From contig QCQA01000005.1 of assembly GCA_003212335.1 (NCBI GenBank), positions 1 through 64,000 of the forward strand: a DNA stretch of 64,000 nucleotides, read 5' to 3'. Positions 1-64,000 of the stretch are shown here, one piece after another. Below the pieces are notes generated by a model. That model was not told the origin of the DNA. It ran no database searches and saw only the letters and a list, made by a program, of their open reading frames with translations. Every line of letters starts with the position of its first letter. The stretch's first letter is position 1. This DNA is from SAR86 cluster bacterium AG-447-A08 (GTDB lineage Bacteria; Pseudomonadota; Gammaproteobacteria; Magnimaribacterales; Magnimaribacteraceae). A program made the position numbers and the translations under genes.

Positions 1-90
1 ATGAAAATCGATAACTCTCAATAGATTTTCTATTACTTGAACGTGGCCTTTATGAATAGGATCAAAAGTTCCACCAAAGACACCAATCAA
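1..90 (-). CDS. nadD: nicotinate-nucleotide adenylyltransferase, N-terminal part (runs off window)
   Basis: Only the first 30 codons are inside the window. They encode the nucleotidyltransferase signature GGTFDPIHKGH about five residues from the start, which binds the ATP phosphates in NadD (nicotinate mononucleotide to deamido-NAD). The only sensible start in frame is TTG at 90-88, since the frame hits a stop inside the end of proA. An AGAGGAG purine run lies in the last codons of proA, about 20 bases upstream, which is a long spacing. It follows proA by 16 bases on the same strand, and proA-nadD is a common proteobacterial arrangement. CoaD shares the motif family, but a clear coaD lies elsewhere in this window. 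Confidence 0.85.
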   Translation of the reverse strand, partial: MIGVFGGTFDPIHKGHVQVIENLLRVIDFH

Positions 91-106
91 TTTTGTCGGG
101 ACGATA

Positions 107-1375
107 TCAAGCTCCTCTTAGTTCTGAGTTTCCTTTAACAATGAATTTTTGTGAAGTTAATCCTTCCAAGCCAACCGGACCCCTTGCATGAATTTTATCT
201 GTAGATATTCCAACTTCGGCTCCAAGGCCATATTCAAATCCATCTGCCCAACAAGTGGGTAAATTATGCATCACTGAGCTGGAATCGACTTGCTTAAAGA
301 AGACATCAACTTTTTTCAGATCTTCTGAAACTATAGAGTCAGTATGGTGAGATCCATACTTTTGTATGTGGTCTATAGCTTCATTCATCGATTCAACCAC
401 TCTTATTGAAAGAATCGGGGCAAGATATTCTGTTGTCCAGTCTTCTTCGGTAGCATCAGAAACTTCAACAAACTCAGTTGTTTTCTTACAACCTCTTACT
501 TCAACACCTTCGGCGTTTAATTTACCTATTAAAGAAGGTAAAACATCTGAAGCAACTTTATTATGAATTAAAAGTGTTTCCATAGCTCCGCAAATACCAT
601 ATCTGTAAGTTTTAGCGTTTAACGCTATCTCTTCAGCTTTATTTAGATCTGCGCTGTCATCTATGTATACATGACATATTCCATCAAGATGTTTAATGAC
701 CGGAACTCTGGATTCCTCTGTTATAAGCTTTACTAGACCTTTTCCGCCTCTAGGTATTATTACGTCCAGATATTTATCTAAATGCAACAAAGTCTTAACA
801 GCTTCTCTGTCAGTGGTCTCAATTAGTTGAATACATTCTTTTGGGAGGCCTGATTTAATCAAACCATTCTGCAGACAATTCCAAATGAGTTTATTGGACT
901 GAATAGCTTCAGATCCACCTCTCAAAAGACAAGCGTTGCCTGACTTTAAGCATAAAGCTGCAGCATCAGCTGTTACATTTGGTCTAGATTCATAAATTAT
1001 TCCAACTACTCCTAAAGGGACCCGCATTTTACTTACTTCAATACCTGAGGGTGTAGGGTCTAAATCAGTTATCTCACCAACAGGATCAGGTAGTTCAGAT
1101 ACTACTTTTAAGCCGGATATCATCGAATCAATTCTGCTGTCATTTAATTCGAGTCTATCTATCAAAGCAGACCCAATTGACTTTTCTTTAGCATGCGCAA
1201 GATCGGCTTGATTGACTTCAAGAATTGCCTTTCTATTTAATTGGATCTCCTCTGAAATTCGAGCTAAGGCTTCGTTTTTTTGTTCTAAAGTAGCTTGGGA
1301 AAGTATCACAGAAGCTTCTTTAGCTTCCGAACCCAACCTATCCATATATGTAATTATTTCTTTACTCTGAGACAT
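107..1375 (-). CDS. proA: gamma-glutamyl phosphate reductase
   Basis: Reduces gamma-glutamyl phosphate with NADPH to glutamate semialdehyde, the second step of proline synthesis, in the cytosol. The 422 residues match the usual ProA length and show the aldehyde-dehydrogenase-like fold. Visible features are GIIYESRPNVT near residue 126, PRGG near 208, and the catalytic cysteine at residue 262 in YRYGICGAMET. The ATG at 1375 overlaps the extreme upstream extension of the divergent DedA frame, but DedA probably begins later, at 1420. No proB is adjacent. nadD follows on the same strand and is probably co-transcribed. Confidence 0.96.
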   Translation of the reverse strand: MSQSKEIITYMDRLGSEAKEASVILSQATLEQKNEALARISEEIQLNRKAILEVNQADLAHAKEKSIGSALIDRLELNDSRIDSMISGLKVVSELPDPVGEITDLDPTPSGIEVSKMRVPLGVVGIIYESRPNVTADAAALCLKSGNACLLRGGSEAIQSNKLIWNCLQNGLIKSGLPKECIQLIETTDREAVKTLLHLDKYLDVIIPRGGKGLVKLITEESRVPVIKHLDGICHVYIDDSADLNKAEEIALNAKTYRYGICGAMETLLIHNKVASDVLPSLIGKLNAEGVEVRGCKKTTEFVEVSDATEEDWTTEYLAPILSIRVVESMNEAIDHIQKYGSHHTDSIVSEDLKKVDVFFKQVDSSSVMHNLPTCWADGFEYGLGAEVGISTDKIHARGPVGLEGLTSQKFIVKGNSELRGA

Positions 1376-1419
1376 TGTTGAATATTCTACCTAAGTATCT
1401 AATCTTTCTAAAACCAAAG

Positions 1420-2019
1420 ATGTTTGAAATTAATGAAATAATAATATGGCTTGAAAGAAATCCACAATGGATCGCGATAGGGATTATAGGGGCTTCCTTT
1501 ATTGAATCATTTGCATTGATTGGAATTATTGTTCCTGGTGTAGTTCTGCTGGCTGTCATATCTGGACTGGCATCCACCTCTCTTAGTGTATACGAAGTAG
1601 TGCTATTGGCTTATGTTTCAAGTTTTTTATCTGATGTAGCCAGTTATTTTATTGGTTTTAGTCTAAGAAATTCTTTAACTAAATTTTGGCCTTTTAAAAG
1701 TCATCCCGAGTTTCTAATTAATGGAAAAAGGTTCTTCAAAAAATACGGAATGATTGGTTTATTCGTTGGAAAATTTATAGGACCAGTCAGACCCTTACTT
1801 CCAATCACTGCGGGTTCTTTAGAAATGAATAGAAAGAGATTTTTCTTAATAGAAATCTTTTCCTGTCTACTATGGGCTTTAATTTATACTGTACCTGGTT
1901 ACTATGCTGGCCAAGCAGTTGTGACAGAAAACACTAATCTCCTAGAATCTATTTGGTTTTGGATTGGAATTATTGTTTTATTGATATTTATAAGATACCT
2001 TAGTAAAAAATTTAAATAA
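1420..2019 (+). CDS. DedA family membrane protein
   Basis: DedA/SNARE-associated (VTT) domain protein of the inner membrane. Family members act in undecaprenyl-phosphate or phospholipid flipping and in membrane-potential homeostasis. The signature GKFIGPVRPLLPITAGSLEM lies around residues 117-136, preceded by the N-terminal re-entrant segment (GASFIESFALIGIIVPG) and followed by a C-terminal membrane helix ending in basic residues. I chose the ATG at 1420 rather than 1375: it gives the family's usual N-terminus (short amphipathic helix, then GASFIES) and leaves 44 bases from the divergent proA start. Which DedA paralogue it is cannot be told. Confidence 0.88.
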   Translation: MFEINEIIIWLERNPQWIAIGIIGASFIESFALIGIIVPGVVLLAVISGLASTSLSVYEVVLLAYVSSFLSDVASYFIGFSLRNSLTKFWPFKSHPEFLINGKRFFKKYGMIGLFVGKFIGPVRPLLPITAGSLEMNRKRFFLIEIFSCLLWALIYTVPGYYAGQAVVTENTNLLESIWFWIGIIVLLIFIRYLSKKFK

Positions 2020-2021
2020 CT

Positions 2022-3422
2022 ATGACAGAAACATACCCAGATCACCCTAACCTAAGAGGAAACTATGCTCCACTGAGGATGGAATGCAACATCCAGGACT
2101 TGATTATTGAGGGAGAAGTACCGCAAGACCTCTTCGGAAGTTATTATAGAAATGGCCCTGACCCTCAATTCCCTCCTATGGGAGGTGATTATCATTGGTT
2201 TGCTGGAGACGGAATGATCCACGCTTTTCATTTTGAAAATGGAAAGATTTCTTATCTAAATAGATGGGCTCAAACTTCTAAGTGGAAACAAGAAAGAAAA
2301 GCTGGCAGATCTTTAGTAAACGTATTCAATCCAATGGATTCAGACCCAGAATATAATTTTGAAGGGGGAGACGGAACAGCCAATACAAATATTTTATTCC
2401 ACTCAGGAAAACTGCTTGCTTTAGAAGAAGGAAATAAACCATTCGAATTAGATCCAATTTCTTTAGAATCTAAAGGTGCTTGGAACTATAAAGGAAAATT
2501 AGATTCTGCTATGACAGCTCATCCTAAAATTGATCCTATCTCAGGAGAGATGATAGGTTTTGGTTATGGGTTCGGTGTTAACAAAATGAGCTATTTCGTA
2601 GTGAATGCTGAAGGGGTGATGACCACATTTACCGAGTTTGAAACTCCTTACTCTAGTATGGTTCATGACTTTATAGTCACTACCAAGCACGTCATCTTTC
2701 CAATTTTTCCTCTAATAATTGATTTTCAGTTAATTGCGGAAGGAAAGTCTCCAATTGCTTGGGATGCTCATCGACCCAGTCAAATAGGAATCATGCCTAG
2801 AGATGGATCTGCAAAAGATATTAGATGGATTGAAAGCGATCCGTGTTATGTCTTTCACCCAATGAATGCTTATGAAGATGGAGGAAAAATCATTGCTGAT
2901 ATGATGCAATTTGAAGAAGCGCCTATGTTTCCTCATCTTGATGGGTCTAGCCCGGATCTCAAAAAGGGAGAAGCAAGACTAAATAGATGGGAAATAGATC
3001 TTGGATCTAATTCAGGTACCATCACAAAAAATTATCTAGATGAAAGCATTGGTGAATTCCCAAGATTAGACGAGAGAAAAGCCATGTCTAAATATAGATA
3101 CGGTTATTACGCTTCAAATAATGGTAAATCTCCAAAAGGAGTAAGTTTTAACACGATAACCAATTATGACTTTGATACAGGTCTTAAAGATAGCTTCACT
3201 CTCTCAGAATTCGATGCAGTTGGTGAACCAATATTTGTTCCTAAAAATGAAAGCTCCAGAGAAGGTGAAGGTTATCTGATAGCTCTAGCCTATCTTGGAC
3301 AAGAGAACAGATCGGACTTAATGATTTTTGACGCGGAAAATGTCTCCAGTGGCCCTCTCGCAAGGGCTATGCTGCCTCACAGAATCCCCTATGGATTTCA
3401 TGGAAATTGGAGACAGGGCTAA
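2022..3422 (+). CDS. carotenoid oxygenase family protein (RPE65/apocarotenoid dioxygenase type)
   Basis: Non-heme iron enzyme of the carotenoid cleavage dioxygenase family, which splits conjugated C=C bonds of carotenoids, apocarotenoids or stilbenes. The four iron-binding histidines expected of the seven-bladed propeller are visible at residues 167 (TAHPK), 215 (MVHDF), 279 (VFHPMN) and 460 (GFHGNW). The N-terminal YYRNGPDPQFPP segment is also typical. At 466 residues it is full length, with no signal peptide. It starts two bases after the DedA stop, without an obvious Shine-Dalgarno sequence. The substrate cannot be read from sequence. In a proteorhodopsin-bearing marine bacterium a retinal-forming role is conceivable; this is inference. 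Confidence 0.92.
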   Translation: MTETYPDHPNLRGNYAPLRMECNIQDLIIEGEVPQDLFGSYYRNGPDPQFPPMGGDYHWFAGDGMIHAFHFENGKISYLNRWAQTSKWKQERKAGRSLVNVFNPMDSDPEYNFEGGDGTANTNILFHSGKLLALEEGNKPFELDPISLESKGAWNYKGKLDSAMTAHPKIDPISGEMIGFGYGFGVNKMSYFVVNAEGVMTTFTEFETPYSSMVHDFIVTTKHVIFPIFPLIIDFQLIAEGKSPIAWDAHRPSQIGIMPRDGSAKDIRWIESDPCYVFHPMNAYEDGGKIIADMMQFEEAPMFPHLDGSSPDLKKGEARLNRWEIDLGSNSGTITKNYLDESIGEFPRLDERKAMSKYRYGYYASNNGKSPKGVSFNTITNYDFDTGLKDSFTLSEFDAVGEPIFVPKNESSREGEGYLIALAYLGQENRSDLMIFDAENVSSGPLARAMLPHRIPYGFHGNWRQG

Positions 3423-4022
3423 TTATCCACCCAACTTCTTTATAATTTCTTTCAAGTAATCGAGTTTGTCCCTGGGATCCTCAAATTCTAGGATTGTTTG
3501 TTTTTCTACAGGCCTTAATGGTAATACGCTTGCTAGTATGTAGCTGACACTAATTGAACTATTAAGATCTAAGTCTAAATTGAGTTTCTTAATTTCAGGA
3601 TGATTAGTTATTTCTTTTACCATATCCCATAAATCAACATACTTTGAATCTATGGACAAATCACTATCTTCTTCTTTAATTTTCTTTATCTTGCCGATTA
3701 ATAGTTGATCATCTTGTTCCCACGTATCTTCAATAACTACCTTTTGTTTACCCTGAACGGTAATGCCTAAGAGGCCATTATCTAACTGATTGAAGTCAAT
3801 GATTTCGACATAGGTTGCAATATTGCGAAGTAAACCAGATTGACTCTCTTCAGGAGTATTTTCTTGCATGGATAAGACAATACAAAAACCTTCAGATTTG
3901 CTCAGGCTGCTCTTGACCATATCAATATATCTCGGCTCGAATATTTGCAGAGGTAATAAAGCTCCTGGTAAAACATTAATTGTCAGAGGGAATAATGGTG
4001 AGACTGTTTCTTGGTTAGTCAT
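3423..4022 (-). CDS. LON substrate-binding domain protein
   Basis: Stand-alone Lon N-terminal (LON/PUA-like) domain of 199 residues. The family start pattern is visible: FPL near residue 11, VLPGALLPLQIFEPRYIDMV at about 18-37, and a later NLDLDL/ILASVLPLRP helical region. There is no ATPase or protease domain, so it is not Lon itself; the family's role is unclear, perhaps substrate recognition. It ends back to back with the carotenoid oxygenase stop. Its start overlaps the end of mpl by 8 bases on the same strand, so the two are probably translated from one message. Confidence 0.88.
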   Translation of the reverse strand: MTNQETVSPLFPLTINVLPGALLPLQIFEPRYIDMVKSSLSKSEGFCIVLSMQENTPEESQSGLLRNIATYVEIIDFNQLDNGLLGITVQGKQKVVIEDTWEQDDQLLIGKIKKIKEEDSDLSIDSKYVDLWDMVKEITNHPEIKKLNLDLDLNSSISVSYILASVLPLRPVEKQTILEFEDPRDKLDYLKEIIKKLGG

Positions 4023-5364
4023 TTATCTTTTTAATAATCTTTTTAGAAATATCATCAAAATTTCCATTGGACATAATTATAAAAATATCACCTGGTGAAG
4101 ATATAGAATCAAAATCTTCTATAAATGAATCCACATTAATTATTTGTTTTGAATTTGATTTTTTCTTACTGACCAAACCTTCAACTTGCTCAAAATCCTC
4201 ACTCTTCCAGAAAACTTCATCAGCAAGAGAGACAGATTCAATCAGATGATCATCATGATATCCAGATTTCATAGTATTAGATCTTAACTCTATTACTGCC
4301 ACCAAACGTCGAGTAGGATACTTTTGCTTTATACCTTCTAAGGTTGTTTTTATTGCAGTTGGATGGTGGGCAAAATCCTCAATCAACAATAATCTTTCTG
4401 AATTTATAAGGATATCTTGTCGCTTTGAAACACCCGAAAAATTACTTAATGAAACAAGTGCACTCTCAAGAGAAATGCCATATTGGTTTACTGCCAAAGC
4501 TGCAGCCATGGCATTCCTAGCATTATGTTCTCCATACATATCCCAATCTAAATCGCCTGTTTCATCTTTGATCGTAAAAGTTATATTTGTTGGATCTTTT
4601 AGACTGATAGCATTCTCATGATTGCCGTCAACTCCATAGCTTATCAATTTACTCCAGCAGCCCATATTTAGTACCTTTGCTATATTCAAATCATCTGTTG
4701 GAAAGATAATTTGAGCCTCTTCATTAAGAATTCTTATTAAATGATGAAATTCTCTAAAGATAAAAGATAGATCTGGAAAAATATCTCCATGATCAAATTC
4801 TAAGTTATTAATAATTAAAGTATCGGGTTTGTAGTGAATAAATTTTGATCTTTTATCAAAGAAAGCTGTATCGTACTCGTCTGCCTCTATGACGAATATA
4901 TCTTGTTCACCGAGCCTAGCAGACTTTTCGAAGTCCTTTGGCTTGCCTGCAATTAAATACCCAATATCAATATTATGATCTTCAAATATCCAAGCGATCA
5001 TAGCTGTTGTTGTAGTTTTCCCATGGGTTCCTGATACAGCAATGACCCTCTTATTTTTTAGAACTGTTTTATAGAGCCAGTCTGGTCCTGATATTAGATT
5101 GGCCTTTTTGGATAACAAAAACTCTAAAGCTGGATTGCCTCTTGAAATAGAATTTCCAATTACATAACAATCAGCTTCAGGAAGCTTAGAAGGGTCGTAA
5201 CCTTCAGAAATGTCTATACCCATCTCATGTAAATGGTCTGACATCGGAGGGTAGACGTTAAAGTCACAACCTGAAATTTCTAAGCCCTGCTCTTTTCCAA
5301 GTAAAGCTAGCCCACCCATGAAAGTTCCACAGATTCCGAGTATGTGCACTCTTTCCTTAGACAT
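4015..5364 (-). CDS. mpl: UDP-N-acetylmuramate:L-Ala-gamma-D-Glu-meso-DAP ligase
   Basis: Murein-recycling ligase that joins the tripeptide L-Ala-D-Glu-mDAP back onto UDP-MurNAc using ATP, in the cytosol. It is a Mur ligase: N-terminal Rossmann motif HILGICGTFMGGLA at residues 7-20, P-loop SGTHGKTTTTAM near residue 111, the DEYDTAFFDKRSKF segment typical of Mpl, and the middle-domain HNARNAMAA. The 449 residues match Mpl and are slightly short for MurC; the DEYDTAFF segment argues for Mpl. Start is ATG at 5364-5362. The LON-domain gene overlaps its 3' end. Confidence 0.94.
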   Translation of the reverse strand: MSKERVHILGICGTFMGGLALLGKEQGLEISGCDFNVYPPMSDHLHEMGIDISEGYDPSKLPEADCYVIGNSISRGNPALEFLLSKKANLISGPDWLYKTVLKNKRVIAVSGTHGKTTTTAMIAWIFEDHNIDIGYLIAGKPKDFEKSARLGEQDIFVIEADEYDTAFFDKRSKFIHYKPDTLIINNLEFDHGDIFPDLSFIFREFHHLIRILNEEAQIIFPTDDLNIAKVLNMGCWSKLISYGVDGNHENAISLKDPTNITFTIKDETGDLDWDMYGEHNARNAMAAALAVNQYGISLESALVSLSNFSGVSKRQDILINSERLLLIEDFAHHPTAIKTTLEGIKQKYPTRRLVAVIELRSNTMKSGYHDDHLIESVSLADEVFWKSEDFEQVEGLVSKKKSNSKQIINVDSFIEDFDSISSPGDIFIIMSNGNFDDISKKIIKKIND

Positions 5365-5418
5365 GAATTCATTATAACTATCAAGAATGATTACAAGATA
5401 GATTTGTTTTCAAGTATC

Positions 5419-6684
5419 ATGCGAACGATGAAAGCCAAGAACGCTATCTATGCTCAGTCTGGAGGTGTAACTTCAGTTATTAACACTACCGCTTGTGCAG
5501 TTATAGAAACTGCTCGAAAGTCTAAAAAAATTAATAAGCTTTATGCAGGAAAAGACGGAATAGTTGGAATTCTGAATGAGGATCTTATTGACACCAATCT
5601 TGAAGATCTTAAAGAAATAAAAAAATTAAAGCATACTCCAGGAGGAGCATTTGGATCTTGCAGACACAAATTAAAAAATGTTAAAGAAAGTAAAAGAGAA
5701 TACAAAAGGCTGATAGAAGTCTTTAAAGCTCATGATATTGGATACTTTTTCTATAATGGCGGCGGAGACTCTCAAGATACTTCGAATAAGATAGCTCAAT
5801 ACACGAAAGAGGCTGGATTTCCAGTAACTTGTATTGGTATTCCTAAGACAATTGATAATGATCTGCCCTTTACAGATAACTGTCCGGGTTTTGGATCGGT
5901 AGCAAAATATATTGCTACCTCTACGAAAGAGGCAGCTCTAGACGTAAAAAGCATGTCTAAAAGCTCGACCAAAGTATTCATCTTTGAAGTAATGGGAAGG
6001 CATGCAGGATGGTTGGCAGCAGCATCGGGCCTAGCTAAAAATAAACAAAATTCAGCACCTCATATTATTTTATTACCCGAAGTTCCTTTCAATGAAAATA
6101 AATTCCTCAAGAGAGTAAAAGAAGTCATAAAACAAGAAGACTACTGTGTCATTGTGGTTTCTGAAGGCGCTAGATATAAAAATGGCGAATTCCTAGCCGA
6201 TGCAGGAACAGTTGATTCATTTGGACATAAACAACTGGGTGGTGTAGCGCCAACTGTTGCAGAGATGGTTAGCAAAAAATTGGGGCTGAAATATCACTGG
6301 GCTGTTTCTGATTACCTGCAAAGATCAGCAAGACATATTTCATCACAAGTGGATTTAGATCAGGCTTATGCTGTTGGAAAGGCAGCTGTTGAATATGCTG
6401 CTGCCGGTGAAAATTCAATTATGCCAATCATCGTAAGAAAGAAGGCAAAACCTTATTCTTGGGAAGTAGGTAAAATTGAATTATCTAAAGTAGCTAACGT
6501 TGAGAAAAAAATGCCAAAAAATTTCATTTCCAAAGATGGCTTCGGCATAACTGCTGCTTGTAAAAATTATCTGAGCCCCTTAATTCAGGGCGAAGCTTGG
6601 GCTCCTTTTGAAGAAGGCGTAATACAAACTGCCCATCTCAAGAATAAACTTGTCAGGAAAAAGCTTAAGAATTTTAAAGTTTAA
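5419..6684 (+). CDS. pfp: pyrophosphate-dependent 6-phosphofructokinase
   Basis: Phosphofructokinase superfamily enzyme interconverting fructose-6-phosphate and fructose-1,6-bisphosphate. The motif GIPKTIDNDLP carries Lys where ATP-dependent enzymes have Gly, the classic mark of the PPi-dependent group. The nucleotide or PPi loop reads NGGGDSQDT, and substrate contacts include EVMGRHAGWLA and SEGARYKNGEF. About 421 residues, in the range of PPi-PFKs. Starts at 5419 or 5428 are both possible (MRTMKAKN); a longer in-frame extension to 5344 would overlap mpl and lacks family similarity. It ends in a 4-base convergent overlap with the next gene. The reaction would be reversible. Confidence 0.88.
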   Translation: MRTMKAKNAIYAQSGGVTSVINTTACAVIETARKSKKINKLYAGKDGIVGILNEDLIDTNLEDLKEIKKLKHTPGGAFGSCRHKLKNVKESKREYKRLIEVFKAHDIGYFFYNGGGDSQDTSNKIAQYTKEAGFPVTCIGIPKTIDNDLPFTDNCPGFGSVAKYIATSTKEAALDVKSMSKSSTKVFIFEVMGRHAGWLAAASGLAKNKQNSAPHIILLPEVPFNENKFLKRVKEVIKQEDYCVIVVSEGARYKNGEFLADAGTVDSFGHKQLGGVAPTVAEMVSKKLGLKYHWAVSDYLQRSARHISSQVDLDQAYAVGKAAVEYAAAGENSIMPIIVRKKAKPYSWEVGKIELSKVANVEKKMPKNFISKDGFGITAACKNYLSPLIQGEAWAPFEEGVIQTAHLKNKLVRKKLKNFKV

Positions 6685-7862
6685 TTAAGAACCTTAAATT
6701 CTATTTCCTTATTGCTTAACCTTTCTATTAATACATCTCCTAAGCCTACTGCAGAAGTAAGCACTCCTCCATACTCACTTCCACCTGGTAAATCCGCTGA
6801 CCTGGCTAAAGAAAGAGCCGATTCACACACAAGCTTCGCGGTAGACTTATATCCAGGATCTCCTGATCCATACATAGAACAAATCTTTTTCTCATTATCA
6901 TCGGAATAAGCCACAAATGTAGCTCTAAACCATCCGTTATCTTGCGTTTCCTGACTAGGTCCTTCTCCTGGTTTTGGAAGAAAAGGTCTTACTAATCTCT
7001 TCAGTGGAGTGGCTAATACAAGAAATGCAATAATTGAACTATATGAGGCCAATCTAGCCATTCTCTTAGTTGCAAATAAACCATGTTCACCAAAGGTAAA
7101 ATTAGGTCCGTAGGATTTTTGATTCTGTTCCATTAAAGCCGCAGATCTCCTTACAACTCTAGTATTTGCTACAGCCATCATGCCTATGCCAGACCAACCA
7201 TCAAGCCCTTCTACTTGTTCTATCACAAATCCATCTTTAGATTTTTGTCTTTGCTCTTCGGTGACAGTATCAAGAGGGTTCAGAACAAACGGATCTCTCA
7301 TCTCTTTAGTCAACCCATCCATAGTGAAAATAGTTTCGGTTGTACCCCCAGAGGCTCCACCTTGAGCCTCGTGATAAACATCAACTCTAGTAACCGGCTT
7401 ATTTAATTGTGAGATAGTAAAAAAAGCTCCCAGGTCTGAGGGGATGGAATCATAACCACACGAAGGGATAATTCTGATACCCTTTGCTGCCGCTTCGGAA
7501 TGATGTTTATCAATTAACCCTCTAACCCAATGATTTTCTCCAGTTATATCTGTGTAATGCGTTCCCTCTTCTACACATGCTTGCACGAGTAAGGAGCCAT
7601 ATCTTGCAAAAGGACCTGCCGTTGATAAAACAACTTTAGTTTGACTAGCTAATGATTTCAGTGACTCTAGATCACCACCGTCAGCAACAATCACATCGCA
7701 TTCTAGTTCGTAATCAGATTTAACTTGTTCTAACTTATCTTTGTTTCTGCCGGCTACCGCCCAGGTTAAATCGCTATAGTTATCCCTTAAATACTTACAG
7801 CAAATTTGCCCTGTGAATCCAGTTGCACCGTAAAGAATTATTTCGTATTTTCTTTCCATCAT
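6681..7862 (-). CDS. saccharopine dehydrogenase-like / trans-acting enoyl reductase family protein
   Basis: NAD(P)-binding oxidoreductase of 393 residues. The N-terminal Rossmann motif LYGATGFTGQICCKYL (about residues 9-24) and AVAGRNKDKLEQV are typical of the saccharopine-dehydrogenase-like group, which includes mycobacterial trans-acting enoyl reductases and eukaryotic SCCPDH. Later GPFARYGSLLVQACVEEGTHY and SCGYDSIPSDLG also fit. A hydrophobic stretch around residues 278-297 could contact membrane or lipid. Substrate is unknown, probably a lipid or acyl derivative. Its ATG overlaps the stop of the upstream thioesterase by 4 bases, so the two are likely translationally coupled. Confidence 0.85.
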   Translation of the reverse strand: MMERKYEIILYGATGFTGQICCKYLRDNYSDLTWAVAGRNKDKLEQVKSDYELECDVIVADGGDLESLKSLASQTKVVLSTAGPFARYGSLLVQACVEEGTHYTDITGENHWVRGLIDKHHSEAAAKGIRIIPSCGYDSIPSDLGAFFTISQLNKPVTRVDVYHEAQGGASGGTTETIFTMDGLTKEMRDPFVLNPLDTVTEEQRQKSKDGFVIEQVEGLDGWSGIGMMAVANTRVVRRSAALMEQNQKSYGPNFTFGEHGLFATKRMARLASYSSIIAFLVLATPLKRLVRPFLPKPGEGPSQETQDNGWFRATFVAYSDDNEKKICSMYGSGDPGYKSTAKLVCESALSLARSADLPGGSEYGGVLTSAVGLGDVLIERLSNKEIEFKVLN

Positions 7863-8266
7863 GATTTGAGTATTTTGCCAACTCCTCCAAAGGTTATAAC
7901 GGTCTTGCCATCAACAGTAATGTCTCCTTCTGAAAAACCTAGTGACTTTCCAATCTTGGTAGGTCTGCAGCGGATTAGCAACATACTCCCTATTGGGGCT
8001 GGAGCTAAAAACTCAGTATGGAAGCTTACTGTGGTTACTAAGCTATTTCGATCCTTCATCATTGAAGAAGTCATGCAAAAATCAGCTAAAGCCATAAGCG
8101 CACCTCCATGCGCTGATTCATAGAAATTACTATGCTCTTTTTTTACGAAAAAGATCATAAATAATTGATCGTCTTCTTTTTTATAAAAACCGGGACCCAA
8201 ATTTTCTATATGGGGTTGAGGAATTTTAAGTTCTTTAAAGCCCTCAGGTATTTCTTGATCTGTCAT
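7859..8266 (-). CDS. PaaI-like hotdog-fold thioesterase
   Basis: Hotdog-fold acyl-CoA thioesterase of about 135 residues. The family helix and catalytic region read SAHGGALMALADFCMTSS (around residues 57-74). The second half VTTVSFHTEFLAPAPIGS is the usual strand after the helix. I place the start at ATG 8266-8264; a TTG seven codons upstream is also in frame but has no ribosome-binding site. It overlaps the reductase gene by 4 bases and both are on the minus strand, suggesting shared work on an acyl-CoA intermediate. The substrate cannot be predicted. Confidence 0.85.
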   Translation of the reverse strand: MTDQEIPEGFKELKIPQPHIENLGPGFYKKEDDQLFMIFFVKKEHSNFYESAHGGALMALADFCMTSSMMKDRNSLVTTVSFHTEFLAPAPIGSMLLIRCRPTKIGKSLGFSEGDITVDGKTVITFGGVGKILKS

Positions 8267-8274
8267 ACCTTGAT

Positions 8275-8280
8275 TATAAT
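8275..8280 (+). promoter_or_regulatory. candidate -10 box upstream of CoA-transferase gene
   Basis: A perfect TATAAT lies at 8275-8280, 54 bases before the CoA-transferase ATG, with a GGAAG ribosome-binding site later at 8321-8325. No good -35 hexamer is found at the right spacing. The box overlaps the upstream extension of the divergent thioesterase gene. Confidence 0.35.
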
Positions 8281-8334
8281 CGCTCAAGACTCGAAATAAA
8301 TATCGAACTTAAAATTATTAAGGAAGCAAATACT

Positions 8335-9519
8335 ATGAGTGGAGTTTTGGAAGGTGTAAAAGTTTTAGATTTTGGAAGGTACATTGCAGGACCTTTTTGT
8401 GGTGCACTACTAGCAGATTACGGTGCTGAAGTAATTAGGATAGAAAGAGTCAATGGCAGTGAAGATAGATATGTCACACCTGTAAGTGAGGACGGACAAG
8501 GAGCCATGTTCCTTCAATTAAATAGAAATAAATTAGGTTTAACCTTGAATCCAACTAAGGAAAAAGGTCAGGAAATAGTTAAGAAACTTGTACAAAAATC
8601 CGACATAGTCATAGCCAATCTTCCTGAGCAAACCTTAAAATCTATGGGTCTTGATTACGAAGAGCTAAAGGAAATAAATCCTGGGATAATTCTTACTTCC
8701 AACACTGCTTTTGGAACAACTGGACCATATGCCGAACGAGTGGGCTTTGATGGAGTAGCACAAGCAATGTCAGGAGCAATGGATATGACCGGAGAACCTG
8801 AGCAACCAACGAAGGCTTATGCTCCTTATGTTGATTTTTGTAGTGCTTCACTGGCTGCATTTGGAACTCTTTTGGCATATCTTGAGAAGCAAAAAACAGG
8901 TAAAGGTCAAAGAGTTCAAACATCCCTTCTTCAGACAGCTCTAACAACAACAAATAGTCTTTTAATTGAGCAAGAGATATTAAATATAAACAGAGTAGCC
9001 TCTCTTAATAGAGCGCAAACCTCTGGACCATCGGATACATTTAAGACAAAGGATGGCTGGATACTTGTACAAACAGTTGGCGGTCCTCTTTTTGAAAGAT
9101 GGGTTAATCTAATGGGAGAAAAGGATTGGCTCGAAGATAAAAGATTTAAAGATGATTTGAGTAGAGGGGAAAATGGACATTTAATTAGTGAAAGAATGTC
9201 AGAATGGTGCGCAGAAAGGACTTCAAAAGAGGCGATAATGGAATTAGAAGGCTCTAGAATTCCTGTAGGTGAAGTGCTTAAAGCAAGTGAAACCTTACAG
9301 GAAGAACATATTTTAAAAAAAGGCTCTTTCGTAAAATTAAATTATCCAACAATGGATAAAGAGTACTCAGTAGTTGGACCAGCAGTAGAATTATCAGAGA
9401 ATCCTGGAGTTATCAAAAGCAGGTCACCGCAATTAGGGGAACACAATGAAGAAATACTTTCAGGATTGGGATATAGCCAAGATGAAATAACACAGCTGAA
9501 ATCAGAAAGAATAATTTAG
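8335..9519 (+). CDS. CaiB/BaiF family III CoA-transferase
   Basis: Transfers CoA between an acyl-CoA donor and a carboxylic acid by the ordered class III mechanism. The N-terminus VKVLDFGRYIAGPFCGALLADYGAE is the family hallmark. The catalytic aspartate is at residue 139 in GFDGVAQAMSGAM, and SLLQTALTTT follows. Length 394 matches the family. Start is supported by GGAAG about ten bases upstream. The acyl-CoA dehydrogenase gene begins 9 bases after its stop on the same strand, so the pair probably activates an acid and then desaturates it. Acid specificity is unknown. Confidence 0.94.
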   Translation: MSGVLEGVKVLDFGRYIAGPFCGALLADYGAEVIRIERVNGSEDRYVTPVSEDGQGAMFLQLNRNKLGLTLNPTKEKGQEIVKKLVQKSDIVIANLPEQTLKSMGLDYEELKEINPGIILTSNTAFGTTGPYAERVGFDGVAQAMSGAMDMTGEPEQPTKAYAPYVDFCSASLAAFGTLLAYLEKQKTGKGQRVQTSLLQTALTTTNSLLIEQEILNINRVASLNRAQTSGPSDTFKTKDGWILVQTVGGPLFERWVNLMGEKDWLEDKRFKDDLSRGENGHLISERMSEWCAERTSKEAIMELEGSRIPVGEVLKASETLQEEHILKKGSFVKLNYPTMDKEYSVVGPAVELSENPGVIKSRSPQLGEHNEEILSGLGYSQDEITQLKSERII

Positions 9520-9528
9520 GAGATTTAT

Positions 9529-10692
9529 ATGGACTTTAAACTTACACAACAACAAAGAGAACTTCAAGAAACAGCAAGAAATTTTGCGCAAAAGGAAATG
9601 GTTGAAGTTGCACAATCTATGGAACAAACCAGCGAACCTCTTTCAAAAGAATGGCTAAAAAAATATTCTGATATGGGTTTTCTTGGTATCAATGTTTCAG
9701 AAAAATATGGTGGGTTAGGTCTTTCAAATCTAGATGCATTACTTGTTATGGAAGAGTTTGCAAAAATCTCTTCAGCTGTTGCATTTCCTATCTTCGAAAG
9801 TTGCGTAGGACCAGTGAAGGCTATAGAACATTTTGCTTCTGAGGAATTAAAACAAAAGGTTATTCCAGAAGTTTGTAAAGGGAACATTGTAGTTGCTGTT
9901 TCCATGTCAGAGCCTAATGCTGGATCAGCCCTCACTGATCTGACAACGAAGGCTGTACTGCAAAACGATAAAATTATCCTTAATGGAACTAAAAGATGGT
10001 GCTCAGGAGGGGGTCATTCTGAGGGCTATGTTGTTTACTGCAGAATGTCAGATGAACCAGGAGCAAATGGAATCGGGGCTGTATATGTTGAAAAAGAGAC
10101 AGAAGGATTAAGTTTTGGACAACAAGAAAAATTAATGGGCTGGAATGGGATACCTTCTGCTGATATTTACTTTGATAATGTTGAGGTGCCTGCTAAAAAT
10201 ATTATAGTTGAAGCAAATGGTGGCTTTAAGAAGTTAATGGAAGCATTTGATCTAGAGAGGTGTGGAAATGCAACTATGTGCCTTGGTCAGGCTTCTGGAG
10301 CGCTAGAAAATGCAATAGATTATGTGCAAGAAAGAGAGCAATTTGGAAAGCAAATTGTTGAGTTTCAAGCTGTTCAAATGAAACTAGCTGAAATGGCAAT
10401 GAAAGTAGAGGCTTCTAGACTGCTTATTCATAGAGCAGCTCATAATGCTCAAGAAGGGTTTCCAAGTATTTTTGAATCTAGTGTTGGAAAATGTTTTTCA
10501 AATGAGACCGCCAGAGAAGTTGTAGCTTCAGCAATGCAACTTATGGGAGGATATGGATTTAACAAAGAATACGGTATGGAAAGAAAATATAGAGACGTAT
10601 GGGGATGGGGCATTGCAGGAGGAACAATAGATATACAAAAAATTAATATTGCATCAGCAATTGTTGGAAAAAGGTTTAATCAAAGAAGCTAG
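9529..10692 (+). CDS. acyl-CoA dehydrogenase family protein
   Basis: FAD-dependent alpha,beta-desaturase fold of 387 residues: N-terminal helices (FKLTQQQRELQETARNFA), FAD-contacting SMSEPNAGSALTDLTT near residue 126, KRWCSGGGHSEG, and the C-terminal QLMGGYGFNKEYGMERKYRD. At the place where short-chain enzymes carry the catalytic Glu (YEGT), this protein has AGGT, so the base may be elsewhere or the partner and chemistry may differ. It sits 9 bases after a CoA-transferase gene with a GGAG site before its ATG. It ends directly against the convergent DUF2244 gene. Confidence 0.93.
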   Translation: MDFKLTQQQRELQETARNFAQKEMVEVAQSMEQTSEPLSKEWLKKYSDMGFLGINVSEKYGGLGLSNLDALLVMEEFAKISSAVAFPIFESCVGPVKAIEHFASEELKQKVIPEVCKGNIVVAVSMSEPNAGSALTDLTTKAVLQNDKIILNGTKRWCSGGGHSEGYVVYCRMSDEPGANGIGAVYVEKETEGLSFGQQEKLMGWNGIPSADIYFDNVEVPAKNIIVEANGGFKKLMEAFDLERCGNATMCLGQASGALENAIDYVQEREQFGKQIVEFQAVQMKLAEMAMKVEASRLLIHRAAHNAQEGFPSIFESSVGKCFSNETAREVVASAMQLMGGYGFNKEYGMERKYRDVWGWGIAGGTIDIQKINIASAIVGKRFNQRS

Positions 10693-11175
10693 TTATTTTA
10701 ATTCCTGGATTATTCTCTCAAGATTTTTTACTAGTTCCTCTTTTTCATCTTCATTTAAGAAGTCTCCGATAGGAACCCTCTCTCCTTTAGAAGATACAAC
10801 GATATGGGCTGGGTACCAAGGGTGCTCAGGTCTCTCAACTGAAACAAATGACCACATCCTGAAGTATTCCCACACGTGATCTATTTTTCCTGCGCCCTTC
10901 TCTATTTTTAATTTTTCCTTAGTCAATGTTATTACTTCTTGTTTATAAGAATTTTTCATTACTAAATAAACGCAAGTAGCTACAAATATAATCTCTAAAC
11001 CAGCAAAAGGTAATATCATCGTCGCACCCGCTAAGGCGAAACCTATGCCAATAGTTAAGCAGGTAAATGCAATTACAGAAATAAAGAGTAAACTTGTTTT
11101 CCAGTCGGTTGATCTATTTGGACGCAAGAGTATGCGGTAGATACTATCTTGGGCATTGTTTTCGATTTTGACCAT
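10693..11175 (-). CDS. DUF2244 membrane protein
   Basis: A 160-residue protein with the DUF2244 layout: an N-terminal NRSTDWK segment, two adjacent membrane helices around residues 25-45 and 50-70, then a soluble beta-rich tail (ITLTKEKLKIEKGAGK, PWYPAHIVVSSKGERVPIG). The family is widespread in proteobacteria, often near cytochrome oxidase genes, but has no established function. It is convergent with the acyl-CoA dehydrogenase gene with no gap, and divergent from argD, whose -35 element overlaps this start codon. Confidence 0.82.
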   Translation of the reverse strand: MVKIENNAQDSIYRILLRPNRSTDWKTSLLFISVIAFTCLTIGIGFALAGATMILPFAGLEIIFVATCVYLVMKNSYKQEVITLTKEKLKIEKGAGKIDHVWEYFRMWSFVSVERPEHPWYPAHIVVSSKGERVPIGDFLNEDEKEELVKNLERIIQELK

Positions 11176-11195
11176 ATAAAAAGGGCACCTATAAT
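11168..11195 (+). promoter_or_regulatory. sigma-70 promoter for argD
   Basis: TTGACC at 11168-11173 and a perfect TATAAT at 11190-11195, separated by 16 bases. The predicted start near 11202 leaves a leader of about 24 bases before the argD ATG. This is one of the clearest promoters in the window. Confidence 0.65.
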
Positions 11196-11225
11196 ACTAT
11201 TGTCTCGCCAAATAAACTTCTAAGA

Positions 11226-12419
11226 ATGAAAAAAAATAGCAAGAATAATGAACTAAGAGGAATTTACGACAATGTAATGCTTCCTAATTATTCCCCCGCA
11301 AACTTCATACCTAAGGAAGCAAGAGGGTCAAGGATTTGGGATCAAGATGACAAAGAATACATAGATTTTGGCGGAGGAATAGCAGTAAATTCATTGGGTC
11401 ACTCTCATCCAGATTTGATAAAAGCGCTTTCCGAACAATCCAAGAAATTCTGGCATCTTAGTAATTACCTGAGTAATGAGCCAGCTATCAATTTAGCTAA
11501 GAAGCTAACTGATCTTACATTTGCAGAGAATGTTTTCTTAAGCAATTCAGGCACAGAAGCAAATGAAGCCGCTATAAAAATAGCAAGAAAATTTCACTCT
11601 TCGAAAAATAATCAAAGGAATGAAATAGTTTCTTTTCAAAATTCTTTTCATGGTCGCTCATTGCTCAATATTTCTCTTGGAAGTTCTGAGATGCATAGAA
11701 GCGGTTTTGAACCACTAATGCCTGGAATTAAGCATGGAGAATTTAATAATGTCTCTAATTTAGGAAGTCTGATTACTAAAAAAACTGCCGCAGTCATTGT
11801 TGAACCTGTGCAAGGGGAAGCTGGTGTATATACCGCCAGCAAAGAATTCTTAAAAAAATTAAGAGAAGAATGCACAAAACAAGGTGCTTTGTTGATTATT
11901 GATGAAGTACAAAGCGGAATAGGAAGGATGGGGAGCCTTTATGGCTATATGCAATATGACATTAAACCAGATATTGTAACTTCAGCTAAGGGATTAGGTG
12001 GAGGTATACCTATCGGAGCAACCCTCACATCTAAAGTTATCGGTGAATGTATGCAACCCGGAAGTCATGGATCAACTTTTGGAGGTAATCCAATGTCGTG
12101 CGCGGTAGCTAATGAAGTGGTGAGCATTGTAAGTGAGAAAGATTTTCTTAACGATGTTTTAGAAAAAGAACAATTATTCCTTGATTTGCTATCTGAGTTC
12201 AAAACAAAAGGAATTTTTTCTGAAGTTAGGTCAGCGGGACTTTGGATAGGTTGCGATTTAATTGATAAAACTGCAAACGAAGTATTAGATCAAGCTTACG
12301 ATGCTGGTCTAATAATGGTTTCAGCGGGTTCAAGCTGTCTAAGATTGGCTCCGGCTCTGAATATAACTAATGAGGAAATAGAACAAGGCATAAATCTCTT
12401 AAAAGAGGTACTATTGTAA
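11226..12419 (+). CDS. argD: acetylornithine / succinyldiaminopimelate aminotransferase
   Basis: Class III PLP aminotransferase of 397 residues, as expected for ArgD. PLP contacts are visible: SGTEANEAAIK at 108-118, FHGRS at 141-145, the DEVQSGIGR block at 226-234, and the Schiff-base lysine at 255 in TSAKGLGGG. It converts acetylglutamate semialdehyde to acetylornithine in arginine synthesis and often also serves in lysine/DAP synthesis. No other arg genes are nearby. The aldo/keto reductase gene starts 4 bases after its stop. A related omega-aminotransferase remains possible but less likely. Confidence 0.87.
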   Translation: MKKNSKNNELRGIYDNVMLPNYSPANFIPKEARGSRIWDQDDKEYIDFGGGIAVNSLGHSHPDLIKALSEQSKKFWHLSNYLSNEPAINLAKKLTDLTFAENVFLSNSGTEANEAAIKIARKFHSSKNNQRNEIVSFQNSFHGRSLLNISLGSSEMHRSGFEPLMPGIKHGEFNNVSNLGSLITKKTAAVIVEPVQGEAGVYTASKEFLKKLREECTKQGALLIIDEVQSGIGRMGSLYGYMQYDIKPDIVTSAKGLGGGIPIGATLTSKVIGECMQPGSHGSTFGGNPMSCAVANEVVSIVSEKDFLNDVLEKEQLFLDLLSEFKTKGIFSEVRSAGLWIGCDLIDKTANEVLDQAYDAGLIMVSAGSSCLRLAPALNITNEEIEQGINLLKEVLL

Positions 12420-12423
12420 AGAT

Positions 12424-13392
12424 ATGGAATATAGAAATTTAGGTAAGTCAGGCTTGAAAGTTTCAGAATTATCCTTTGGATCTTGGGTAACCTTCAATAA
12501 GCAAGTTGATACAAACCTCGCAGAGAAAATGTTTGGAACTTGTTTAGATGCAGGGATAAATTTCTTTGATAATGCAGAAGGCTATGAAAGAGGTGAATCA
12601 GAAATAGTAATGGGAAAAGCGTTAAAGGCTTTAGATAAACCTAGAGACTCTTATTGTGTATCTTCTAAAGTGTTTTTTGGAGCTAAAGAAAATCCTCTAC
12701 CCACTCAAAGGGGTCTGAGTAAAAAGCATATTACAGAGGCCTGTCATCAGGCCCTGCAAAGACTCCAAGTTGATTATCTTGACTTATACTTTTGTCACAG
12801 AGCTGATCCAGAAACTCCTATTAGCGAGACGGTTTGGGCAATGCATAATTTGGTTATGCAAGGGAAAGTTCTTTACTGGGGAACCTCTGAATGGACTGCG
12901 GAAGAAATAACTGAGGCTTACGAGTTTGCCTTTGCAAATCACCTGACACCTCCTTCTATGGAGCAACCTCAATATAATCTTTTAGATAGAGATAGATTCG
13001 AGAATGAATATGGACCCCTTTATGAAAAATATGGTTTAGGAACTACAATCTGGTCGCCCTTAGCTTCTGGTGCTCTAACCGGAAAATATCTTGATGGGAT
13101 ACCTGATGGATCAAGAGCTTCCTTGTCTGGATACGAATGGCTCAAAAAGAGTATGGTCGAATCTGACCGAGGGCAGCAAAGAATGGAGAGAATTAAAGCG
13201 ATAACTCCAATTGCCGAGAAGCTAAATGTAAGTATGTCTAAGCTTGCTATAGCTTGGTGCTTGTTGAACAAAAATGTTTCGACTGTAATCTTAGGAGCAT
13301 CTCAGTTGACACAGTTAGAAGAAAATTTAAAAAGTTCTGAGGTTGTGGGTCTTCTAGATGAAGACATCCAGAGAGAATTGTTGTCTATCTAG
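12424..13392 (+). CDS. aldo/keto reductase (Kv-beta / YghZ-like)
   Basis: NADPH-dependent aldehyde/ketone reductase with a TIM-barrel fold, 322 residues. The family pattern is clear: MEYRNLGKSGLKVSELSFGSW at the N-terminus, the FFDNAEGYERGESE segment with catalytic Asp/Tyr, VDYLDLYFCHRADP with the catalytic His region, and the cofactor-binding WSPLASGALTGKY, typical of the potassium-channel beta-subunit subgroup. It is co-directional with argD at 4 bases distance. It ends in a 4-base convergent overlap with the next gene. Physiological substrate unknown. Confidence 0.9.
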   Translation: MEYRNLGKSGLKVSELSFGSWVTFNKQVDTNLAEKMFGTCLDAGINFFDNAEGYERGESEIVMGKALKALDKPRDSYCVSSKVFFGAKENPLPTQRGLSKKHITEACHQALQRLQVDYLDLYFCHRADPETPISETVWAMHNLVMQGKVLYWGTSEWTAEEITEAYEFAFANHLTPPSMEQPQYNLLDRDRFENEYGPLYEKYGLGTTIWSPLASGALTGKYLDGIPDGSRASLSGYEWLKKSMVESDRGQQRMERIKAITPIAEKLNVSMSKLAIAWCLLNKNVSTVILGASQLTQLEENLKSSEVVGLLDEDIQRELLSI

Positions 13393-13850
13393 ATTTTTAA
13401 TCTTAAATCAAAACCTATTTCTCCGGTTGCTGCATGCTCCTCTAGCATTTCATTTAAATGATTTAGTGTTTCTTCCTTCATCTCACAAGATCTTCTTGTA
13501 CTCATATCTACATGAACGAGGACATTTTCGGTTATTGCAGAAACTTCATTTGATTCATTGAGAATAACTCCTCCATAGTGAATCAATTTAGGCTTAACAG
13601 CAAAATATCTAAAACATGGGGAGGCAATTTCACCTTTTTTCATCTCCTTTAGATATCTAATGTTCATCTCTAAAGTAAAAAAGGAATAACCTTCCTTGAA
13701 ATAATCAGAGGTAAATCCCAGAGACGAGTAAAATGGAAATTCTTCTTCAAAGATTTGTGCGTAATAGAGCACATTCATATGACCATTAAGATCACACATT
13801 TCTTCAGTTATAGTTACGTCATTGCCTATATATGGAAATTTCTCTTTCAT
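13389..13850 (-). CDS. acyl-CoA thioesterase, 4-hydroxybenzoyl-CoA-thioesterase-like
   Basis: Hotdog-fold protein of 153 residues. The N-terminal ITEEMCDLNGHMNVLYYAQIFEE carries the Asp-x-x-x-H pattern (DLNGHMN) of the 4HBT/FadM subgroup, with the first strand and central helix in the expected order. Substrate unknown; the DxxGH motif in FadM-like enzymes serves long-chain or aryl acyl-CoA hydrolysis. It lies alone on the minus strand between an aldo/keto reductase gene (4-base tail overlap) and parC. Confidence 0.85.
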   Translation of the reverse strand: MKEKFPYIGNDVTITEEMCDLNGHMNVLYYAQIFEEEFPFYSSLGFTSDYFKEGYSFFTLEMNIRYLKEMKKGEIASPCFRYFAVKPKLIHYGGVILNESNEVSAITENVLVHVDMSTRRSCEMKEETLNHLNEMLEEHAATGEIGFDLRLKI

Positions 13851-13898
13851 TGAGTCCTCTATTTGTTTGTATTTACTTTATAGTTAGAAAAATTAGGA

Positions 13899-16139
13899 TT
13901 AAATATCTTCTGGCGAAACTACTTCTACTTTATCAACTTTCCTAAAGCCTTTTGGAAGGAAATTCCCTCTTCTACCTCTGTTACCAGAAAAGTTTTCTAG
14001 ATCCTTAAATTTAATTGTGAAATGTCGTTTACCGCTAATGAGTTTCAATTCTCTTCCTTCACCAACCACAGCCAACTCTTGCAAGAACTCTTCACCAGAC
14101 TCAAAATTGGCTTTTGGTATACCTATTATTTTATTACCCTTTCCTCTAGCTAGCTGAGGTAATTCAGTGTGTGGAAAGACTAACATACGACCCTGATTAG
14201 TTATTGCAGCCAGAACATCCATTTCATCCCGTATGAGACTAGGAATTAATACTTTTGCATTTTCCTGGACCTTAATTGCAGCTTTTCCTGATTTATTCTT
14301 AGTTTGCAAGTCTCCGAGTTGCGCAACGAATCCATAGCCCGATGAGGTTGCTAAGATAATTTTATCTTCGTTTGCTCCGGAAATAACCCCCGCGAAAGTT
14401 TCACCTGACTCAGCATTTAATCTTCCAGAAAGTGGCTCTCCTTGACCTCTGGCTGAAGGTAGTGAATGACAAGGTAAAGTGTATGCCTTACCTTTTGAAT
14501 CAAAAAATACTGCATTCTGATTATTTCTTGAGGGTGTTGAAGAGAAGTACTTATCTCCTTCTCTGTAATTCAATGACTCTGGGTCTATATCATGTCCTTT
14601 GGCTGCTCTTATCCATCCTCTTTCAGATAAAACAACTGTTACTGGATCAGATGAAATGAGTTCTGACTCATCAAAGGCGGAAGCCTCTTCTCTCGTTACT
14701 ATAGGGCTATTTCTATCATCTCCATAAATTTCAGCATCAGCTTTAAGTTCTTTTTTGATAAGAGTTTTAAGCCTGTTCTTAGAGCCTAGAATCTTTTCTA
14801 AGTCTTTTCTCTCTGAATCAAGATTGCCTTGTTCTTCTTTGATTTTAATCTCTTCAAGCTTTGCTAATTGTCTAAGCCTTATCTCTAAAATTGCATCTAC
14901 TTGGATTACACTTAATTTGAATTTTTTCTGTAAGACAGTTTTCGGGTCATCTTCGTTTCTGATGATATGAATTACTTCATCTATATTCAGATAGATAACT
15001 AGCAGACCATCTAATATGTGCAGTCTGTCTAATACCCAATCTAATCTATGTTGAAGCCTTCTTGTTACAGTCTGAGACCTAAAGGTAAGCCACTCTTTCA
15101 AAACGAGTTTTATATCTCTTGTTTGAGGCTTTCCATTTAAGCCGATTAGGTTCATATTAACCCTGTAATTCTTTTGAAGATCTGTGGTTGCAAACAAGTG
15201 ATTCATAACTGCATCTTTATCAACTCTATTAGATTTAGGTACCAGTACTAGTCTTGTTGGATTTTCTTCATCACTTTCATCCCTCAGATCAACTATCATT
15301 GGTAACTTCTTTCCATCCATTTGTAATGCGATCTGTTCAAGTATCTTGGAGCTTGATGTTTGATGTGGCAATGCTGTAATCACAATCTCGCCATTCTCTA
15401 TGGCATAAGTAGATCGCATCCTAACTGACCCTCTCCCAGATTGATAAATTTCCTTAAGTTCATCTACAGTGGATATGATTTCAGCCTTTGTTGGAAAATC
15501 AGGACCAGGAATAATTTTATATAGTTCCTCTACAGTCACTTTAGGTTCATCTAAAATTTTGATACATGCGTTTACAACTTCGTTTAAATTGTGAGGAGGT
15601 ATATCAGTTGCCATTCCTACAGCTATGCCTGTAGCGCCATTCAATAATAAATTAGGTAACCGTGCTGGCAAAACAGAAGGCTCCAAAAGCGTTCCATCAA
15701 AATTACTTGCCCAATCAACAGTGCCTTGACCAAGCTCCTCAAGAAGACTTTTGGCATAAGGGGAGAGTCGGCATTCAGTGTACCGCATAGCTGCAAAGGA
15801 TTTTGGGTCATCTATAGAGCCCCAATTCCCTTGTCCGTCAATAAGAGGATACCTAGTTGAAAAAGATTGAGAGAGAAGGACCATTGCTTCATAAGCTGCA
15901 GTATCGCCATGAGGATGAAATTTACCTATTACATCTCCTACTGTTCTCGCACTCTTCTTGTACTTAGCTGCAGAACTTAGGCCTAACTCAGACATAGCGT
16001 AAATAATTCTTCTTTGAACCGGCTTAAGTCCATCACCTATGTGTGGTAGAGCCCTATCAAGGATGACATACATTGAGTAATCAAGATAAGCCTTCTCGCT
16101 AAACTGACTTAATGACTGTTGTTCAAGTTTTTCAGACAT
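13899..16139 (-). CDS. parC: DNA topoisomerase IV subunit A
   Basis: Breakage-reunion subunit of topoisomerase IV, which decatenates daughter chromosomes. The catalytic tyrosine is residue 120 in [10 protein letters not shown]. The quinolone-resistance-determining region reads [11 protein letters not shown] with Thr at 80 and Glu at 84, numbering identical to E. coli ParC. The C-terminal region holds beta-propeller repeats without an obvious GyrA box, which with the 746-residue length argues for ParC over GyrA. Its start overlaps the end of parE by 8 bases, so the two are one operon. Confidence 0.95.
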
Positions 16140-18018
16140 TTGCTAGATTTCCTTTATCTTCAAGCCACTCTTTCCTATCTTGCGATCTCTTCTTTGACAG
16201 CAACATATCAACCATCTGGGAAGATTTGTCTCCATTTTTCACTGTAAGTTGAACCAAGCGTCTAGCTCCGGGTAACATTGTTGTCTCTCTAAGTTGAGAA
16301 GCATTCATTTCCCCTAAGCCTTTAAATCTTTGGACTTCGATTTTAGTTCTTTTGTTTTTCTTCTGTAGCTCTTTAACTAATTTGTCTTTTTCTGGATCAT
16401 CCAACGCATAGTGAACATCTTTTCCTTGATCTATCCTGTAAAGAGGTGGCATGGAAACATAAACTCTTCCTGCTTCAACAAGTGGCCTAAAGTGCCTCAA
16501 GAATAGCGCGCACAGAAGAGTTGCTATATGCAGACCATCTGAATCAGCATCAGCTAAAATGCAAACTTTGCCATATCTAAGTCCATCTAAATTATTACTC
16601 CCTGGTTCAACGCCTAGGGCTATAGCAATATTATTAACCTCCTGAGAGGCTAGCACTTCAGATACATCCACTTCCCAGGTATTCATGATTTTACCTTTAA
16701 GAGGAAGAATAGCCTGGAAATTTCTATCTCTTGCTCTTTTAGCAGATCCTCCGGCCGATTCACCCTCTACTAAAAAAAGCTCCCCTTGTTCTGGATCATC
16801 AGTAGTACAGTCGGTCAATTTGCCTGGCAAAGCAGGTCCAGAGATTATTTTTTTTCTATCTACTTTCTTGTTACTTTTTTGCCTAGCTTGAGCATTAGCT
16901 ATACAGATTTCTGCAATAGTTTGACCTTCTTCCGTGTGTTGATTAAGCCAAAGGCTGAAAGAGTCTTTAATGATTTGTGAAGAAATATTAGTAAATTCTT
17001 TAGAGGACAACCTTTCTTTTGTCTGACCTGTAAATTGAGGATCTTTTACTTTTGCAGATATGATAGAGCTACAATTTAGCCAAATATCATCCGCGGTTAA
17101 CTTAACTCCTCTGGGTATTAAGTTTCTAAATTCGCAAAATTCTTTCAGGGCTTCTGTTAATCCAGACCTTGTTCCATTAACGTGCGTTCCTCCTTGTGAA
17201 GTTGGAATTAAATTTACATAACTCTCTGAAATAGGGTCTGCAATGCCTTGTACCCACTGTAAAGCCCAGGTCAAACCTCCGTCTTCAGATAAATATTCCC
17301 CTTCAAAAGGATCTGCAGGTACAACCTCACCACCAACATTAGAGGCAGCCAAGTACGAAGCTAAACCCTCTACAAAACACCAAGTTTCAGATTTGCCAGT
17401 ATTTTCATCAAAGAATGAAATCTTTAAACCTGGAGAAAGGACAGCTTTTGCTTTTAAAGCTGCGGTAAGTTGAGATACAGAAATTTTTGGATTATCAAAG
17501 TATTGAGGATCTGCCAAAAAAGTTACTTTTGTTCCTGTATTTTTTTGACCTACTTTATCTATCTGCTTTAATTCGGATTTTTTTTCACTATCCTTAAATG
17601 CTATCGAGTACTTTTTTCCATCACGCTTTATCTCTGCTTCAAGATACTGAGACAAAGCATTGACTACTGAAACACCTACTCCGTGCAGCCCTCCAGAAAA
17701 TTTGTAATCTTCATTTGAAAATTTTGCTCCAGCATGAAGCCTGGTGAAAATTAGTTCAACAGCAGGTATACCTTCATCGGGATGAATATCGACTGGCATT
17801 CCTCTGCCATCATCCTCAACACTTAGAGACCCATCTTTTAACAAAGTTACGTCGATCTTTGTAGCAAAGCCTCCCAATGCTTCATCAATGCTATTGTCTA
17901 TTACTTCTAGTGCGAGGTGATTTGGCCGTGATGTTTCCGTATACATCCCAGGTCTTTTTTTGACCGGATCTAGTCCTGAAAGGACTTCAATTGACTTTGC
18001 AGTATATTCTCTAGCCAT
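16132..18018 (-). CDS. parE: DNA topoisomerase IV subunit B
   Basis: ATPase subunit of topoisomerase IV, 628 residues. GHKL ATPase motifs are present: [13 protein letters not shown] near residue 39, [15 protein letters not shown], and [13 protein letters not shown]. The TOPRIM domain reads [18 protein letters not shown], with DADSDGLHI binding magnesium. The C-terminal [19 protein letters not shown] is diagnostic of the GyrB/ParE family, and the short length (no GyrB insert) favours ParE. It is followed by parC with an 8-base overlap. Confidence 0.96.
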
Positions 18019-18031
18019 TTAGTTTTAGCAT

Positions 18032-18037
18032 ATTATA
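18032..18037 (-). promoter_or_regulatory. candidate -10 box for parE-parC
   Basis: Read on the minus strand, a perfect TATAAT lies at 18037-18032, 14 bases before the parE ATG, so any leader is very short. No convincing -35 hexamer is present 16-18 bases upstream. Confidence 0.35.
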
Positions 18038-18117
18038 CCCTGTGGTATTGGACTGAGTGACTAGAAATTACATAAAGTTTAACCATGAAGAACTGCTTCG
18101 TAATGATTTTTTCATGA

Positions 18118-19140
18118 ATGCTATTAGGTTCTACAGAAAAGGTAATAGATTTGGAAATTAAAATAAATCGTTTTACGGATAGGCCAATTATCCCTCCATT
18201 TCTTGTTGAAGAAATTGGATCAAATATTCAAGGACCTTCTCTTGTAAAAGCTCCTAAATGGCTAAAAAATCCTCTTGCTAAATATTACCTTTACTTTGCA
18301 GATCACAAGGGAGATAGGATTAAGCTTGCCTATGCTAATGATCTTATAGGTCCATGGAAAGTGCTTTTAGGGGGTACTTTACAATTAAAAAATTCCTATT
18401 TTTTGACAGAAAAACCTGAGATACCTGATGATTTTGATATTGATTCACTAGGAATAAGGGATGCACACAAAGATCATATTGAACATATACCCAAAAAGAT
18501 TGATGATTTAACTATTCCGCATATCGCTTCACCTGATGTGCATATAGATGATCAAAATAAAAGATTCGTAATGTATTTTCATGGACTAGACGAATTCGGT
18601 CTTCAAAAGACCAGAGTTGCTGAATCAAAGGATGGTATAAATTTTAAAGCAAAGGAGAAAATAGTCGGATGGCCATACTTTCGTAGATTTTCCTATATGC
18701 AAAAAGACTATGCTCTATCTATGCCAGGAATAATCTATGAAGGCTCAGAGGAAATTGAAGAATTCAAACCAATAAATCAAATTATGGAGGAAAGAACCAG
18801 ACATAGTGCTGTTAAGGTCTATGGGGATAAGCTATTAATTTTTTTTACAAGGAAAGGTGATGTACCGGAACGTATATTAATGACAACGGTAGATCTAACT
18901 TTACCTGTATCAGAATGGAAAACTACTAAGCCAGTAGATGTCTTAAGACCTGAAAAAGAATGGGAGGGAGCTTTATTACCAAATCACAAATCAGCAGCAA
19001 GTGCTATCAATATTCCAGTTAATCAGTTGAGAGATCCCGCAGTTTTTAGTGAAGAAAATAAAAATTATCTTCTTTATTCTTTAAGGGGTGAGAACGGTAT
19101 AGGAATAGTAGAATTTTCTGTAATGGAGTCAAAAAAATAG
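18118..19140 (+). CDS. predicted five-bladed beta-propeller, glycosidase-like protein of unknown function
   Basis: I do not recognise a named family member. The 340 residues have short repeated strands of the kind seen in GH43/GH32-type propellers: KYYLYFADHKGDRIKLAYANDLIGPW near residue 57 and ASPDVHIDDQNKRFVMYFHGL near 139, with LRDPAVFSEENKNYLLYS near the end. Aspartates in SPDVH, and LRDPAV, resemble the acidic residues in those folds, but I cannot name a catalytic set. There is no signal peptide, so it is probably cytosolic. The ATG at 18118 has no clear ribosome-binding site. It is divergent from parE. Confidence 0.72.
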   Translation: MLLGSTEKVIDLEIKINRFTDRPIIPPFLVEEIGSNIQGPSLVKAPKWLKNPLAKYYLYFADHKGDRIKLAYANDLIGPWKVLLGGTLQLKNSYFLTEKPEIPDDFDIDSLGIRDAHKDHIEHIPKKIDDLTIPHIASPDVHIDDQNKRFVMYFHGLDEFGLQKTRVAESKDGINFKAKEKIVGWPYFRRFSYMQKDYALSMPGIIYEGSEEIEEFKPINQIMEERTRHSAVKVYGDKLLIFFTRKGDVPERILMTTVDLTLPVSEWKTTKPVDVLRPEKEWEGALLPNHKSAASAINIPVNQLRDPAVFSEENKNYLLYSLRGENGIGIVEFSVMESKK

Positions 19141-19235
19141 CCATTTAACAGTAATTTCACATAATATTCACATTATTTATATACATACATTAATTTTAAT
19201 GATATTATGCGCGGCATTAAATATCGCTTAAAAAA

Positions 19236-19355
19236 ATGAAAAAAATAGAAAAAACAGCAAAAAAAGTGACCGAAGTAATACTACCTACTCTCTATTTAGC
19301 TCCCATGTTTCTTGGGGCTTATGGTTTTATATCACTTGTGCAGTGGACTAGTTAA
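19236..19355 (+). CDS. small membrane protein, 39 residues
   Basis: A short reading frame with a basic, lysine-rich N-terminus (MKKIEKTAKKVTEVILP) followed by one hydrophobic helix (LYLAPMFLGAYGFISLV) and the ending QWTS. This is the layout of a single-pass inner-membrane microprotein. It fills the only larger gap between two genes, and its TAA overlaps the stop of the convergent 145-residue gene by 3 bases, the same tail-to-tail packing as established genes in this window. No clear ribosome-binding site is visible. I do not recognise it and it could be chance. Confidence 0.5.
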   Translation: MKKIEKTAKKVTEVILPTLYLAPMFLGAYGFISLVQWTS

Positions 19356-19789
19356 CCTTCTTGTTGTTGTAACATTCCTATAAGGTCGCTCACTTTTCGC
19401 CTTTGATGCATAGATCTCATTAAATCTATTCCTTCTTTGAGCGAAATCTTGTCCCCCTCTTCTTGAATAGCCTCAAACTGCTTATCAAACATTTCCCTCA
19501 GACTCTGATTATCCTGATCGTACTGATCGATAGTCTTGTTGTCTAAAATTTTGAATTGATCAAGCTCTTTCATGCTTATTGTCGAGTGTTCTCTTAACCA
19601 CTCGATGATGTCATGATTCTCTTTTTTCAAAGACGAACTTGCATCATTTAATTTCAAGGCTGATATAAGTATCAAAGCCCCCCATGAACCCAAACGAGAT
19701 TTTTCATATTCATCATCAATTAAAGGACTAAATCTATTTATAATTTCTTGTGCGGCATTCAGTAGCGCAATGTTGATATCCGGTTTCAT
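19352..19789 (-). CDS. small helical protein of unknown function, possible LvaB-like kinase partner
   Basis: A 145-residue, probably all-helical and acidic protein (INIALLNAAQEIINRFSPLI at the N-terminus, MHQRRKVSDLIGMLQQQEG at the end), with no signal peptide. Its ATG overlaps the TGA of the upstream APH-like kinase gene in an ATGA junction, a strong hint of a stoichiometric complex. In Pseudomonas levulinate catabolism the APH-like kinase LvaA needs a small partner, LvaB, encoded next to it; position and size fit, but I cannot show sequence homology by eye. A DUF6285-type protein is another guess. Last gene of a five-gene operon. Confidence 0.8.
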   Translation of the reverse strand: MKPDINIALLNAAQEIINRFSPLIDDEYEKSRLGSWGALILISALKLNDASSSLKKENHDIIEWLREHSTISMKELDQFKILDNKTIDQYDQDNQSLREMFDKQFEAIQEEGDKISLKEGIDLMRSMHQRRKVSDLIGMLQQQEG

Positions 19790-20790
19790 ATATTTTTTTC
19801 TAAAGTATCTAAGATTATTTCAAGGTGGATATCACCAGGTATCCAAGCTGAGAATAGATTAATAGGATCTATATTTGTACCTGACTTAAATTCATTACCA
19901 GCAGAAATCCATATAGCCATGCCTTTAACGGCTGCAAAAAGTTCCCACCAATTTAGATCGTCTTTGTCTATACTAATATTACTAGTCTTTTCCCATATTT
20001 TTAGTGCATCCTCTCTTTTTAACAAGTAAGCGGGACGATCCTTATCTTGCCAGCTCCATATAGGCGAGAGGGCCCAGCCTAAATCTTCGAGAGGATCACC
20101 TAAATGAGCCATTTCCCAATCGAGAATTCCAGTGATTTTGTTTTCAGAATATAGGAAGTTACCACTCCTATAATCTCCATGTACCATACTTATAGTTTCA
20201 CTTTCCTTAGGAGGGTTTCTATATAGATGTCTTATGCCAGCCTCCAAAATTGGTTCAATTCCTATAGAATCTTCATGTATGATTTTGACCCACTTATCTA
20301 ATTCATTTTTCCAAAAAGGTTGCTCTACCTCTCCAATAAACTCTCTGAAAATATCCTTATCTATTTCTTTTTTTGCTATCTCACCGAGGATAGACCAAAA
20401 CTGCTTACCAAGGTCTACTTCATGAGGGGCATATATATTGGGGGTGAAAGGACTCGCAGCCTCGCCCTTTAATTCTCTCATCAACATAAATGGAGCACCT
20501 AACTTAGAATTTTCTTCTGACATATCTATCAGAATTGGGACAGGAACATTAGACTCTTGAAATGCAGAATAAGCTAGGTATTCAGTTTTTTGCTCTGTCT
20601 CGATCAAAGAGCTATCTTGAGAAAGTCTGAGAACCAATCTTTCTTCATTATCAGAATTATCCTTAACAATTATCTTATAGGTCTCTCTGCTTGCTCCACC
20701 AAAAATTCTTTCAAAAGAAATTAATGAGAAATCTTTTTTTTGAAACTCTGAATAGTAAGCAAGGAATGCAGAAGACAGATCTTGGGACAT
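19786..20790 (-). CDS. APH/ACAD10-type phosphotransferase (acyl-CoA hydroxyl kinase-like)
   Basis: Aminoglycoside-phosphotransferase-fold kinase of 334 residues. Catalytic loop HGDYRSGN is at 204-211 and the metal-binding DWE at 224-226 followed by LGDP. The N-terminal lobe has a nucleotide-binding loop FGGASRETYKI near residue 30. This subgroup, related to the kinase domain of ACAD10/ACAD11 and to LvaA, phosphorylates hydroxyls of hydroxyacyl-CoAs rather than antibiotics. It lies 3 bases after the upstream unknown gene and overlaps the small downstream gene by 4, inside an operon with a P450. A resistance role is unlikely. Confidence 0.88.
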   Translation of the reverse strand: MSQDLSSAFLAYYSEFQKKDFSLISFERIFGGASRETYKIIVKDNSDNEERLVLRLSQDSSLIETEQKTEYLAYSAFQESNVPVPILIDMSEENSKLGAPFMLMRELKGEAASPFTPNIYAPHEVDLGKQFWSILGEIAKKEIDKDIFREFIGEVEQPFWKNELDKWVKIIHEDSIGIEPILEAGIRHLYRNPPKESETISMVHGDYRSGNFLYSENKITGILDWEMAHLGDPLEDLGWALSPIWSWQDKDRPAYLLKREDALKIWEKTSNISIDKDDLNWWELFAAVKGMAIWISAGNEFKSGTNIDPINLFSAWIPGDIHLEIILDTLEKNI

Positions 20791-20793
20791 AAG

Positions 20794-21882
20794 CTAGCGA
20801 TCTAATAAATCTTCAAAGCCACTTGGAGCGTGAGGGCCTATCAAAAGTTGTTCCAAAGCTCCAATACCCTTAATTTTCGATTGATTCTCCGATAATTCAA
20901 ATTCACAAATAGCTTGAATATGTAAAAAAGGAGGATCATGAGGATCTTCACTGAGATCATAGAAATCATATAAAGACTGTTTTTCTCCGTGAAACTGGCC
21001 GTGACCCCATTCTGGATGCATATACCCCAGTCCACACATGTAGATATGATATTTAGGAGTGAGATTCCAGACTACTTCAGTGCCATCTCGTTTAAGGGCA
21101 GAAAATTCTGCTTTAGCAATTCTTCTTGTGCCTTCTTTGTAATGAATTTCTTTTTTTAAATCAAACAACCTTTCACTTAAATCTTCTTTTTGCTGAACAC
21201 AATGGCTATTGGTTGCTATTCCTGCCTCATCATCAACGAAATAAAAATGGGAAGATTGATCAAAAAAATTAGCTGGAGCCCATAACCAATAAAATTGAGG
21301 TAATTTCAGAGGAGGGACGATTTGGTTATCTGGAGCACCTACAGGTCTTATGCCCCATGATCTGTCACGCGTACCCTGATAATTTTCTTTTGATAAATTT
21401 AATGAGTTGCTCTTAAATTTTATGTTGCCGGTCCAATTACCATGCTGAGTCATTCTAGTAGAATCCATATAGATTCTTGGACCATTCTTAAGAGTCATTC
21501 TTGGTTCTTCCATTGGCTCAAAGCGGCCAGTAAAAGATATATCTGCAAATATATCTTTCTCTTTATCATCAACAATAATCCTTAACTCTCTTAAAGGCTT
21601 AATAATTTCAATTCTAAAAGACCCTACTTCTGTATTCATCCTTTCATGATCTAGTACATCTGAGTATCTAAAATTGTGCTGAATGCCATCTGTTACAAAA
21701 ATAAAACTAGCATCTTTTAAGTTTAGATTTGGGTAAACACAAAAGGCAGCTCCAAAAAAAATGGTTCCGTCTTCGTTGTAACCGTTAAAGAAATATCGAT
21801 CATAAAAATTTCTTTCAGTTCCAACTTCAGCAATTGGAGTAGGTAACTGGTGAATCGGAAAATCGTCGCCTTCTGAGATCAT
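20794..21882 (-). CDS. uncharacterised protein, possibly lipocalin-like AttH/CrtC fold (DUF7064/7065-like)
   Basis: I recognise this only as a type commonly found beside P450s and acyl-CoA enzymes. The 362 residues are rich in strands and aromatic residues: EVGTERNFYDRYFFNGYNE near the N-terminus, a central GTRDRSWGIRPVG around 200, and a late MHPEWGHGQFHGEK. The RDRSWG motif recurs in proteins with two tandem lipocalin-like barrels as in AttH and carotenoid 1,2-hydratase; that fold assignment is inference. No signal peptide. It begins immediately after the P450 stop, without any gap. Confidence 0.75.
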   Translation of the reverse strand: MISEGDDFPIHQLPTPIAEVGTERNFYDRYFFNGYNEDGTIFFGAAFCVYPNLNLKDASFIFVTDGIQHNFRYSDVLDHERMNTEVGSFRIEIIKPLRELRIIVDDKEKDIFADISFTGRFEPMEEPRMTLKNGPRIYMDSTRMTQHGNWTGNIKFKSNSLNLSKENYQGTRDRSWGIRPVGAPDNQIVPPLKLPQFYWLWAPANFFDQSSHFYFVDDEAGIATNSHCVQQKEDLSERLFDLKKEIHYKEGTRRIAKAEFSALKRDGTEVVWNLTPKYHIYMCGLGYMHPEWGHGQFHGEKQSLYDFYDLSEDPHDPPFLHIQAICEFELSENQSKIKGIGALEQLLIGPHAPSGFEDLLDR

Positions 21883-23121
21883 TTAGATGCTAACCTTTAA
21901 TTCGGAAATTCCAGCCAAAAAGTTTGAAGGGATTCTGACAGGATCAGAGGTGGAATGAATATTAGGGTAACGACTCAAAAGTTCTTCAAATAGAATTCTT
22001 ATTTGCATATGCCCCAATCTATTGCCTAAACATAGATGCTCGCCAGCTCCAAAAGCTAGATGCTTCTTTGCATTTACCCTATCCACCTTGAATAAATCTC
22101 CGTCAGTAAAGACATCTTCATCTCTATTTGCTGAGCCGTACCACATAACAACCTTATCACCTGCTTTGATATCTTGACCTCTAATATTGGTATCTTTGGT
22201 TGCTGTCCTTCTAAAATAAATGACAGAAGTTACCCATCTCAACATTTCGTCAGTAGCATTAGAAATGAGTGAAGGATCCTTGAGAAGTTTTTCTCTTTCT
22301 TCGGGATTCTCAGTTAATGCCATTAGTCCACCTGTAAGAGTGTTTCTAGTCGTTTCATTTCCAGCTATAACCATAAGCAAAAAGAAACCATCTAGTAATT
22401 CCGGTGGAAGCTCTCCTCCTTCAATTTTTGTATTGGCTACAACACTCATGAGATCATCGGTAGGATTTTGTCTCCTTTCCTCAATCATATCTCTACCCAT
22501 TTTGAACAGTTCCATGTAGTTAACCCATATTTGGAATGAATTGTTGGGATCTTGCTGAATTGATGCATCGGTAAGGTTGTTAACTAAGTCCCTTATTTTA
22601 GGTCTTTCAGATTCTGGGATTCCCATCATTTCACATAGTACCCAAAGCGGTAATTGTTCCGATATCTCAGTTACAAAGTTGAACTCACCTTTATCTTCAA
22701 CATTTTCTAGTAGTTCTCTTATTTTAGCTCTCATATCAACTTCTAGCGCTTTAATTGCTTTAGGCGTAAAACTGGGAGCTACCATTTTTCTATAAATTTG
22801 ATGATCTGGAGGATCCATACCTATCATGTTACCTACTATGGCAGCTACAGCTGCTGGATCGACTACTTCAGGGTCTCCCATTGACATCAAATGGCCACCC
22901 ACTGCGGAAGAAAATGTTAGAGGATCTTTAGAGACTCTAACAATATCTTCATGCTTGGTGAGAGCCCAAAAGCCTGGCTCAAAATCTAAACTCTCTTCGT
23001 GCCAATATATTGGAGCTTCTTTTCTAAGTCTTTTAAAAAGATCAAATGGTTGACCATTGATAAATGTTTCCCATTTATCCAACTCACATATTTGACCTAT
23101 GTCATAAATGGGTTTGGGCAT
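21883..23121 (-). CDS. cytochrome P450
   Basis: Soluble bacterial class I P450 of 412 residues. The haem-ligand cysteine is residue 364 in AFGAGEHLCLGNRLG, the oxygen-activating I-helix reads AGNETT at 253-258, and the ExxR pair is E292/R295. It hydroxylates an unknown substrate, needing ferredoxin and reductase partners not encoded here. The general look is of CYP families acting on steroids, terpenes or alkyl chains, but the family cannot be assigned by eye. It starts 5 bases after the peroxiredoxin gene and is followed directly by three genes of likely shared pathway. Confidence 0.95.
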   Translation of the reverse strand: MPKPIYDIGQICELDKWETFINGQPFDLFKRLRKEAPIYWHEESLDFEPGFWALTKHEDIVRVSKDPLTFSSAVGGHLMSMGDPEVVDPAAVAAIVGNMIGMDPPDHQIYRKMVAPSFTPKAIKALEVDMRAKIRELLENVEDKGEFNFVTEISEQLPLWVLCEMMGIPESERPKIRDLVNNLTDASIQQDPNNSFQIWVNYMELFKMGRDMIEERRQNPTDDLMSVVANTKIEGGELPPELLDGFFLLMVIAGNETTRNTLTGGLMALTENPEEREKLLKDPSLISNATDEMLRWVTSVIYFRRTATKDTNIRGQDIKAGDKVVMWYGSANRDEDVFTDGDLFKVDRVNAKKHLAFGAGEHLCLGNRLGHMQIRILFEELLSRYPNIHSTSDPVRIPSNFLAGISELKVSI

Positions 23122-23126
23122 ATGTT

Positions 23127-23609
23127 TTAGAGTTGCTCTAGTATTGTTTCAGCGGAACTTACATCGAGACCAGGACCTGATTCAACGTTTAAAACTGATA
23201 CAACACCATCATCTATTATCATGGCATATCTTTGAGATCTTGTACCAAGACCAAAACCACTTCCATCCATCTCTAACCCTATAGCTGCAGTAAATTCTCC
23301 ATTACCGTCGGATAGCATTAAAACATCTTCTCCAACATTTCTATCTTCACCCCATGCTTTCATTACAAAGGGATCATTTACAGAAACACAAGCAACTATA
23401 TCGACACCTTTTTCTTTCAGATCTTTATTTTTATCTAAAAAACCTGGAAGATGTTGAGCGCTGCATGTAGGAGTAAAAGCTCCTGGAACAGCAAAAAGAA
23501 CAATCTTCTTTCCCGATGATAGTTCACTTAAAGAAACGGGTTTTGGTCCCTCCGCAGTCATTGTTGTTAATCCTACTGTAGGTAAAGTATCTCCAACTTG
23601 TATTGTCAT
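23127..23609 (-). CDS. peroxiredoxin, Prx5-type
   Basis: Thiol peroxidase of 160 residues. The peroxidatic cysteine is C49 in the motif PGAFTPTCSAQHLPG. A second Cys (IVACVSVND) lies downstream in the usual Prx5 context, and the C-terminus carries RSQRYAMIIDDGVV. The start at ATG 23609 is chosen because a strong AGGAG lies 7-11 bases upstream; a longer frame to 23645 lacks this. It heads the operon with the P450 and may protect against uncoupled oxygen reduction products. It probably reduces alkyl hydroperoxides with glutathione or glutaredoxin. Confidence 0.93.
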   Translation of the reverse strand: MTIQVGDTLPTVGLTTMTAEGPKPVSLSELSSGKKIVLFAVPGAFTPTCSAQHLPGFLDKNKDLKEKGVDIVACVSVNDPFVMKAWGEDRNVGEDVLMLSDGNGEFTAAIGLEMDGSGFGLGTRSQRYAMIIDDGVVSVLNVESGPGLDVSSAETILEQL

Positions 23610-23633
23610 TTTCTCTCCTTTATAAAAAATACC

Positions 23634-23639
23634 ATTATA
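23634..23639 (-). promoter_or_regulatory. candidate -10 box for peroxiredoxin-P450 operon
   Basis: Minus-strand TATAAT at 23639-23634 lies 24 bases before the peroxiredoxin ATG and just upstream of its AGGAG site. The -35 region is weak at normal spacing, so an activator may be needed. Confidence 0.4.
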
Positions 23640-23654
23640 GGCCAAGAATTAATT

Positions 23655-23682
23655 TTGATGCGAGTCAAAGAGGTGTTATACT
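23655..23682 (+). promoter_or_regulatory. sigma-70 promoter for TolC-like gene
   Basis: TTGATG at 23655-23660 and TATACT at 23677-23682 with a 16-base spacer. Initiation near 23689 would give a short leader before the ATG at 23701 or the alternative ATG at 23710. Confidence 0.55.
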
Positions 23683-23692
23683 AGAGTAACAC
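23673..23692. promoter_or_regulatory. inverted repeat over the -10 box, possible operator
   Basis: GTGTTA at 23673-23678 and TAACAC at 23687-23692 form a perfect inverted repeat with an 8-base centre. It covers the -10 box and start point of the TolC-like promoter, between that gene and the divergent peroxiredoxin operon. A dimeric repressor could bind here. No T-tract follows, so it is not a terminator. Confidence 0.45.
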
Positions 23693-23700
23693 ACCTTATA

Positions 23701-25044
23701 ATGTTAAATATGCGCCCAATAAAAACACTACAAATTTATTTTTTGTTTTCCTTAATAGCAATTAGTAGTCCTTTAAGAACTGAGAATCTAGCTGATGTAT
23801 ATGAGTTAGCACTAAAGAATGATCCTCTACTAAAAGCTGCAGAAGCTACTTACAGGGCCGGAAAAGAAAATAAAACGCAGGGTATTGCAGGTTTATTGCC
23901 AACTTTGTCAGTTGGAGGAAGCACTAACTGGAATGAGTATAGAGTCGAAGAACAGATAATCGATCAATACAATTCTAATTCTTATCTGGCTAGCTTGAAT
24001 CAGCCTATCTTTAGGCTAGATAAGTGGTTTCAGTTTGAAAGAGGAACAGCCCTATCTGAGGCTGCAAGTGCGGAGTTTGCTTATCAACAACAAGAGACAA
24101 TGATTAGAGTTGCTTCAGCTTACTTTAATGTTCTTAATTCTATAGATAGTCTCAATGCAGCTAGAGCTGAGGAGAAGGCTATTGGTAGACAAAAAGATTT
24201 AGCTAAAAAAAGGTTTGATGTAGGTCTTGCTGCAATCACTGAAGTACAAGAAACACAGGCTGCATTTGATCTCACTGTTGTATCTAGGATTGCTAGAGAA
24301 GCCCAATTAGATTCTGCTCGAGAATCACTCACTTCGATTGTTGGAAGAGACATTAAACTCCTTTCCCCACTCTCAGATAATTTTGAGATATCTTTACCAG
24401 ATCCTCTAGACAGAGAAAGCTGGGTGTCATTAGGTCTAAAGAATAATTACCAACTAAAGGCTGCAAAACTTCAAAGAGATGCTGCTCAAGCCTCCGCTAG
24501 ATCAACAGCTTCTAATCACCTTCCTCAGATAGATTTAGTAGGGAGAGTGTCTAAAAGCACATCAAAACAAGGGAAGTTCGGTGGCTTCATACAGAATCCT
24601 CTTTTTGGTGTTGAGCAGGACACGAGACAATATTCAATCCAGTTCAATTTGCCTCTCTATGCGGGAGGAGCGATAAGTTCTGCCAGGAGACAAGCATACG
24701 CAAACTATGACAGATCAAAAGAACAGGCAATTTACGCAGAGAGATCGACAGTAAGAGATGTTAGATCGAATCACTTTGGTGTCCAAACTCAGGTAGCGAA
24801 TGTTACTGCAAGAAAACAAGCTTTGGCTTCTGCTGAGTCAGCTTTAGAGGCCACTCAAATTGGATACGAAGTAGGTACGAGGAATACAGTTGATTTGCTT
24901 GACGCACAAAAGAGACTGTTTCAAGCCCAAAGGGATTATGCAAGTTCAAGATATGATTACATTATCTCTATGTTAAGACTTAAGGCGTCAGTTGGCTCTC
25001 TAAGTCCTAAAGACCTAATGAACATAAGTAATCAAATGGAATAA
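23701..25044 (+). CDS. TolC family outer membrane efflux protein
   Basis: Outer-membrane channel of type I secretion and tripartite efflux systems, 447 residues. A signal peptide occupies the first 25 or so residues. Mature sequence begins NLADVYELALKNDPLLKAAEATYRAG, the classic TolC start. Two internal repeats show coiled-coil rich helices (RQKDLAKKRFDVGLAAITEVQETQ and its C-terminal counterpart TQIGYEVGTRNTVDLLDAQKRLF). Start could be 23701 or 23710; the second gives the tidier signal peptide. No pump or adaptor gene is adjacent. The haloalkane dehalogenase homologue starts at the next base after its stop. Confidence 0.94.
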   Translation: MLNMRPIKTLQIYFLFSLIAISSPLRTENLADVYELALKNDPLLKAAEATYRAGKENKTQGIAGLLPTLSVGGSTNWNEYRVEEQIIDQYNSNSYLASLNQPIFRLDKWFQFERGTALSEAASAEFAYQQQETMIRVASAYFNVLNSIDSLNAARAEEKAIGRQKDLAKKRFDVGLAAITEVQETQAAFDLTVVSRIAREAQLDSARESLTSIVGRDIKLLSPLSDNFEISLPDPLDRESWVSLGLKNNYQLKAAKLQRDAAQASARSTASNHLPQIDLVGRVSKSTSKQGKFGGFIQNPLFGVEQDTRQYSIQFNLPLYAGGAISSARRQAYANYDRSKEQAIYAERSTVRDVRSNHFGVQTQVANVTARKQALASAESALEATQIGYEVGTRNTVDLLDAQKRLFQAQRDYASSRYDYIISMLRLKASVGSLSPKDLMNISNQME

Positions 25045-26169
25045 ATGATATATACATCGAAAACCTTCCTGAGGCTTCTAGCATCATTATCTATAACCTC
25101 TTGTTTTTTATTCTTAAGCTTTTTTTCCTTTTCTTCTGAACTTAAAGAAGGTGTTCTTAGAACTCCTGATGATAGGTTTGAAAATCTTGTTGATTATCCG
25201 TTTCAAGCTAACTATATGATGATAGATGGGCTAAGAATCCATTATCTTGATGAAGGACCTAAAGACGCAGATCCTATTGTTCTTTTTCACGGAGAACCAA
25301 CCTGGAGTTACTTATTTAGAAAAATGATACCTGTCTTTACAGAAGCAGGATATAGAGTAATTGTTCCAGACATGGTGGGTTTCGGTAAATCTGATAAGTT
25401 TGAATCTAAGTTCGACTACAGCTACCTGCATCATATCGAGGTCATGAAGGAACTTGTTCAAAGATTAGAGCTTACAAATGCAACTCACTTTGGCCAGGAC
25501 TGGGGTGGCCTTGTAGGTCTGAGGGTTGTTGCAGAAATGCCCGATAGATTTTCGCATGTAGTTGTTTCAAATACCGGAATGGTTGCAGGAGAAGGTATGA
25601 GAGCATGGTTCACTCAACGCATGATGGAACTAGCTGTCTGGTGGAATGGGCCGATTACATTTGAAGAACTTAAGACAGCGGCAAGAGGAGCACTTAATTC
25701 TAAAAATCCTTCTGCCAATGATGGAATTTCGATGTTTACTAAATGGATTGCACACTCCTATTATTCAGAAGATATGGACATAGTGGGAATCATTGAAACC
25801 TTTGGAAGGATAACTCTTTCAGAAGAAGAGAGAAGAGCTTATGAAGCACCCTACCCTAATGGAAAATATAAGGCAGGGGCTCATGTTTGGCCTTATCTAA
25901 TACCCACACAACTGCAGGAAAATGAAAAGTACTGGAAAGAAGTTTTAGATAAGTGGGAAAAACCTTTCCTTGTCGCTTTTGGAGGGGAAGAAAGAATTAC
26001 TATAAGAATGAAAGATGATTTTACAAATCGAATTCCCAATCCAACAGTAATAACCTTAGGGGGTGCTGGACACTTTGTACAGGAAGAAGTCGGACCTGAA
26101 TTAGCTCAAATTATCATAGATTTTGTAGAAGGCAGAGAAGTTACAGATTTAGTGGCTTCAAGAAATTAG
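25045..26169 (+). CDS. exported haloalkane dehalogenase-like alpha/beta hydrolase (HLD-I type)
   Basis: Alpha/beta-hydrolase closest in motifs to haloalkane dehalogenase subfamily I, which includes DhlA: HGEPTWSYLFRKM at 82-94, nucleophile Asp152 followed by halide-binding Trp153 in GQDWGG, and catalytic His343 in GAGHFVQEE. The third catalytic residue, Asp in subfamily I, aligns with Glu316 (GGEERIT). The first 31 residues form a hydrophobic signal sequence, unusual for this mostly cytosolic family. It would hydrolyse carbon-halogen bonds or, if diverged, epoxides or esters. It begins directly at the TolC-like stop. Confidence 0.85.
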   Translation: MIYTSKTFLRLLASLSITSCFLFLSFFSFSSELKEGVLRTPDDRFENLVDYPFQANYMMIDGLRIHYLDEGPKDADPIVLFHGEPTWSYLFRKMIPVFTEAGYRVIVPDMVGFGKSDKFESKFDYSYLHHIEVMKELVQRLELTNATHFGQDWGGLVGLRVVAEMPDRFSHVVVSNTGMVAGEGMRAWFTQRMMELAVWWNGPITFEELKTAARGALNSKNPSANDGISMFTKWIAHSYYSEDMDIVGIIETFGRITLSEEERRAYEAPYPNGKYKAGAHVWPYLIPTQLQENEKYWKEVLDKWEKPFLVAFGGEERITIRMKDDFTNRIPNPTVITLGGAGHFVQEEVGPELAQIIIDFVEGREVTDLVASRN

Positions 26170-26179
26170 CTTAACGATA

Positions 26180-26998
26180 GTGCCAGAATTACCAGAAGTA
26201 GAGACCACTCTCAGAGGCATCGAACCTCATATATTGGGAAAAATTATTAGTTCAGTAATAGTGCGCCAACCTTCTTTACGATGGCCTGTTCCAGTATCTT
26301 TGATCAAAAAAAAACTTCAAAATAAAAAAATAGATAATGTTAGTAGAAGAGGAAAGTATCTTATTCTCACAATCTCAAATGAAAGTTTGATCATACATCT
26401 GGGAATGTCAGGTAGTTTGAGAATCTCTCAGAAAGAAGATTTAAAGAAACATGACCATATAGATATATGTTTTCAGGATGGAACTATTCTTAGATATTGC
26501 GATCCTAGAAGATTTGGATGCTTTCTATGGAGTGAAGATCCAGATAGTCATTTCCTTTTAAAAGATCTAGGACCCGAGCCTCTTGGTAATAGTTTCAGTG
26601 GAGAATATCTTTTTAATAGCTCTAGAAAAAGGAAAACACCAGTCAAAAATTTCATTATGAACTCAAAAATCGTTGTAGGTGTAGGTAATATTTATGCGAG
26701 TGAAGCATTGTATGCATCAGGAATAAAACCTTCTTCGCCGGCCGGCAGGATTCCTAAAAGAAAATACGAAAAGCTGGCAATAGAAATAGTAAATATTCTT
26801 AGACAATCTATCAGAGATGGGGGCACGACTTTAAGAGACTTCGTTGGTGGCAATAACCAGCCTGGTTATTTCAAACAAAACTTAAAAGTTTATGGAAGAG
26901 AAGGCAAAGAATGCCATAAATGTATGTCTGTAATAAAGAGTCAAAGAATTGGCCAAAGAGCTAGTGCCTTCTGCCCAACATGCCAAACTAGGTTTTGA
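26180..26998 (+). CDS. mutM: formamidopyrimidine-DNA glycosylase
   Basis: Base-excision repair enzyme removing 8-oxoguanine and formamidopyrimidines, with AP-lyase activity. The N-terminus [13 protein letters not shown] places catalytic Pro2 and Glu3 right after a GTG start at 26180, which fixes the start because Pro must become N-terminal. The C-terminal zinc finger has CHKC and CPTC pairs. Length 272 is standard. The last 11 bases overlap the convergent coaD gene, the same mutM-coaD neighbourhood known in other proteobacteria. Confidence 0.96.
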
Positions 26999-27467
26999 AT
27001 CTTTCTTGCAAGGCTGCTTTCACTACAGGGTCAACAAATGAATCTATTTCACCACCCATAGAAGCTATTTCTCGAACTAGTGTAGAAGACAAGAAAGAGA
27101 ATTTAGCTTTTGGAGTCAAGAATATGCTTTCTAAATCAGGGGACATTGCCCTATTCATATTTGCTAATTGAAACTCATACTCGAAATCAGAAACTGCTCT
27201 TAACCCTCTTATCAAAATATTAGATTCTTGTTCTTTAGCTAGATCTACAACTAGTCCAGTAAAGCCAATGGCCTTAACATTCTTATTTCCTTCAAATATT
27301 TTTTCTACATGCTCAATTCTCTCTTCAAGAGTAAAAATAGGTTTTTTTGAAGCACTTGTGGCAATAGCTATAGTTACTTCATCAAAAAGATGAAGTGCTC
27401 TTTCAATTATATCTATGTGCCCTAGAGTTATAGGATCAAAAGTACCTGGGTATAAAGCCTTTGCCAT
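26988..27467 (-). CDS. coaD: phosphopantetheine adenylyltransferase
   Basis: Penultimate step of coenzyme A synthesis: phosphopantetheine plus ATP to dephospho-CoA. The nucleotidyltransferase motif [14 protein letters not shown] starts at residue 4, [14 protein letters not shown] near residue 90 binds substrate, and the tail [15 protein letters not shown] is also diagnostic. The ATG at 27467 is chosen over a TTG four codons upstream because a GGAG site is correctly spaced 8 bases before it. About 159 residues, as in E. coli. Confidence 0.96.
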
Positions 27468-27546
27468 ATTTGTCTCCAAAAATATTTTCGTATTCTCTCA
27501 TACTTTTTAGAAATGTCGCCAAAACTGATTAAGGTAATAGTAGGGA

Positions 27547-28122
27547 TTATTGCAATCTATATTCGGCAAACCAAGACCTAAATCCAAAAATAATAATGAT
27601 TAGATATAAACAGAACAATAATGCCGTTAGGTATAGTTCCCTTTCAAAAAATAGAAATACGGAAATAGAATCTATAACAAACCAGTATATCCAATTTTCT
27701 AATTTCTTCTTTGCAACCATATAAGTTGCAAACAAGGCCCCAAAAGTTGTTAAAGAATCAAAAAATGGTAACGCTGCGTTAGTGTAAGCCTCTAATAAGT
27801 TTCCTACTAAAAATGAAAACCCTAAAATAGAAAATATTACTATTACATGTCTTCTCAAGCTCCAAGTACTTACTTTGAGAGCTTTATCCTTACCTGTATT
27901 TAAATTCCATTGGCTCCAGCCATAAATACCCATAAAAACGTAAAATATTTGAAGTACAGACTCCATGTAAAGATTGGCTTGGTACATTAAAAATAGGTAA
28001 ATTAGCGAGCTGATAATACCGGCTATCCAGCATCTTATATCTTGCCTTACTGCCAACAACAGATAGAGGACAGCAAGAAGAACAGCTATTAATTCAAGCC
28101 CCAACAATGCATTAGAATACAT
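27547..28122 (-). CDS. pnuC: PnuC family transporter, probably for thiamine (PnuT)
   Basis: Membrane protein of 191 residues with seven or so hydrophobic helices and the PnuC pattern FLMYQANLYMESVLQIFYVF followed by GIYGWSQWNL. PnuC-type carriers move nicotinamide riboside, thiamine or riboflavin by facilitated diffusion, with trapping by phosphorylation inside. Its start overlaps the end of the TonB receptor gene by 11 bases, and that gene is led by a TPP riboswitch. Thiamine (PnuT) is therefore the likely substrate; the protein sequence alone would not decide this. Confidence 0.9.
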   Translation of the reverse strand: MYSNALLGLELIAVLLAVLYLLLAVRQDIRCWIAGIISSLIYLFLMYQANLYMESVLQIFYVFMGIYGWSQWNLNTGKDKALKVSTWSLRRHVIVIFSILGFSFLVGNLLEAYTNAALPFFDSLTTFGALFATYMVAKKKLENWIYWFVIDSISVFLFFERELYLTALLFCLYLIIIIFGFRSWFAEYRLQ

Positions 28123-30208
28123 ATTGCATAGATAGTCCTAGATTTCTTGGATCTCCGTGTCTTTCATATAAAGAGTCTTCAAAATTTGGAGGTTCGTTTC
28201 CAAAATAAAATCCCCTCAAAGAATAGTACTCATCAAATAAGTTTCTTATCCAGAGATTGTATTTTGTTCTTTTAGCCGTATAAACAAGGTTCATATTAGT
28301 CAAAACATAACTATCGGATTTATTATCATGAGAGTCAGAATAATAAAAATCACTTTTTCCAGTTAGGTCTAAAATAAATTCTAGTTGTTGAGAAATCTTC
28401 CAAGATATACCTGTCGAAAAGCTATAACTTGGAGCATGAGCCTGTTCTCTTCCCTCTAGATCTGGACGTGATGCATAGTTTTTTATTTTTGTTTTGAGCA
28501 AACCCAGATCAAAAAACATATTAAAACTATCAGAAAAATCTTTCTTAATACTCAATTCTGCTCCGAAATTATTTCCTTCAGCAGCATTTCTAGTTAAGTA
28601 TAAAAATGTATTAGGATCTTGAGGATCTACTTGAGTTGAGATAAGAACTTGTTGATCTTTTCTATCGGAGAAAAATATAACAAGATCAAGGTAAGTATCT
28701 AAAGATGTCAGATAATTGTTTAAGCCTATTTCATAATTTATCAATGATTCAGGTTCGTAATTTATGCTGTCACTTAAAGATGAGTTACTAAGCCCAGTAC
28801 CCAAATTAAAACCTCCTTGTTTATATCCTTTCGCTGCGCTAACGTATAACGTCAAATCTTCTAAACTTTTTGTTAATGATATCTTTCCTCCATTCATATC
28901 ATTTGCCGGATTGAATGATTCTTTATTTGAATCAAGGTAACTTGCCTCCCAATCTTCCCATCTCATTCCAAATGAGAGTTTTAGATTGGAATCAATAAAG
29001 TAATCTATATTCCCAAATAAGGATTTACTTTTGGAAGAGTAATTACTCGAGAAAAAAGATTCACTATAGAAAGTATCATAACCATCGAAGGGATCGCCAT
29101 AGGCACCATCATCAAATTTATTATTAGATTCTTCTATTTCAAAAATGGAAAACCCTATGATCCATTCCAAATTTCTTGAATCTAAATCTAGGTCACTTGA
29201 AAGTAACCGAATTTCTATATTTTCAGTATCTCTATTTCTGAATGTCTCAGAGAAATAATCATAAACATAAGGAGCATGAGATAGAGAGTTGCCCCAATCG
29301 GCGTCGTAACTGAAGATAACATCCGTTTCTGTTTCAGAATATAGAAAATTAATCTTGTATTTAGAGGTACTGAATATATAGCTCAAACCTGTTGCGCTGG
29401 AGTCTTGAGAATCCATACCGGGCCTGTCCGAAAGAGTATTTAGTGAACCATCAATTGTCCATATATCTGCAGGATTATCAAAGTCATGATCAAAATGCAA
29501 AATATCTAATGATGAAGTATCACTCAAATTCCAATCTAATTTAAATCTGTAAGACTTTTCGTCTTTTCTTGAAGTATCAGACCTGTTCAAGTAAATATTT
29601 TTTCTGAATCCATCAGAATCCTCCTTTTTTATACTTAACCTATATTTGAAATCTGATGAGATTGGTACATTGACAACTGCACCTAAGTCTTTGCGTCCGT
29701 AATCACCCAGAATTAAATCTGCTTTAGCAAAAAAGTTGTCAACTGGATCATTTGTTTTCACATAAATCATTCCCGCTAGTGCGTTAGCTCCCATTCTTGA
29801 ACCCTGAGGTCCACGATAAACCTCTATTTGCTTAATATCGTAAGAAGAAGCTATTCCTCCTTGTCCGGAAAAATCAATATCATCGATAAGAAATCCTACT
29901 GAAGAATTTGGAGTACCTTCATATCCAGACCTTTCCCCTATACCTCTAATCTGGAAATATCTAGGCCTGGAATCACTGGCAGCAAAATTTAGATTTGGAA
30001 CAGAATAAGATAATTCTTCAAAATGTTTGTATTGTCTTTTATCGATATTCTCTTCGGTAAAAATAATTAAGCTTGAATTTTTTTCTGCTTGGGTAATTTC
30101 CCTCCAATCTCCGCTAACTACTATTTCATCTACTTCTTCAGAATAAAAGTAAGATTGGAAAGATAGGAAAAAAAGGAAAGTGAAAAAACTATATTTATTT
30201 GATGTCAT
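28112..30208 (-). CDS. TonB-dependent outer membrane receptor, probable thiamine/precursor uptake
   Basis: Gated 22-strand barrel of 698 residues. A signal peptide (about 1-23) is followed by a TonB-box-like DEIVVSG, a plug with RYFQIRGIGERSGYEG and QIEVYRGPQGSRMGANALAGMIYV, and a barrel ending in phenylalanine as outer membrane proteins do. The transcript leader is a TPP riboswitch, and the next gene is a PnuC-type carrier, so the ligand is most likely thiamine, a phosphate ester or a precursor. The ATG at 30208-30206 has GGAGG 7 bases upstream, located inside the riboswitch. Ligand assignment rests on context. Confidence 0.93.
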   Translation of the reverse strand: MTSNKYSFFTFLFFLSFQSYFYSEEVDEIVVSGDWREITQAEKNSSLIIFTEENIDKRQYKHFEELSYSVPNLNFAASDSRPRYFQIRGIGERSGYEGTPNSSVGFLIDDIDFSGQGGIASSYDIKQIEVYRGPQGSRMGANALAGMIYVKTNDPVDNFFAKADLILGDYGRKDLGAVVNVPISSDFKYRLSIKKEDSDGFRKNIYLNRSDTSRKDEKSYRFKLDWNLSDTSSLDILHFDHDFDNPADIWTIDGSLNTLSDRPGMDSQDSSATGLSYIFSTSKYKINFLYSETETDVIFSYDADWGNSLSHAPYVYDYFSETFRNRDTENIEIRLLSSDLDLDSRNLEWIIGFSIFEIEESNNKFDDGAYGDPFDGYDTFYSESFFSSNYSSKSKSLFGNIDYFIDSNLKLSFGMRWEDWEASYLDSNKESFNPANDMNGGKISLTKSLEDLTLYVSAAKGYKQGGFNLGTGLSNSSLSDSINYEPESLINYEIGLNNYLTSLDTYLDLVIFFSDRKDQQVLISTQVDPQDPNTFLYLTRNAAEGNNFGAELSIKKDFSDSFNMFFDLGLLKTKIKNYASRPDLEGREQAHAPSYSFSTGISWKISQQLEFILDLTGKSDFYYSDSHDNKSDSYVLTNMNLVYTAKRTKYNLWIRNLFDEYYSLRGFYFGNEPPNFEDSLYERHGDPRNLGLSMQYVF

Positions 30209-30280
30209 GTAATTCCTCCGCCATCATTGTATGGATCAGGTTCAAGGGTTTAATTCTCAGGCATAGCCTCCCCTTTACAC
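30208..30280 (-). ncRNA. TPP riboswitch (THI element)
   Basis: Read on the minus strand the aptamer shows all conserved blocks in order: GGGGAGGC, CTGAGA, ACCC, TTGAACCTGAT, and GGCGGAGGAA. P1 pairs TGTAA (30279-30275) with TTACA (30212-30208). The 3' conserved GGAGG is also the only ribosome-binding site of the TonB receptor gene, and the 3' P1 strand runs up to the A of its ATG. Thiamine pyrophosphate binding should hide the site and stop translation directly, with no separate expression platform. About 73 bases, normal for a compact TPP aptamer. Confidence 0.95.
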
Positions 30281-30291
30281 TTATGTAGACA

Positions 30292-30319
30292 ATGATAACG
30301 CGGATTAAGAATTCATCAA
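30292..30319 (-). promoter_or_regulatory. sigma-70 promoter for the thiamine uptake operon
   Basis: On the minus strand TTGATG (30319-30314) and TATCAT (30297-30292) are 16 bases apart. Transcription would begin near 30285, just before the aptamer, so the leader is essentially only the riboswitch. Confidence 0.55.
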
Positions 30320-30325
30320 GTCAAG

Positions 30326-31243
30326 CTAAAGAGGTACAACAGTATTTGGGAGATTAGCTTTGATAAATTTGCTCAGAACCTTTAAATCGGACTCTTTAGA
30401 ATAATCCTTTCTAAATGAAATGGAGATGTTTCTATAGGCTTGATCTACGTCAAGCTTCCTAACTATCATTCCTTGGGTATTGATACGGCCTTCATATGTT
30501 GCCAGTGCAGGAACAAGGGTCGATCCTTGTCCCATCGCTACAAATTGTAAAATTGTTTCTAAGCTCCCTGCATGTAACCATTGCATTGGTCCTTCTGTCT
30601 CCAAATTCTTAAGTCCACATACCGACTTTACTTGGTCAGATAGACAGTGCTCCTCTGGCAATAAAAGTAAATCTAAATTCTGTAGATGTTTGACAGTAAT
30701 ATCATCAACAGCATAGATATCATGATTAACCGGGTGGGCTAACCAAAATGGCTCCTTAAATAATTGACGCTCTTTAAGGCCTTTCTCATTCTTTACAGTG
30801 GTAGCTAATAGGGCTGCATCGATTTTTCCAGACTTTAAATCTTCTACTAATTCTGAGGTTGTTGCTTCAACTATAATTAAATCTAAATCTGGATAAGCTT
30901 CTTTTAAGGGCAATAATATTATCGGAAGAAGATAAGGACTTAGGGTGTGGATTGCTCCTAAAGTCATCTTTCCCATCAAAGGTTGTTTAAATCTATGCGC
31001 AATTTTTTCTATTTCTGAAGCTGTTTCTAAAGTTTTTTGAGCTGCTTCTAAGATCAATCTACCTTCTTCAGTTATTGTTACTTTTCTATTTGTTCTTTCA
31101 AAAAGAGTTAAGCCTAATTCTTGTTCTAATTTGTTGATTTGGTTGCTAAGAGTAGGCTGTGTTACAAAACACTCCTCAGCAGCTTTACTAAAATTTTTAT
31201 GTTTAGCTAAACTAGAAAAGTACTTGAGATCCTTTAAATTCAT
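30326..31243 (-). CDS. oxyR: hydrogen peroxide sensing regulator, LysR family
   Basis: LysR-type regulator of 305 residues. The N-terminal helix-turn-helix reads NFSKAAEECFVTQPTLSNQINKLE. Both OxyR redox cysteines are present, C200 and C209, in HCLSDQVKSVC, the same register as C199/C208 of E. coli OxyR. Oxidation by peroxide forms the disulfide and activates transcription. An ATAG-N7-CTAT element lies one base upstream of its ATG. It is divergent from a rubrerythrin gene, which is a natural target. Its stop lies just upstream of the thiamine operon promoter. Confidence 0.94.
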   Translation of the reverse strand: MNLKDLKYFSSLAKHKNFSKAAEECFVTQPTLSNQINKLEQELGLTLFERTNRKVTITEEGRLILEAAQKTLETASEIEKIAHRFKQPLMGKMTLGAIHTLSPYLLPIILLPLKEAYPDLDLIIVEATTSELVEDLKSGKIDAALLATTVKNEKGLKERQLFKEPFWLAHPVNHDIYAVDDITVKHLQNLDLLLLPEEHCLSDQVKSVCGLKNLETEGPMQWLHAGSLETILQFVAMGQGSTLVPALATYEGRINTQGMIVRKLDVDQAYRNISISFRKDYSKESDLKVLSKFIKANLPNTVVPL

Positions 31244-31244
31244 T

Positions 31245-31259
31245 ATAGATTTTGTCTAT
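31245..31259. promoter_or_regulatory. OxyR-type half site upstream of oxyR
   Basis: ATAG at 31245-31248, seven bases, then CTAT at 31256-31259: exactly one dimer unit of the known OxyR consensus ATAG-N7-CTAT. A second unit seven bases on is only weakly kept. It starts one base after the oxyR ATG (minus strand), suiting autorepression. Confidence 0.5.
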
Positions 31260-31336
31260 TATTATAATTTGAATAAATGATTATACAAATATATAAATTA
31301 TAAATATCATGCCGCCATATTTATTTATTGTTCATT

Positions 31337-31355
31337 ATTAATGAGAATTGTTATC
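31337..31355. promoter_or_regulatory. candidate Fur box upstream of rubrerythrin operon
   Basis: The 19 bases here match the classical Fur consensus GATAATGATAATCATTATC at 14 positions, with the core ATGAGAATTGTTATC. It lies about 78 bases before the rubrerythrin ATG, in the oxyR-rubrerythrin intergenic region. Confidence 0.45.
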
Positions 31356-31432
31356 AAAGTAATAATGGATTTCATCAACAAATTTAAAAAAAATTTACTC
31401 TAAAATAGTTTTTTTTATAAACGGAGAAAATA

Positions 31433-31852
31433 ATGTCAGGTCTTAAAGGAACAAATACTGAACAGAATCTAAAAGATGCATTTGCAGGTGAATCTCAAGC
31501 AAACAGAAGATACCTATACTTTGCAGCAAAGGCAGATGTGGAAGGTCATAATGATATAGCAGCTGTTTTTCGTTCAACTGCAGAGGGTGAAACAGGTCAT
31601 GCTCACGGTCATTTAGAATATCTAGAAGAAACTGGTGATCCTGCAACAGGACTTCCTATGGGTGAAACGAAGCTTAACCTAGAAGCTTCAGTAGCCGGTG
31701 AAACACATGAATACACAGACATGTATCCAGGAATGGCTAAAACTGCAAGAGAAGAAGGTTTCGATGAAATCGCTGACTGGTTTGAGACACTTGCCAAAGC
31801 AGAAAGATCTCATGCTAATAGATTTTCTAAAGCTCTAGACGAATTAGCTTAA
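31433..31852 (+). CDS. rubrerythrin without rubredoxin domain
   Basis: Non-haem di-iron peroxidase of the ferritin-like fold, 139 residues. Ligands are visible as E20 in AFAGESQANRRY, E53-x-x-H56, E90/E93, and E124-x-x-H127. The usual C-terminal rubredoxin domain is absent, so electrons must come from another protein, plausibly the Fe-S protein encoded next. GGAG at 31423-31426 precedes the ATG. It is divergent from oxyR, with a strong hairpin after its stop. Likely role: cytoplasmic removal of H2O2. Confidence 0.94.
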   Translation: MSGLKGTNTEQNLKDAFAGESQANRRYLYFAAKADVEGHNDIAAVFRSTAEGETGHAHGHLEYLEETGDPATGLPMGETKLNLEASVAGETHEYTDMYPGMAKTAREEGFDEIADWFETLAKAERSHANRFSKALDELA

Positions 31853-31871
31853 TCATTAATTAAAAGTCTCT

Positions 31872-31896
31872 ATAAGGTGCGTTCAGCGCACCTTAT
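31872..31896 (+). terminator. intra-operon hairpin (attenuator or mRNA stabiliser)
   Basis: ATAAGGTGCG (31872-31881) and CGCACCTTAT (31887-31896) form a perfect 10-pair stem with a 5-base loop, followed by TTGATA rather than a long T run. It lies between the rubrerythrin stop and the Fe-S gene ATG at 31908. Partial termination or 3'-end protection of the first gene would make more rubrerythrin than downstream proteins. Confidence 0.6.
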
Positions 31897-31907
31897 TTGA
31901 TACCCCT

Positions 31908-33254
31908 ATGTCAGATATATTTTCAGAAAAGGAAGGCGGCTTAGAAGCACCTACTAGACATCCTGTTGATTGGAAGGATCCATCTTTTATGGATAAAGAG
32001 GAATTCCTCAAAGAATCCGAAAGAGTTTATGATGTTTGTCACACCTGCAGGAGGTGCGTAAGCCTTTGCGAATCTTTTCCAACCTTATTTGATTTAATTG
32101 ATGAGTCAGAAACATTTGAACTAGATGGTGTAGACAAAAATGACTTTCAGAAAGTGGTAGACGAATGTTACATGTGTGATCTCTGCTATCAGACAAAATG
32201 TCCTTATGTACCTCCTCATCCCTGGGCACTTGATTTTCCACACTTAATGCTAAGAGGCAAAGCAATAGCCTACGAAGAAAAAAACAAATCTCTAAAAAAA
32301 AGAGTTAGAGATAAAGTCTTAACCTCGACAGATAAACTTGGAAAGTTCATGAAACTGCCGGTCGTGGACATAACCTATCAAGCAATTTCTTCAAATGGTT
32401 CAGCCAGGAAAGTAGCTTCAAAAGTAACAGGAGTTCATGCAGATGCCCCTTGGCCAAAATTTGAGAGCTCTGTAGAAAAGTACACCCCAAAAACTATTGA
32501 AAAAGTAACTACTACTGAGAAGACAACTGGAAAGGTAGCTGTTTATTCTGGGTGTTATTGCAGAAATAATGATGCGAATCTTGCAAATGATTTGCTAAAA
32601 GTCATGGAACATAATGGAGTTGAAGCAAAACTCATGATCGATGATAAGTGCTGTGGTATGCCGAAACTTGATCTAGGCGACCTCAAGTCGGTAGAAAGTT
32701 TGATGGAGCAAAATACTCCTCTACTTCTTGCCGAGATTGAGCAAGGGTATGACATCATCTCGTTGGTACCTTCGTGTGTTTTAATGTACAAGCAAGAGCT
32801 GCCATTACTGTTCGATGACAATCAGGATTTAAAGAAGATTAAACAGCATATTTTCGATCCTTTCGAATATCTATCATACAGAGAAGATAAAGGACTTCTA
32901 AATAAAGACTTTAAAAAGTCTCTAGGAAAAATAGCATATCAAGTAGCTTGTCATCAAAGAGTACAAAATATAGGCCCAAAAACTAAAGAATTGTTAGAGC
33001 TTATTCCCGATACAGAAGTTCAGGCTATCGAGCGTTGTTCAGGTCATGATGGTACTTATGCAGTAAAGGAAGAAACACATAATAATTCAGTAAAGATTGC
33101 TAGACCTGTTTCTAGAAAAGTAGATGAATCAGAAGCTGATCATCTCACGAGTGACTGTCCTCTGGCCGCAAAACAAATACAACATGTTTCAAAGAATAAA
33201 CCAGATTCCGCCCATCCAATTTCATTAATCAAAAAAGCTTATGGAGTTGAATAA
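31908..33254 (+). CDS. GlpC/HdrB-like iron-sulfur protein of the rubrerythrin operon
   Basis: 448 residues with two ferredoxin-type cluster motifs near the N-terminus (CHTCRRCVSLC and CYMCDLCYQTKC, the second with a four-residue last spacing), then two CCG-type domains: one containing DDKCCGMPKLDLG, the other CHQRVQ...RCSGHDG...SDCPLA. This is the family of GlpC and heterodisulfide reductase B/D, which passes electrons to quinone or disulfides. The rubrerythrin, Fe-S protein, DUF3501 order is a recurring bacterial operon. It probably relays electrons to rubrerythrin; that role is inferred from context. Confidence 0.9.
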   Translation: MSDIFSEKEGGLEAPTRHPVDWKDPSFMDKEEFLKESERVYDVCHTCRRCVSLCESFPTLFDLIDESETFELDGVDKNDFQKVVDECYMCDLCYQTKCPYVPPHPWALDFPHLMLRGKAIAYEEKNKSLKKRVRDKVLTSTDKLGKFMKLPVVDITYQAISSNGSARKVASKVTGVHADAPWPKFESSVEKYTPKTIEKVTTTEKTTGKVAVYSGCYCRNNDANLANDLLKVMEHNGVEAKLMIDDKCCGMPKLDLGDLKSVESLMEQNTPLLLAEIEQGYDIISLVPSCVLMYKQELPLLFDDNQDLKKIKQHIFDPFEYLSYREDKGLLNKDFKKSLGKIAYQVACHQRVQNIGPKTKELLELIPDTEVQAIERCSGHDGTYAVKEETHNNSVKIARPVSRKVDESEADHLTSDCPLAAKQIQHVSKNKPDSAHPISLIKKAYGVE

Positions 33255-33255
33255 A

Positions 33256-33840
33256 ATGACAAAATTAAACAAAACCGACTTACTTTCATTAGAAGAATAT
33301 AGTGAACGCAGGGAGGAACTTCGTGCCGAAGTTATACAACTGAAAAAAGATAGGCTCATACAAATTGGAGAAAATATCAGCTTACTTTTTGAAAGTATAG
33401 AGACAATTAAGTACCAAATACAAGAAATGCTAAGGATTGAGAAGATATTTGATTCTGAAGGAATCGAAGAGGAGTTAGGCGCCTATAATCCACTTATACC
33501 TGATGGAGCTAACTTAAAAGCCACAATGCTGATTGAATATCCTGATAAAGAAGTAAGAGCAGAAAAACTGAAAGATCTGCACCTTGTAGAAAATAAGGTA
33601 TGGTTACAAATTGGCGAAAATGAAAGAGTTTATGCTGTAGCTGATGAAGATCTAGAAAGATCAAATGAAGAAAAAACTTCAGCTGTCCATTTTTTGAGAT
33701 TTGAATTCGACAAGAATATGATCGCTGACTTCAAAAGCGCCAAGATGTTATACGCTGGCATAGACCACCCTAAATATAATATAAAAACAAAAGAGATACC
33801 TCTAACTACCGTAAAGAGCCTGGCAGCTGACTTTAACTAA
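33256..33840 (+). CDS. DUF3501 family protein
   Basis: Soluble protein of 194 residues matching the DUF3501 pattern: MTKLNKTDLLSLEEYSERRE at the start, a coiled segment RLIQIGENISLLFESIETIKYQIQEMLRIE, then YNPLIPDGANLKATMLIE. Function is unestablished, but it typically accompanies the GlpC-like Fe-S protein and rubrerythrin. The ATG at 33256 is preferred over 33241 because GGAG lies 9 bases upstream of it. It begins one base after the Fe-S gene stop. A metal- or cluster-related accessory role is a guess. Confidence 0.88.
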   Translation: MTKLNKTDLLSLEEYSERREELRAEVIQLKKDRLIQIGENISLLFESIETIKYQIQEMLRIEKIFDSEGIEEELGAYNPLIPDGANLKATMLIEYPDKEVRAEKLKDLHLVENKVWLQIGENERVYAVADEDLERSNEEKTSAVHFLRFEFDKNMIADFKSAKMLYAGIDHPKYNIKTKEIPLTTVKSLAADFN

Positions 33841-33861
33841 AAGACAGCGCTGTCATATACT
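33833..33861 (+). promoter_or_regulatory. promoter with palindromic operator in the spacer
   Basis: TTAACT (33833-33838) and TATACT (33856-33861) are 17 bases apart, and the spacer contains the perfect 12-base palindrome GACAGCGCTGTC at 33843-33854. The -35 box overlaps the DUF3501 stop. It would drive the 89-residue gene. No T run follows the palindrome, so a terminator is unlikely. Confidence 0.45.
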
Positions 33862-33885
33862 TTATATTATTGATACAATACAAAT

Positions 33886-34155
33886 ATGAAATTGAAAGAA
33901 TTAAAGCAATTAATTGAAGGCTGTCATGTGGAAGACCTCAACAATGAGCTTGAGGCTATTGTAATATCTAAAGAAAATAAGATCTTCAAGACGGACAGCA
34001 TCAGGGTAGATACAGACTCCGGAAGAATAATTATAGCTACACAAGATTCAGAGCAGTTCAAACTAAATAAGCTTAACGCAGATAAAGAAATGGAATTTGC
34101 TAAAAAAATGCTCTCGATAAAGTCTGTTGAAACTGAAAAGGGTCTAAACCACTAA
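33886..34155 (+). CDS. small protein of unknown function, 89 residues
   Basis: I do not recognise this gene. It is a charged alpha/beta protein ([25 protein letters not shown] at the N-terminus, [20 protein letters not shown] at the C-terminus) with one cysteine, no signal peptide and no membrane segment. It has its own candidate promoter with a palindrome, and lies 45 bases after DUF3501 in the same direction. It ends in a 4-base convergent overlap with the next gene. Codon use is like its neighbours. Confidence 0.75.
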
Positions 34156-35363
34156 TCTGCATATTTATTTAACTCTTCCTTGGCAATAGTCCTTAAGTGC
34201 ACTTCGTCAGGACCATCTCCAATTCTCAGATATCTGATTGAGCTATATAAGCTTGCTAGGGGAGTGTCTTGAGAAACACCGGCTCCACCATGTATCTGAA
34301 TTGCCCTCTCAATAACTCTTACTGCCATACTGGGTACTTCTACTTTTGGCTGTGCAATCTCGCTTTTTGCTTTCTTATTTCCCAGAGTGTCCATCATATA
34401 GGCAGCCTTTAATGTTAGGAGTCTACACATTTCAATTTCGTTACGGCATTTAGCTATAACGTCGTAGTTACCTCCTAATTCAGCAAGTGCTTTCCCAAAA
34501 GCCTTCCTAGAAGAAGCTCTTTTACATAGCAATTCAAGAGCAACTTCTGCAGCACCTATAATTTTCATACAATGATGTATACGACCTGGACCTAACCTGC
34601 CTTGAGCTATTTCGAAACCCCTACCCTCACCCAGTATCATATTTTCTTTAGGAACCCTTACGTTCTCGAAAATCAAGTGAGCGTGACCATTTGGCGCGTG
34701 GTCTGAACCATACACTGTTAGCATTCTTTTTAAGCTAATTCCGGGAGTATCTTTTGGGACAATTATCTGGGATTGCCTTTGATGTTTAGGGGCATCAGGA
34801 TTTGAAACTCCCATGAAAATCATGAATTCACAATCGGGTCTACCATATCCAGAAGTCCACCACTTCTCACCATTAAGAACATAATCATCTCCATCTCTCT
34901 TTATGGAGCTAGCGATATTTGTAGCATCAGAAGAAGCAACATTTGGCTCTGTCATAGCGAAAGCAGAACGTATTTTTCCTTGTAATAAAGGTTCAAGCCA
35001 TTTGTCTTTTTGATAATCACTACCATATTTATCAAGTACTTCCATATTGCCTGCATCAGGAGCAGAAGAATTGAAAACTTCTGAAGTCCAACCAACACCC
35101 ATCATTTCAGCAAGAGGTGCAAACTCTAAATTTGTAAGCCCGTATCCTAAATCTCCAGTTAGAGAAAAGTTCCAAAGACCTTGCTCTCTTGCTTCTTGCT
35201 TAAGTTCAGTTAAAACTTCAGGTACCTGCCAAGGATTTCCTGAATCTCGAAAGCCAGCCATGGCTGAATCGTACTCTTTCTCTCTGGGTCTGATTTTCTG
35301 TTCTATAAAATTAGAAACAAGATTAATCAGTTCTTTTGTTTTTTTTGTGTGTTCAAAGTTCAT
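34152..35363 (-). CDS. acyl-CoA dehydrogenase, ACAD10/ACAD11-like
   Basis: FAD enzyme of 403 residues resembling the dehydrogenase domain of ACAD10/11 and LvaC. Motifs: [15 protein letters not shown] around 136-150, [34 protein letters not shown], and the C-terminal [39 protein letters not shown]. The DGPDEVH tail replaces the usual YEGT glutamate region and marks this subgroup, which in the Lva pathway removes phosphate from a phosphoacyl-CoA. No kinase domain is fused; a suitable kinase gene lies 13 kb away. Substrate unknown. Confidence 0.93.
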
Positions 35364-35426
35364 AACTAAATTGAATTCATATTACTAAAAAATGATAACA
35401 TCATTTAAATTATTGGAGAGAACACT

Positions 35427-36833
35427 ATGGACTTTAGAGATTACTCGTTGAAAGATTTGGCTAGCAATATTCAGTCAAAAAAAATGTCAGCTACAGAGGT
35501 CACGCAAGCTGCATTAGACAATATTGATAAATACGATGGAGAGTTAAATGCTTTTTGTGCTGTCAATCATGAAGACGCGATAAACCAAGCAAAGCAAATA
35601 GATAATTTGATTCAAAAAGGTGAAACCGTCGGAAAACTTGCTGGAATACCTATTGGAGTAAAGGATCTGGAAGATGCTAAAGGATTTGTAACGACTTTTG
35701 GTTCTGAATTGCATGTGAATGATAAGCCCGCTAGCGAGGACTCTATATTGGTAAAGCGAATGAGAGATCAAGGTTGCGTAATTTTGGGAAAAACTAATAC
35801 TCCAGAATTCGGGCACAAAGGAAAAACAGATAATGTACCTTTTGGAATAACCAAAAACCCTTGGAATCTTGAATATTCACCAGGAGGATCTTCAGGAGGA
35901 ACATCTGCAGCACTAGCATCAGGAATGATACCTCTAGGAACAGGTTCTGATGGAGGTGGTTCTATAAGAATACCTGCAGCTCTAGGAGGGCTCGCAGGAA
36001 TTAAAACCTCGCAAGGCAGAATCCCTATTGGGGGTGATACACCTCCCGGTTCAGGACTTCTTACGGTAAAGGGTCCAATGGCGAATACTACAGAAGATAA
36101 TGCTCTAGCACTGGATGCAACTGTGGGACCACATCCAACAGATATTTTTTCTTTAGAAGGTGAAAATTTAGATTGGCTGGGCAGCTTAACAGAGGAATTG
36201 CCTAAAACTGCTATATGGTCTCCGACTATGGGGTTCTCTTCTGTAGATAAGGAAATATTATCAAAATGTGAAACGGCGATTAATGCGCTTGCAGATTCGG
36301 ATGTTGAAATTATTGAAAAAGAAACTATCTGGGAGGATAACCCCGTTGAAGCGTGGATGGTATTCTGGGCCTCAGCGTGCGCAAGAAGACAACAACATCT
36401 AATTGGTACGGACGATTTTGAGAAAATAGATCCTCTTCTAAGATTATTTATTGAAATGGGAACCACAATGGATGGTGCATCTTATGCCACCTCAATAGAT
36501 GCTTGTCATAAGTTAGGATATCAGTTGCAAAGGTTCTTTGATGAGTCCCCTTTAATCATCACACCTGCTACATGTGGACATGCACCTAAACTAGAAGGCG
36601 ACGGTTTTGTAAACGGTAATGAAACACCTTCTTGGGTAGATTTTACAATGGGTATCAATATGACTAGAAATCCTGCAGGAGTGATCCCGATTTCTACCTT
36701 AGATTCAGGACTCCCTGCTTCGTTGCAGATTATAGGTGGACAGCGAAGGGATTTAGATGTGCTAAAGGCTATGTATGCTTTTGAAAAAGTAATAGGATTC
36801 TCAGAAAAGGCTTGTGATCATGTCAACTCCTAA
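35427..36833 (+). CDS. amidase signature family hydrolase
   Basis: Amidase of 468 residues with the Ser-cis-Ser-Lys triad context: lysine in GIPIGVKDLEDAKG (near 76), PGGSSGGTSAALASG (near 155), and the nucleophile region GSDGGGSIRIPAALGG. It resembles GatA, but no gatB or gatC is nearby and the C-terminal half differs, so a free amidase acting on small amides is more likely. GGAGAG precedes the ATG. The 2OG-oxygenase gene overlaps its last 14 bases, suggesting coupled expression. Confidence 0.92.
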   Translation: MDFRDYSLKDLASNIQSKKMSATEVTQAALDNIDKYDGELNAFCAVNHEDAINQAKQIDNLIQKGETVGKLAGIPIGVKDLEDAKGFVTTFGSELHVNDKPASEDSILVKRMRDQGCVILGKTNTPEFGHKGKTDNVPFGITKNPWNLEYSPGGSSGGTSAALASGMIPLGTGSDGGGSIRIPAALGGLAGIKTSQGRIPIGGDTPPGSGLLTVKGPMANTTEDNALALDATVGPHPTDIFSLEGENLDWLGSLTEELPKTAIWSPTMGFSSVDKEILSKCETAINALADSDVEIIEKETIWEDNPVEAWMVFWASACARRQQHLIGTDDFEKIDPLLRLFIEMGTTMDGASYATSIDACHKLGYQLQRFFDESPLIITPATCGHAPKLEGDGFVNGNETPSWVDFTMGINMTRNPAGVIPISTLDSGLPASLQIIGGQRRDLDVLKAMYAFEKVIGFSEKACDHVNS

Positions 36834-37773
36834 TGTTCCTCTTATAGATCTCCAAGAAGCTTCGAAGGATAAAGATCAACTTAGATTGCTAGACTCTGCA
36901 TGCAGAGATCATGGTTTTTTTCTCTTAAAAAATCATGGAATGCAAAATGAAATAAATAATATGTGGAGCATGTCGGAATGGTTCTTTGCCCAACAAAGAG
37001 AAGATAAACTTAAGTTATTAAGATCTGAAGAAATTCCTCTTGGTTTCTATGATAGAGAGCTTACAAAACAAAAAAGAGACCTAAAAGAAGTCTTTGACTT
37101 CATGGAAACGCGGTCAGAGAGAGATATCAATCAATGGCCAGATGAACCTCTGTTTAGAGAAACAATGGAAAGCTTCTTTAAAAAATCCTCTGAAGTTGCA
37201 AAAGAGACCTTAGATTTAATTCTGCTCTGTTTGGGTATATCTAAAAATGACTTGGTATTTGGTGACTCTAAAACAAGCAATGCCAGACTAAATTTCTATC
37301 CTGTAGATGATCCTCTTTCTTTATTGGAAAAAAATGAAGTTAATGGATTAGGTGATATGGCCCTACATCATCATACAGATCCCGGCATATTGACATTATT
37401 GCTTCAGGATATGACAGGAGGATTACAAGCAAAATCAAAAGAATTTGGTTGGATAGATATAACTCCTGAGAAAGACTCAATAGTAGTTAATCTGGGTGAC
37501 GCTATGCAAGTCTGGACAAATGATAATTATGTAGCCGCTATTCATAGAGTATCGAAGAGGACATCTGAACCCAGATACAGCACACCTTTCTTTTATAATC
37601 CAACTAGTGATTCAATCATTGAACCCTTATCAATAATTTCTGCTGCAAAGCCGCACTATCGAGCATTTACTTGGAAAGAATATATCCAAGGACGTATAGA
37701 TGATAACTATAAAGATTTAGGACAGGACGATATACAAATATCAAACTTTAAGATCAATCATCATCCAGCATAG
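36820..37773 (+). CDS. 2-oxoglutarate/Fe(II) dioxygenase, isopenicillin N synthase-like
   Basis: Non-haem iron oxygenase of about 317 residues. N-terminal DIOX_N-like start (VPLIDLQEASKDKDQL, CRDHGFFLLKNHG), iron ligands in HHHTDPG and AIHRVSKR, and the 2OG-binding R-x-S in RYSTPFF. Start is ATG 36820 inside the amidase 3' end; an in-frame GTG at 36814 is an alternative. It overlaps the amidase by 14 bases, and its end overlaps the convergent SDR gene by 20. It hydroxylates or desaturates an unknown small molecule, possibly one handled by the amidase. Confidence 0.92.
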   Translation: MSTPNVPLIDLQEASKDKDQLRLLDSACRDHGFFLLKNHGMQNEINNMWSMSEWFFAQQREDKLKLLRSEEIPLGFYDRELTKQKRDLKEVFDFMETRSERDINQWPDEPLFRETMESFFKKSSEVAKETLDLILLCLGISKNDLVFGDSKTSNARLNFYPVDDPLSLLEKNEVNGLGDMALHHHTDPGILTLLLQDMTGGLQAKSKEFGWIDITPEKDSIVVNLGDAMQVWTNDNYVAAIHRVSKRTSEPRYSTPFFYNPTSDSIIEPLSIISAAKPHYRAFTWKEYIQGRIDDNYKDLGQDDIQISNFKINHHPA

Positions 37774-38539
37774 TTGCGTGGTTCCACCATGCCAAGTCTG
37801 AAAATGCCCTCAGATCAAGTTCATGCGTCCAGGCTGAACGATGTTGCTGCGATAAATGAAAATAAGTTTTGGCTATCTCCTCAGGCAATAACAGACCATC
37901 ATGCTCCATTCCTTTGGTTTCTCTAAGCTGTTGATACATTTCAGGGCCTAACATTTTTCCTAAAGTATCAGGAGCATCGACGGCCCCATCTACAATAATG
38001 TGAGCTACGTGTACGCCTTTCGAAGCAAATTCAGCATTTAGAGACTGACAAAGCATCCTTCGGCCGGCCATTGCGGCCGCGTGTGAATGTTGAGTAGCAT
38101 TTCCTCTCATGGCTGCAGTAGCTGAAGTAACCAAGATGGTCCCCTTTCCCCTCTCAACCATCAAAGGGCAAAGAATTTTAGCAACCCTAAACAGCCCAAA
38201 GCTTGCCATTTTCCATCCCCACTCAAATTCTTTATAGGTAGTCTGACTTAAAAGTTTCATTCCTGTTTGAGCACCAAGATTGTAGATGACGACTTCAATC
38301 GGACCGACATCCTTTTCTACTTTATTTATAACTTCTTCTATTGCATCCTCTTCAATAGCATTGACTAGCTCGCCAGAAGCTGAGCCTCCAGATTTTTCTA
38401 TATTCTTTATAAGCCTATCTAAACCTTCTTGATCAGAGCGTCGACACAAATGTGAGTGATACCCCTCATTCGCAAATTTTGCTGCTACAGTTCCTCCTAT
38501 TCCGGCTCCTGCACCAAATACTAAACAAACTGGTTTCAT
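37754..38539 (-). CDS. short-chain dehydrogenase-like protein lacking the YxxxK pair
   Basis: SDR fold, 261 residues. The Rossmann motif GAGAGIGGTVAAKFA is at 9-23, NLGA near 87, and the catalytic-type Ser at 139 in VTSATAAM. At the place of the catalytic Tyr and Lys (152 and 156) it has Ser and Ala within HSHAAAMAGRR, so ordinary alcohol dehydrogenation is doubtful. Similar proteins (often FASAKFALR) occur beside lipid-degradation genes. It is transcribed after a thioesterase gene 11 bases upstream. Confidence 0.88.
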   Translation of the reverse strand: MKPVCLVFGAGAGIGGTVAAKFANEGYHSHLCRRSDQEGLDRLIKNIEKSGGSASGELVNAIEEDAIEEVINKVEKDVGPIEVVIYNLGAQTGMKLLSQTTYKEFEWGWKMASFGLFRVAKILCPLMVERGKGTILVTSATAAMRGNATQHSHAAAMAGRRMLCQSLNAEFASKGVHVAHIIVDGAVDAPDTLGKMLGPEMYQQLRETKGMEHDGLLLPEEIAKTYFHLSQQHRSAWTHELDLRAFSDLAWWNHATMLDDD

Positions 38540-38550
38540 TCTTCTCTCCT

Positions 38551-38958
38551 TTAATTGATATCTACTGGTTGAGCTGTGTGCATTAAAGTAGCAACCAGCT
38601 TATTATCTAAATTGAATATTCTTCCCTCTGATGTTGCGCTTCTGCTGCCTAGTTTAATTATTTTAACTTCCATGGTTGCTCTACCTATTGGGAGCGGCCT
38701 ATGAAATAGAACATGTAAATCAGTAGTCATGGGTGCTTTTTTCTCCTTATAACCCGAGATCATTGCAGCTGAAGTAGCATCATCTAGAGCAGTTGTGATC
38801 ATTCCTCCTTGCACAAAACCCATTGGGTTACTACATAGTTCATTGAATTCACATGAAAAAGTAAAAATGTCGTCAACAGCTGATACAAATTCAAGATTGA
38901 GGAATTCCATTGATTTTCCAAAAAATTCCTTACTAAATTCCTTTATTTTCTCTTCCAT
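38551..38958 (-). CDS. PaaI-type acyl-CoA thioesterase
   Basis: Hotdog-fold protein of 135 residues. The family helix region is GFVQGGMITTALDDATSAAM near residue 47, followed by TTDLHVLFHRPLPIG, the strand that lines the active site. The Q/GG and Asp in ALDD match the PaaI/YbgC-like catalytic layout. It sits between the TonB-C-like exported protein (3-base gap) and the SDR-like gene, all on the minus strand under one likely promoter at 39518-39546. Substrate unknown. Confidence 0.87.
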   Translation of the reverse strand: MEEKIKEFSKEFFGKSMEFLNLEFVSAVDDIFTFSCEFNELCSNPMGFVQGGMITTALDDATSAAMISGYKEKKAPMTTDLHVLFHRPLPIGRATMEVKIIKLGSRSATSEGRIFNLDNKLVATLMHTAQPVDIN

Positions 38959-38961
38959 AAT

Positions 38962-39492
38962 TTATTTTTCGTAGATATTCCATCCTGTACTTCCCTGTAA
39001 ATCTCTTAGGAAATACTCTTTACCATTTATTTCAACAGGTTCATATCTAAGTGCTTTAAGATTATCTCTCAAAAATGAGAGAGCTCTTTTTTTATCCATC
39101 TCTCCTTCTAAATCAATAATATCGACATCAGTTATTCTTCCATTGGTATTAATAGCATAGGAAAACACAACCTTCGTTTGGCCAAAACCATGATTTTCAC
39201 TGGATGCAAATAAAGTCTTTTTTTGTGTTCTCTTGATAGGCTTGCAAAATAACCTATTACAGATTTTTTGATTGGCGATATTCGCTTCATCCCACTGCTT
39301 TAAGGTACATGAAGTAGTTCCACATTCAAGGCAATGCTTATTAGCCTTTTGTCTCATGGACTTTATTTGTTCAAGTGAATCCTCAGCTAAAATTTCATTA
39401 AAATCAGTTAAGCAGATGTTTGATTGAGAGTAAGCCAAGGGGCTGTAAAAAAATACAAAAAGAAAAATGAACCTTAAAGATGAAAACGACAT
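38962..39492 (-). CDS. exported protein with TonB C-terminal-like domain
   Basis: 176 residues from the ATG at 39492, chosen because AAGGAAGGA lies about 7 bases upstream and it opens directly with a signal peptide (MSFSSLRFIFLFVFFYSPLAYS). The mature part has several cysteines (CLTD, CLECGTTSC, CNRLFC) and a C-terminal region VVFSYAINTNGRITDVDII...LRDNLKALRYEP that resembles the TonB_C domain. It lacks the Pro-rich spacer and membrane anchor of real TonB, so it is not an energy transducer of standard type. A periplasmic role is likely but undefined. Confidence 0.78.
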   Translation of the reverse strand: MSFSSLRFIFLFVFFYSPLAYSQSNICLTDFNEILAEDSLEQIKSMRQKANKHCLECGTTSCTLKQWDEANIANQKICNRLFCKPIKRTQKKTLFASSENHGFGQTKVVFSYAINTNGRITDVDIIDLEGEMDKKRALSFLRDNLKALRYEPVEINGKEYFLRDLQGSTGWNIYEK

Positions 39493-39517
39493 AGTTAATC
39501 CTTCCTTGCCAGCAACT

Positions 39518-39546
39518 AGTATCAAATCTTTCAAAAAGATAGTCAA
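39518..39546 (-). promoter_or_regulatory. sigma-70 promoter for the minus-strand three-gene cluster
   Basis: On the minus strand TTGACT (39546-39541) and GATACT (39523-39518) are 17 bases apart. Initiation near 39511 gives a leader of about 20 bases with the AAGGAAGGA site before the ATG at 39492. Confidence 0.5.
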
Positions 39547-39639
39547 TAAATAGAGAAAAATATACATATATTTTAAATAGCATTAATCCCCAAAAGCCTT
39601 TAATATTCAGGTTCTTTTTAAACATAAGTAAAAATAATT

Positions 39640-40812
39640 ATGCACGTAGAATTAAATTCAGAAGACTTGGCCTTTAGAGAAGAAGTGAGAACTTTTTTTG
39701 AAGAAAACAAGATAAAAGATGGTGAAGACTATTTCTCTTGGAGAGAAAGCTGGTTTAAAAAAGCTAGAGAAAAAGGAGGCTGGGATGTTCCTAAATGGCC
39801 TGCTAAGTTCGGCGGTCCTGGATGGTCGCCAACACAACATTATATTTGGGAACAAGAAACAGCAAGAGCAAATCTTCCTTTTGACCTTCCATTTGGTCTG
39901 GGTATGTTGGCACCGATACTAATGAATTACGGTAGTGAAGAACAACAAGAAAGGTTCCTGCCTGATATTAGGGACAGAAAAGTAAACTGGTGTCAGGGTT
40001 ATTCTGAGCCTGGTGCGGGTTCTGATTTGGCAAATCTCAAAACAAAAGCTGTTCTTTCGGAGGATGGAACTTACTACACTGTCAATGGATCAAAAATATG
40101 GACAACACTTGCCCATATGGCAGATTGGATTTTCTGCCTCACAAGAACGGATGATTCAGGAATAAAACAACAAGGAATAACTTTTCTTTTGTTTCCAATG
40201 AAACAAGAAGGAATTGAAGTCAAACCAATCATTACTCTTGGTGGTTCACATACAGTTAATACTGTTCACTTTACTGATGTGAAAGTCCCTGTCGAAAATA
40301 GAATTGGCGAAGAAGGAAAGGGTTGGACTTACGCAAAAGGCTTACTGGAACATGAGAGGACTGGCCTGGCCGGACTTTCGAAATCTTTGGTAGAGTTAGA
40401 GCAACTAAAAGATAAGGCAAGAACAATTCAAAGAGGCAATGGAAATCTGATGGATGAAGCAAGCTATAGATCAAAAGTTGGTGAGCTTGAAATAGACTTA
40501 CTAGCTACAGAGTTTACAGAATTGAGAAGCTTAGCATCTGCTGCTTCAGGTGGAGAACCAGGTCCAGAATCTTCAATTCTTAAATTGAAAGGGACAGAAA
40601 TAAAACAACGGATACAGAAGTTAACTGTTGAAGCTAGCGGAATTTATGCTTCGGCCTGGGGCGATAAAGGTGCCGGTCCATCTTTTGCCAAAGGCGGAAC
40701 AGCAGGATATCTTAATAGTCGTTATTTCACCATTTATGGTGGAGCTAGCGAAGTTCAGAAAGATATCGTTGCTAAAAAGGTACTTGGACTAACTACTGGG
40801 AAATCAAAATGA
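39640..40812 (+). CDS. acyl-CoA dehydrogenase, larger/catalytic-type subunit
   Basis: FAD-dependent acyl-CoA dehydrogenase of 390 residues: WDVPKWPAKFGGPGWSPTQ near 48, YSEPGAGSDLANLKTKA at 121-137, SKIWTTLAHMADW, and LLEHERTG at 235-242 where this subgroup may hold its catalytic base. The terminal YFTIYGGASEVQK has GG rather than EG, as in steroid and side-chain dehydrogenases of the FadE28/29 type that work as mixed tetramers. Its stop overlaps the next acyl-CoA dehydrogenase start (ATGA), pointing to a heteromeric enzyme. Substrate unknown. Confidence 0.93.
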   Translation: MHVELNSEDLAFREEVRTFFEENKIKDGEDYFSWRESWFKKAREKGGWDVPKWPAKFGGPGWSPTQHYIWEQETARANLPFDLPFGLGMLAPILMNYGSEEQQERFLPDIRDRKVNWCQGYSEPGAGSDLANLKTKAVLSEDGTYYTVNGSKIWTTLAHMADWIFCLTRTDDSGIKQQGITFLLFPMKQEGIEVKPIITLGGSHTVNTVHFTDVKVPVENRIGEEGKGWTYAKGLLEHERTGLAGLSKSLVELEQLKDKARTIQRGNGNLMDEASYRSKVGELEIDLLATEFTELRSLASAASGGEPGPESSILKLKGTEIKQRIQKLTVEASGIYASAWGDKGAGPSFAKGGTAGYLNSRYFTIYGGASEVQKDIVAKKVLGLTTGKSK

Positions 40813-41936
40813 ATTTTGAATTATCCGAAGAACAAAAAATGATTCAACAAAGCGTCGAGCGCTTTGTTCAAGAAAACTATGATCTTACAAACAGAGTTAA
40901 GATAAGCTCTGAGGATCCTGGCTATAGTCAGGAATATTGGACCGCAATGGCTGAATTAGGCTGGTTAGGTCTCGCCTTTAGCGAAGAAGAAGGAGGATTT
41001 GGTGGAAATCAAATTGATACTCTAGTATTGATGGAACAATTTGGTAAGGGTCTTGTTCTGGAGCCTTTCTTGGCAAATATAGTCCTCGGCGGTGGAGCTA
41101 TAAAAAGAGGAGGAAGTCCTGCAATTAAAGAATCCATCTTACCAAATCTAATTGAGGGAAATCTCCAAGTCACTTTGGCATATGCTGAAGAACAAAGCAG
41201 ATTTGATATAGAAGATGTTGCAACAGCTGCAAGGGAAGATGGGAGTAATTTCATCATCAATGGGAAAAAATCCATGGTATTGAATGCCGAATCTGCAGAT
41301 AAGATTGTTGTAGTAACAAGAACAAGTGGAAGCCAAGTAGATGAAGATGGTATTTCTTTATTTCTAGTAGATGCAACCTCTAAAGGCATTGAGAGAGAAA
41401 ACTTTCCAACAGTAGATGGATTGAGAGCTTCAGAAATTACATTTACTGATGTTGAAGTGCCCTCCGGTAACTTAATCGGAGAAAAAGATAAAGGCTTTGC
41501 AATACTTCAAGCTGTTGTAAATGATGCAATTCTTGCATTATCTGCCGAAGCTGTTGGTGCAATGGAAGTTCTTTATAAAGATACAGTTGAATACACACAA
41601 CAAAGAGAGCAATTTGATCACCCTCTTTCAGACTTTCAGGTTCTACAACATCGTATGGTTGATATGTTTATGGAATATGAACAGTGTAAATCTCTTTTGT
41701 TAAGAGCAACAATGGAAACGGTGCAAGATCCAATTCTTGCACAGAGAACAGTTCATGCGCTGAAGCACCTAATAGGAAAATCAGGTATTTTTGTTGGCGA
41801 AAGTGCAGTACAACTCCATGGAGGGATGGGGGTAACTGAAGAGCTGAGAATTGGACACTTTTTTAAAAGATTATTAGTAATAGATTCTCAGTTTGGAAAT
41901 TCTGATTTTCATCTAGATAAATTTACTAGCCTTTAA
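40809..41936 (+). CDS. acyl-CoA dehydrogenase, second subunit
   Basis: 375 residues of the acyl-CoA dehydrogenase fold (NFELSEEQKMIQQSVERFV, AELGWLGLAFSEEEGGFGG, VQLHGGMGVTEELRIGHFFKRLLVID). The FAD/substrate loop normally reading SEPxAGSD is replaced by YAEEQSRFD around 120, and the C-terminal EGT or GGT loop is also missing. The protein is therefore probably a structural partner of the preceding dehydrogenase, as in alpha2beta2 enzymes. It overlaps that gene by 4 bases. Confidence 0.92.
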   Translation: MNFELSEEQKMIQQSVERFVQENYDLTNRVKISSEDPGYSQEYWTAMAELGWLGLAFSEEEGGFGGNQIDTLVLMEQFGKGLVLEPFLANIVLGGGAIKRGGSPAIKESILPNLIEGNLQVTLAYAEEQSRFDIEDVATAAREDGSNFIINGKKSMVLNAESADKIVVVTRTSGSQVDEDGISLFLVDATSKGIERENFPTVDGLRASEITFTDVEVPSGNLIGEKDKGFAILQAVVNDAILALSAEAVGAMEVLYKDTVEYTQQREQFDHPLSDFQVLQHRMVDMFMEYEQCKSLLLRATMETVQDPILAQRTVHALKHLIGKSGIFVGESAVQLHGGMGVTEELRIGHFFKRLLVIDSQFGNSDFHLDKFTSL

Positions 41937-41982
41937 AGTCGGTTTTAGAACTTTTAGACATTCATTTTGTCAAAATAAAACT

Positions 41983-42447
41983 ATGAAAAATTTTATTACC
42001 TTCTTGTGGCTTAATTTAATGCTACTTAGTTGTGCGAATTCTTCACTTCAACCTGATACTTTTGAACGAGATGCTGCACAAAGAGTCTCAAATGTTTTGT
42101 ATGGAGAAATAGTATCTCTGAAGCAAGTTAAAATTGAAGGAGATACAAAGTCTGGAACGATTGTAGGGGGTTTGGTTGGTGCAGCTGCTGGAAGCGGAGT
42201 AAGCGACTCTAAACCTGAATCAGAGATAGGAGCAGTACTTGGAGGAGCTATTGGTGCAACTCTTGGCGGAAACTTATCTAAGAACATTAGAGCAGTTGAA
42301 GGGGTTCAGCTCACAATAAATATGGACGATGGCAGAACAATATCAGTTGTCCAGGAAGTTGGAAGTTATAGATTTTCTGTAGGCGATTTAGTCGAAGTTA
42401 TCTCAACAAAAGGAAAAACCAGAGTCTCTCCCTCTGGATTAAAATAA
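41983..42447 (+). CDS. outer membrane lipoprotein with glycine zipper (SlyB-like)
   Basis: 154 residues. Lipoprotein signal with lipobox LLSC (Cys18), then a conserved ERDAAQRVSNVLYGEIVSLKQV strand. A glycine-zipper region follows (IVGGLVGAAAGSGV and GAVLGGAIGATLGGNL) and a C-terminal beta domain (VEGVQLTINMDDGRTISVVQE). SlyB-like proteins span or line the outer membrane and help keep it intact under stress. It stands alone between the acyl-CoA dehydrogenase pair and a terminator hairpin. Confidence 0.88.
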   Translation: MKNFITFLWLNLMLLSCANSSLQPDTFERDAAQRVSNVLYGEIVSLKQVKIEGDTKSGTIVGGLVGAAAGSGVSDSKPESEIGAVLGGAIGATLGGNLSKNIRAVEGVQLTINMDDGRTISVVQEVGSYRFSVGDLVEVISTKGKTRVSPSGLK

Positions 42448-42461
42448 GAATTGATAAGTAA

Positions 42462-42487
42462 ATGGCAGCTCAGAAAAGAGCTGCCAT
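42462..42487. terminator. hairpin between convergent genes
   Basis: ATGGCAGCTC (42462-42471) and GAGCTGCCAT (42478-42487) form a perfect 10-pair stem with loop AGAAAA. It lies 15 bases after the SlyB-like stop and 13 bases before the end of the convergent PDZ gene, so it can serve both. T tracts are poor on either side. Confidence 0.6.
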
Positions 42488-42500
42488 GCTTATTCACTGA

Positions 42501-43238
42501 TTATCGCGTAAGAGAAAATCCTAGCTGACTTTGTACCAACCTTTCTTCTGAAAGATCTCCTCTAGCTAAGACTTTTCCTTGATCATCGAAAAGGAATCTT
42601 GTCACAACATTTTGTTCAAATTCTAAATCAAAGGTTGTATTCATACTTCTGTGCCAATGCCATACATATACAGTATTGTCCTCATCATTGGAGGCAACTT
42701 CATTTATTCTGTATTCAATAGTGGTCCAGTTTTCTTCATTGGCTTCAGTAAGATTTTCTAACACCTGCTCTTTAGTATTAGAAGAATTAACAATTCCTCT
42801 AGTAACACTAATAGACTTTTCCTTTCCATCTCTTAAAACAATTGCATTAACTTTTTTTCCAGGAAGTCCTGAGAATGCCAATTTCTCTTCATCTATATTT
42901 TTTTGATTAACTTCTACTCCTTCAACCGAAATGAATTCATCTCCTGATTGAAGTATGCCTTCTGCTGGACTATCACTAATGACTCTCTCCACAACCATTC
43001 TGCCCTCGCCTAGTTGTGGATTCCAATTAAATCCAAATCCTACGAATCTTCCAGGATAATTCAAACCATTCTCTGCCATGTTGGCTTTAACAGAATCGAT
43101 CATCTCTTGCTTCCCTGCATAAGCAGCTTCTATCCAAGCCTTTGCGGTATCTTCATTAGTCGTGGAATTTCCAGCAAACAAAGTACTCGGTAAGAATGAT
43201 AGCGAAATTACAACAAGTGCAGCCTGTATTGTTTTCAT
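42501..43238 (-). CDS. exported protein with PDZ domain, possibly inserted in a SnoaL-like fold
   Basis: 245 residues. Signal peptide 1-22 ends at LFAG. A single PDZ domain spans about residues 64-148 (GRFVGFGFNWNPQ, ISDSPAEGILQSGDEFISVEGVEV, VNAIVLRDGKEKSISVTRG). Flanking segments (EDTAKAWIEAAYAGKQ before; ENWTTIEYRINEV and TVYVWHWHRS after) look like the two halves of a SnoaL-like cone fold, which would make the PDZ an insertion. There is no protease domain. The ATG has a GGAG site upstream. Periplasmic role unknown. Confidence 0.8.
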   Translation of the reverse strand: MKTIQAALVVISLSFLPSTLFAGNSTTNEDTAKAWIEAAYAGKQEMIDSVKANMAENGLNYPGRFVGFGFNWNPQLGEGRMVVERVISDSPAEGILQSGDEFISVEGVEVNQKNIDEEKLAFSGLPGKKVNAIVLRDGKEKSISVTRGIVNSSNTKEQVLENLTEANEENWTTIEYRINEVASNDEDNTVYVWHWHRSMNTTFDLEFEQNVVTRFLFDDQGKVLARGDLSEERLVQSQLGFSLTR

Positions 43239-43344
43239 AATTTTTCTCCTTTTTTTATGAGACTCAAATATAACTCAAACTATTTAAAAAAAGTATTAAA
43301 GAAACTTTGTTATACAGACGGCTTTGTCTATAAAATAAAAAAAT

Positions 43345-45438
43345 ATGTTACGTGTTTTATTAATTTTTAAATTAAGCCTGTTATTGGTGTCTTGTCAGTC
43401 CTTGGATAAGAACGAAATAAATTTCTATTTAGAAAAAGCAAACTCATATAAAGCAGAAATTACAAGAGATGTCTGGGGTGTGCCTCATGTATTTGGAGAA
43501 ACTGACGCGGATGCTGCATTTGGATTAGCGTATGCACATGCAGAAGATGATTTTAAAAACATAGCAGAAAATATGTACCTCTATAGAGCTCAGATGGGTC
43601 TTAAGGATGGTCCAAGTGGGGCAGTTCAAGACTATTTAATTAAAGTTCTTAAAATAAGAGAGCGAATAGATGCAAATTATTCAACTGATGTAGATGAAGA
43701 TGTTCGTAACATCATAGAAGCATATGCTTCTGGAATAAATTATTGGATGATTAAAAATCCAGAAAATGATTTTAATCATTTCTTTCCAGTAACAGAGAAA
43801 GACATCGTTGCAGGATTCTCAATACAAAATTTATTTTTCTCAGGAGTTGTCAGTTCCATTGAAAAGCTTCAAAGGGAAGCAGACTTACAAGAGGAATACA
43901 CTACTTTATATAAAAATGAGCAATTCGTTACAGGCTCAAACGTATTAGCCGTTAATTCGAAAAAGACTTCAGATAAATCAACAAGAATTATCATCAATTC
44001 TCATCAGCCACTAGAGGGACCTCTTGCATGGTATGAAGCTCATGTCAGAAGTAACGAGGGCTGGAATATGATGGGAGGCCTTTTCCCAGGATCGCCTTTC
44101 ATCTTTGTTGGATTCAACGAAAATATAGCATGGGGATTTACCGTCAATAAGCCAGACCTGTCCGATAGCTATTTACTAGAGATAAACCCAGAAAATGAGA
44201 ATCAATATTTTCTCGACGGAGAATGGGTAGACTTTAAAAAAGAAACTATAAGCCTGCCGGTGAAAATATTTGGACCAATTAAGTGGACTGTTAAGAGAGA
44301 GGCTAAATATTCAGTCCATGGACCAGTTCTCGAAGTTGCAGAAAAAAACTATGCGTTAAAGTTTTCCGGTATGGAAGATATAAAGCAAGTTAATCAGTGG
44401 TTTGCTATGAATAAAGCAAACTCGCTTGAAGAATGGATAGATGCCATGAAGATGCGATCTATTATTTCTTTTAATGGTGTCTTCGCAGATAGAGAGGATA
44501 ATATATTTTTTCTTCATAACTCCTCTTCTCCGCTCAGGAAGGAAGGAATAGATTGGAAAAATGTAATTGATGGCACTCGTTCAGATCTTGTATGGAATGA
44601 ATATGTTGATTTTGAAGAAATTCCTCAAATTAGAAATCCCTCTTCCGGTTGGATAGCTAGCACTAATCAAGATCCGTTCAAAGTTACAGATGCAAATGAT
44701 AATTTAAATCCTGCTGACTACTCTCCTACTCTCGGATTACAGACTAGAATGACTAATAGGGCATATAGATCAATAGAACTTTTTTCACAGTATAAAAAAA
44801 TTGGGGAGAAGGAATTTGATGCTATTAAGTTTGATAATAAATATTCAGAACAGTCTAGATCTTACAAATATATTGCAAACCTATTTGATAGAGAGTTCGA
44901 AACCAAAGAACTTAATTATGGAATAGATGTACTCAAGAGATGGAACCTAGCAACCGATTTTGAAAATACATCTGCAGCTCTTGGCGTCTGTGTACTATCA
45001 AGCGAATGGATTTCCGAACAGGGTCAAAGAATTCCCCAAGATCCTGAGATTTCATATAGAGAATGTGTAAATGAATTAACAGAAACTTATGGGAATGTTG
45101 ACCCTTTATGGGCCGATAGAAATTTCATTGTAAGAGGTAGCAAGAAGACTGCAGTGCAGGGAGGTCCAGATGTCTTAAGAGCTATATACGGAAGAAATGA
45201 TGAGGAAGGAGATCTCAAAGCTTCAGGCGGTGATGGGCTCTACATACATGTGAGTTGGGATAAAAATGGAACACAAGCTTCAAAAAGTATTCATCAATAT
45301 GGAAGCGCTACTCAAGATAAAAACTCGGTGCATTATGATGATCAGGTGAGCCTATATGTTCAAGAACAATATAAACCTACTTATTTCAATGACAGCGATT
45401 TAGTAGGTAATATCTCAAAAGTTTATATGGTGCCGTAA
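43345..45438 (+). CDS. penicillin acylase family lipoprotein (Ntn hydrolase)
   Basis: 697 residues. Lipoprotein signal with lipobox LVSC (Cys17). The N-terminal chain begins KAEITRDVWGVPHVFGETDADAAFGLAYAHAEDDF as in penicillin and acylhomoserine lactone acylases. The autocatalytic cleavage site is G197-S198 in VTGSNVLAVNSKKT, making Ser198 the N-terminal nucleophile of the beta chain, followed by GGLFPGSPFIFVGFNENIAWGFT. It hydrolyses an amide in the periplasm; candidates include aculeacin-type lipopeptides and acyl-homoserine lactones. A PsiE-type gene follows 12 bases later. Confidence 0.9.
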   Translation: MLRVLLIFKLSLLLVSCQSLDKNEINFYLEKANSYKAEITRDVWGVPHVFGETDADAAFGLAYAHAEDDFKNIAENMYLYRAQMGLKDGPSGAVQDYLIKVLKIRERIDANYSTDVDEDVRNIIEAYASGINYWMIKNPENDFNHFFPVTEKDIVAGFSIQNLFFSGVVSSIEKLQREADLQEEYTTLYKNEQFVTGSNVLAVNSKKTSDKSTRIIINSHQPLEGPLAWYEAHVRSNEGWNMMGGLFPGSPFIFVGFNENIAWGFTVNKPDLSDSYLLEINPENENQYFLDGEWVDFKKETISLPVKIFGPIKWTVKREAKYSVHGPVLEVAEKNYALKFSGMEDIKQVNQWFAMNKANSLEEWIDAMKMRSIISFNGVFADREDNIFFLHNSSSPLRKEGIDWKNVIDGTRSDLVWNEYVDFEEIPQIRNPSSGWIASTNQDPFKVTDANDNLNPADYSPTLGLQTRMTNRAYRSIELFSQYKKIGEKEFDAIKFDNKYSEQSRSYKYIANLFDREFETKELNYGIDVLKRWNLATDFENTSAALGVCVLSSEWISEQGQRIPQDPEISYRECVNELTETYGNVDPLWADRNFIVRGSKKTAVQGGPDVLRAIYGRNDEEGDLKASGGDGLYIHVSWDKNGTQASKSIHQYGSATQDKNSVHYDDQVSLYVQEQYKPTYFNDSDLVGNISKVYMVP

Positions 45439-45450
45439 TGGAAATTTAAA

Positions 45451-45876
45451 ATGAAAAAGAAAATAAATGAACTACTAAATACTGGAATGAACAAGGGTCT
45501 AAGCTGGACAACAATAGCTAGCGAAAAATTACTTCTTGCGATTATAGGTATATCAACTTGTATTGCTTCTGCTATTTATTTATATGAGATGCTCATTGAG
45601 CAGAGAATAGAGTTAGCAGATCTATTCATGTTATTTATCTATGCCGAGATACTTGCAATGGTTGGTGCTTTTTACAGTACAAATCGTATACCTGTAACCT
45701 TGCCGATAATAGTTGCAATTACAGCACTCTGTCGCTTGATTATCATGCAAACAAAAGATATGGATGGAATGATGGTTATGTGGGAAGCTGGGGCTATTCT
45801 TGTATTGGCCGTGGCAGCATATGTAATGAGTCTTAAGGACAAATTAAGCTTAGAAAAACTTAAAGATGATAAATAA
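45451..45876 (+). CDS. PsiE family membrane protein
   Basis: 141 residues with four membrane helices (LLLAIIGISTCIASAIYLY, ELADLFMLFIYAEILAMVGAF, LPIIVAITALCRLIIMQT, WEAGAILVLAVAAYVMSL), the layout of the phosphate-starvation-inducible PsiE family. Function is not established. It follows the penicillin-acylase gene by 12 bases on the same strand. It ends 3 bases from the convergent gene at 45880. Confidence 0.82.
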   Translation: MKKKINELLNTGMNKGLSWTTIASEKLLLAIIGISTCIASAIYLYEMLIEQRIELADLFMLFIYAEILAMVGAFYSTNRIPVTLPIIVAITALCRLIIMQTKDMDGMMVMWEAGAILVLAVAAYVMSLKDKLSLEKLKDDK

Positions 45877-45879
45877 TCT

Positions 45880-46308
45880 TTAGAGATAGGACGAGAACCT
45901 TTCCTTTCTCCATACATTAATTAATACGTCGGAGTTGTTTTCTCTAGAAAACCATATTTTGTCAGACTCATTGTTGATCTGATGCACTTTGAGATCTTGT
46001 AGACCTGAAGGAGAATTTTCATCAAAGAATTCTTGAATAAATCTTGAATACTTTGGCTCATCATTCATCTCTCTTAGATAAATAGCATGTCGTTTAATTT
46101 CCTGTAACTCGATAAAATGATAAATAAAAAGAAAAGCATCTTCTGCTTGAGAGACATCTAGAAATAAAGGATTCTCTTGACTTATCCATACTTTAAATTG
46201 ATCTCTTATTTGAGAGATTTTAAATTCTTTAAGCGGCTTGCCTAGCTGATTAGTGAAGATCTTATCGAATTTTCTATAAGTCTTTTCGATATCCTCTTTA
46301 ATACTCAT
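45880..46308 (-). CDS. hypothetical protein, 142 residues
   Basis: Not recognised. A soluble, charged protein with a long N-terminal helix (SIKEDIEKTYRKFDKIFTNQL), a middle helix rich in aromatic residues (AEDAFLFIYHFIELQEIKRHAIYL), and a beta-like tail (KIWFSRENNSDVLINVWRKER). No cysteines, signal peptide or membrane span. It is the last gene of a likely operon with an alpha/beta hydrolase and a DUF3429 membrane protein, 16 bases after the latter. Confidence 0.75.
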   Translation of the reverse strand: MSIKEDIEKTYRKFDKIFTNQLGKPLKEFKISQIRDQFKVWISQENPLFLDVSQAEDAFLFIYHFIELQEIKRHAIYLREMNDEPKYSRFIQEFFDENSPSGLQDLKVHQINNESDKIWFSRENNSDVLINVWRKERFSSYL

Positions 46309-46324
46309 TACTTATAAGACTCTA

Positions 46325-46753
46325 TTACCAATTAAAGGTAGCCAGGCTAACCAAGTAACAAATAGAGACTAAGAAAGTTAAGGAACCTCTCAAAAATCTA
46401 TAATCTTTATTTAACATTTGTTCGGAAAAACTTAATTCAAATAGATAAAAAGCAATAAAACTTAGAAGACCTAGGCATAGGCAGTAGTAGAGGAACATAT
46501 TTGAGAAGGCTATGATGAAGAAACCTATTAATGAAAAAAATATTCCTGCAATTAATGAAAATATATGGTTCTCATTTTTAGGCCAACCCCAAGTTATTCC
46601 TCCTAAAAAAGATAATATTATTCCTCCATAAAAAGAGAGTAATAAATTGAATATGTATCCTTCTGGAAAAGGAATAGCAAGAGGGAGAAAGGAAAATGAG
46701 AAAAAAGGTATTAAACCTAAATAACCTAAAATTTTTCTTGTTTTGATATTCAT
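46325..46753 (-). CDS. DUF3429 membrane protein
   Basis: 142 residues with five membrane helices. The N-terminal RKILGYLGLIPFFSFSFLPL and the central LSFYGGIILSFLGGITWGW match the DUF3429 pattern, in which a short GGIxWG segment joins two helices. Function is unknown; the eukaryotic relative TMEM69 is mitochondrial. It lies 18 bases after an alpha/beta hydrolase gene and 16 before a hypothetical gene, all on the minus strand. Confidence 0.8.
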   Translation of the reverse strand: MNIKTRKILGYLGLIPFFSFSFLPLAIPFPEGYIFNLLLSFYGGIILSFLGGITWGWPKNENHIFSLIAGIFFSLIGFFIIAFSNMFLYYCLCLGLLSFIAFYLFELSFSEQMLNKDYRFLRGSLTFLVSICYLVSLATFNW

Positions 46754-46771
46754 ACTTGGCAGTAAGGGTAT

Positions 46772-47569
46772 TTATTTTTTTAACCAATCAATCAGATCCT
46801 TAAAAGCTTGTTTATCTTGGATAAGGAATAAGTGCCCACCTTCGTAAAATTTTAACTTACTATTCTTAATTTCTTTATGCATAGCTTCCATATTAGACAT
46901 TGGTGCTATCCCGTCATATTTTCCTCCCATCAGAAATACAGGAATATTAATATCACTTAAGGAACTGAACGTATTGTGATTTTTCCTTGCCAGTAATTGC
47001 TTCATGAGATTCCTTGGATCAGCTTTATAGGCTTGCCTTTTCTTTGTATCTTCCTTGATTGAATCCCATAGGGATTGATTTGTTTCTATCCACTCTTCAG
47101 TTAGTCTATGATCATTGATTTTGATACCTAATTCAGTTTTTGTGTCAGTATCAAGAGACTCTAACTCATGTAAAGGATAAGAAGATCCTCCCTCTCCTCC
47201 TGAAGAAGTACAAGCTAAGACGAGTTTACTTACCTTATTCGGATGCCTCTTAATAAGTTCTTGAGCAACCATGCCTCCAAAAGAGACGCCCATAACAGTT
47301 ATTTTTTCTATATTAAGCTCATCTAGGATATCCGCTGCATCATCAGCATATTGTTGCATTGAATAATCACCTGAAGGTTTTGATGTTTGACCGAGGCCTC
47401 TTTGGTCATAACTTATTACTTCAAAGAATTCTGTTAAAGGAGAATCAAGTTGATTAGGTCTGTTTCTAAGGTCGCCGCCGGTACCTCCAATGTAGAAAAT
47501 TTGTCCATGCTCCCGGGGAGAGCTCCTTTCTAAATATATATCTAGTTCTTTTGTGCTTATAATGGTCAT
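46772..47569 (-). CDS. alpha/beta hydrolase
   Basis: 265 residues of the alpha/beta-hydrolase fold. Oxyanion region FYIGGTGGDLRNR, the strand SYDQRGLGQTSKP, nucleophile elbow GVSFGGMVAQELI with Ser near residue 95, catalytic Asp in GGKYDGIAPM, and His in YEGGHLFLIQD. The overall look is of small-molecule esterases, 3-oxoadipate enol-lactonases or epoxide-hydrolase-like enzymes; the substrate cannot be assigned. First gene of a three-gene minus-strand cluster; divergent from the small exported protein gene. Confidence 0.9.
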   Translation of the reverse strand: MTIISTKELDIYLERSSPREHGQIFYIGGTGGDLRNRPNQLDSPLTEFFEVISYDQRGLGQTSKPSGDYSMQQYADDAADILDELNIEKITVMGVSFGGMVAQELIKRHPNKVSKLVLACTSSGGEGGSSYPLHELESLDTDTKTELGIKINDHRLTEEWIETNQSLWDSIKEDTKKRQAYKADPRNLMKQLLARKNHNTFSSLSDINIPVFLMGGKYDGIAPMSNMEAMHKEIKNSKLKFYEGGHLFLIQDKQAFKDLIDWLKK

Positions 47570-47603
47570 GCGCCTTAAGTATAAATTATAGGATAAAAAA
47601 ATT

Positions 47604-47816
47604 ATGAAAAAGGCTTACGTTTTGATACTAACACTGAGTGTTTTGAACTTTCCCTCTAACATGCAATCGGATGAATTCAGTCTTTTTATTAAAACTTGCA
47701 AAACATGTGATTGGATATCGTATCCAATACCTTTTCGACTTAAAGAGCAATGTGAAATTGCTAGACAAGGCATTTTTATAAAAGGTATGACCAAGTGCTT
47801 AAAGACTTATAAATGA
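47604..47816 (+). CDS. small exported cysteine-containing protein, 70 residues
   Basis: Not recognised. Signal peptide at residues 1-22 (KKAYVLILTLSVLNFPSNMQS), then a mature part of about 48 residues with four cysteines (CKTC, QCEIA, KCLKTYK) that could form two disulfides in the periplasm. Its TGA overlaps the ATG of the GH5-like gene by 4 bases, so the two are translated together. The pairing of an exported peptide with a cytosolic glycosidase is odd. Confidence 0.7.
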   Translation: MKKAYVLILTLSVLNFPSNMQSDEFSLFIKTCKTCDWISYPIPFRLKEQCEIARQGIFIKGMTKCLKTYK

Positions 47817-48865
47817 TGAAAAAATGGAATAAAGAACAAGCTTTTAGTTGGTATGAAAATTTAGATTGGATAGTAGGCTGTAATTACCTACCAAGTAATG
47901 CAATAAATCAACTGGAAATGTTTCAGGTTGAGACGTATGACAAAGAAATAAATCTAAAAGAATTATCGTGGGCTAAAGATCTAGGATTTAATTCTGTAAG
48001 AGTCTATTTACATGACTTGCTTTGGAATGAATCAGACGTGTTTAAAAAAAACTTAAATGACTTCCTTGATATATGCAATCGTCTTGAAATTAGACCTATA
48101 TTAGTCCTATTTGATGATTGTCACCGACCTTATCCAAAATTAGGCAAGCAACCAAAACCAGTGCGAGGAGTTCATAACTCTGGCTGGAAACAAAGCCCTG
48201 GTATGGCCCTTGTCCATGAGATTTATGAAAATAAAGAACATGATGAAATTCCACGACTGCAAAAATTTGTTGAAGAAATTCTTCATGATTTCAGTGATGA
48301 TGAACGCATTCTCATGTGGGATATTTATAACGAACCTGGTCAATTTGGCATAGGAGAAAAAGCAATTACCTTGCTAGAACTTGTATGGAAGTGGGCATTA
48401 GAGGTTAGACCTTCCCAACCATTAACAGCCTGTCTAGACGGATCAGTAGGAAAGGATATTATTGAATGCAATGCTGAAAATTCCGACGTTATTACCTTTC
48501 ATACCTACGAGGGTGAAAAGCTACAGGAGACAATAGATAGATTAGCAAAATATGAAAGACCGTTATTGTGTACTGAATATATGGCTCGAGAATTTGGATC
48601 TACTTTTGAGTTCAGTCTACCTATATTTAAAGAGAATAATGTTGGATGTTTCAATTGGGGGCTTGTAGCTGGAAAAAGTCAAACTCACTTTGGCTGGTCT
48701 ACCATACTAGACCTGAAAAAGAAAAAAGAGGCTGGAGAGTTCCTAGAAGATGGAGATGCTATACCTGAGCCTGCAATTTGGTTCCATGATATCTTAAGAG
48801 TAGATGGAACTCCTTATAGCGAAGATGAAGTTAATTTCATCAAACAAATAACTTCTTCCTCGTAA
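47813..48865 (+). CDS. GH5-like glycoside hydrolase, cytosolic
   Basis: TIM-barrel glycosidase of 350 residues. LGFNSVRVYLHDLLW (near 60), ILVLFDDCHRP, the acid/base Glu in MWDIYNEPG, FHTYEGEKL, and the nucleophile Glu in LLCTEYMAREFG follow the clan A order of cellulase- or mannanase-type GH5 enzymes. There is no signal peptide, so it works on imported oligosaccharides or glycosides. Start is ATG 47813, overlapping the upstream gene; 47816 is also possible. An exported protein gene follows 8 bases later. Confidence 0.87.
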   Translation: MMKKWNKEQAFSWYENLDWIVGCNYLPSNAINQLEMFQVETYDKEINLKELSWAKDLGFNSVRVYLHDLLWNESDVFKKNLNDFLDICNRLEIRPILVLFDDCHRPYPKLGKQPKPVRGVHNSGWKQSPGMALVHEIYENKEHDEIPRLQKFVEEILHDFSDDERILMWDIYNEPGQFGIGEKAITLLELVWKWALEVRPSQPLTACLDGSVGKDIIECNAENSDVITFHTYEGEKLQETIDRLAKYERPLLCTEYMAREFGSTFEFSLPIFKENNVGCFNWGLVAGKSQTHFGWSTILDLKKKKEAGEFLEDGDAIPEPAIWFHDILRVDGTPYSEDEVNFIKQITSSS

Positions 48866-48873
48866 CTGAAGAT

Positions 48874-49467
48874 ATGAAAAAATTAGTATTTTTATATTGT
48901 ATGATTGCTTCGTTTTTGGTCTATTCAGATTCACCCAAGAAAGTCCTGTGTGAGCTAGAAGGGAATTATTCAATTACTTATGAAGACTTTAGAAGAAATT
49001 ATTTTAATGAAGCCGTCGAAATTGCTAAAAATGTTGCTGTTACGACAACACAATCAATTTTCTTTCTCAATAGAGCTAAACAAACACTCAATAAAGATGC
49101 CTGGGACAAGAACAAAATAGATGTAACTCAATATTGGGCTATTGATGAATCTTCAGACGACTTACTCACACTAGATTATGTTATCGAACCAGCTCCTGTA
49201 TGGATAACACAAAGCGACTGGAAAAAAGAGAAGAAAGAAACAGGGTTGATGGTTACCCATTTTCTTGAAAACGGAGTTATGCATCCAAACTATCCGGAGT
49301 ACAAAGTAGATGTTTATCAGCTTACTAATGAAGTAAATTGGTTTACAGGAAAGGCTAGGATTAAAGGAGATATTTGGTTAAAAAGAGTCGACGGAAAGAG
49401 GGGTAAAGATCCAAAGATAGAAATTCTCGCCAAGGGAAAATGTGAAAAGCAAAAGAGAAAATTCTAA
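48874..49467 (+). CDS. exported protein of unknown function
   Basis: Not recognised. 197 residues with a signal peptide (MKKLVFLYCMIASFLVYS) and a mature region that alternates charged helices (EAVEIAKNVAVTTTQSIFFLNRAKQ) with tryptophan-bearing strands (TQYWAIDES, VWITQSDWKKEK, VNWFTGKARIKGDIWLKR). Single cysteines lie near both ends (VLCELEG and KGKCEK) and may pair. Third gene of the cluster begun at 47604. Probably periplasmic. Confidence 0.75.
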   Translation: MKKLVFLYCMIASFLVYSDSPKKVLCELEGNYSITYEDFRRNYFNEAVEIAKNVAVTTTQSIFFLNRAKQTLNKDAWDKNKIDVTQYWAIDESSDDLLTLDYVIEPAPVWITQSDWKKEKKETGLMVTHFLENGVMHPNYPEYKVDVYQLTNEVNWFTGKARIKGDIWLKRVDGKRGKDPKIEILAKGKCEKQKRKF

Positions 49468-49468
49468 C

Positions 49469-50377
49469 TTAGATGTTTAATACCAAGATAAGTGAAGTTG
49501 GAATGATAGCCAGCCAAACTATTGAGGCTAAAGCGATTGGTTTGAATTTAAGCTGAGATAAACTTTCTTTACTTATTTGAGTTCCTATACAAAAAAGACC
49601 AATTAAAAGGCAAATCCTATTTATCAGTTTTAAATAATCAGTAGTGATCTCGTTGGGTTGAAAAACAGAATTCAAAACTGTAGCTAAAATAAAGAAAACT
49701 ACAAATATCGGCAATCCAAAACTCTCATTTTTACTTCTATAAATCCAGGCAGAAAAAATTACTAAAGGAACTATCCAAATAGTTCTTGCAACTTTTAGAG
49801 TAGCTGCAACTTCAACTGATATCTCACTCACACTGGAAGCAGCGCCTACTACTGAAGCTGTATCATGTATAGCTAATGCCGCCCAAGCACCAAACTGTCT
49901 ATCACCAAGATCCAGTAAACTATTAGAAAGTGGAAAAAATAATACTGCTATAGCATTTAATAAAAATACGATTGTAATGGCTGTAGTTAAATCTTCAGGT
50001 TGAGCCCTAATTGTTGGTGCTACGGAAGCAATGGCAGTGCCTCCACAAACAGCAGTTCCAGAAGCCAAGAGAAAAGAAAGTTTTTCTGAAACTCCTAGGA
50101 TCTTTCCAAGAAAAATTACAGCTCCGAAAGCTACAAGAACATAGAAAGAGATCCAAAGAAAAAAGTCTGAATTTGTTTCGTAAACCGTTCCTAAACTTAA
50201 ACTTCCTCCTAGAAAAACTATTCCTGTTTGAAGAATTTTGGACCCATATTTTTTTGTAAAAAAATCATCCGGAACTTTACAAATAAGGGCCAGGCTGATT
50301 CCAAGAAATAAAGAGATAGCTGAATTTCCAATCCACAGGCTTAAACTGAGCAAAACCAATGCAAAGAAATACAACAT
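49469..50377 (-). CDS. YeiH family putative sulfate exporter
   Basis: Integral membrane protein of 302 residues with about ten helices. The family marks are GIVFLGGSLSLGTV, the re-entrant LLASGTAVCGGTAIASVAPTI, and the second inverted AALAIHDTASVVGAASSVS. YeiH/UPF0324 proteins are annotated as putative sulfate exporters, a role that is not well proven. It starts 5 bases after the PhyH-type gene on the same strand and ends 1 base from the convergent exported protein gene. Confidence 0.87.
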   Translation of the reverse strand: MLYFFALVLLSLSLWIGNSAISLFLGISLALICKVPDDFFTKKYGSKILQTGIVFLGGSLSLGTVYETNSDFFLWISFYVLVAFGAVIFLGKILGVSEKLSFLLASGTAVCGGTAIASVAPTIRAQPEDLTTAITIVFLLNAIAVLFFPLSNSLLDLGDRQFGAWAALAIHDTASVVGAASSVSEISVEVAATLKVARTIWIVPLVIFSAWIYRSKNESFGLPIFVVFFILATVLNSVFQPNEITTDYLKLINRICLLIGLFCIGTQISKESLSQLKFKPIALASIVWLAIIPTSLILVLNI

Positions 50378-50382
50378 TCTAA

Positions 50383-51552
50383 TTAAATGCTGAGATCATC
50401 AAGGTTGTAATCAATAATGTTTTGACGAGCTTCTTCATTCCACTTGAATTGTTTTCCTGATTTTAGAAAGGGTGAGTAAGAAAAAGCTTTTTCATCAGGA
50501 TATTTTTGTTTGCGCGCTTCGATTGCGTATCCCAGAAGCCTAGATCTTCGTTCTATGATCTCTTCGTTAAAAACTTGAGATTCGCTATGAATTCCTCCTC
50601 CTTGGGTTCCGAGTACAGAAGATCTCTTATGAAAACCAAAATTTACCGTCACCCTTGGTTCATATCCGCAATTTGGAAATGAACCATGTAACAGCTGACG
50701 GTTGCACATCACCACATCTCCAGGGTTGCAAATCATAGGTACAGCACCATTTATTCTCTCGCTTCCTGATTTAGCAACTAATTTTTTAATATCTATTTTT
50801 CCCTCTTTATGTGTTCCGGGAACTACCCAAACTCCGTTAACAGCTGTACTGCCATAAACCTGAGCCATAAAATTAAAACCATGTATATCTTCATTGAAAT
50901 TTTCACTTTCCCAATGAGTGACTCCATCCTGGTGCCACGATACTGCTGCGCCTATTCCAGGTTCTTTAATAAATAAGGCTTCATTAAATGGAGCAAAATC
51001 ATCACCATTAATATTCTCAGCTACCTTTAATAATTTAGGATGTGCATAAGTCCTCAAACAGGCATCTGAAAATTGTAATGAACCAAGCAAAATTAGAGGT
51101 ACAGCTTCAGGAGCACTTTCATCTGCTTTTGGTTCAAACATTTTAATTTGATGTCTCCCATTAGCTAACTGAGTTCCACCCAAAGGATCTCCCAGTGGCT
51201 TAGACCAAACAATGGTCAAAGCCTTTGAATTAGCATTCATTGCCGGTTCACCTTTAGAGTCAAATAAGCTTTCCGGTCCAGTTGGAAATTTAGCAGATAG
51301 TCTATTTAAATCCGATTTAATGTCTTCAAGCTCATCCTTATTTAGAACATTCTCAAATATGTAAAATCCATATTTTGAATATGCTTCTCTAATGACGCCA
51401 GAAAGTAATCCGTTGGAATCTATATCGATTGGACCCCTGTTTGGTAGCTCTAGAGCTCGTTTTTCCCCCTCCAGGAGATAGTTCTTCATTTCTTCAGAGT
51501 CTTGACCGTAGTAATTTGCGCAAGCCTCTATCGACTTAGTTGTATCTATCAT
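50383..51552 (-). CDS. phytanoyl-CoA dioxygenase (PhyH) family protein
   Basis: 2OG/Fe(II) oxygenase of 389 residues. Iron ligands H-x-D in VSWHQDGVTHW and the distal His in NRQLLHGSFPNCG; R in EPRVTVNFGFH probably binds 2-oxoglutarate. A long N-terminal part (KYGFYIFENVLNKDELEDIKSD) is family-typical. PhyH enzymes hydroxylate phytanoyl-CoA or a variety of small molecules; here the substrate is open. First gene of a two-gene unit with YeiH. ATG at 51552. Confidence 0.9.
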   Translation of the reverse strand: MIDTTKSIEACANYYGQDSEEMKNYLLEGEKRALELPNRGPIDIDSNGLLSGVIREAYSKYGFYIFENVLNKDELEDIKSDLNRLSAKFPTGPESLFDSKGEPAMNANSKALTIVWSKPLGDPLGGTQLANGRHQIKMFEPKADESAPEAVPLILLGSLQFSDACLRTYAHPKLLKVAENINGDDFAPFNEALFIKEPGIGAAVSWHQDGVTHWESENFNEDIHGFNFMAQVYGSTAVNGVWVVPGTHKEGKIDIKKLVAKSGSERINGAVPMICNPGDVVMCNRQLLHGSFPNCGYEPRVTVNFGFHKRSSVLGTQGGGIHSESQVFNEEIIERRSRLLGYAIEARKQKYPDEKAFSYSPFLKSGKQFKWNEEARQNIIDYNLDDLSI

Positions 51553-51640
51553 TTTTATGGGTATTTAAATTTAAATTGATTATAAACCCTAAAGTTTCTC
51601 TCCAATAGCAGTAATATTCTCAGAGTAGTAAAATAAGAGG

Positions 51641-52111
51641 ATGCTAAAAAATTACCTCATTCAATTAGTCTTTGTCATGACATTATCTTTGGAGTCTAGT
51701 GATACTAATACTCAAAACATTGATTCACAATTCGATTTACTGGTGCATAAAACACCTACGTGTGGTTGTTGTAAAAAGTGGGTTGATCACATGGAAGAAA
51801 ATGGATTTTCTATAACAACTGAAGATCATCAAAGTCTTACTATGATAAAAGATGATTTAAGAATTCAACCTAAATTTAGGTCATGTCATACTGGTGTTTC
51901 GCAGGAAGGTTATTTTTTTGAAGGTCATGTTCCAAGCAAATACGTAGCTCAATTTCTCTCTGAGTCAAATCCAGGTGCAATTGGTCTATCAGTTCCAGGA
52001 ATGCCTTTAGGTTCACCAGGCATGGAAGTCGATAATCGCTTCACACCTTATGATGTACTTATACATTTCCAAGATGGTACAAGTAAGGTTTATGCAGAAA
52101 TTAGAAAGTAA
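51641..52111 (+). CDS. DUF411 metal-binding exported protein
   Basis: 156 residues with a short N-terminal hydrophobic signal. The DUF411 signature is clear: TPTCGCCKKWVDHMEENGF, then FRSCHTGVSQEGYFFEGHVPS, and GLSVPGMPLGSPGME. The C-x-C-C motif and the following Cys/His are thought to bind copper; the family is often linked to copper resistance. It stands alone, 88 bases downstream of the divergent PhyH start. Confidence 0.9.
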   Translation: MLKNYLIQLVFVMTLSLESSDTNTQNIDSQFDLLVHKTPTCGCCKKWVDHMEENGFSITTEDHQSLTMIKDDLRIQPKFRSCHTGVSQEGYFFEGHVPSKYVAQFLSESNPGAIGLSVPGMPLGSPGMEVDNRFTPYDVLIHFQDGTSKVYAEIRK

Positions 52112-52171
52112 AACTAATATGATCTTGAATTCTTTTTCAATCCTAAAAAATTGATTAAGAGTTAAATAATC

Positions 52172-53011
52172 ATGAAGATAGCTCTATACGGATTCACTCA
52201 TTCTCCCTGGGTACAAGCAGTCTTACTAGCCTTGCATGACAAAGGAATAGAATACGATCTTTTTTTAAGACCACCTTACAAAGTCTTTAAGCAATGGGGA
52301 GTATATATGCCTGCCATTTCTATAAATGATGGTCCTTGGGAAATTGAATCTACAGAAATGCTAGTTAAATTAGGTTATGAGCCTATTACGATCGAGGAAA
52401 TAAATGCTGCTAATAGAGCATGGCAAGGAGTGCTTCATCGGACAGACAATCCTTTTAATTTCTTCCTATCCTTTTCCCGCGGGGGCCAGGTTTCAAAATC
52501 TTTTGCAAATAATATAGTAAATAACTTTTTGTTGAGCTTTGTGGCGTTTTACATGTTCATACTAATAAATATTGGAAAATTAAGATTAAAACAGCAAGAC
52601 CCAGAAAATTTTGGGGATCAGTTCATGTATTGGGAAGATTTGATTGATTCGTCCAATGGCCCTTTTATAGAGGGAAATAAACCAGGCTCAAAAGACATGA
52701 TTATGTTTGGGATGATACAATGTCATTCAAGTATTCCTGTTCCAGCATTAGATTCACTTATCAATGACCAGAGACTTCAAAGCCTTAGGAAATGGATACA
52801 CTGCATGCAAGATTACTTTAAAGAATATCCCTATCTTTATTCTGCTAAGTTTTTTGATTCTGGCGTTTCTGAGGCAGGTTCAGCAAATCACTTTCAAATA
52901 ACAGTTTTTTGCTTTGGAGTTTTAGTTATGTTCTTGGCCTTTCCTATTACTATTCCATTGGTATTGATTCTCATGGGACGAGTTGAACAGAGTAGGATAA
53001 AGAATTTTTAA
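52172..53011 (+). CDS. glutathione S-transferase-like protein with membrane segments
   Basis: 279 residues. The N-terminal thioredoxin-like half (KIALYGFTHSPWVQAVLLALHDKG, then MPAISINDGPWEIESTEML) and a helical C-terminal half (FMYWEDLIDSSNGPFIEGNKPGSKD) follow GST layout, with HSPW at the site of the catalytic Ser/Cys. Unlike normal GSTs it has a hydrophobic stretch at about 117-135 (FLLSFVAFYMFILINIG) and a C-terminal membrane helix (CFGVLVMFLAFPITIPLVLILMG region). It may be membrane-anchored. Function unknown. Confidence 0.78.
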   Translation: MKIALYGFTHSPWVQAVLLALHDKGIEYDLFLRPPYKVFKQWGVYMPAISINDGPWEIESTEMLVKLGYEPITIEEINAANRAWQGVLHRTDNPFNFFLSFSRGGQVSKSFANNIVNNFLLSFVAFYMFILINIGKLRLKQQDPENFGDQFMYWEDLIDSSNGPFIEGNKPGSKDMIMFGMIQCHSSIPVPALDSLINDQRLQSLRKWIHCMQDYFKEYPYLYSAKFFDSGVSEAGSANHFQITVFCFGVLVMFLAFPITIPLVLILMGRVEQSRIKNF

Positions 53012-53076
53012 GCCGAGCCAATGATAACGGATGCAGCCTTGAATGAATCAAGAGATGTCTAGTCGATTACAAATCA

Positions 53077-54045
53077 TCACTTTAGTCTAAAGATTTCAAT
53101 ATACATTCTAGTATCAAAAGGCACTCGAGCACTTACAACATGAAGTGTTATAAAGTGAATGAATGGATTTCCAGTCACAACAGTGAAGGTTGCTTTTCCC
53201 ATTCCAACTAGAGTCTGAGTCATAACGATATACGTAAAAGAAGTTAGAGCAGAAGAAAGGCTGCTGTAATTTACACCTTGATCAAATAGACTGAATAAAG
53301 AATAAAACAAACCTCCAAGCAAAATAACTGTCAGTTTATTTTCAATAAGAACAGCTACTCGTGGAATAAAAATCATATGCATCATCACTACAACAGGTAA
53401 TCCCGCCCCCAAAGAATTTATCACAATACCCAGCGGTATTCCTTGCGCGTATTGACTTGCAGTGATTCCACCGAAAAAATCTGTAGATCCGGCGAGGATT
53501 GGACCAAAGAAATCTATGGCCCAATAGACAATTATTATCCAGAGATCTCTGATCCATTTGAAAGAGGCAAACAATTTTCTTAGGGAAAATCCTCTTCTTT
53601 TTAACCAATACAGTGGTATGACTGTATATATGAATGTGTAAGTGATTATCCAGATAAAAACATCTGCCTGAGCATGACTTCCAGTGACATAAATATCTGT
53701 ACCTGGAAAATGAAGACCCATATTAAATACAAACCCTAAAATAACTTGTGTAATCAGTAGATATAGAACAGATATCCAGGCTTCTTTCTTTGCTGTAGCT
53801 TTGTTGACGGCATATAAATCTATCCAGTTCACTGCTTCTCTTTTTCTAGTCAAAAAGAGCAAAAGAAAAACAGCTAAAAATAAAACTGGTATATAAGTTG
53901 TAACTAGATCATTAAGCCCGTCAGCAGCTATAGGTGCTGTTTCAAAATTATTGCTTACAAGAATAAAATAAAAAGCTGTAACTGAAATCCAGATAGCAAG
54001 GCCTATCAAGAACACGCTGTTGAAGAGAAACTTCAAGTATTGCAT
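53077..54045 (-). CDS. multi-pass membrane protein of unknown function
   Basis: 322 residues with eight or so predicted helices, beginning FLFNSVFLIGLAIWISVTAFYFILV and including VLFLAVFLLLFL and LVVMMHMIFIPRVA-like segments. Conserved-looking loops hold FFGPILAGSTDFFGG and GNPFIHFITLHVVSARVPFDT. The layout recalls CPBP-type membrane proteins, but the EExxxR motif is absent, so I do not assign protease function. It lies between the GST-like gene and the tRNA, minus strand. Confidence 0.75.
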   Translation of the reverse strand: MQYLKFLFNSVFLIGLAIWISVTAFYFILVSNNFETAPIAADGLNDLVTTYIPVLFLAVFLLLFLTRKREAVNWIDLYAVNKATAKKEAWISVLYLLITQVILGFVFNMGLHFPGTDIYVTGSHAQADVFIWIITYTFIYTVIPLYWLKRRGFSLRKLFASFKWIRDLWIIIVYWAIDFFGPILAGSTDFFGGITASQYAQGIPLGIVINSLGAGLPVVVMMHMIFIPRVAVLIENKLTVILLGGLFYSLFSLFDQGVNYSSLSSALTSFTYIVMTQTLVGMGKATFTVVTGNPFIHFITLHVVSARVPFDTRMYIEIFRLK

Positions 54046-54083
54046 CCTTATAGCTTACGTTAATTTATAGAAATAGATAGAAA

Positions 54084-54160
54084 TGGTGGGCCCGGGAGGA
54101 CTCGAACCTCCGACCAATGGATTATGAGTCCACTGCTCTAACCAACTGAGCTACAGGCCC
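54084..54160 (-). tRNA. tRNA with anticodon CAT, probably tRNA-Ile2
   Basis: A complete 77-base cloverleaf with encoded CCA. Acceptor GGGCCTG pairs with CGGGCCC (one U-G), the D stem is GCTC/GAGC, the anticodon loop CTCATAA has CAT at 54126-54124, and the T stem is GGAGG/CCTCC with TTCGAGT. C4-G69 and C5-G68 pairs match the determinants for TilS lysidine modification of tRNA-Ile2, so isoleucine (AUA) is more likely than elongator Met. It begins 3 bases after the rpoD stop and is probably co-transcribed. Confidence 0.95.
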
Positions 54161-54163
54161 TAT

Positions 54164-56035
54164 TTATTCGTCGAGAAAACCTTTTAAGTGTGAAGATCTA
54201 GTTGGATGTCTCAATTTTCTGAGAGCTTTTGCCTCTATTTGCCTAATTCTCTCCCTAGTAACATCAAACTGCTTCCCAACTTCTTCTAGAGTGTGGTCGG
54301 TATTCATTCCTATACCAAACCTCATTCTTAAAACTTTAGCTTCTCTGGCAGTCAAACTGCCTAAGATATCATCAGTAGCGCCTTGAAGATTGTCTTCAAA
54401 CGCTGCTACATCAGGAGCGTCAATTGAAGTATCTTCAATGAAATCACCGAGAGTTGTATCTTCTTCGTCTCCTATTGGAGTTTCCGTAGATATCGGCTCT
54501 TTAGCAATCTTTAGGACTCTTCTAACTTTATCTTCGGGGAGATCCATACGCTCTCCTAACTCTTCAGGTGTCGGCTCTCTTCCCATCTCTTGAACCATCT
54601 GACGCGAAACTCTATTAAGTTTATTAATGGTTTCTATCATATGAACAGGTATACGAATGGTTCTTGCCTGATCAGCAATTGATCTAGTAATAGCCTGTCT
54701 TATCCACCAAGTCGCATAAGTAGAGAATTTATATCCTCTTCTATACTCGAATTTATCGACCGCTTTCATCAAGCCAATATTTCCTTCTTGGATAAGATCT
54801 AAGAACTGAAGTCCTCTATTTGTATATTTTTTTGCTATTGATATAACTAGCCTAAGGTTGGCCTCAACCATATCTTTTTTTGCTCTTCTTATTTTGGCTT
54901 CACCTATAGACATCTTTCTATTAATGTCTTTTATCTCACTAATTGGTAATTGAATTATCTTCTCAAGTTTGGATAACTTATTTTGTAATCTAACAATCTC
55001 AGTAAGATTGGCTTTAACTTCTTTCGCCCAGGGTTTTCTTGATTTAGCGATTTTCTCAGACCAAGAAGCATCAGCTTCATTACCAGAGTAATCTTGTATA
55101 AATTCTTTTCGAGGCATCTTTCCTCGTTTGACATATATCGTAAACAAGTACTTCTCAACTTCTCTAATGATTTCTAGTGCATCTCTTGCAGGATCAGCAA
55201 TGATCTCAAACTGAGTTGGGGATAGTTTCAAAAACTGAAATATTTCACCTAGTTTTTGCTGTTCTTGAATAGCCGCTTTACTGGTTCTAGTTCTGGCACA
55301 CGCTTTTTCAGACTTATTAAATTGTCTCTTTAACGCGGAGAAGCGTTTTTTGACTTCCGCAGGATCAGGTCCAGATGCTTCTTCATCATCAGAATCGCCC
55401 TTTTCTTCTTTTTCCTTCTTTTGTGCTAGAGCTGGCGGAGGTATGCCTTCTTCGATATCCATAAAACCAACCAAGACTTCAGATAATCTTCTATCTCCAG
55501 CGACCACTTCTTGGTACTCATCCAAAATCCTATCAACTATGCCCGGATAGAAACAACATGCATATAGGAGTTCTCTTGCTCCTTCTTCGATTCTTTTAGC
55601 AATGGCAATCTCACCCTCTCTTGTGAGTAGATCGACTGTCCCCATTTCCCTCATATAAAGTCTGACAGGATCAGTTGTTCTGCCTACCTCAGACTCAACA
55701 GTAGTAAGAGTTGTTCTGGTATCAGCTATAGTTTCTGGAGCAGCTTCCGAATTATCATCTGAGGCATTGGTTGTGGACTCGAGTACTTCAATTCCAATGT
55801 CCATCAACATTTGGATTGTCTCTTCAACCTGATCAGGATCAGAAATATCCTCAGGGAGCATAGAATTGATATCTTCATAAGTAAGGAATCCTTGATCCTT
55901 ACCTTTATCAACTAGCTCTCTTAGACCTGAGTTTTCTAAATCTTCTTCACCAAATAGAATCTCTTCAGAATCTTCCGAAGCCTCTACTTCCTTTTCTTTT
56001 ACTTCAATTGGTGGATTTTTTGCTTTTCTTGGCAT
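54164..56035 (-). CDS. rpoD: RNA polymerase primary sigma factor (sigma-70)
   Basis: Housekeeping sigma factor of 623 residues. Region 1.1 at the N-terminus, region 1.2/2.1 ([21 protein letters not shown]), a large acidic non-conserved insert near 210-230 ([15 protein letters not shown]), region 2.3-2.4 ([21 protein letters not shown]), region 3 ([15 protein letters not shown]), and region 4.2 ([20 protein letters not shown]). A -10 TATAAT on the minus strand at 56062-56057 may serve it. dnaG lies 66 bases upstream. No rpsU is present in this operon. Confidence 0.97.
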
Positions 56036-56101
56036 AACAAATTTTAAGGGTGCGCAATTATATTAGTTTTTTAACAAAATTACCTAACTTTTAGTTAATT
56101 T

Positions 56102-57922
56102 CTAAGCGCCCTTTTGACTAAGTTTTTTTAGAAGATTCTTTTCAGGCTCTTCTAATTTATGAATATTAGACAGCAAATGTTGTTGAAGTTCAAAAGTTTC
56201 ATCTTCGGACAAGTTGCCCTCTTCAAAAATTTCTTTTAGCTCTAAGATTCTTGTGACTGAATCGGATTTCCTAAGATTAAATAAGCAGTCATTAAGATAG
56301 TCTCTAGCGTTCTGTTCCTCTACTTGATCATTAATCGAAATTAAGGCGCCAACAAAAGAGGCTGACTCTTTATCCAATGTACTGAGAAGATCAGCAATTC
56401 CATCTTCTGGTCGTTCAATAAAAAATGCTACAACCTCGGTCATCAATCTAACCTCAGGCTCATTGAAGTTACTGAATTTATCCAAATCCTCTATTTCTCT
56501 AGCTAAATATGGATAAGATAAGACTACAGATAATATCTTGGAACCCAAACCAGTTGCCTCAAAGCTTTTATCTTTTTTATCAGAATCCTGGATAGCTCCT
56601 TTGTTTACTCTATTAGGATAATTAATCGTTTTACTCTGGGTTTTAAGATCCTTCGTATCAAGACCAGTTATTTTAGAAACCTCTCCTTCTAATAGCCTTT
56701 TAATTGAACTCTCTTGCATCGTAGATAAAAGTTCCATTGCTTTAGAGGCTAAGGATGCTTTCTTCTCTAAGGATGTTACTTCAGAAACTTGGGTGAGCCT
56801 CTCTATAAAATATTCTGAAAGAAGATTTGAATTTTTAGATAATTCTTTGAAACTCTCCACAGAATTTTTTTCTAATAGGCTAGCAGGATCTTCTCCTTCA
56901 GGAAGGAATAAAAACTTTATTTCAGTGCCGTCTGTAATTGAAGGCAATACATTTTTTAGAGCTCCCCATGCAGCACCTCGACCGGCATCATCTCCATCAA
57001 AACAGAAAACTATCTCATTAACTATTTGTAATAATTTCTGAATATGAAATCTATTAGTGGCTATTCCAAGAGTTGCGACAGAATTAGTCATGCTATGTTC
57101 ATACATCGCAATAGAATCCATATAACCTTCAACAACATATATTTCTTTAAGGTCCTTTCTAAACTCAAGGGCTTCAAAGAGGCCATATAACTCCCTGCTC
57201 TTTTGAAATACAGGTGTTTCACCGGTGTTAAGGTATTTAGGCTGGTCATCAGGATTCATTACTCGCCCTCCAAAACCAACAACTCTTCCTTTTCGATCTT
57301 TAATGGGGAACATGAGCCTATCTCTGAAAACATCGAATAGTTTATTATCTTTATTTTTTTTGGCTAAGCCTGCCTTAATAAGAATATCTTCTGTAATACC
57401 CTTACCTAACATTTCCTTAGAAAGTGCATCCCAAGATTTACTGGCATACCCTAAGGAAAACTTTTTACAAACTTCACTGGAGATTTTTCTTTCCTTTAGT
57501 ACATAATTTCTCACATGTTCGGAACTATCTGAGTTAGCTAAGTTTTTTTCGAAAATATCTGTAGCTATCTGCAGTGCTTCATATATAGGATTCTTCTCGG
57601 TACTTACGCTACTGTTATTTTCATAAGGCACTTCCATGCCTGCTCGAGCCGCTAAAGCCTCTATCGACTCTATGAAATCGTATCCTTGATGAGATTGCAG
57701 AAAACCAATTACATTGCCACTCGCTCTACATTTGAAGCAAAAATAAAACTGCTTTTGCTCGCTGACACTAAAAGATGGATTTTTACCATCATCACAAAAA
57801 GGGCACTGTCCCCAGTGATCTTTACCTTTTCTTTTAAGAGGTAAATAGGAATCAACCAATGACACTATATCGGTTGTATCAACTATATCTCTTATAAAAT
57901 CTTGAGGTATTGAACCTGCCAC
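56102..57922 (-). CDS. dnaG: DNA primase
   Basis: Replicative primase of 606 residues. Zinc-binding domain with CPFC at 40-43 and CFKC at 62-65 (Cys replaces the usual His of CPFH). TOPRIM catalytic core: VVEGYMDSIAMYEHSM and FCFDGDDAGRGAAWGAL. A C-terminal helicase-binding domain follows. The start is GTG at 57922, overlapping the ruvX stop by one base, with AGGAG about 12 bases upstream. It is followed by rpoD, the usual macromolecular synthesis order. Confidence 0.96.
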   Translation of the reverse strand: MAGSIPQDFIRDIVDTTDIVSLVDSYLPLKRKGKDHWGQCPFCDDGKNPSFSVSEQKQFYFCFKCRASGNVIGFLQSHQGYDFIESIEALAARAGMEVPYENNSSVSTEKNPIYEALQIATDIFEKNLANSDSSEHVRNYVLKERKISSEVCKKFSLGYASKSWDALSKEMLGKGITEDILIKAGLAKKNKDNKLFDVFRDRLMFPIKDRKGRVVGFGGRVMNPDDQPKYLNTGETPVFQKSRELYGLFEALEFRKDLKEIYVVEGYMDSIAMYEHSMTNSVATLGIATNRFHIQKLLQIVNEIVFCFDGDDAGRGAAWGALKNVLPSITDGTEIKFLFLPEGEDPASLLEKNSVESFKELSKNSNLLSEYFIERLTQVSEVTSLEKKASLASKAMELLSTMQESSIKRLLEGEVSKITGLDTKDLKTQSKTINYPNRVNKGAIQDSDKKDKSFEATGLGSKILSVVLSYPYLAREIEDLDKFSNFNEPEVRLMTEVVAFFIERPEDGIADLLSTLDKESASFVGALISINDQVEEQNARDYLNDCLFNLRKSDSVTRILELKEIFEEGNLSEDETFELQQHLLSNIHKLEEPEKNLLKKLSQKGA

Positions 57923-58347
57923 TAATCTTTGCTCCTAAACCAATCTTCTAAAATAACTTGTGCTGAGACACTGTGCTTATTGGAAGAATCTTTAGTACCA
58001 ATAGGATCTCTCTCAAGTCTTTCTTTAGCTTCTCTACTTGTTAACCTTTCATCAGTTTTTTCTATATCGATATCATATCTCTTATTAAGTGAATTAGAGA
58101 ATCTATCTGCTAGATCTTGAATCTTGCTTCTACTGCCATCCATATTTAAAGGATCGCCCACCACAAAAAGATGAGGCTGCCATTCACTGATAATCTTGTC
58201 CAATTCAATCCAATTAGGTTGGCCATCAACAGCGGTAATTGAATAGAAAGTGGAAGCTGTTCTGGTTATTTCTTGTCCAATTGCAATTCCGATATGCTTT
58301 ATTCCAAAATCAAAGGCCATCACAACCCTCGGCAAACTTTCATTCAT
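57922..58347 (-). CDS. ruvX: RuvX/YqgF family Holliday-junction resolvase-like protein
   Basis: RNase H-fold nuclease of 141 residues. Active-site aspartates are seen in VVMAFDFGIKHIGIAIG near residue 9, then FVVGDPLNMDGSRS, and DERLTSREA, with a C-terminal SAQVILEDWF. In E. coli YqgF acts in 16S rRNA 5'-end processing and is often annotated as a resolvase. ATG at 58347 overlaps the end of gshB (ATGA). The dnaG GTG shares its last base. yqgE, which often sits between gshB and ruvX, is absent. Confidence 0.92.
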   Translation of the reverse strand: MNESLPRVVMAFDFGIKHIGIAIGQEITRTASTFYSITAVDGQPNWIELDKIISEWQPHLFVVGDPLNMDGSRSKIQDLADRFSNSLNKRYDIDIEKTDERLTSREAKERLERDPIGTKDSSNKHSVSAQVILEDWFRSKD

Positions 58348-59285
58348 GGAGTAAATTCTTCTACTGCTTCTATAAAAGTTTTCGCAACATCTATGTCGCA
58401 AAGTTCTTTATATTCTTTAAAACAAGTGGGACTGGTAACGTTTATCTCAGTCAGATAATCTCCAATGATATCTAACCCAACCAATAATAATCCTTTTTCA
58501 ACTAACGAAGGACCAACCTCTTTACAAATCCACATATCTCTCTCTGATAATGATTTAGCTACTGCTGAAGCACCTGCTGCTAGATTACCTCTGAGCTCTC
58601 CTTCTGCTGGGATTCTTGCAATAGCTGCGGACATAGGCTGTCCATTAACCAAAAGTACTCGCTTATCCCCTTCCGAAATCTCAGGAATATACTCTTGTAT
58701 CATGACCTTTTGAGTGAAGTGATGGGTTATTGTTTCTAAGATAACATTTAAGTTAGGGTCATTTTTCTTTAATCTAAAAATAGATGCACCGCCCATTCCG
58801 TCTAATGGCTTTATTACAGTGTCTCTGTGCTCTTCTACAAAATCTGATAAAAGCTGCTTATTACTTGTTACTAAATGTTTTGTGCAGCATTGAGGAAATT
58901 CTGAGGCAAATACCTTTTCATTGCAGTCCCTCAAGCTTCTTGGATTATTAAAAACACTGACACCTTCTCTGGAAGCCATTTCTAAAATATAGGTGTTATA
59001 GATGTAATCAGAATTAAAAGGAGGGTCTTGTCTCATTAAAATAGCATCTAGCTCAGATAGCTTTATTATTTTCTCCTCCTCTAATGAAAACCAGTCAAAA
59101 GGATCATTTCTAACTTCAATGTTTGAAGTAGTAGCATAAGAAATTCCTGAATTTATAAATAGGGAATTTGGAGTCATATAAAAGATTTCATGATTCTTCC
59201 TTTGAGCCTCGATCATCATTGCTAATGTGCTATCTTTTTTGAAATTTATAGTTTCAATTGGATCCATCACAACACCTAACTTCAT
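58344..59285 (-). CDS. gshB: glutathione synthetase
   Basis: ATP-grasp ligase joining gamma-glutamylcysteine and glycine, 313 residues. Family features: MDPIETINFKKDSTLAMMIEAQ near residue 6, DAILMRQDPPFNSDYIY, the grasp loop KPLDGMGGASIFRL, and RVLLVNGQPMSAAIARIP with GENRxN-like RGNLAAGASAVA, ending GLDIIGDYLTEINVTSPTC. No gshA is nearby. It lies 20 bases after rsmE and overlaps ruvX by 4. It fits the presence of GST-like and peroxiredoxin genes. Confidence 0.96.
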   Translation of the reverse strand: MKLGVVMDPIETINFKKDSTLAMMIEAQRKNHEIFYMTPNSLFINSGISYATTSNIEVRNDPFDWFSLEEEKIIKLSELDAILMRQDPPFNSDYIYNTYILEMASREGVSVFNNPRSLRDCNEKVFASEFPQCCTKHLVTSNKQLLSDFVEEHRDTVIKPLDGMGGASIFRLKKNDPNLNVILETITHHFTQKVMIQEYIPEISEGDKRVLLVNGQPMSAAIARIPAEGELRGNLAAGASAVAKSLSERDMWICKEVGPSLVEKGLLLVGLDIIGDYLTEINVTSPTCFKEYKELCDIDVAKTFIEAVEEFTP

Positions 59286-59305
59286 ATCACTTCCTAGTTC
59301 TTCAA

Positions 59306-60028
59306 TTAAAATTCTTTCGCACTGTATCTTATAGCACTTACTACAGATATGGCTGCCGTTTCTGCTCTTAATATTCTATGACCCATAGTAACAGGTATAA
59401 AATCAGCTTCTTGAAATATACCAACCTCTTCCTGAGTGAAGTCTCCTTCCGGTCCTATTGCAATAGACACAGTTTCGTTAATCTCTATATCGGAAAGTTT
59501 ATTGTCTGCATTGGGATAAAGTACTAATTTAGTCTTTGAAGAAGTCTCTTGGGACCATTCTTTTATACTGATAGGCTCATTAATAGAAGGCAGCCAATTC
59601 TCACCGCATTGTTCGCATGCTCCTCTAGCTGTTTGATACCATTTCTCTATCTTTCGGTCGGAGTTGATATTTTTTCGATTAACTACAACCCTTTCTGAAA
59701 GCAAAGGAGTGAAAGTACTTACTCCAAGTTCAGTCGCTTTTTGAATTGCCATATTAAATGGATCGTTTTTAATAAGTGACTGTCCTAAATCTATACTTAC
59801 ACCTTCTCTTGGAGTTGGGGAAAATAATTTCTTGATGGAAATCTCAAAATATTTTTTAGTACTTAGGACTTCAGCCATTGCTGAGTTGCCTTTCCCATCA
59901 AAAACAATAAAGACATCTCCTGTTTTTTTTCTTAAGACATTCAATTCGTGATGAAAATACTTTTTTTCTAACTGAATGTTTTCGTCTTGAACGAATGAGT
60001 GGTCTAAAAAAGTTCTTGTGTAATTCAT
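59306..60028 (-). CDS. rsmE: 16S rRNA m3U1498 methyltransferase
   Basis: SPOUT-class methyltransferase of 240 residues. A PUA-like N-terminal domain (HELNVLRKKTGDVFIVFDGKG) is followed by the knotted SAM-binding domain with LGQSLIKNDPFNMAIQKATELG, AIGPEGDFTQEEV and MGHRILRAETAAI, the signature of RsmE. It methylates U1498 of 16S rRNA in the 30S decoding site. It is the first gene of the minus-strand series rsmE-gshB-ruvX-dnaG-rpoD. Confidence 0.95.
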   Translation of the reverse strand: MNYTRTFLDHSFVQDENIQLEKKYFHHELNVLRKKTGDVFIVFDGKGNSAMAEVLSTKKYFEISIKKLFSPTPREGVSIDLGQSLIKNDPFNMAIQKATELGVSTFTPLLSERVVVNRKNINSDRKIEKWYQTARGACEQCGENWLPSINEPISIKEWSQETSSKTKLVLYPNADNKLSDIEINETVSIAIGPEGDFTQEEVGIFQEADFIPVTMGHRILRAETAAISVVSAIRYSAKEF

Positions 60029-60150
60029 TTTTTTTAAAATTATATTTTAAATCATCAAACCGATTTAAAGTGTATTGAATAAAAATGAGATCAATCTTAT
60101 GGCTGCAGGTAAAGAGTCAAAAACTTCTTTTAAGTAAATAGTGAAACTGC

Positions 60151-60178
60151 TTGAAAGATAAAATTTGTTGGGTATTAT
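60151..60178 (+). promoter_or_regulatory. sigma-70 promoter for fis-purH-purD
   Basis: TTGAAA at 60151-60156 and TATTAT at 60173-60178 with a 16-base spacer, giving initiation near 60185 and a leader of about 37 bases. The rest of the 193-base gap between rsmE and fis shows only A/T-rich sequence and no further gene. Confidence 0.5.
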
Positions 60179-60221
60179 TCGTAGTCCTTTTAGAAATTAC
60201 AACTGAACGAAATTTAATCAA

Positions 60222-60485
60222 GTGACTCAAAACAAGAAAAAGAAATTCAACGGCGAAGGAAGGCAGCTGGGTCATCAAGTTTCTAAAAGTATGAGAAAAT
60301 ATTTCAAAGAATTAGATGGTGAAAAACCAACTGATATTTACAACATGGTCCTCAAAGAAGTGGAGCTTCCTTTACTAGAAATTGTCATGAAAGAATGTAA
60401 TGACAATCAATCAAAGGCAAGTAAGATTTTAGGAATAAATCGAGGCACCCTAAGAACTAAGCTGAAAGAACACAAATTACTCTAG
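60222..60485 (+). CDS. fis: Fis family DNA-binding protein
   Basis: Nucleoid-associated homodimer that bends DNA, 87 residues (E. coli 98). The C-terminal helix-turn-helix [23 protein letters not shown] is nearly canonical, preceded by the dimer helices ([21 protein letters not shown]). The start is a GTG at 60222; no ATG is available in frame before residue 24. Unlike in enterics, no dusB precedes it, but the fis-purH-purD order is shared with other gammaproteobacteria. purH follows 7 bases later. Confidence 0.93.
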
Positions 60486-60492
60486 TCTAATA

Positions 60493-62061
60493 ATGGCTAA
60501 AACTGCCAACCCAAAAATTAAAAGAGCTTTAGTTAGCGTATCCAACAAAGAAGGCATAGTGGAATTCTGTTCCTCTCTGTCTAATGATTATGGGATTGAA
60601 ATAATATCTACAGGTGGAACTCTAAAAACTTTGCTAGAAGCGGGTATTGATGCCATTGATATTTCTGATCATACTGGTTTTCCTGAAATGATGGATGGCA
60701 GAGTTAAAACCCTTCATCCCAAAGTTCATGGAGGTATCCTTGCCAGAAGGGATATAGATCAAGAGGTAATGGCAGAAAATCAAATCAAAGAGATTGATCT
60801 GGTTGTAGTAAATTTATATCCGTTTATAGAAACTATTGCCAAAGAAGATACAACTCTTGAAATTGCTATAGAAAATATAGATATAGGTGGTCCGAGTATG
60901 GTTAGGTCCGCTGCAAAGAATAATTTATTCGTAGGAGTGGTTGTAGAACCTGGTGACTATAAAAGTGTCCTCGAAGAAATTTCTAAAAATGAAGGAGCAA
61001 TTTCTTTAGAAACTAGGAGAAAGCTAGCCGCTAAAGCCTTCAGTCATACCGCAAATTATGACTCCGCCATTTCAAACTATCTCAATCAACAACAAGAAAC
61101 AAAACCTAAATATATATTTGGAAAATATGAACTCAAGCAAGAGCTAAGATATGGTGAGAATCCTCATCAGTCAGCAGCATTCTATGTCAATACTAGTGAA
61201 CTTAATGAGGACAATATTTCATCAGCTAAGCAGCTCCAAGGGAAAGAACTTTCCTATAATAATATTGCTGATACGGATGCGGCCTATGAATGTGTAAAAA
61301 CTTTCATAGAACCAGCATGCGTTATAGTTAAACATGCAAATCCGTGCGGTATAGCTCTTGGATCTTCGATTTTAGAAGCTTATGAAAAAGCTTTTGCTTC
61401 GGATGAAACTTCTGCTTTTGGTGGAATAATTGCTTTCAACAGGCCTCTGGATGGAGCAACTGCAAGTAAAATAATTACAAATCAATTTGTGGAAGTCATC
61501 ATCGCACCCGGAGTTACAGAAGACTCCCAAAAGATCTTGTCAGGCAAAGAAAATATCAGAGTATTAGATACTGAAGTTCTAGGAGAGCAGAATAATAACC
61601 CCAAGCTTTTGAGTGTTGCTGGCGGATTATTATTACAAGATAGCGATATAGCGACGCTTTCTGATCAAGATATTAAGATAGTCTCGGAAAGAGAACCCAG
61701 CGAAGACGAAATACAAAATTGTTTATTCGCGTGGAAAGTTTGTAAATTTGTTAAATCTAATGCCATTGTTTATACCAAAGATAATCAAACTATCGGTATC
61801 GGAGCTGGACAAATGAGCAGAATAGATAGTGCACAAATAGCAGCTTCTAAGGCATTAGAAAGAGGCTTTAAAACTGAAGGCTGCTCGATGGCATCTGATG
61901 CTTTCTTCCCTTTCAGAGATGGTATAGATGCTGCGGCTAAAATTGGAATTACTTCAGTCATTCAACCTGGCGGTTCAATGCGAGATCAAGAAGTTATTGA
62001 TGCTGCAAATGAAGCAGGCATGGCAATGCTTTTTACTGGCATAAGGCACTTTAGACACTAA
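60493..62061 (+). CDS. purH: bifunctional AICAR formyltransferase / IMP cyclohydrolase
   Basis: Last two steps of IMP synthesis, 522 residues. N-terminal IMP cyclohydrolase (MGS-like) domain: [50 protein letters not shown]-terminal formyltransferase: [41 protein letters not shown] and the tail [16 protein letters not shown]. In operon with fis upstream and purD 2 bases downstream. Confidence 0.97.
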
Positions 62062-62063
62062 GC

Positions 62064-63347
62064 ATGAAGGTTTTGGTTGTAGGTGCTGGAGGAAGAGAAC
62101 ACGCACTATCATGGAAAATTTCTCAGAGTACTTTAGTTACTTCAGTATTTGTAGCTCCTGGTAATGGAGGAACAGAATTAGAAGATCATTTAACTAATGT
62201 AGACATACAGGCAGATGATATTGAAGGTCTAGCAAGTTTTGCTTTAGAACAAGGGATTGATCTAACTATTGTAGGTCCAGAAGACCCACTGGTTAACGGC
62301 ATTACTGATAGATTTAATGATCTTGGTTTGAAATGTTTTGGCCCTTCCAAAGGTGCCGCTCAACTAGAAGGTTCAAAGGAGTTCATGAAAGACTTCCTTC
62401 AAAGACATCACATTCCAACTGCTGAATATTCAAGCTTCAGTGACACAGAAAGAGCTATTGAATATGTTGAGCAAAAGGGGTGTCCAATAGTTATAAAAGC
62501 TGACGGACTAGCAGCAGGAAAAGGGGTAACCATAGCTCATACGGTTGAAGAAGCAAAAGAAGCAATATATCAATCTTTAGAGTCCGAGGTTTTTGGAAAA
62601 GCAGGAAAAAAGATTGTTATCGAAGAATTTTTAGATGGTGAAGAAGCTAGTTTCATTGTCATGACGGATGGTACAAACGTAATCCCTTTTGCCTCATCTC
62701 AAGATCATAAGGCTCTTGAAGACAATGACAAAGGACCAAACACAGGAGGAATGGGTGCTTACTCTCCTGCTCCGATAGTGGATGAATACGTACATGAAAA
62801 AATCATGAATGAAATTATCTTTCCAACTTTAAAAGGCCTAAGAAAAGATGGATATAAATACTGCGGATTCTTATATGCAGGAATGATGATAGACAAAAAC
62901 AAAAAACTTAAAGTCTTAGAGTTTAACTGTAGGTTTGGAGACCCTGAAACTCAACCAATCATGATGAGGCTAAAATCTGATTTAGCTTCTCTCTGTGATC
63001 AAGCATGTGATGATAACCTTATTGAACAACCTCTAGAATGGGATTCAAGAAAAGCCATAGGAGTGGTTTTAGCTGCTAGAGGATATCCTCATGGATATGC
63101 AAAAGGGAAAGATATTACTAATATTCCTTTAGAAAAAGATGACTTAAAAATCTTCCATGCCGGAACAAAGATTGAATCAAATAGCTTGAAGTCAAATGGG
63201 GGAAGAGTCCTATGCGTCACCAGTCTAGGAGATTCTGTGGAATCAGCTAAAAATAAAGCTTATGATGCGATATCAGAAATAGAATGGGAAGATGCATTCT
63301 ATAGAAAAGATATCGGCTACAGGGCTATAGCAAGAGAAAGAAAATGA
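62064..63347 (+). CDS. purD: phosphoribosylamine-glycine ligase
   Basis: GAR synthetase, the second step of purine synthesis, 427 residues. N-terminal KVLVVGAGGREHALSWK, ATP-grasp core with KADGLAAGKGVTI and EEFLDGEEASFIVM, the loop GPNTGGMGAYSPAP, and FNCRFGDPETQP. Starts 2 bases after purH and its stop overlaps the coq7 ATG by 4 bases, an unusual but clear coupling to ubiquinone synthesis. Confidence 0.97.
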   Translation: MKVLVVGAGGREHALSWKISQSTLVTSVFVAPGNGGTELEDHLTNVDIQADDIEGLASFALEQGIDLTIVGPEDPLVNGITDRFNDLGLKCFGPSKGAAQLEGSKEFMKDFLQRHHIPTAEYSSFSDTERAIEYVEQKGCPIVIKADGLAAGKGVTIAHTVEEAKEAIYQSLESEVFGKAGKKIVIEEFLDGEEASFIVMTDGTNVIPFASSQDHKALEDNDKGPNTGGMGAYSPAPIVDEYVHEKIMNEIIFPTLKGLRKDGYKYCGFLYAGMMIDKNKKLKVLEFNCRFGDPETQPIMMRLKSDLASLCDQACDDNLIEQPLEWDSRKAIGVVLAARGYPHGYAKGKDITNIPLEKDDLKIFHAGTKIESNSLKSNGGRVLCVTSLGDSVESAKNKAYDAISEIEWEDAFYRKDIGYRAIARERK

Positions 63348-63973
63348 ATTTTGTAGATCAAATAATTTCGGAAATTGATAAGGGTATAAAATTCTCTTTG
63401 GATAATTACCAAAAAGAAAATAGACAATATCCTGCAGCTGATATAAATGACGATAATCTTAGTGAATTTGATAGAAATAATTCAGCTAATCTTATGAGAG
63501 TTAATCATTCCGGAGAAGTTGCTGCTCAAGGCCTATATAGAGGCCAAGCTCTCACAGCAAGATTGGAGGGTACTAGAGAAAAAATGGATCATGCAGCTCT
63601 AGAAGAATTAGATCATCTATCATGGTGTAATAAGCGCTTAGAGGAACTTAATGATAAACCCAGTTTGCTCAGTCCAATATGGTATGGTCTTTCTTTTGGT
63701 ATGGGAGCTATAGCAGGCGCTGCAGGTGATAAATGGAGCTTAGGATTTGTTCATGAAACAGAAGAGCAAGTTGTTACCCATCTAGAAGGGCATTTAGATA
63801 AACTTTCAACTGAAGATAAAAAGACAATTGCAATTCTTGAACAAATGAGAATTGATGAAGCTCAACATAGTCAAGAAGCACTCGAGTCAGGTGCTGAAGA
63901 TCTTCCCGAAGGGATTAAAAAACTCATGTCAGTTATTGCCCGAGTAATGACAAAATCTAGTTATTACATCTAG
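63344..63973 (+). CDS. coq7: demethoxyubiquinone hydroxylase (di-iron monooxygenase)
   Basis: Coq7/CAT5 enzyme hydroxylating 2-polyprenyl-3-methyl-6-methoxy-1,4-benzoquinol, the last hydroxylation of ubiquinone synthesis. 209 residues. Di-iron ligands lie in the expected ferritin-like pattern: MRVNHSGEVAAQGLY, LEELDHLSWC, FVHETEEQVVTHLEGHL, and RIDEAQHSQEAL. Its presence (rather than UbiF) fits a non-enteric gammaproteobacterium and an aerobic life. It overlaps purD by 4 bases. The remaining 27 bases of the window hold nothing recognisable. Confidence 0.95.
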   Translation: MNFVDQIISEIDKGIKFSLDNYQKENRQYPAADINDDNLSEFDRNNSANLMRVNHSGEVAAQGLYRGQALTARLEGTREKMDHAALEELDHLSWCNKRLEELNDKPSLLSPIWYGLSFGMGAIAGAAGDKWSLGFVHETEEQVVTHLEGHLDKLSTEDKKTIAILEQMRIDEAQHSQEALESGAEDLPEGIKKLMSVIARVMTKSSYYI

Positions 63974-64000
63974 TAAAAAATAATTTCCAAATTACTTATT

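Follow-up and report, generated by a model that had tools for sequence, protein, structure and literature searches.

The window analysed here, a stretch of 64,000 nucleotides from the SAR86 cluster bacterium AG-447-A08, contains a five-gene operon whose products probably dehydrate a hydrophobic alcohol of the sterol or isoprenoid type, at the cost of ATP and in a variant of the reaction that is linked to oxygen; I infer both the substrate and the order of the steps from comparison of the gene products with known enzymes. Directly established are the gene content and its conservation, the homology of one product to 25-phosphosteroid lyase (25-PSL), the catalytic motifs of the kinase and the strict linkage of that kinase to a small protein. 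Kinase-lyase dehydration of alcohols has so far been described from anaerobic cholesterol degradation (PMC8449060, PMC11061730). The presence of the lyase in an abundant surface-ocean lineage, together with a P450 and a kinase that belongs to another clade and has its own linked partner, suggests that the chemistry is general, and offers a testable function for the Rv3169 family and for the unnamed family of the small protein. The features of the region are as follows.

PRX: 23127..23609, minus strand, peroxiredoxin (Redoxin PF08534 by Pfam), operon gene 1
P450: 21883..23121, minus strand, p450 by Pfam, top PDB match a reconstructed CYP125 ancestor
PSL: 20794..21882, minus strand, Rv3169-family homologue of 25-phosphosteroid lyase, GTRDRSWG motif with Asp173
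KIN: 19786..20790, minus strand, APH-fold kinase (Pfam APH) with HGD and DWE catalytic motifs, in a clade of its own
SP145: 19352..19789, minus strand, small protein of 145 residues predicted to be all-helical, unnamed family, probable obligate kinase partner
Intergenic stretch: 23610..23700, minus strand, between the divergent PRX and TolC genes, presumed site of the promoter

A conserved and tightly packed operon

A sequence-only reading of this DNA had described a gapless operon of five genes, and all five ORFs are indeed present on the minus strand at the coordinates above, with gaps of 5 nt (PRX/P450), 0 nt (P450/PSL) and 3 nt (PSL/KIN) and a 4 nt overlap (ATGA) between KIN and SP145. The ORF listing starts PRX at a TTG at 23645, but an AAGGAG ribosome-binding site precedes the ATG at 23609. 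Promoter and terminator matches in a scan of the region were no more frequent than chance.

This gene order, with next to no space between the genes, is shared by 26 loci from the window's SAR86 family (f1), across which identity falls as low as 52% for the lyase and 32% for SP145, so the tight packing is not due to chance. The earlier placing of the P450 (72-95% identical across the family) in one unit with the kinase was right. PRX occupies the same place in 25 of these 26 loci, the contig of the 26th stopping short of it, and the chromosomal site of the operon, between ParE and TolC, is likewise conserved in the family.

A lyase homologue beside the kinase

The gene between the P450 and the kinase had been labelled a lipocalin-like unknown, which found no support as a family assignment; NCBIfam and phmmer place it in the Rv3169 / 25-phosphosteroid-lyase family. 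PSL has no match in a Pfam search, scores 344 bits against NF053593 (Rv3169_fam; cut-off 150), and in a phmmer search of solved structures finds 25-phosphosteroid lyase as its single kind of relative, aligning over residues 2-229 with the solved 25-PSL (PDB 9fzn) at an E-value of 1e-38. The Rv3169 family is related to DUF7064/DUF7065, both of which are matched by a distant paralogue in the window's genome.

The family motif G-x-R-D-R-S-W-G, which reads GTRDRSWG in the window, has Asp in 9fzn and Asn in PDB 9g4c. This Asp (Asp173 of PSL) is invariant in 12 of 12 aligned diverse relatives, and from the 9g4c deposit I infer that it is the catalytic residue. By homology, PSL is most likely a phosphate lyase, and the phosphate-eliminating step would thus be encoded directly beside the kinase.

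The kinase and its probable small partner

The HGD and DWE catalytic motifs of KIN are intact and invariant. Its earlier description as an ACAD10/LvaA-type kinase stands only in part: the profile of the KIN clade, searched against the PDB, finds 3dxp (4e-22) and the ACAD11 kinase domain (3e-20) ahead of 9o56, Rv3168 (3ats) and 9fsg (5e-12), which agrees with an APH/ACAD11-like enzyme, but in the kinase tree KIN lies outside the DUF6285-partnered clade. This tree has three clades, of SP145-partnered, DUF6285-partnered and f3 kinases, and the assignment of KIN as LvaA or as a DUF6285-partnered kinase failed on their separation (support 99/99 and 100/99). KIN as the nearest relative of 25-hydroxysteroid kinase (25-HSK) failed as well, both 3dxp and ACAD11 outscoring 9fsg, which is presumed to be 25-HSK because of its length and the deposit numbers next to it. 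As KIN is nearer to ACAD11 and 3dxp than to 9fsg, its preferred substrate may be a different one.

For the kinases linked to a lyase in SAR86 family f3, together with those from three f2 genomes, the E-value is 2.5e-55 to 9fsg and 1e-46 to Rv3168, so that 9fsg is clearly the nearest solved structure to the f3 kinases. In the lyase tree, the f1 and f3 lyases fall in one clade (SH-aLRT 99) whereas their kinases belong to different clades, so a change in the type of kinase has not left the lyase without a kinase partner. Within SAR86, a single lyase lineage stands beside one or the other of two kinases, which amounts to kinase replacement.

SP145 has no match in Pfam, NCBIfam or the PDB. Its predicted structure is all-helical, with four main helices (pLDDT 81), and a fold search of the PDB with this model returned nothing under E 0.4. 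Iterating the sequence search brought up relatives from Alphaproteobacteria, Gammaproteobacteria and Desulfobacteria, whose genes come immediately after those of KIN-clade kinases. SP145 is present at 35/35 named KIN-clade loci, 33 of them scored as adjacent and two with merely an overlapping ORF call, and follows a KIN-clade kinase at 32/32 further genome loci, which gives 67/67 over two sets that possibly share species; it is absent from the 9 f3-type and 10 other kinase matches (0/19). Since it always follows the KIN clade and never the other lyase-linked kinases, SP145 probably serves the kinase as an obligate partner and represents an unnamed family. It may be in physical contact with the kinase.

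The small protein had been likened to LvaB, the small partner gene of LvaA. Its predicted fold is helical, its linkage to the kinase is strict, and by position it resembles an LvaB-type partner, but by Pfam it is not DUF6285: PF19802 is absent from the matches of the window's own protein (member 1) and from the 25 families listed for 16 SAR86 members at E 10. When the two profiles were aligned with hhalign, a weak co-linear similarity appeared over 99 columns, with a score of 25.0 and a probability of just 22%, compared with a maximum of 20.2 in 100 block shuffles and with 16.9 and 18.2 for reversed profiles. The predicted model of DUF6285 is of low confidence (pLDDT 65). DUF6285 too occurs directly after, or fused to, kinases.

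The P450 as an optional module

The PDB matches of the P450 are, in order, the CYP125 ancestor (CYP125MRCA), CYP126, a CYP153-like enzyme and CYP124, with 333 bits for the reconstructed ancestor, 263 for CYP126 and 216-224 for natural CYP125 enzymes. The CYP125 enzymes are a group of steroid C26 hydroxylases.

Outside f1, lyase and kinase genes are adjacent in further SAR86 families as well as in many Proteobacteria. The expectation that the gene set would recur was confirmed by the neighbourhood survey, which found the combination of P450, lyase, kinase and partner at least twice outside SAR86: at one locus (L324) a P450 41% identical to that of the window stands in the same order, 3 nt ahead of the lyase, and in Parvibaculum sedimenti (L194) one that is 36% identical lies 350 nt ahead of it. 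At another locus (L275) the P450 is 34% identical and 1 nt ahead of the kinase, and the lyase is divergent. P450 adjacency is limited to 3 of the 47 non-SAR86 loci with a KIN-type kinase, which makes the P450 an optional module, and its association with the kinase is a recurrence, not a rule.

Proposed pathway and alternatives

In the proposed pathway, KIN and SP145 would together phosphorylate a hydroxyl, probably a tertiary one, of a hydrophobic molecule of sterol or isoprenoid type, and PSL would eliminate the phosphate to give an alkene. The P450 could act at one of two points, either installing the hydroxyl, and so taking the role that a molybdenum C25 hydroxylase has in the anaerobic pathway, or later hydroxylating the activated allylic or terminal carbon, as CYP125-type enzymes do at C26. 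PRX would probably remove peroxide released by uncoupling of the P450. I advance a more specific version tentatively: SAR86 and some Alphaproteobacteria may carry an ATP-dependent dehydration cassette in which the P450 acts first and the kinase has two components, the small subunit representing a new family; the cassette would make an alkene from a sterol or isoprenoid that bears a hydroxyl. If this is true, the supposedly anaerobic kinase-lyase chemistry is a widespread module that is used with oxygenases too, and the members of the Rv3169 family, including that of Mycobacterium tuberculosis, are phosphate lyases.

The side chain of a sterol or isoprenoid is a plausible substrate, and SAR86 is listed among predicted steroid degraders in a survey (PMC4810484). 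In the window's assembly, which is 88% complete, PF00890 (FAD_binding_2) gave two full-length matches, both of ordinary SdhA/NadB size, and no obvious 3-ketosteroid dehydrogenase. A search of the assembly for HsaD gave no match over the cut-off, and the neighbourhood of the best match lent no support. Two Rieske oxygenases on another contig (C6) have their matches, none reaching the cut-off, among models for glycine-betaine and aromatic oxygenases. With no ring-degradation genes seen in an assembly of this completeness, a steroid substrate draws no support from such genes. The same phosphorylation and elimination might instead act on a hydroxyacyl-CoA or another non-steroid lipid, such as a branched or terpenoid acid, a sub-case of the main chemistry that I rate as a serious possibility, if somewhat less than an even one. 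The ring genes that were not seen would fit such a substrate, as would the nearness of KIN to ACAD11-type enzymes; the P450 points both ways, being near CYP124 and CYP153-like enzymes too but having the CYP125 ancestor as its best match, and the lyase, which shares a clade with the f3 lyases found beside 25-HSK-like kinases, argues for a steroid.

The sequence-only reading had proposed that the P450 makes a hydroxyacyl-CoA on which KIN and SP145 act as LvaA and LvaB, and that an ACAD at 34152-35363 finally removes the phosphate. That ACAD exists (Pfam), is of the RLGPGRI/DGPDEVH type, DGPDEVH being present in it, and is 38% identical to the ACAD of a kinase-DUF6285-ACAD unit; these likenesses favour the route, together with the ACAD11 kinase domain among the best solved relatives of the KIN profile and the weak similarity of SP145 to DUF6285. 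However, a lyase homologue sits inside the operon, so the distant ACAD is not needed, and there is no ACAD in the operon or within about 6 kb of a KIN-type kinase at the non-SAR86 loci (0/47). Moreover, kinase, true DUF6285 and ACAD lie side by side on contig C6 of the same genome, and it is this unit, not the window operon, that is the genome's LvaABC-like system. Among 121 SAR86-order genomes, some of them incomplete, 45 have both the lyase and DUF6285, 22 the lyase only and 11 DUF6285 only, and 14/14 lyase-bearing f2 genomes, again with some incomplete, are without the DUF6285 unit. The lyase within the operon, the separate unit on C6, the place of KIN outside the DUF6285 clade and the lack of a Pfam match between SP145 and DUF6285 together make a 4-hydroxyacyl-CoA shuffle less likely than a course from alcohol through phosphoester to alkene on a hydrophobic substrate. 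Thus, of the suggested hydroxyacid phosphorylation route, the phosphorylated-alcohol intermediate is retained, and the route ending at the distant ACAD is improbable.

Detoxification or resistance, in which the APH-type kinase would inactivate a toxic alcohol for further processing by the lyase and the P450, is more improbable still: the NCBIfam models of APH(3') and macrolide kinases match KIN weakly, but the scores are low and far under the cut-offs, the linkage with lyase and SP145 is strict across Proteobacteria, and the position between ParE and TolC is conserved in the f1 chromosomes.

Comparison with known systems

In Sterolibacterium denitrificans, 25-hydroxysteroid kinase makes a high-energy tertiary phosphoester from which a lyase eliminates phosphate, and the resulting delta-24 alkene lets a second hydroxylase attack the allylic C26; in 2021 the gene for the 25-phosphosteroid lyase had yet to be identified, and the surroundings of the kinase gene offered no candidate (PMC8449060, PMC11061730). 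The SAR86 operon resembles this 25-HSK/25-PSL pair (PDB 9fzn, 9g2i, 9g4c) in its APH-type kinase and Rv3169-family lyase and, by homology, would share the chemistry of alcohol to phosphoester to alkene. It differs in that kinase, lyase and P450 stand in one operon of a bacterium of the oxygenated ocean, and in that the S. denitrificans hydroxylases are molybdenum enzymes whereas the operon has a P450. The kinase is also of another clade and has a small partner, whereas 25-HSK is reported to be active as a monomer.

In M. tuberculosis, Rv3168-Rv3169 is described as one two-gene operon under a TetR regulator (PMC5340868), and the likeness is that of a kinase (PDB 3ats) and an Rv3169-family gene in one operon. 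The passages of that source describing the operon name no P450 and no small partner, and Rv3168 is nearer to the 25-HSK-like f3 kinases than to the KIN clade. LvaAB(C) of Pseudomonas putida and the mammalian ACAD10 and ACAD11 also combine an APH-fold kinase with a phosphorylated intermediate and later elimination of phosphate (PMC12440821, PMC11342911). There, the elimination is carried out by an ACAD, on an acyl-CoA, whereas in SAR86 a lyase of another family adjoins the kinase; the likeness lies in the APH-fold kinase and, for LvaAB, in the small partner gene. Finally, the CYP125 steroid C26 hydroxylases are the nearest solved group to the SAR86 P450, though its best match among them is a reconstructed ancestor.

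Relatives and neighbours of the lyase-kinase genes

The Rv3169-family lyase of the operon has a relative in its own genome, and the genes around such loci are of several kinds:

L256:5089-6102 (contig C10), distant Rv3169-family paralogue (DUF7064/DUF7065)
L076:5463-6002, CIA30-domain protein, before the lyase of the lyase-kinase pair in SAR86 family f3
L076:8171-8554, START/polyketide-cyclase-like protein, after the kinase of that pair
window 25045-26169, gene for a haloalkane-dehalogenase-like protein that scores above the PRK00870 cut-off, on the downstream side of TolC

A luciferase-like monooxygenase gene adjoins the C10 paralogue and QueG overlaps it. Two in-frame stops (TAG and TAA) split the lyase gene of genome G039 (L044:5839-6937), which is probably a pseudogene or a sequencing error. 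At the site downstream of TolC, the ORF varies between SAR86 relatives.

LvaABC-like genes

I identified a genuine LvaABC-like unit in the window's own genome, in addition to the stand-alone acyl-CoA dehydrogenase (ACAD) of the window, and the two ACADs are 38% identical:

L098:11703-14257 (contig C6, ~51.7-54.3 kb), adjoining genes for a DUF6285 protein, an APH kinase and a DGPDEVH-type ACAD
window 34152-35363, stand-alone DGPDEVH-type ACAD

Among relatives of genome G210 (L094, L135-L151), DUF6285, the LvaB-type component, is found C-terminally within kinase reading frames that are long (~470 aa and more), which suggests that kinase and DUF6285 are fused there in one protein.
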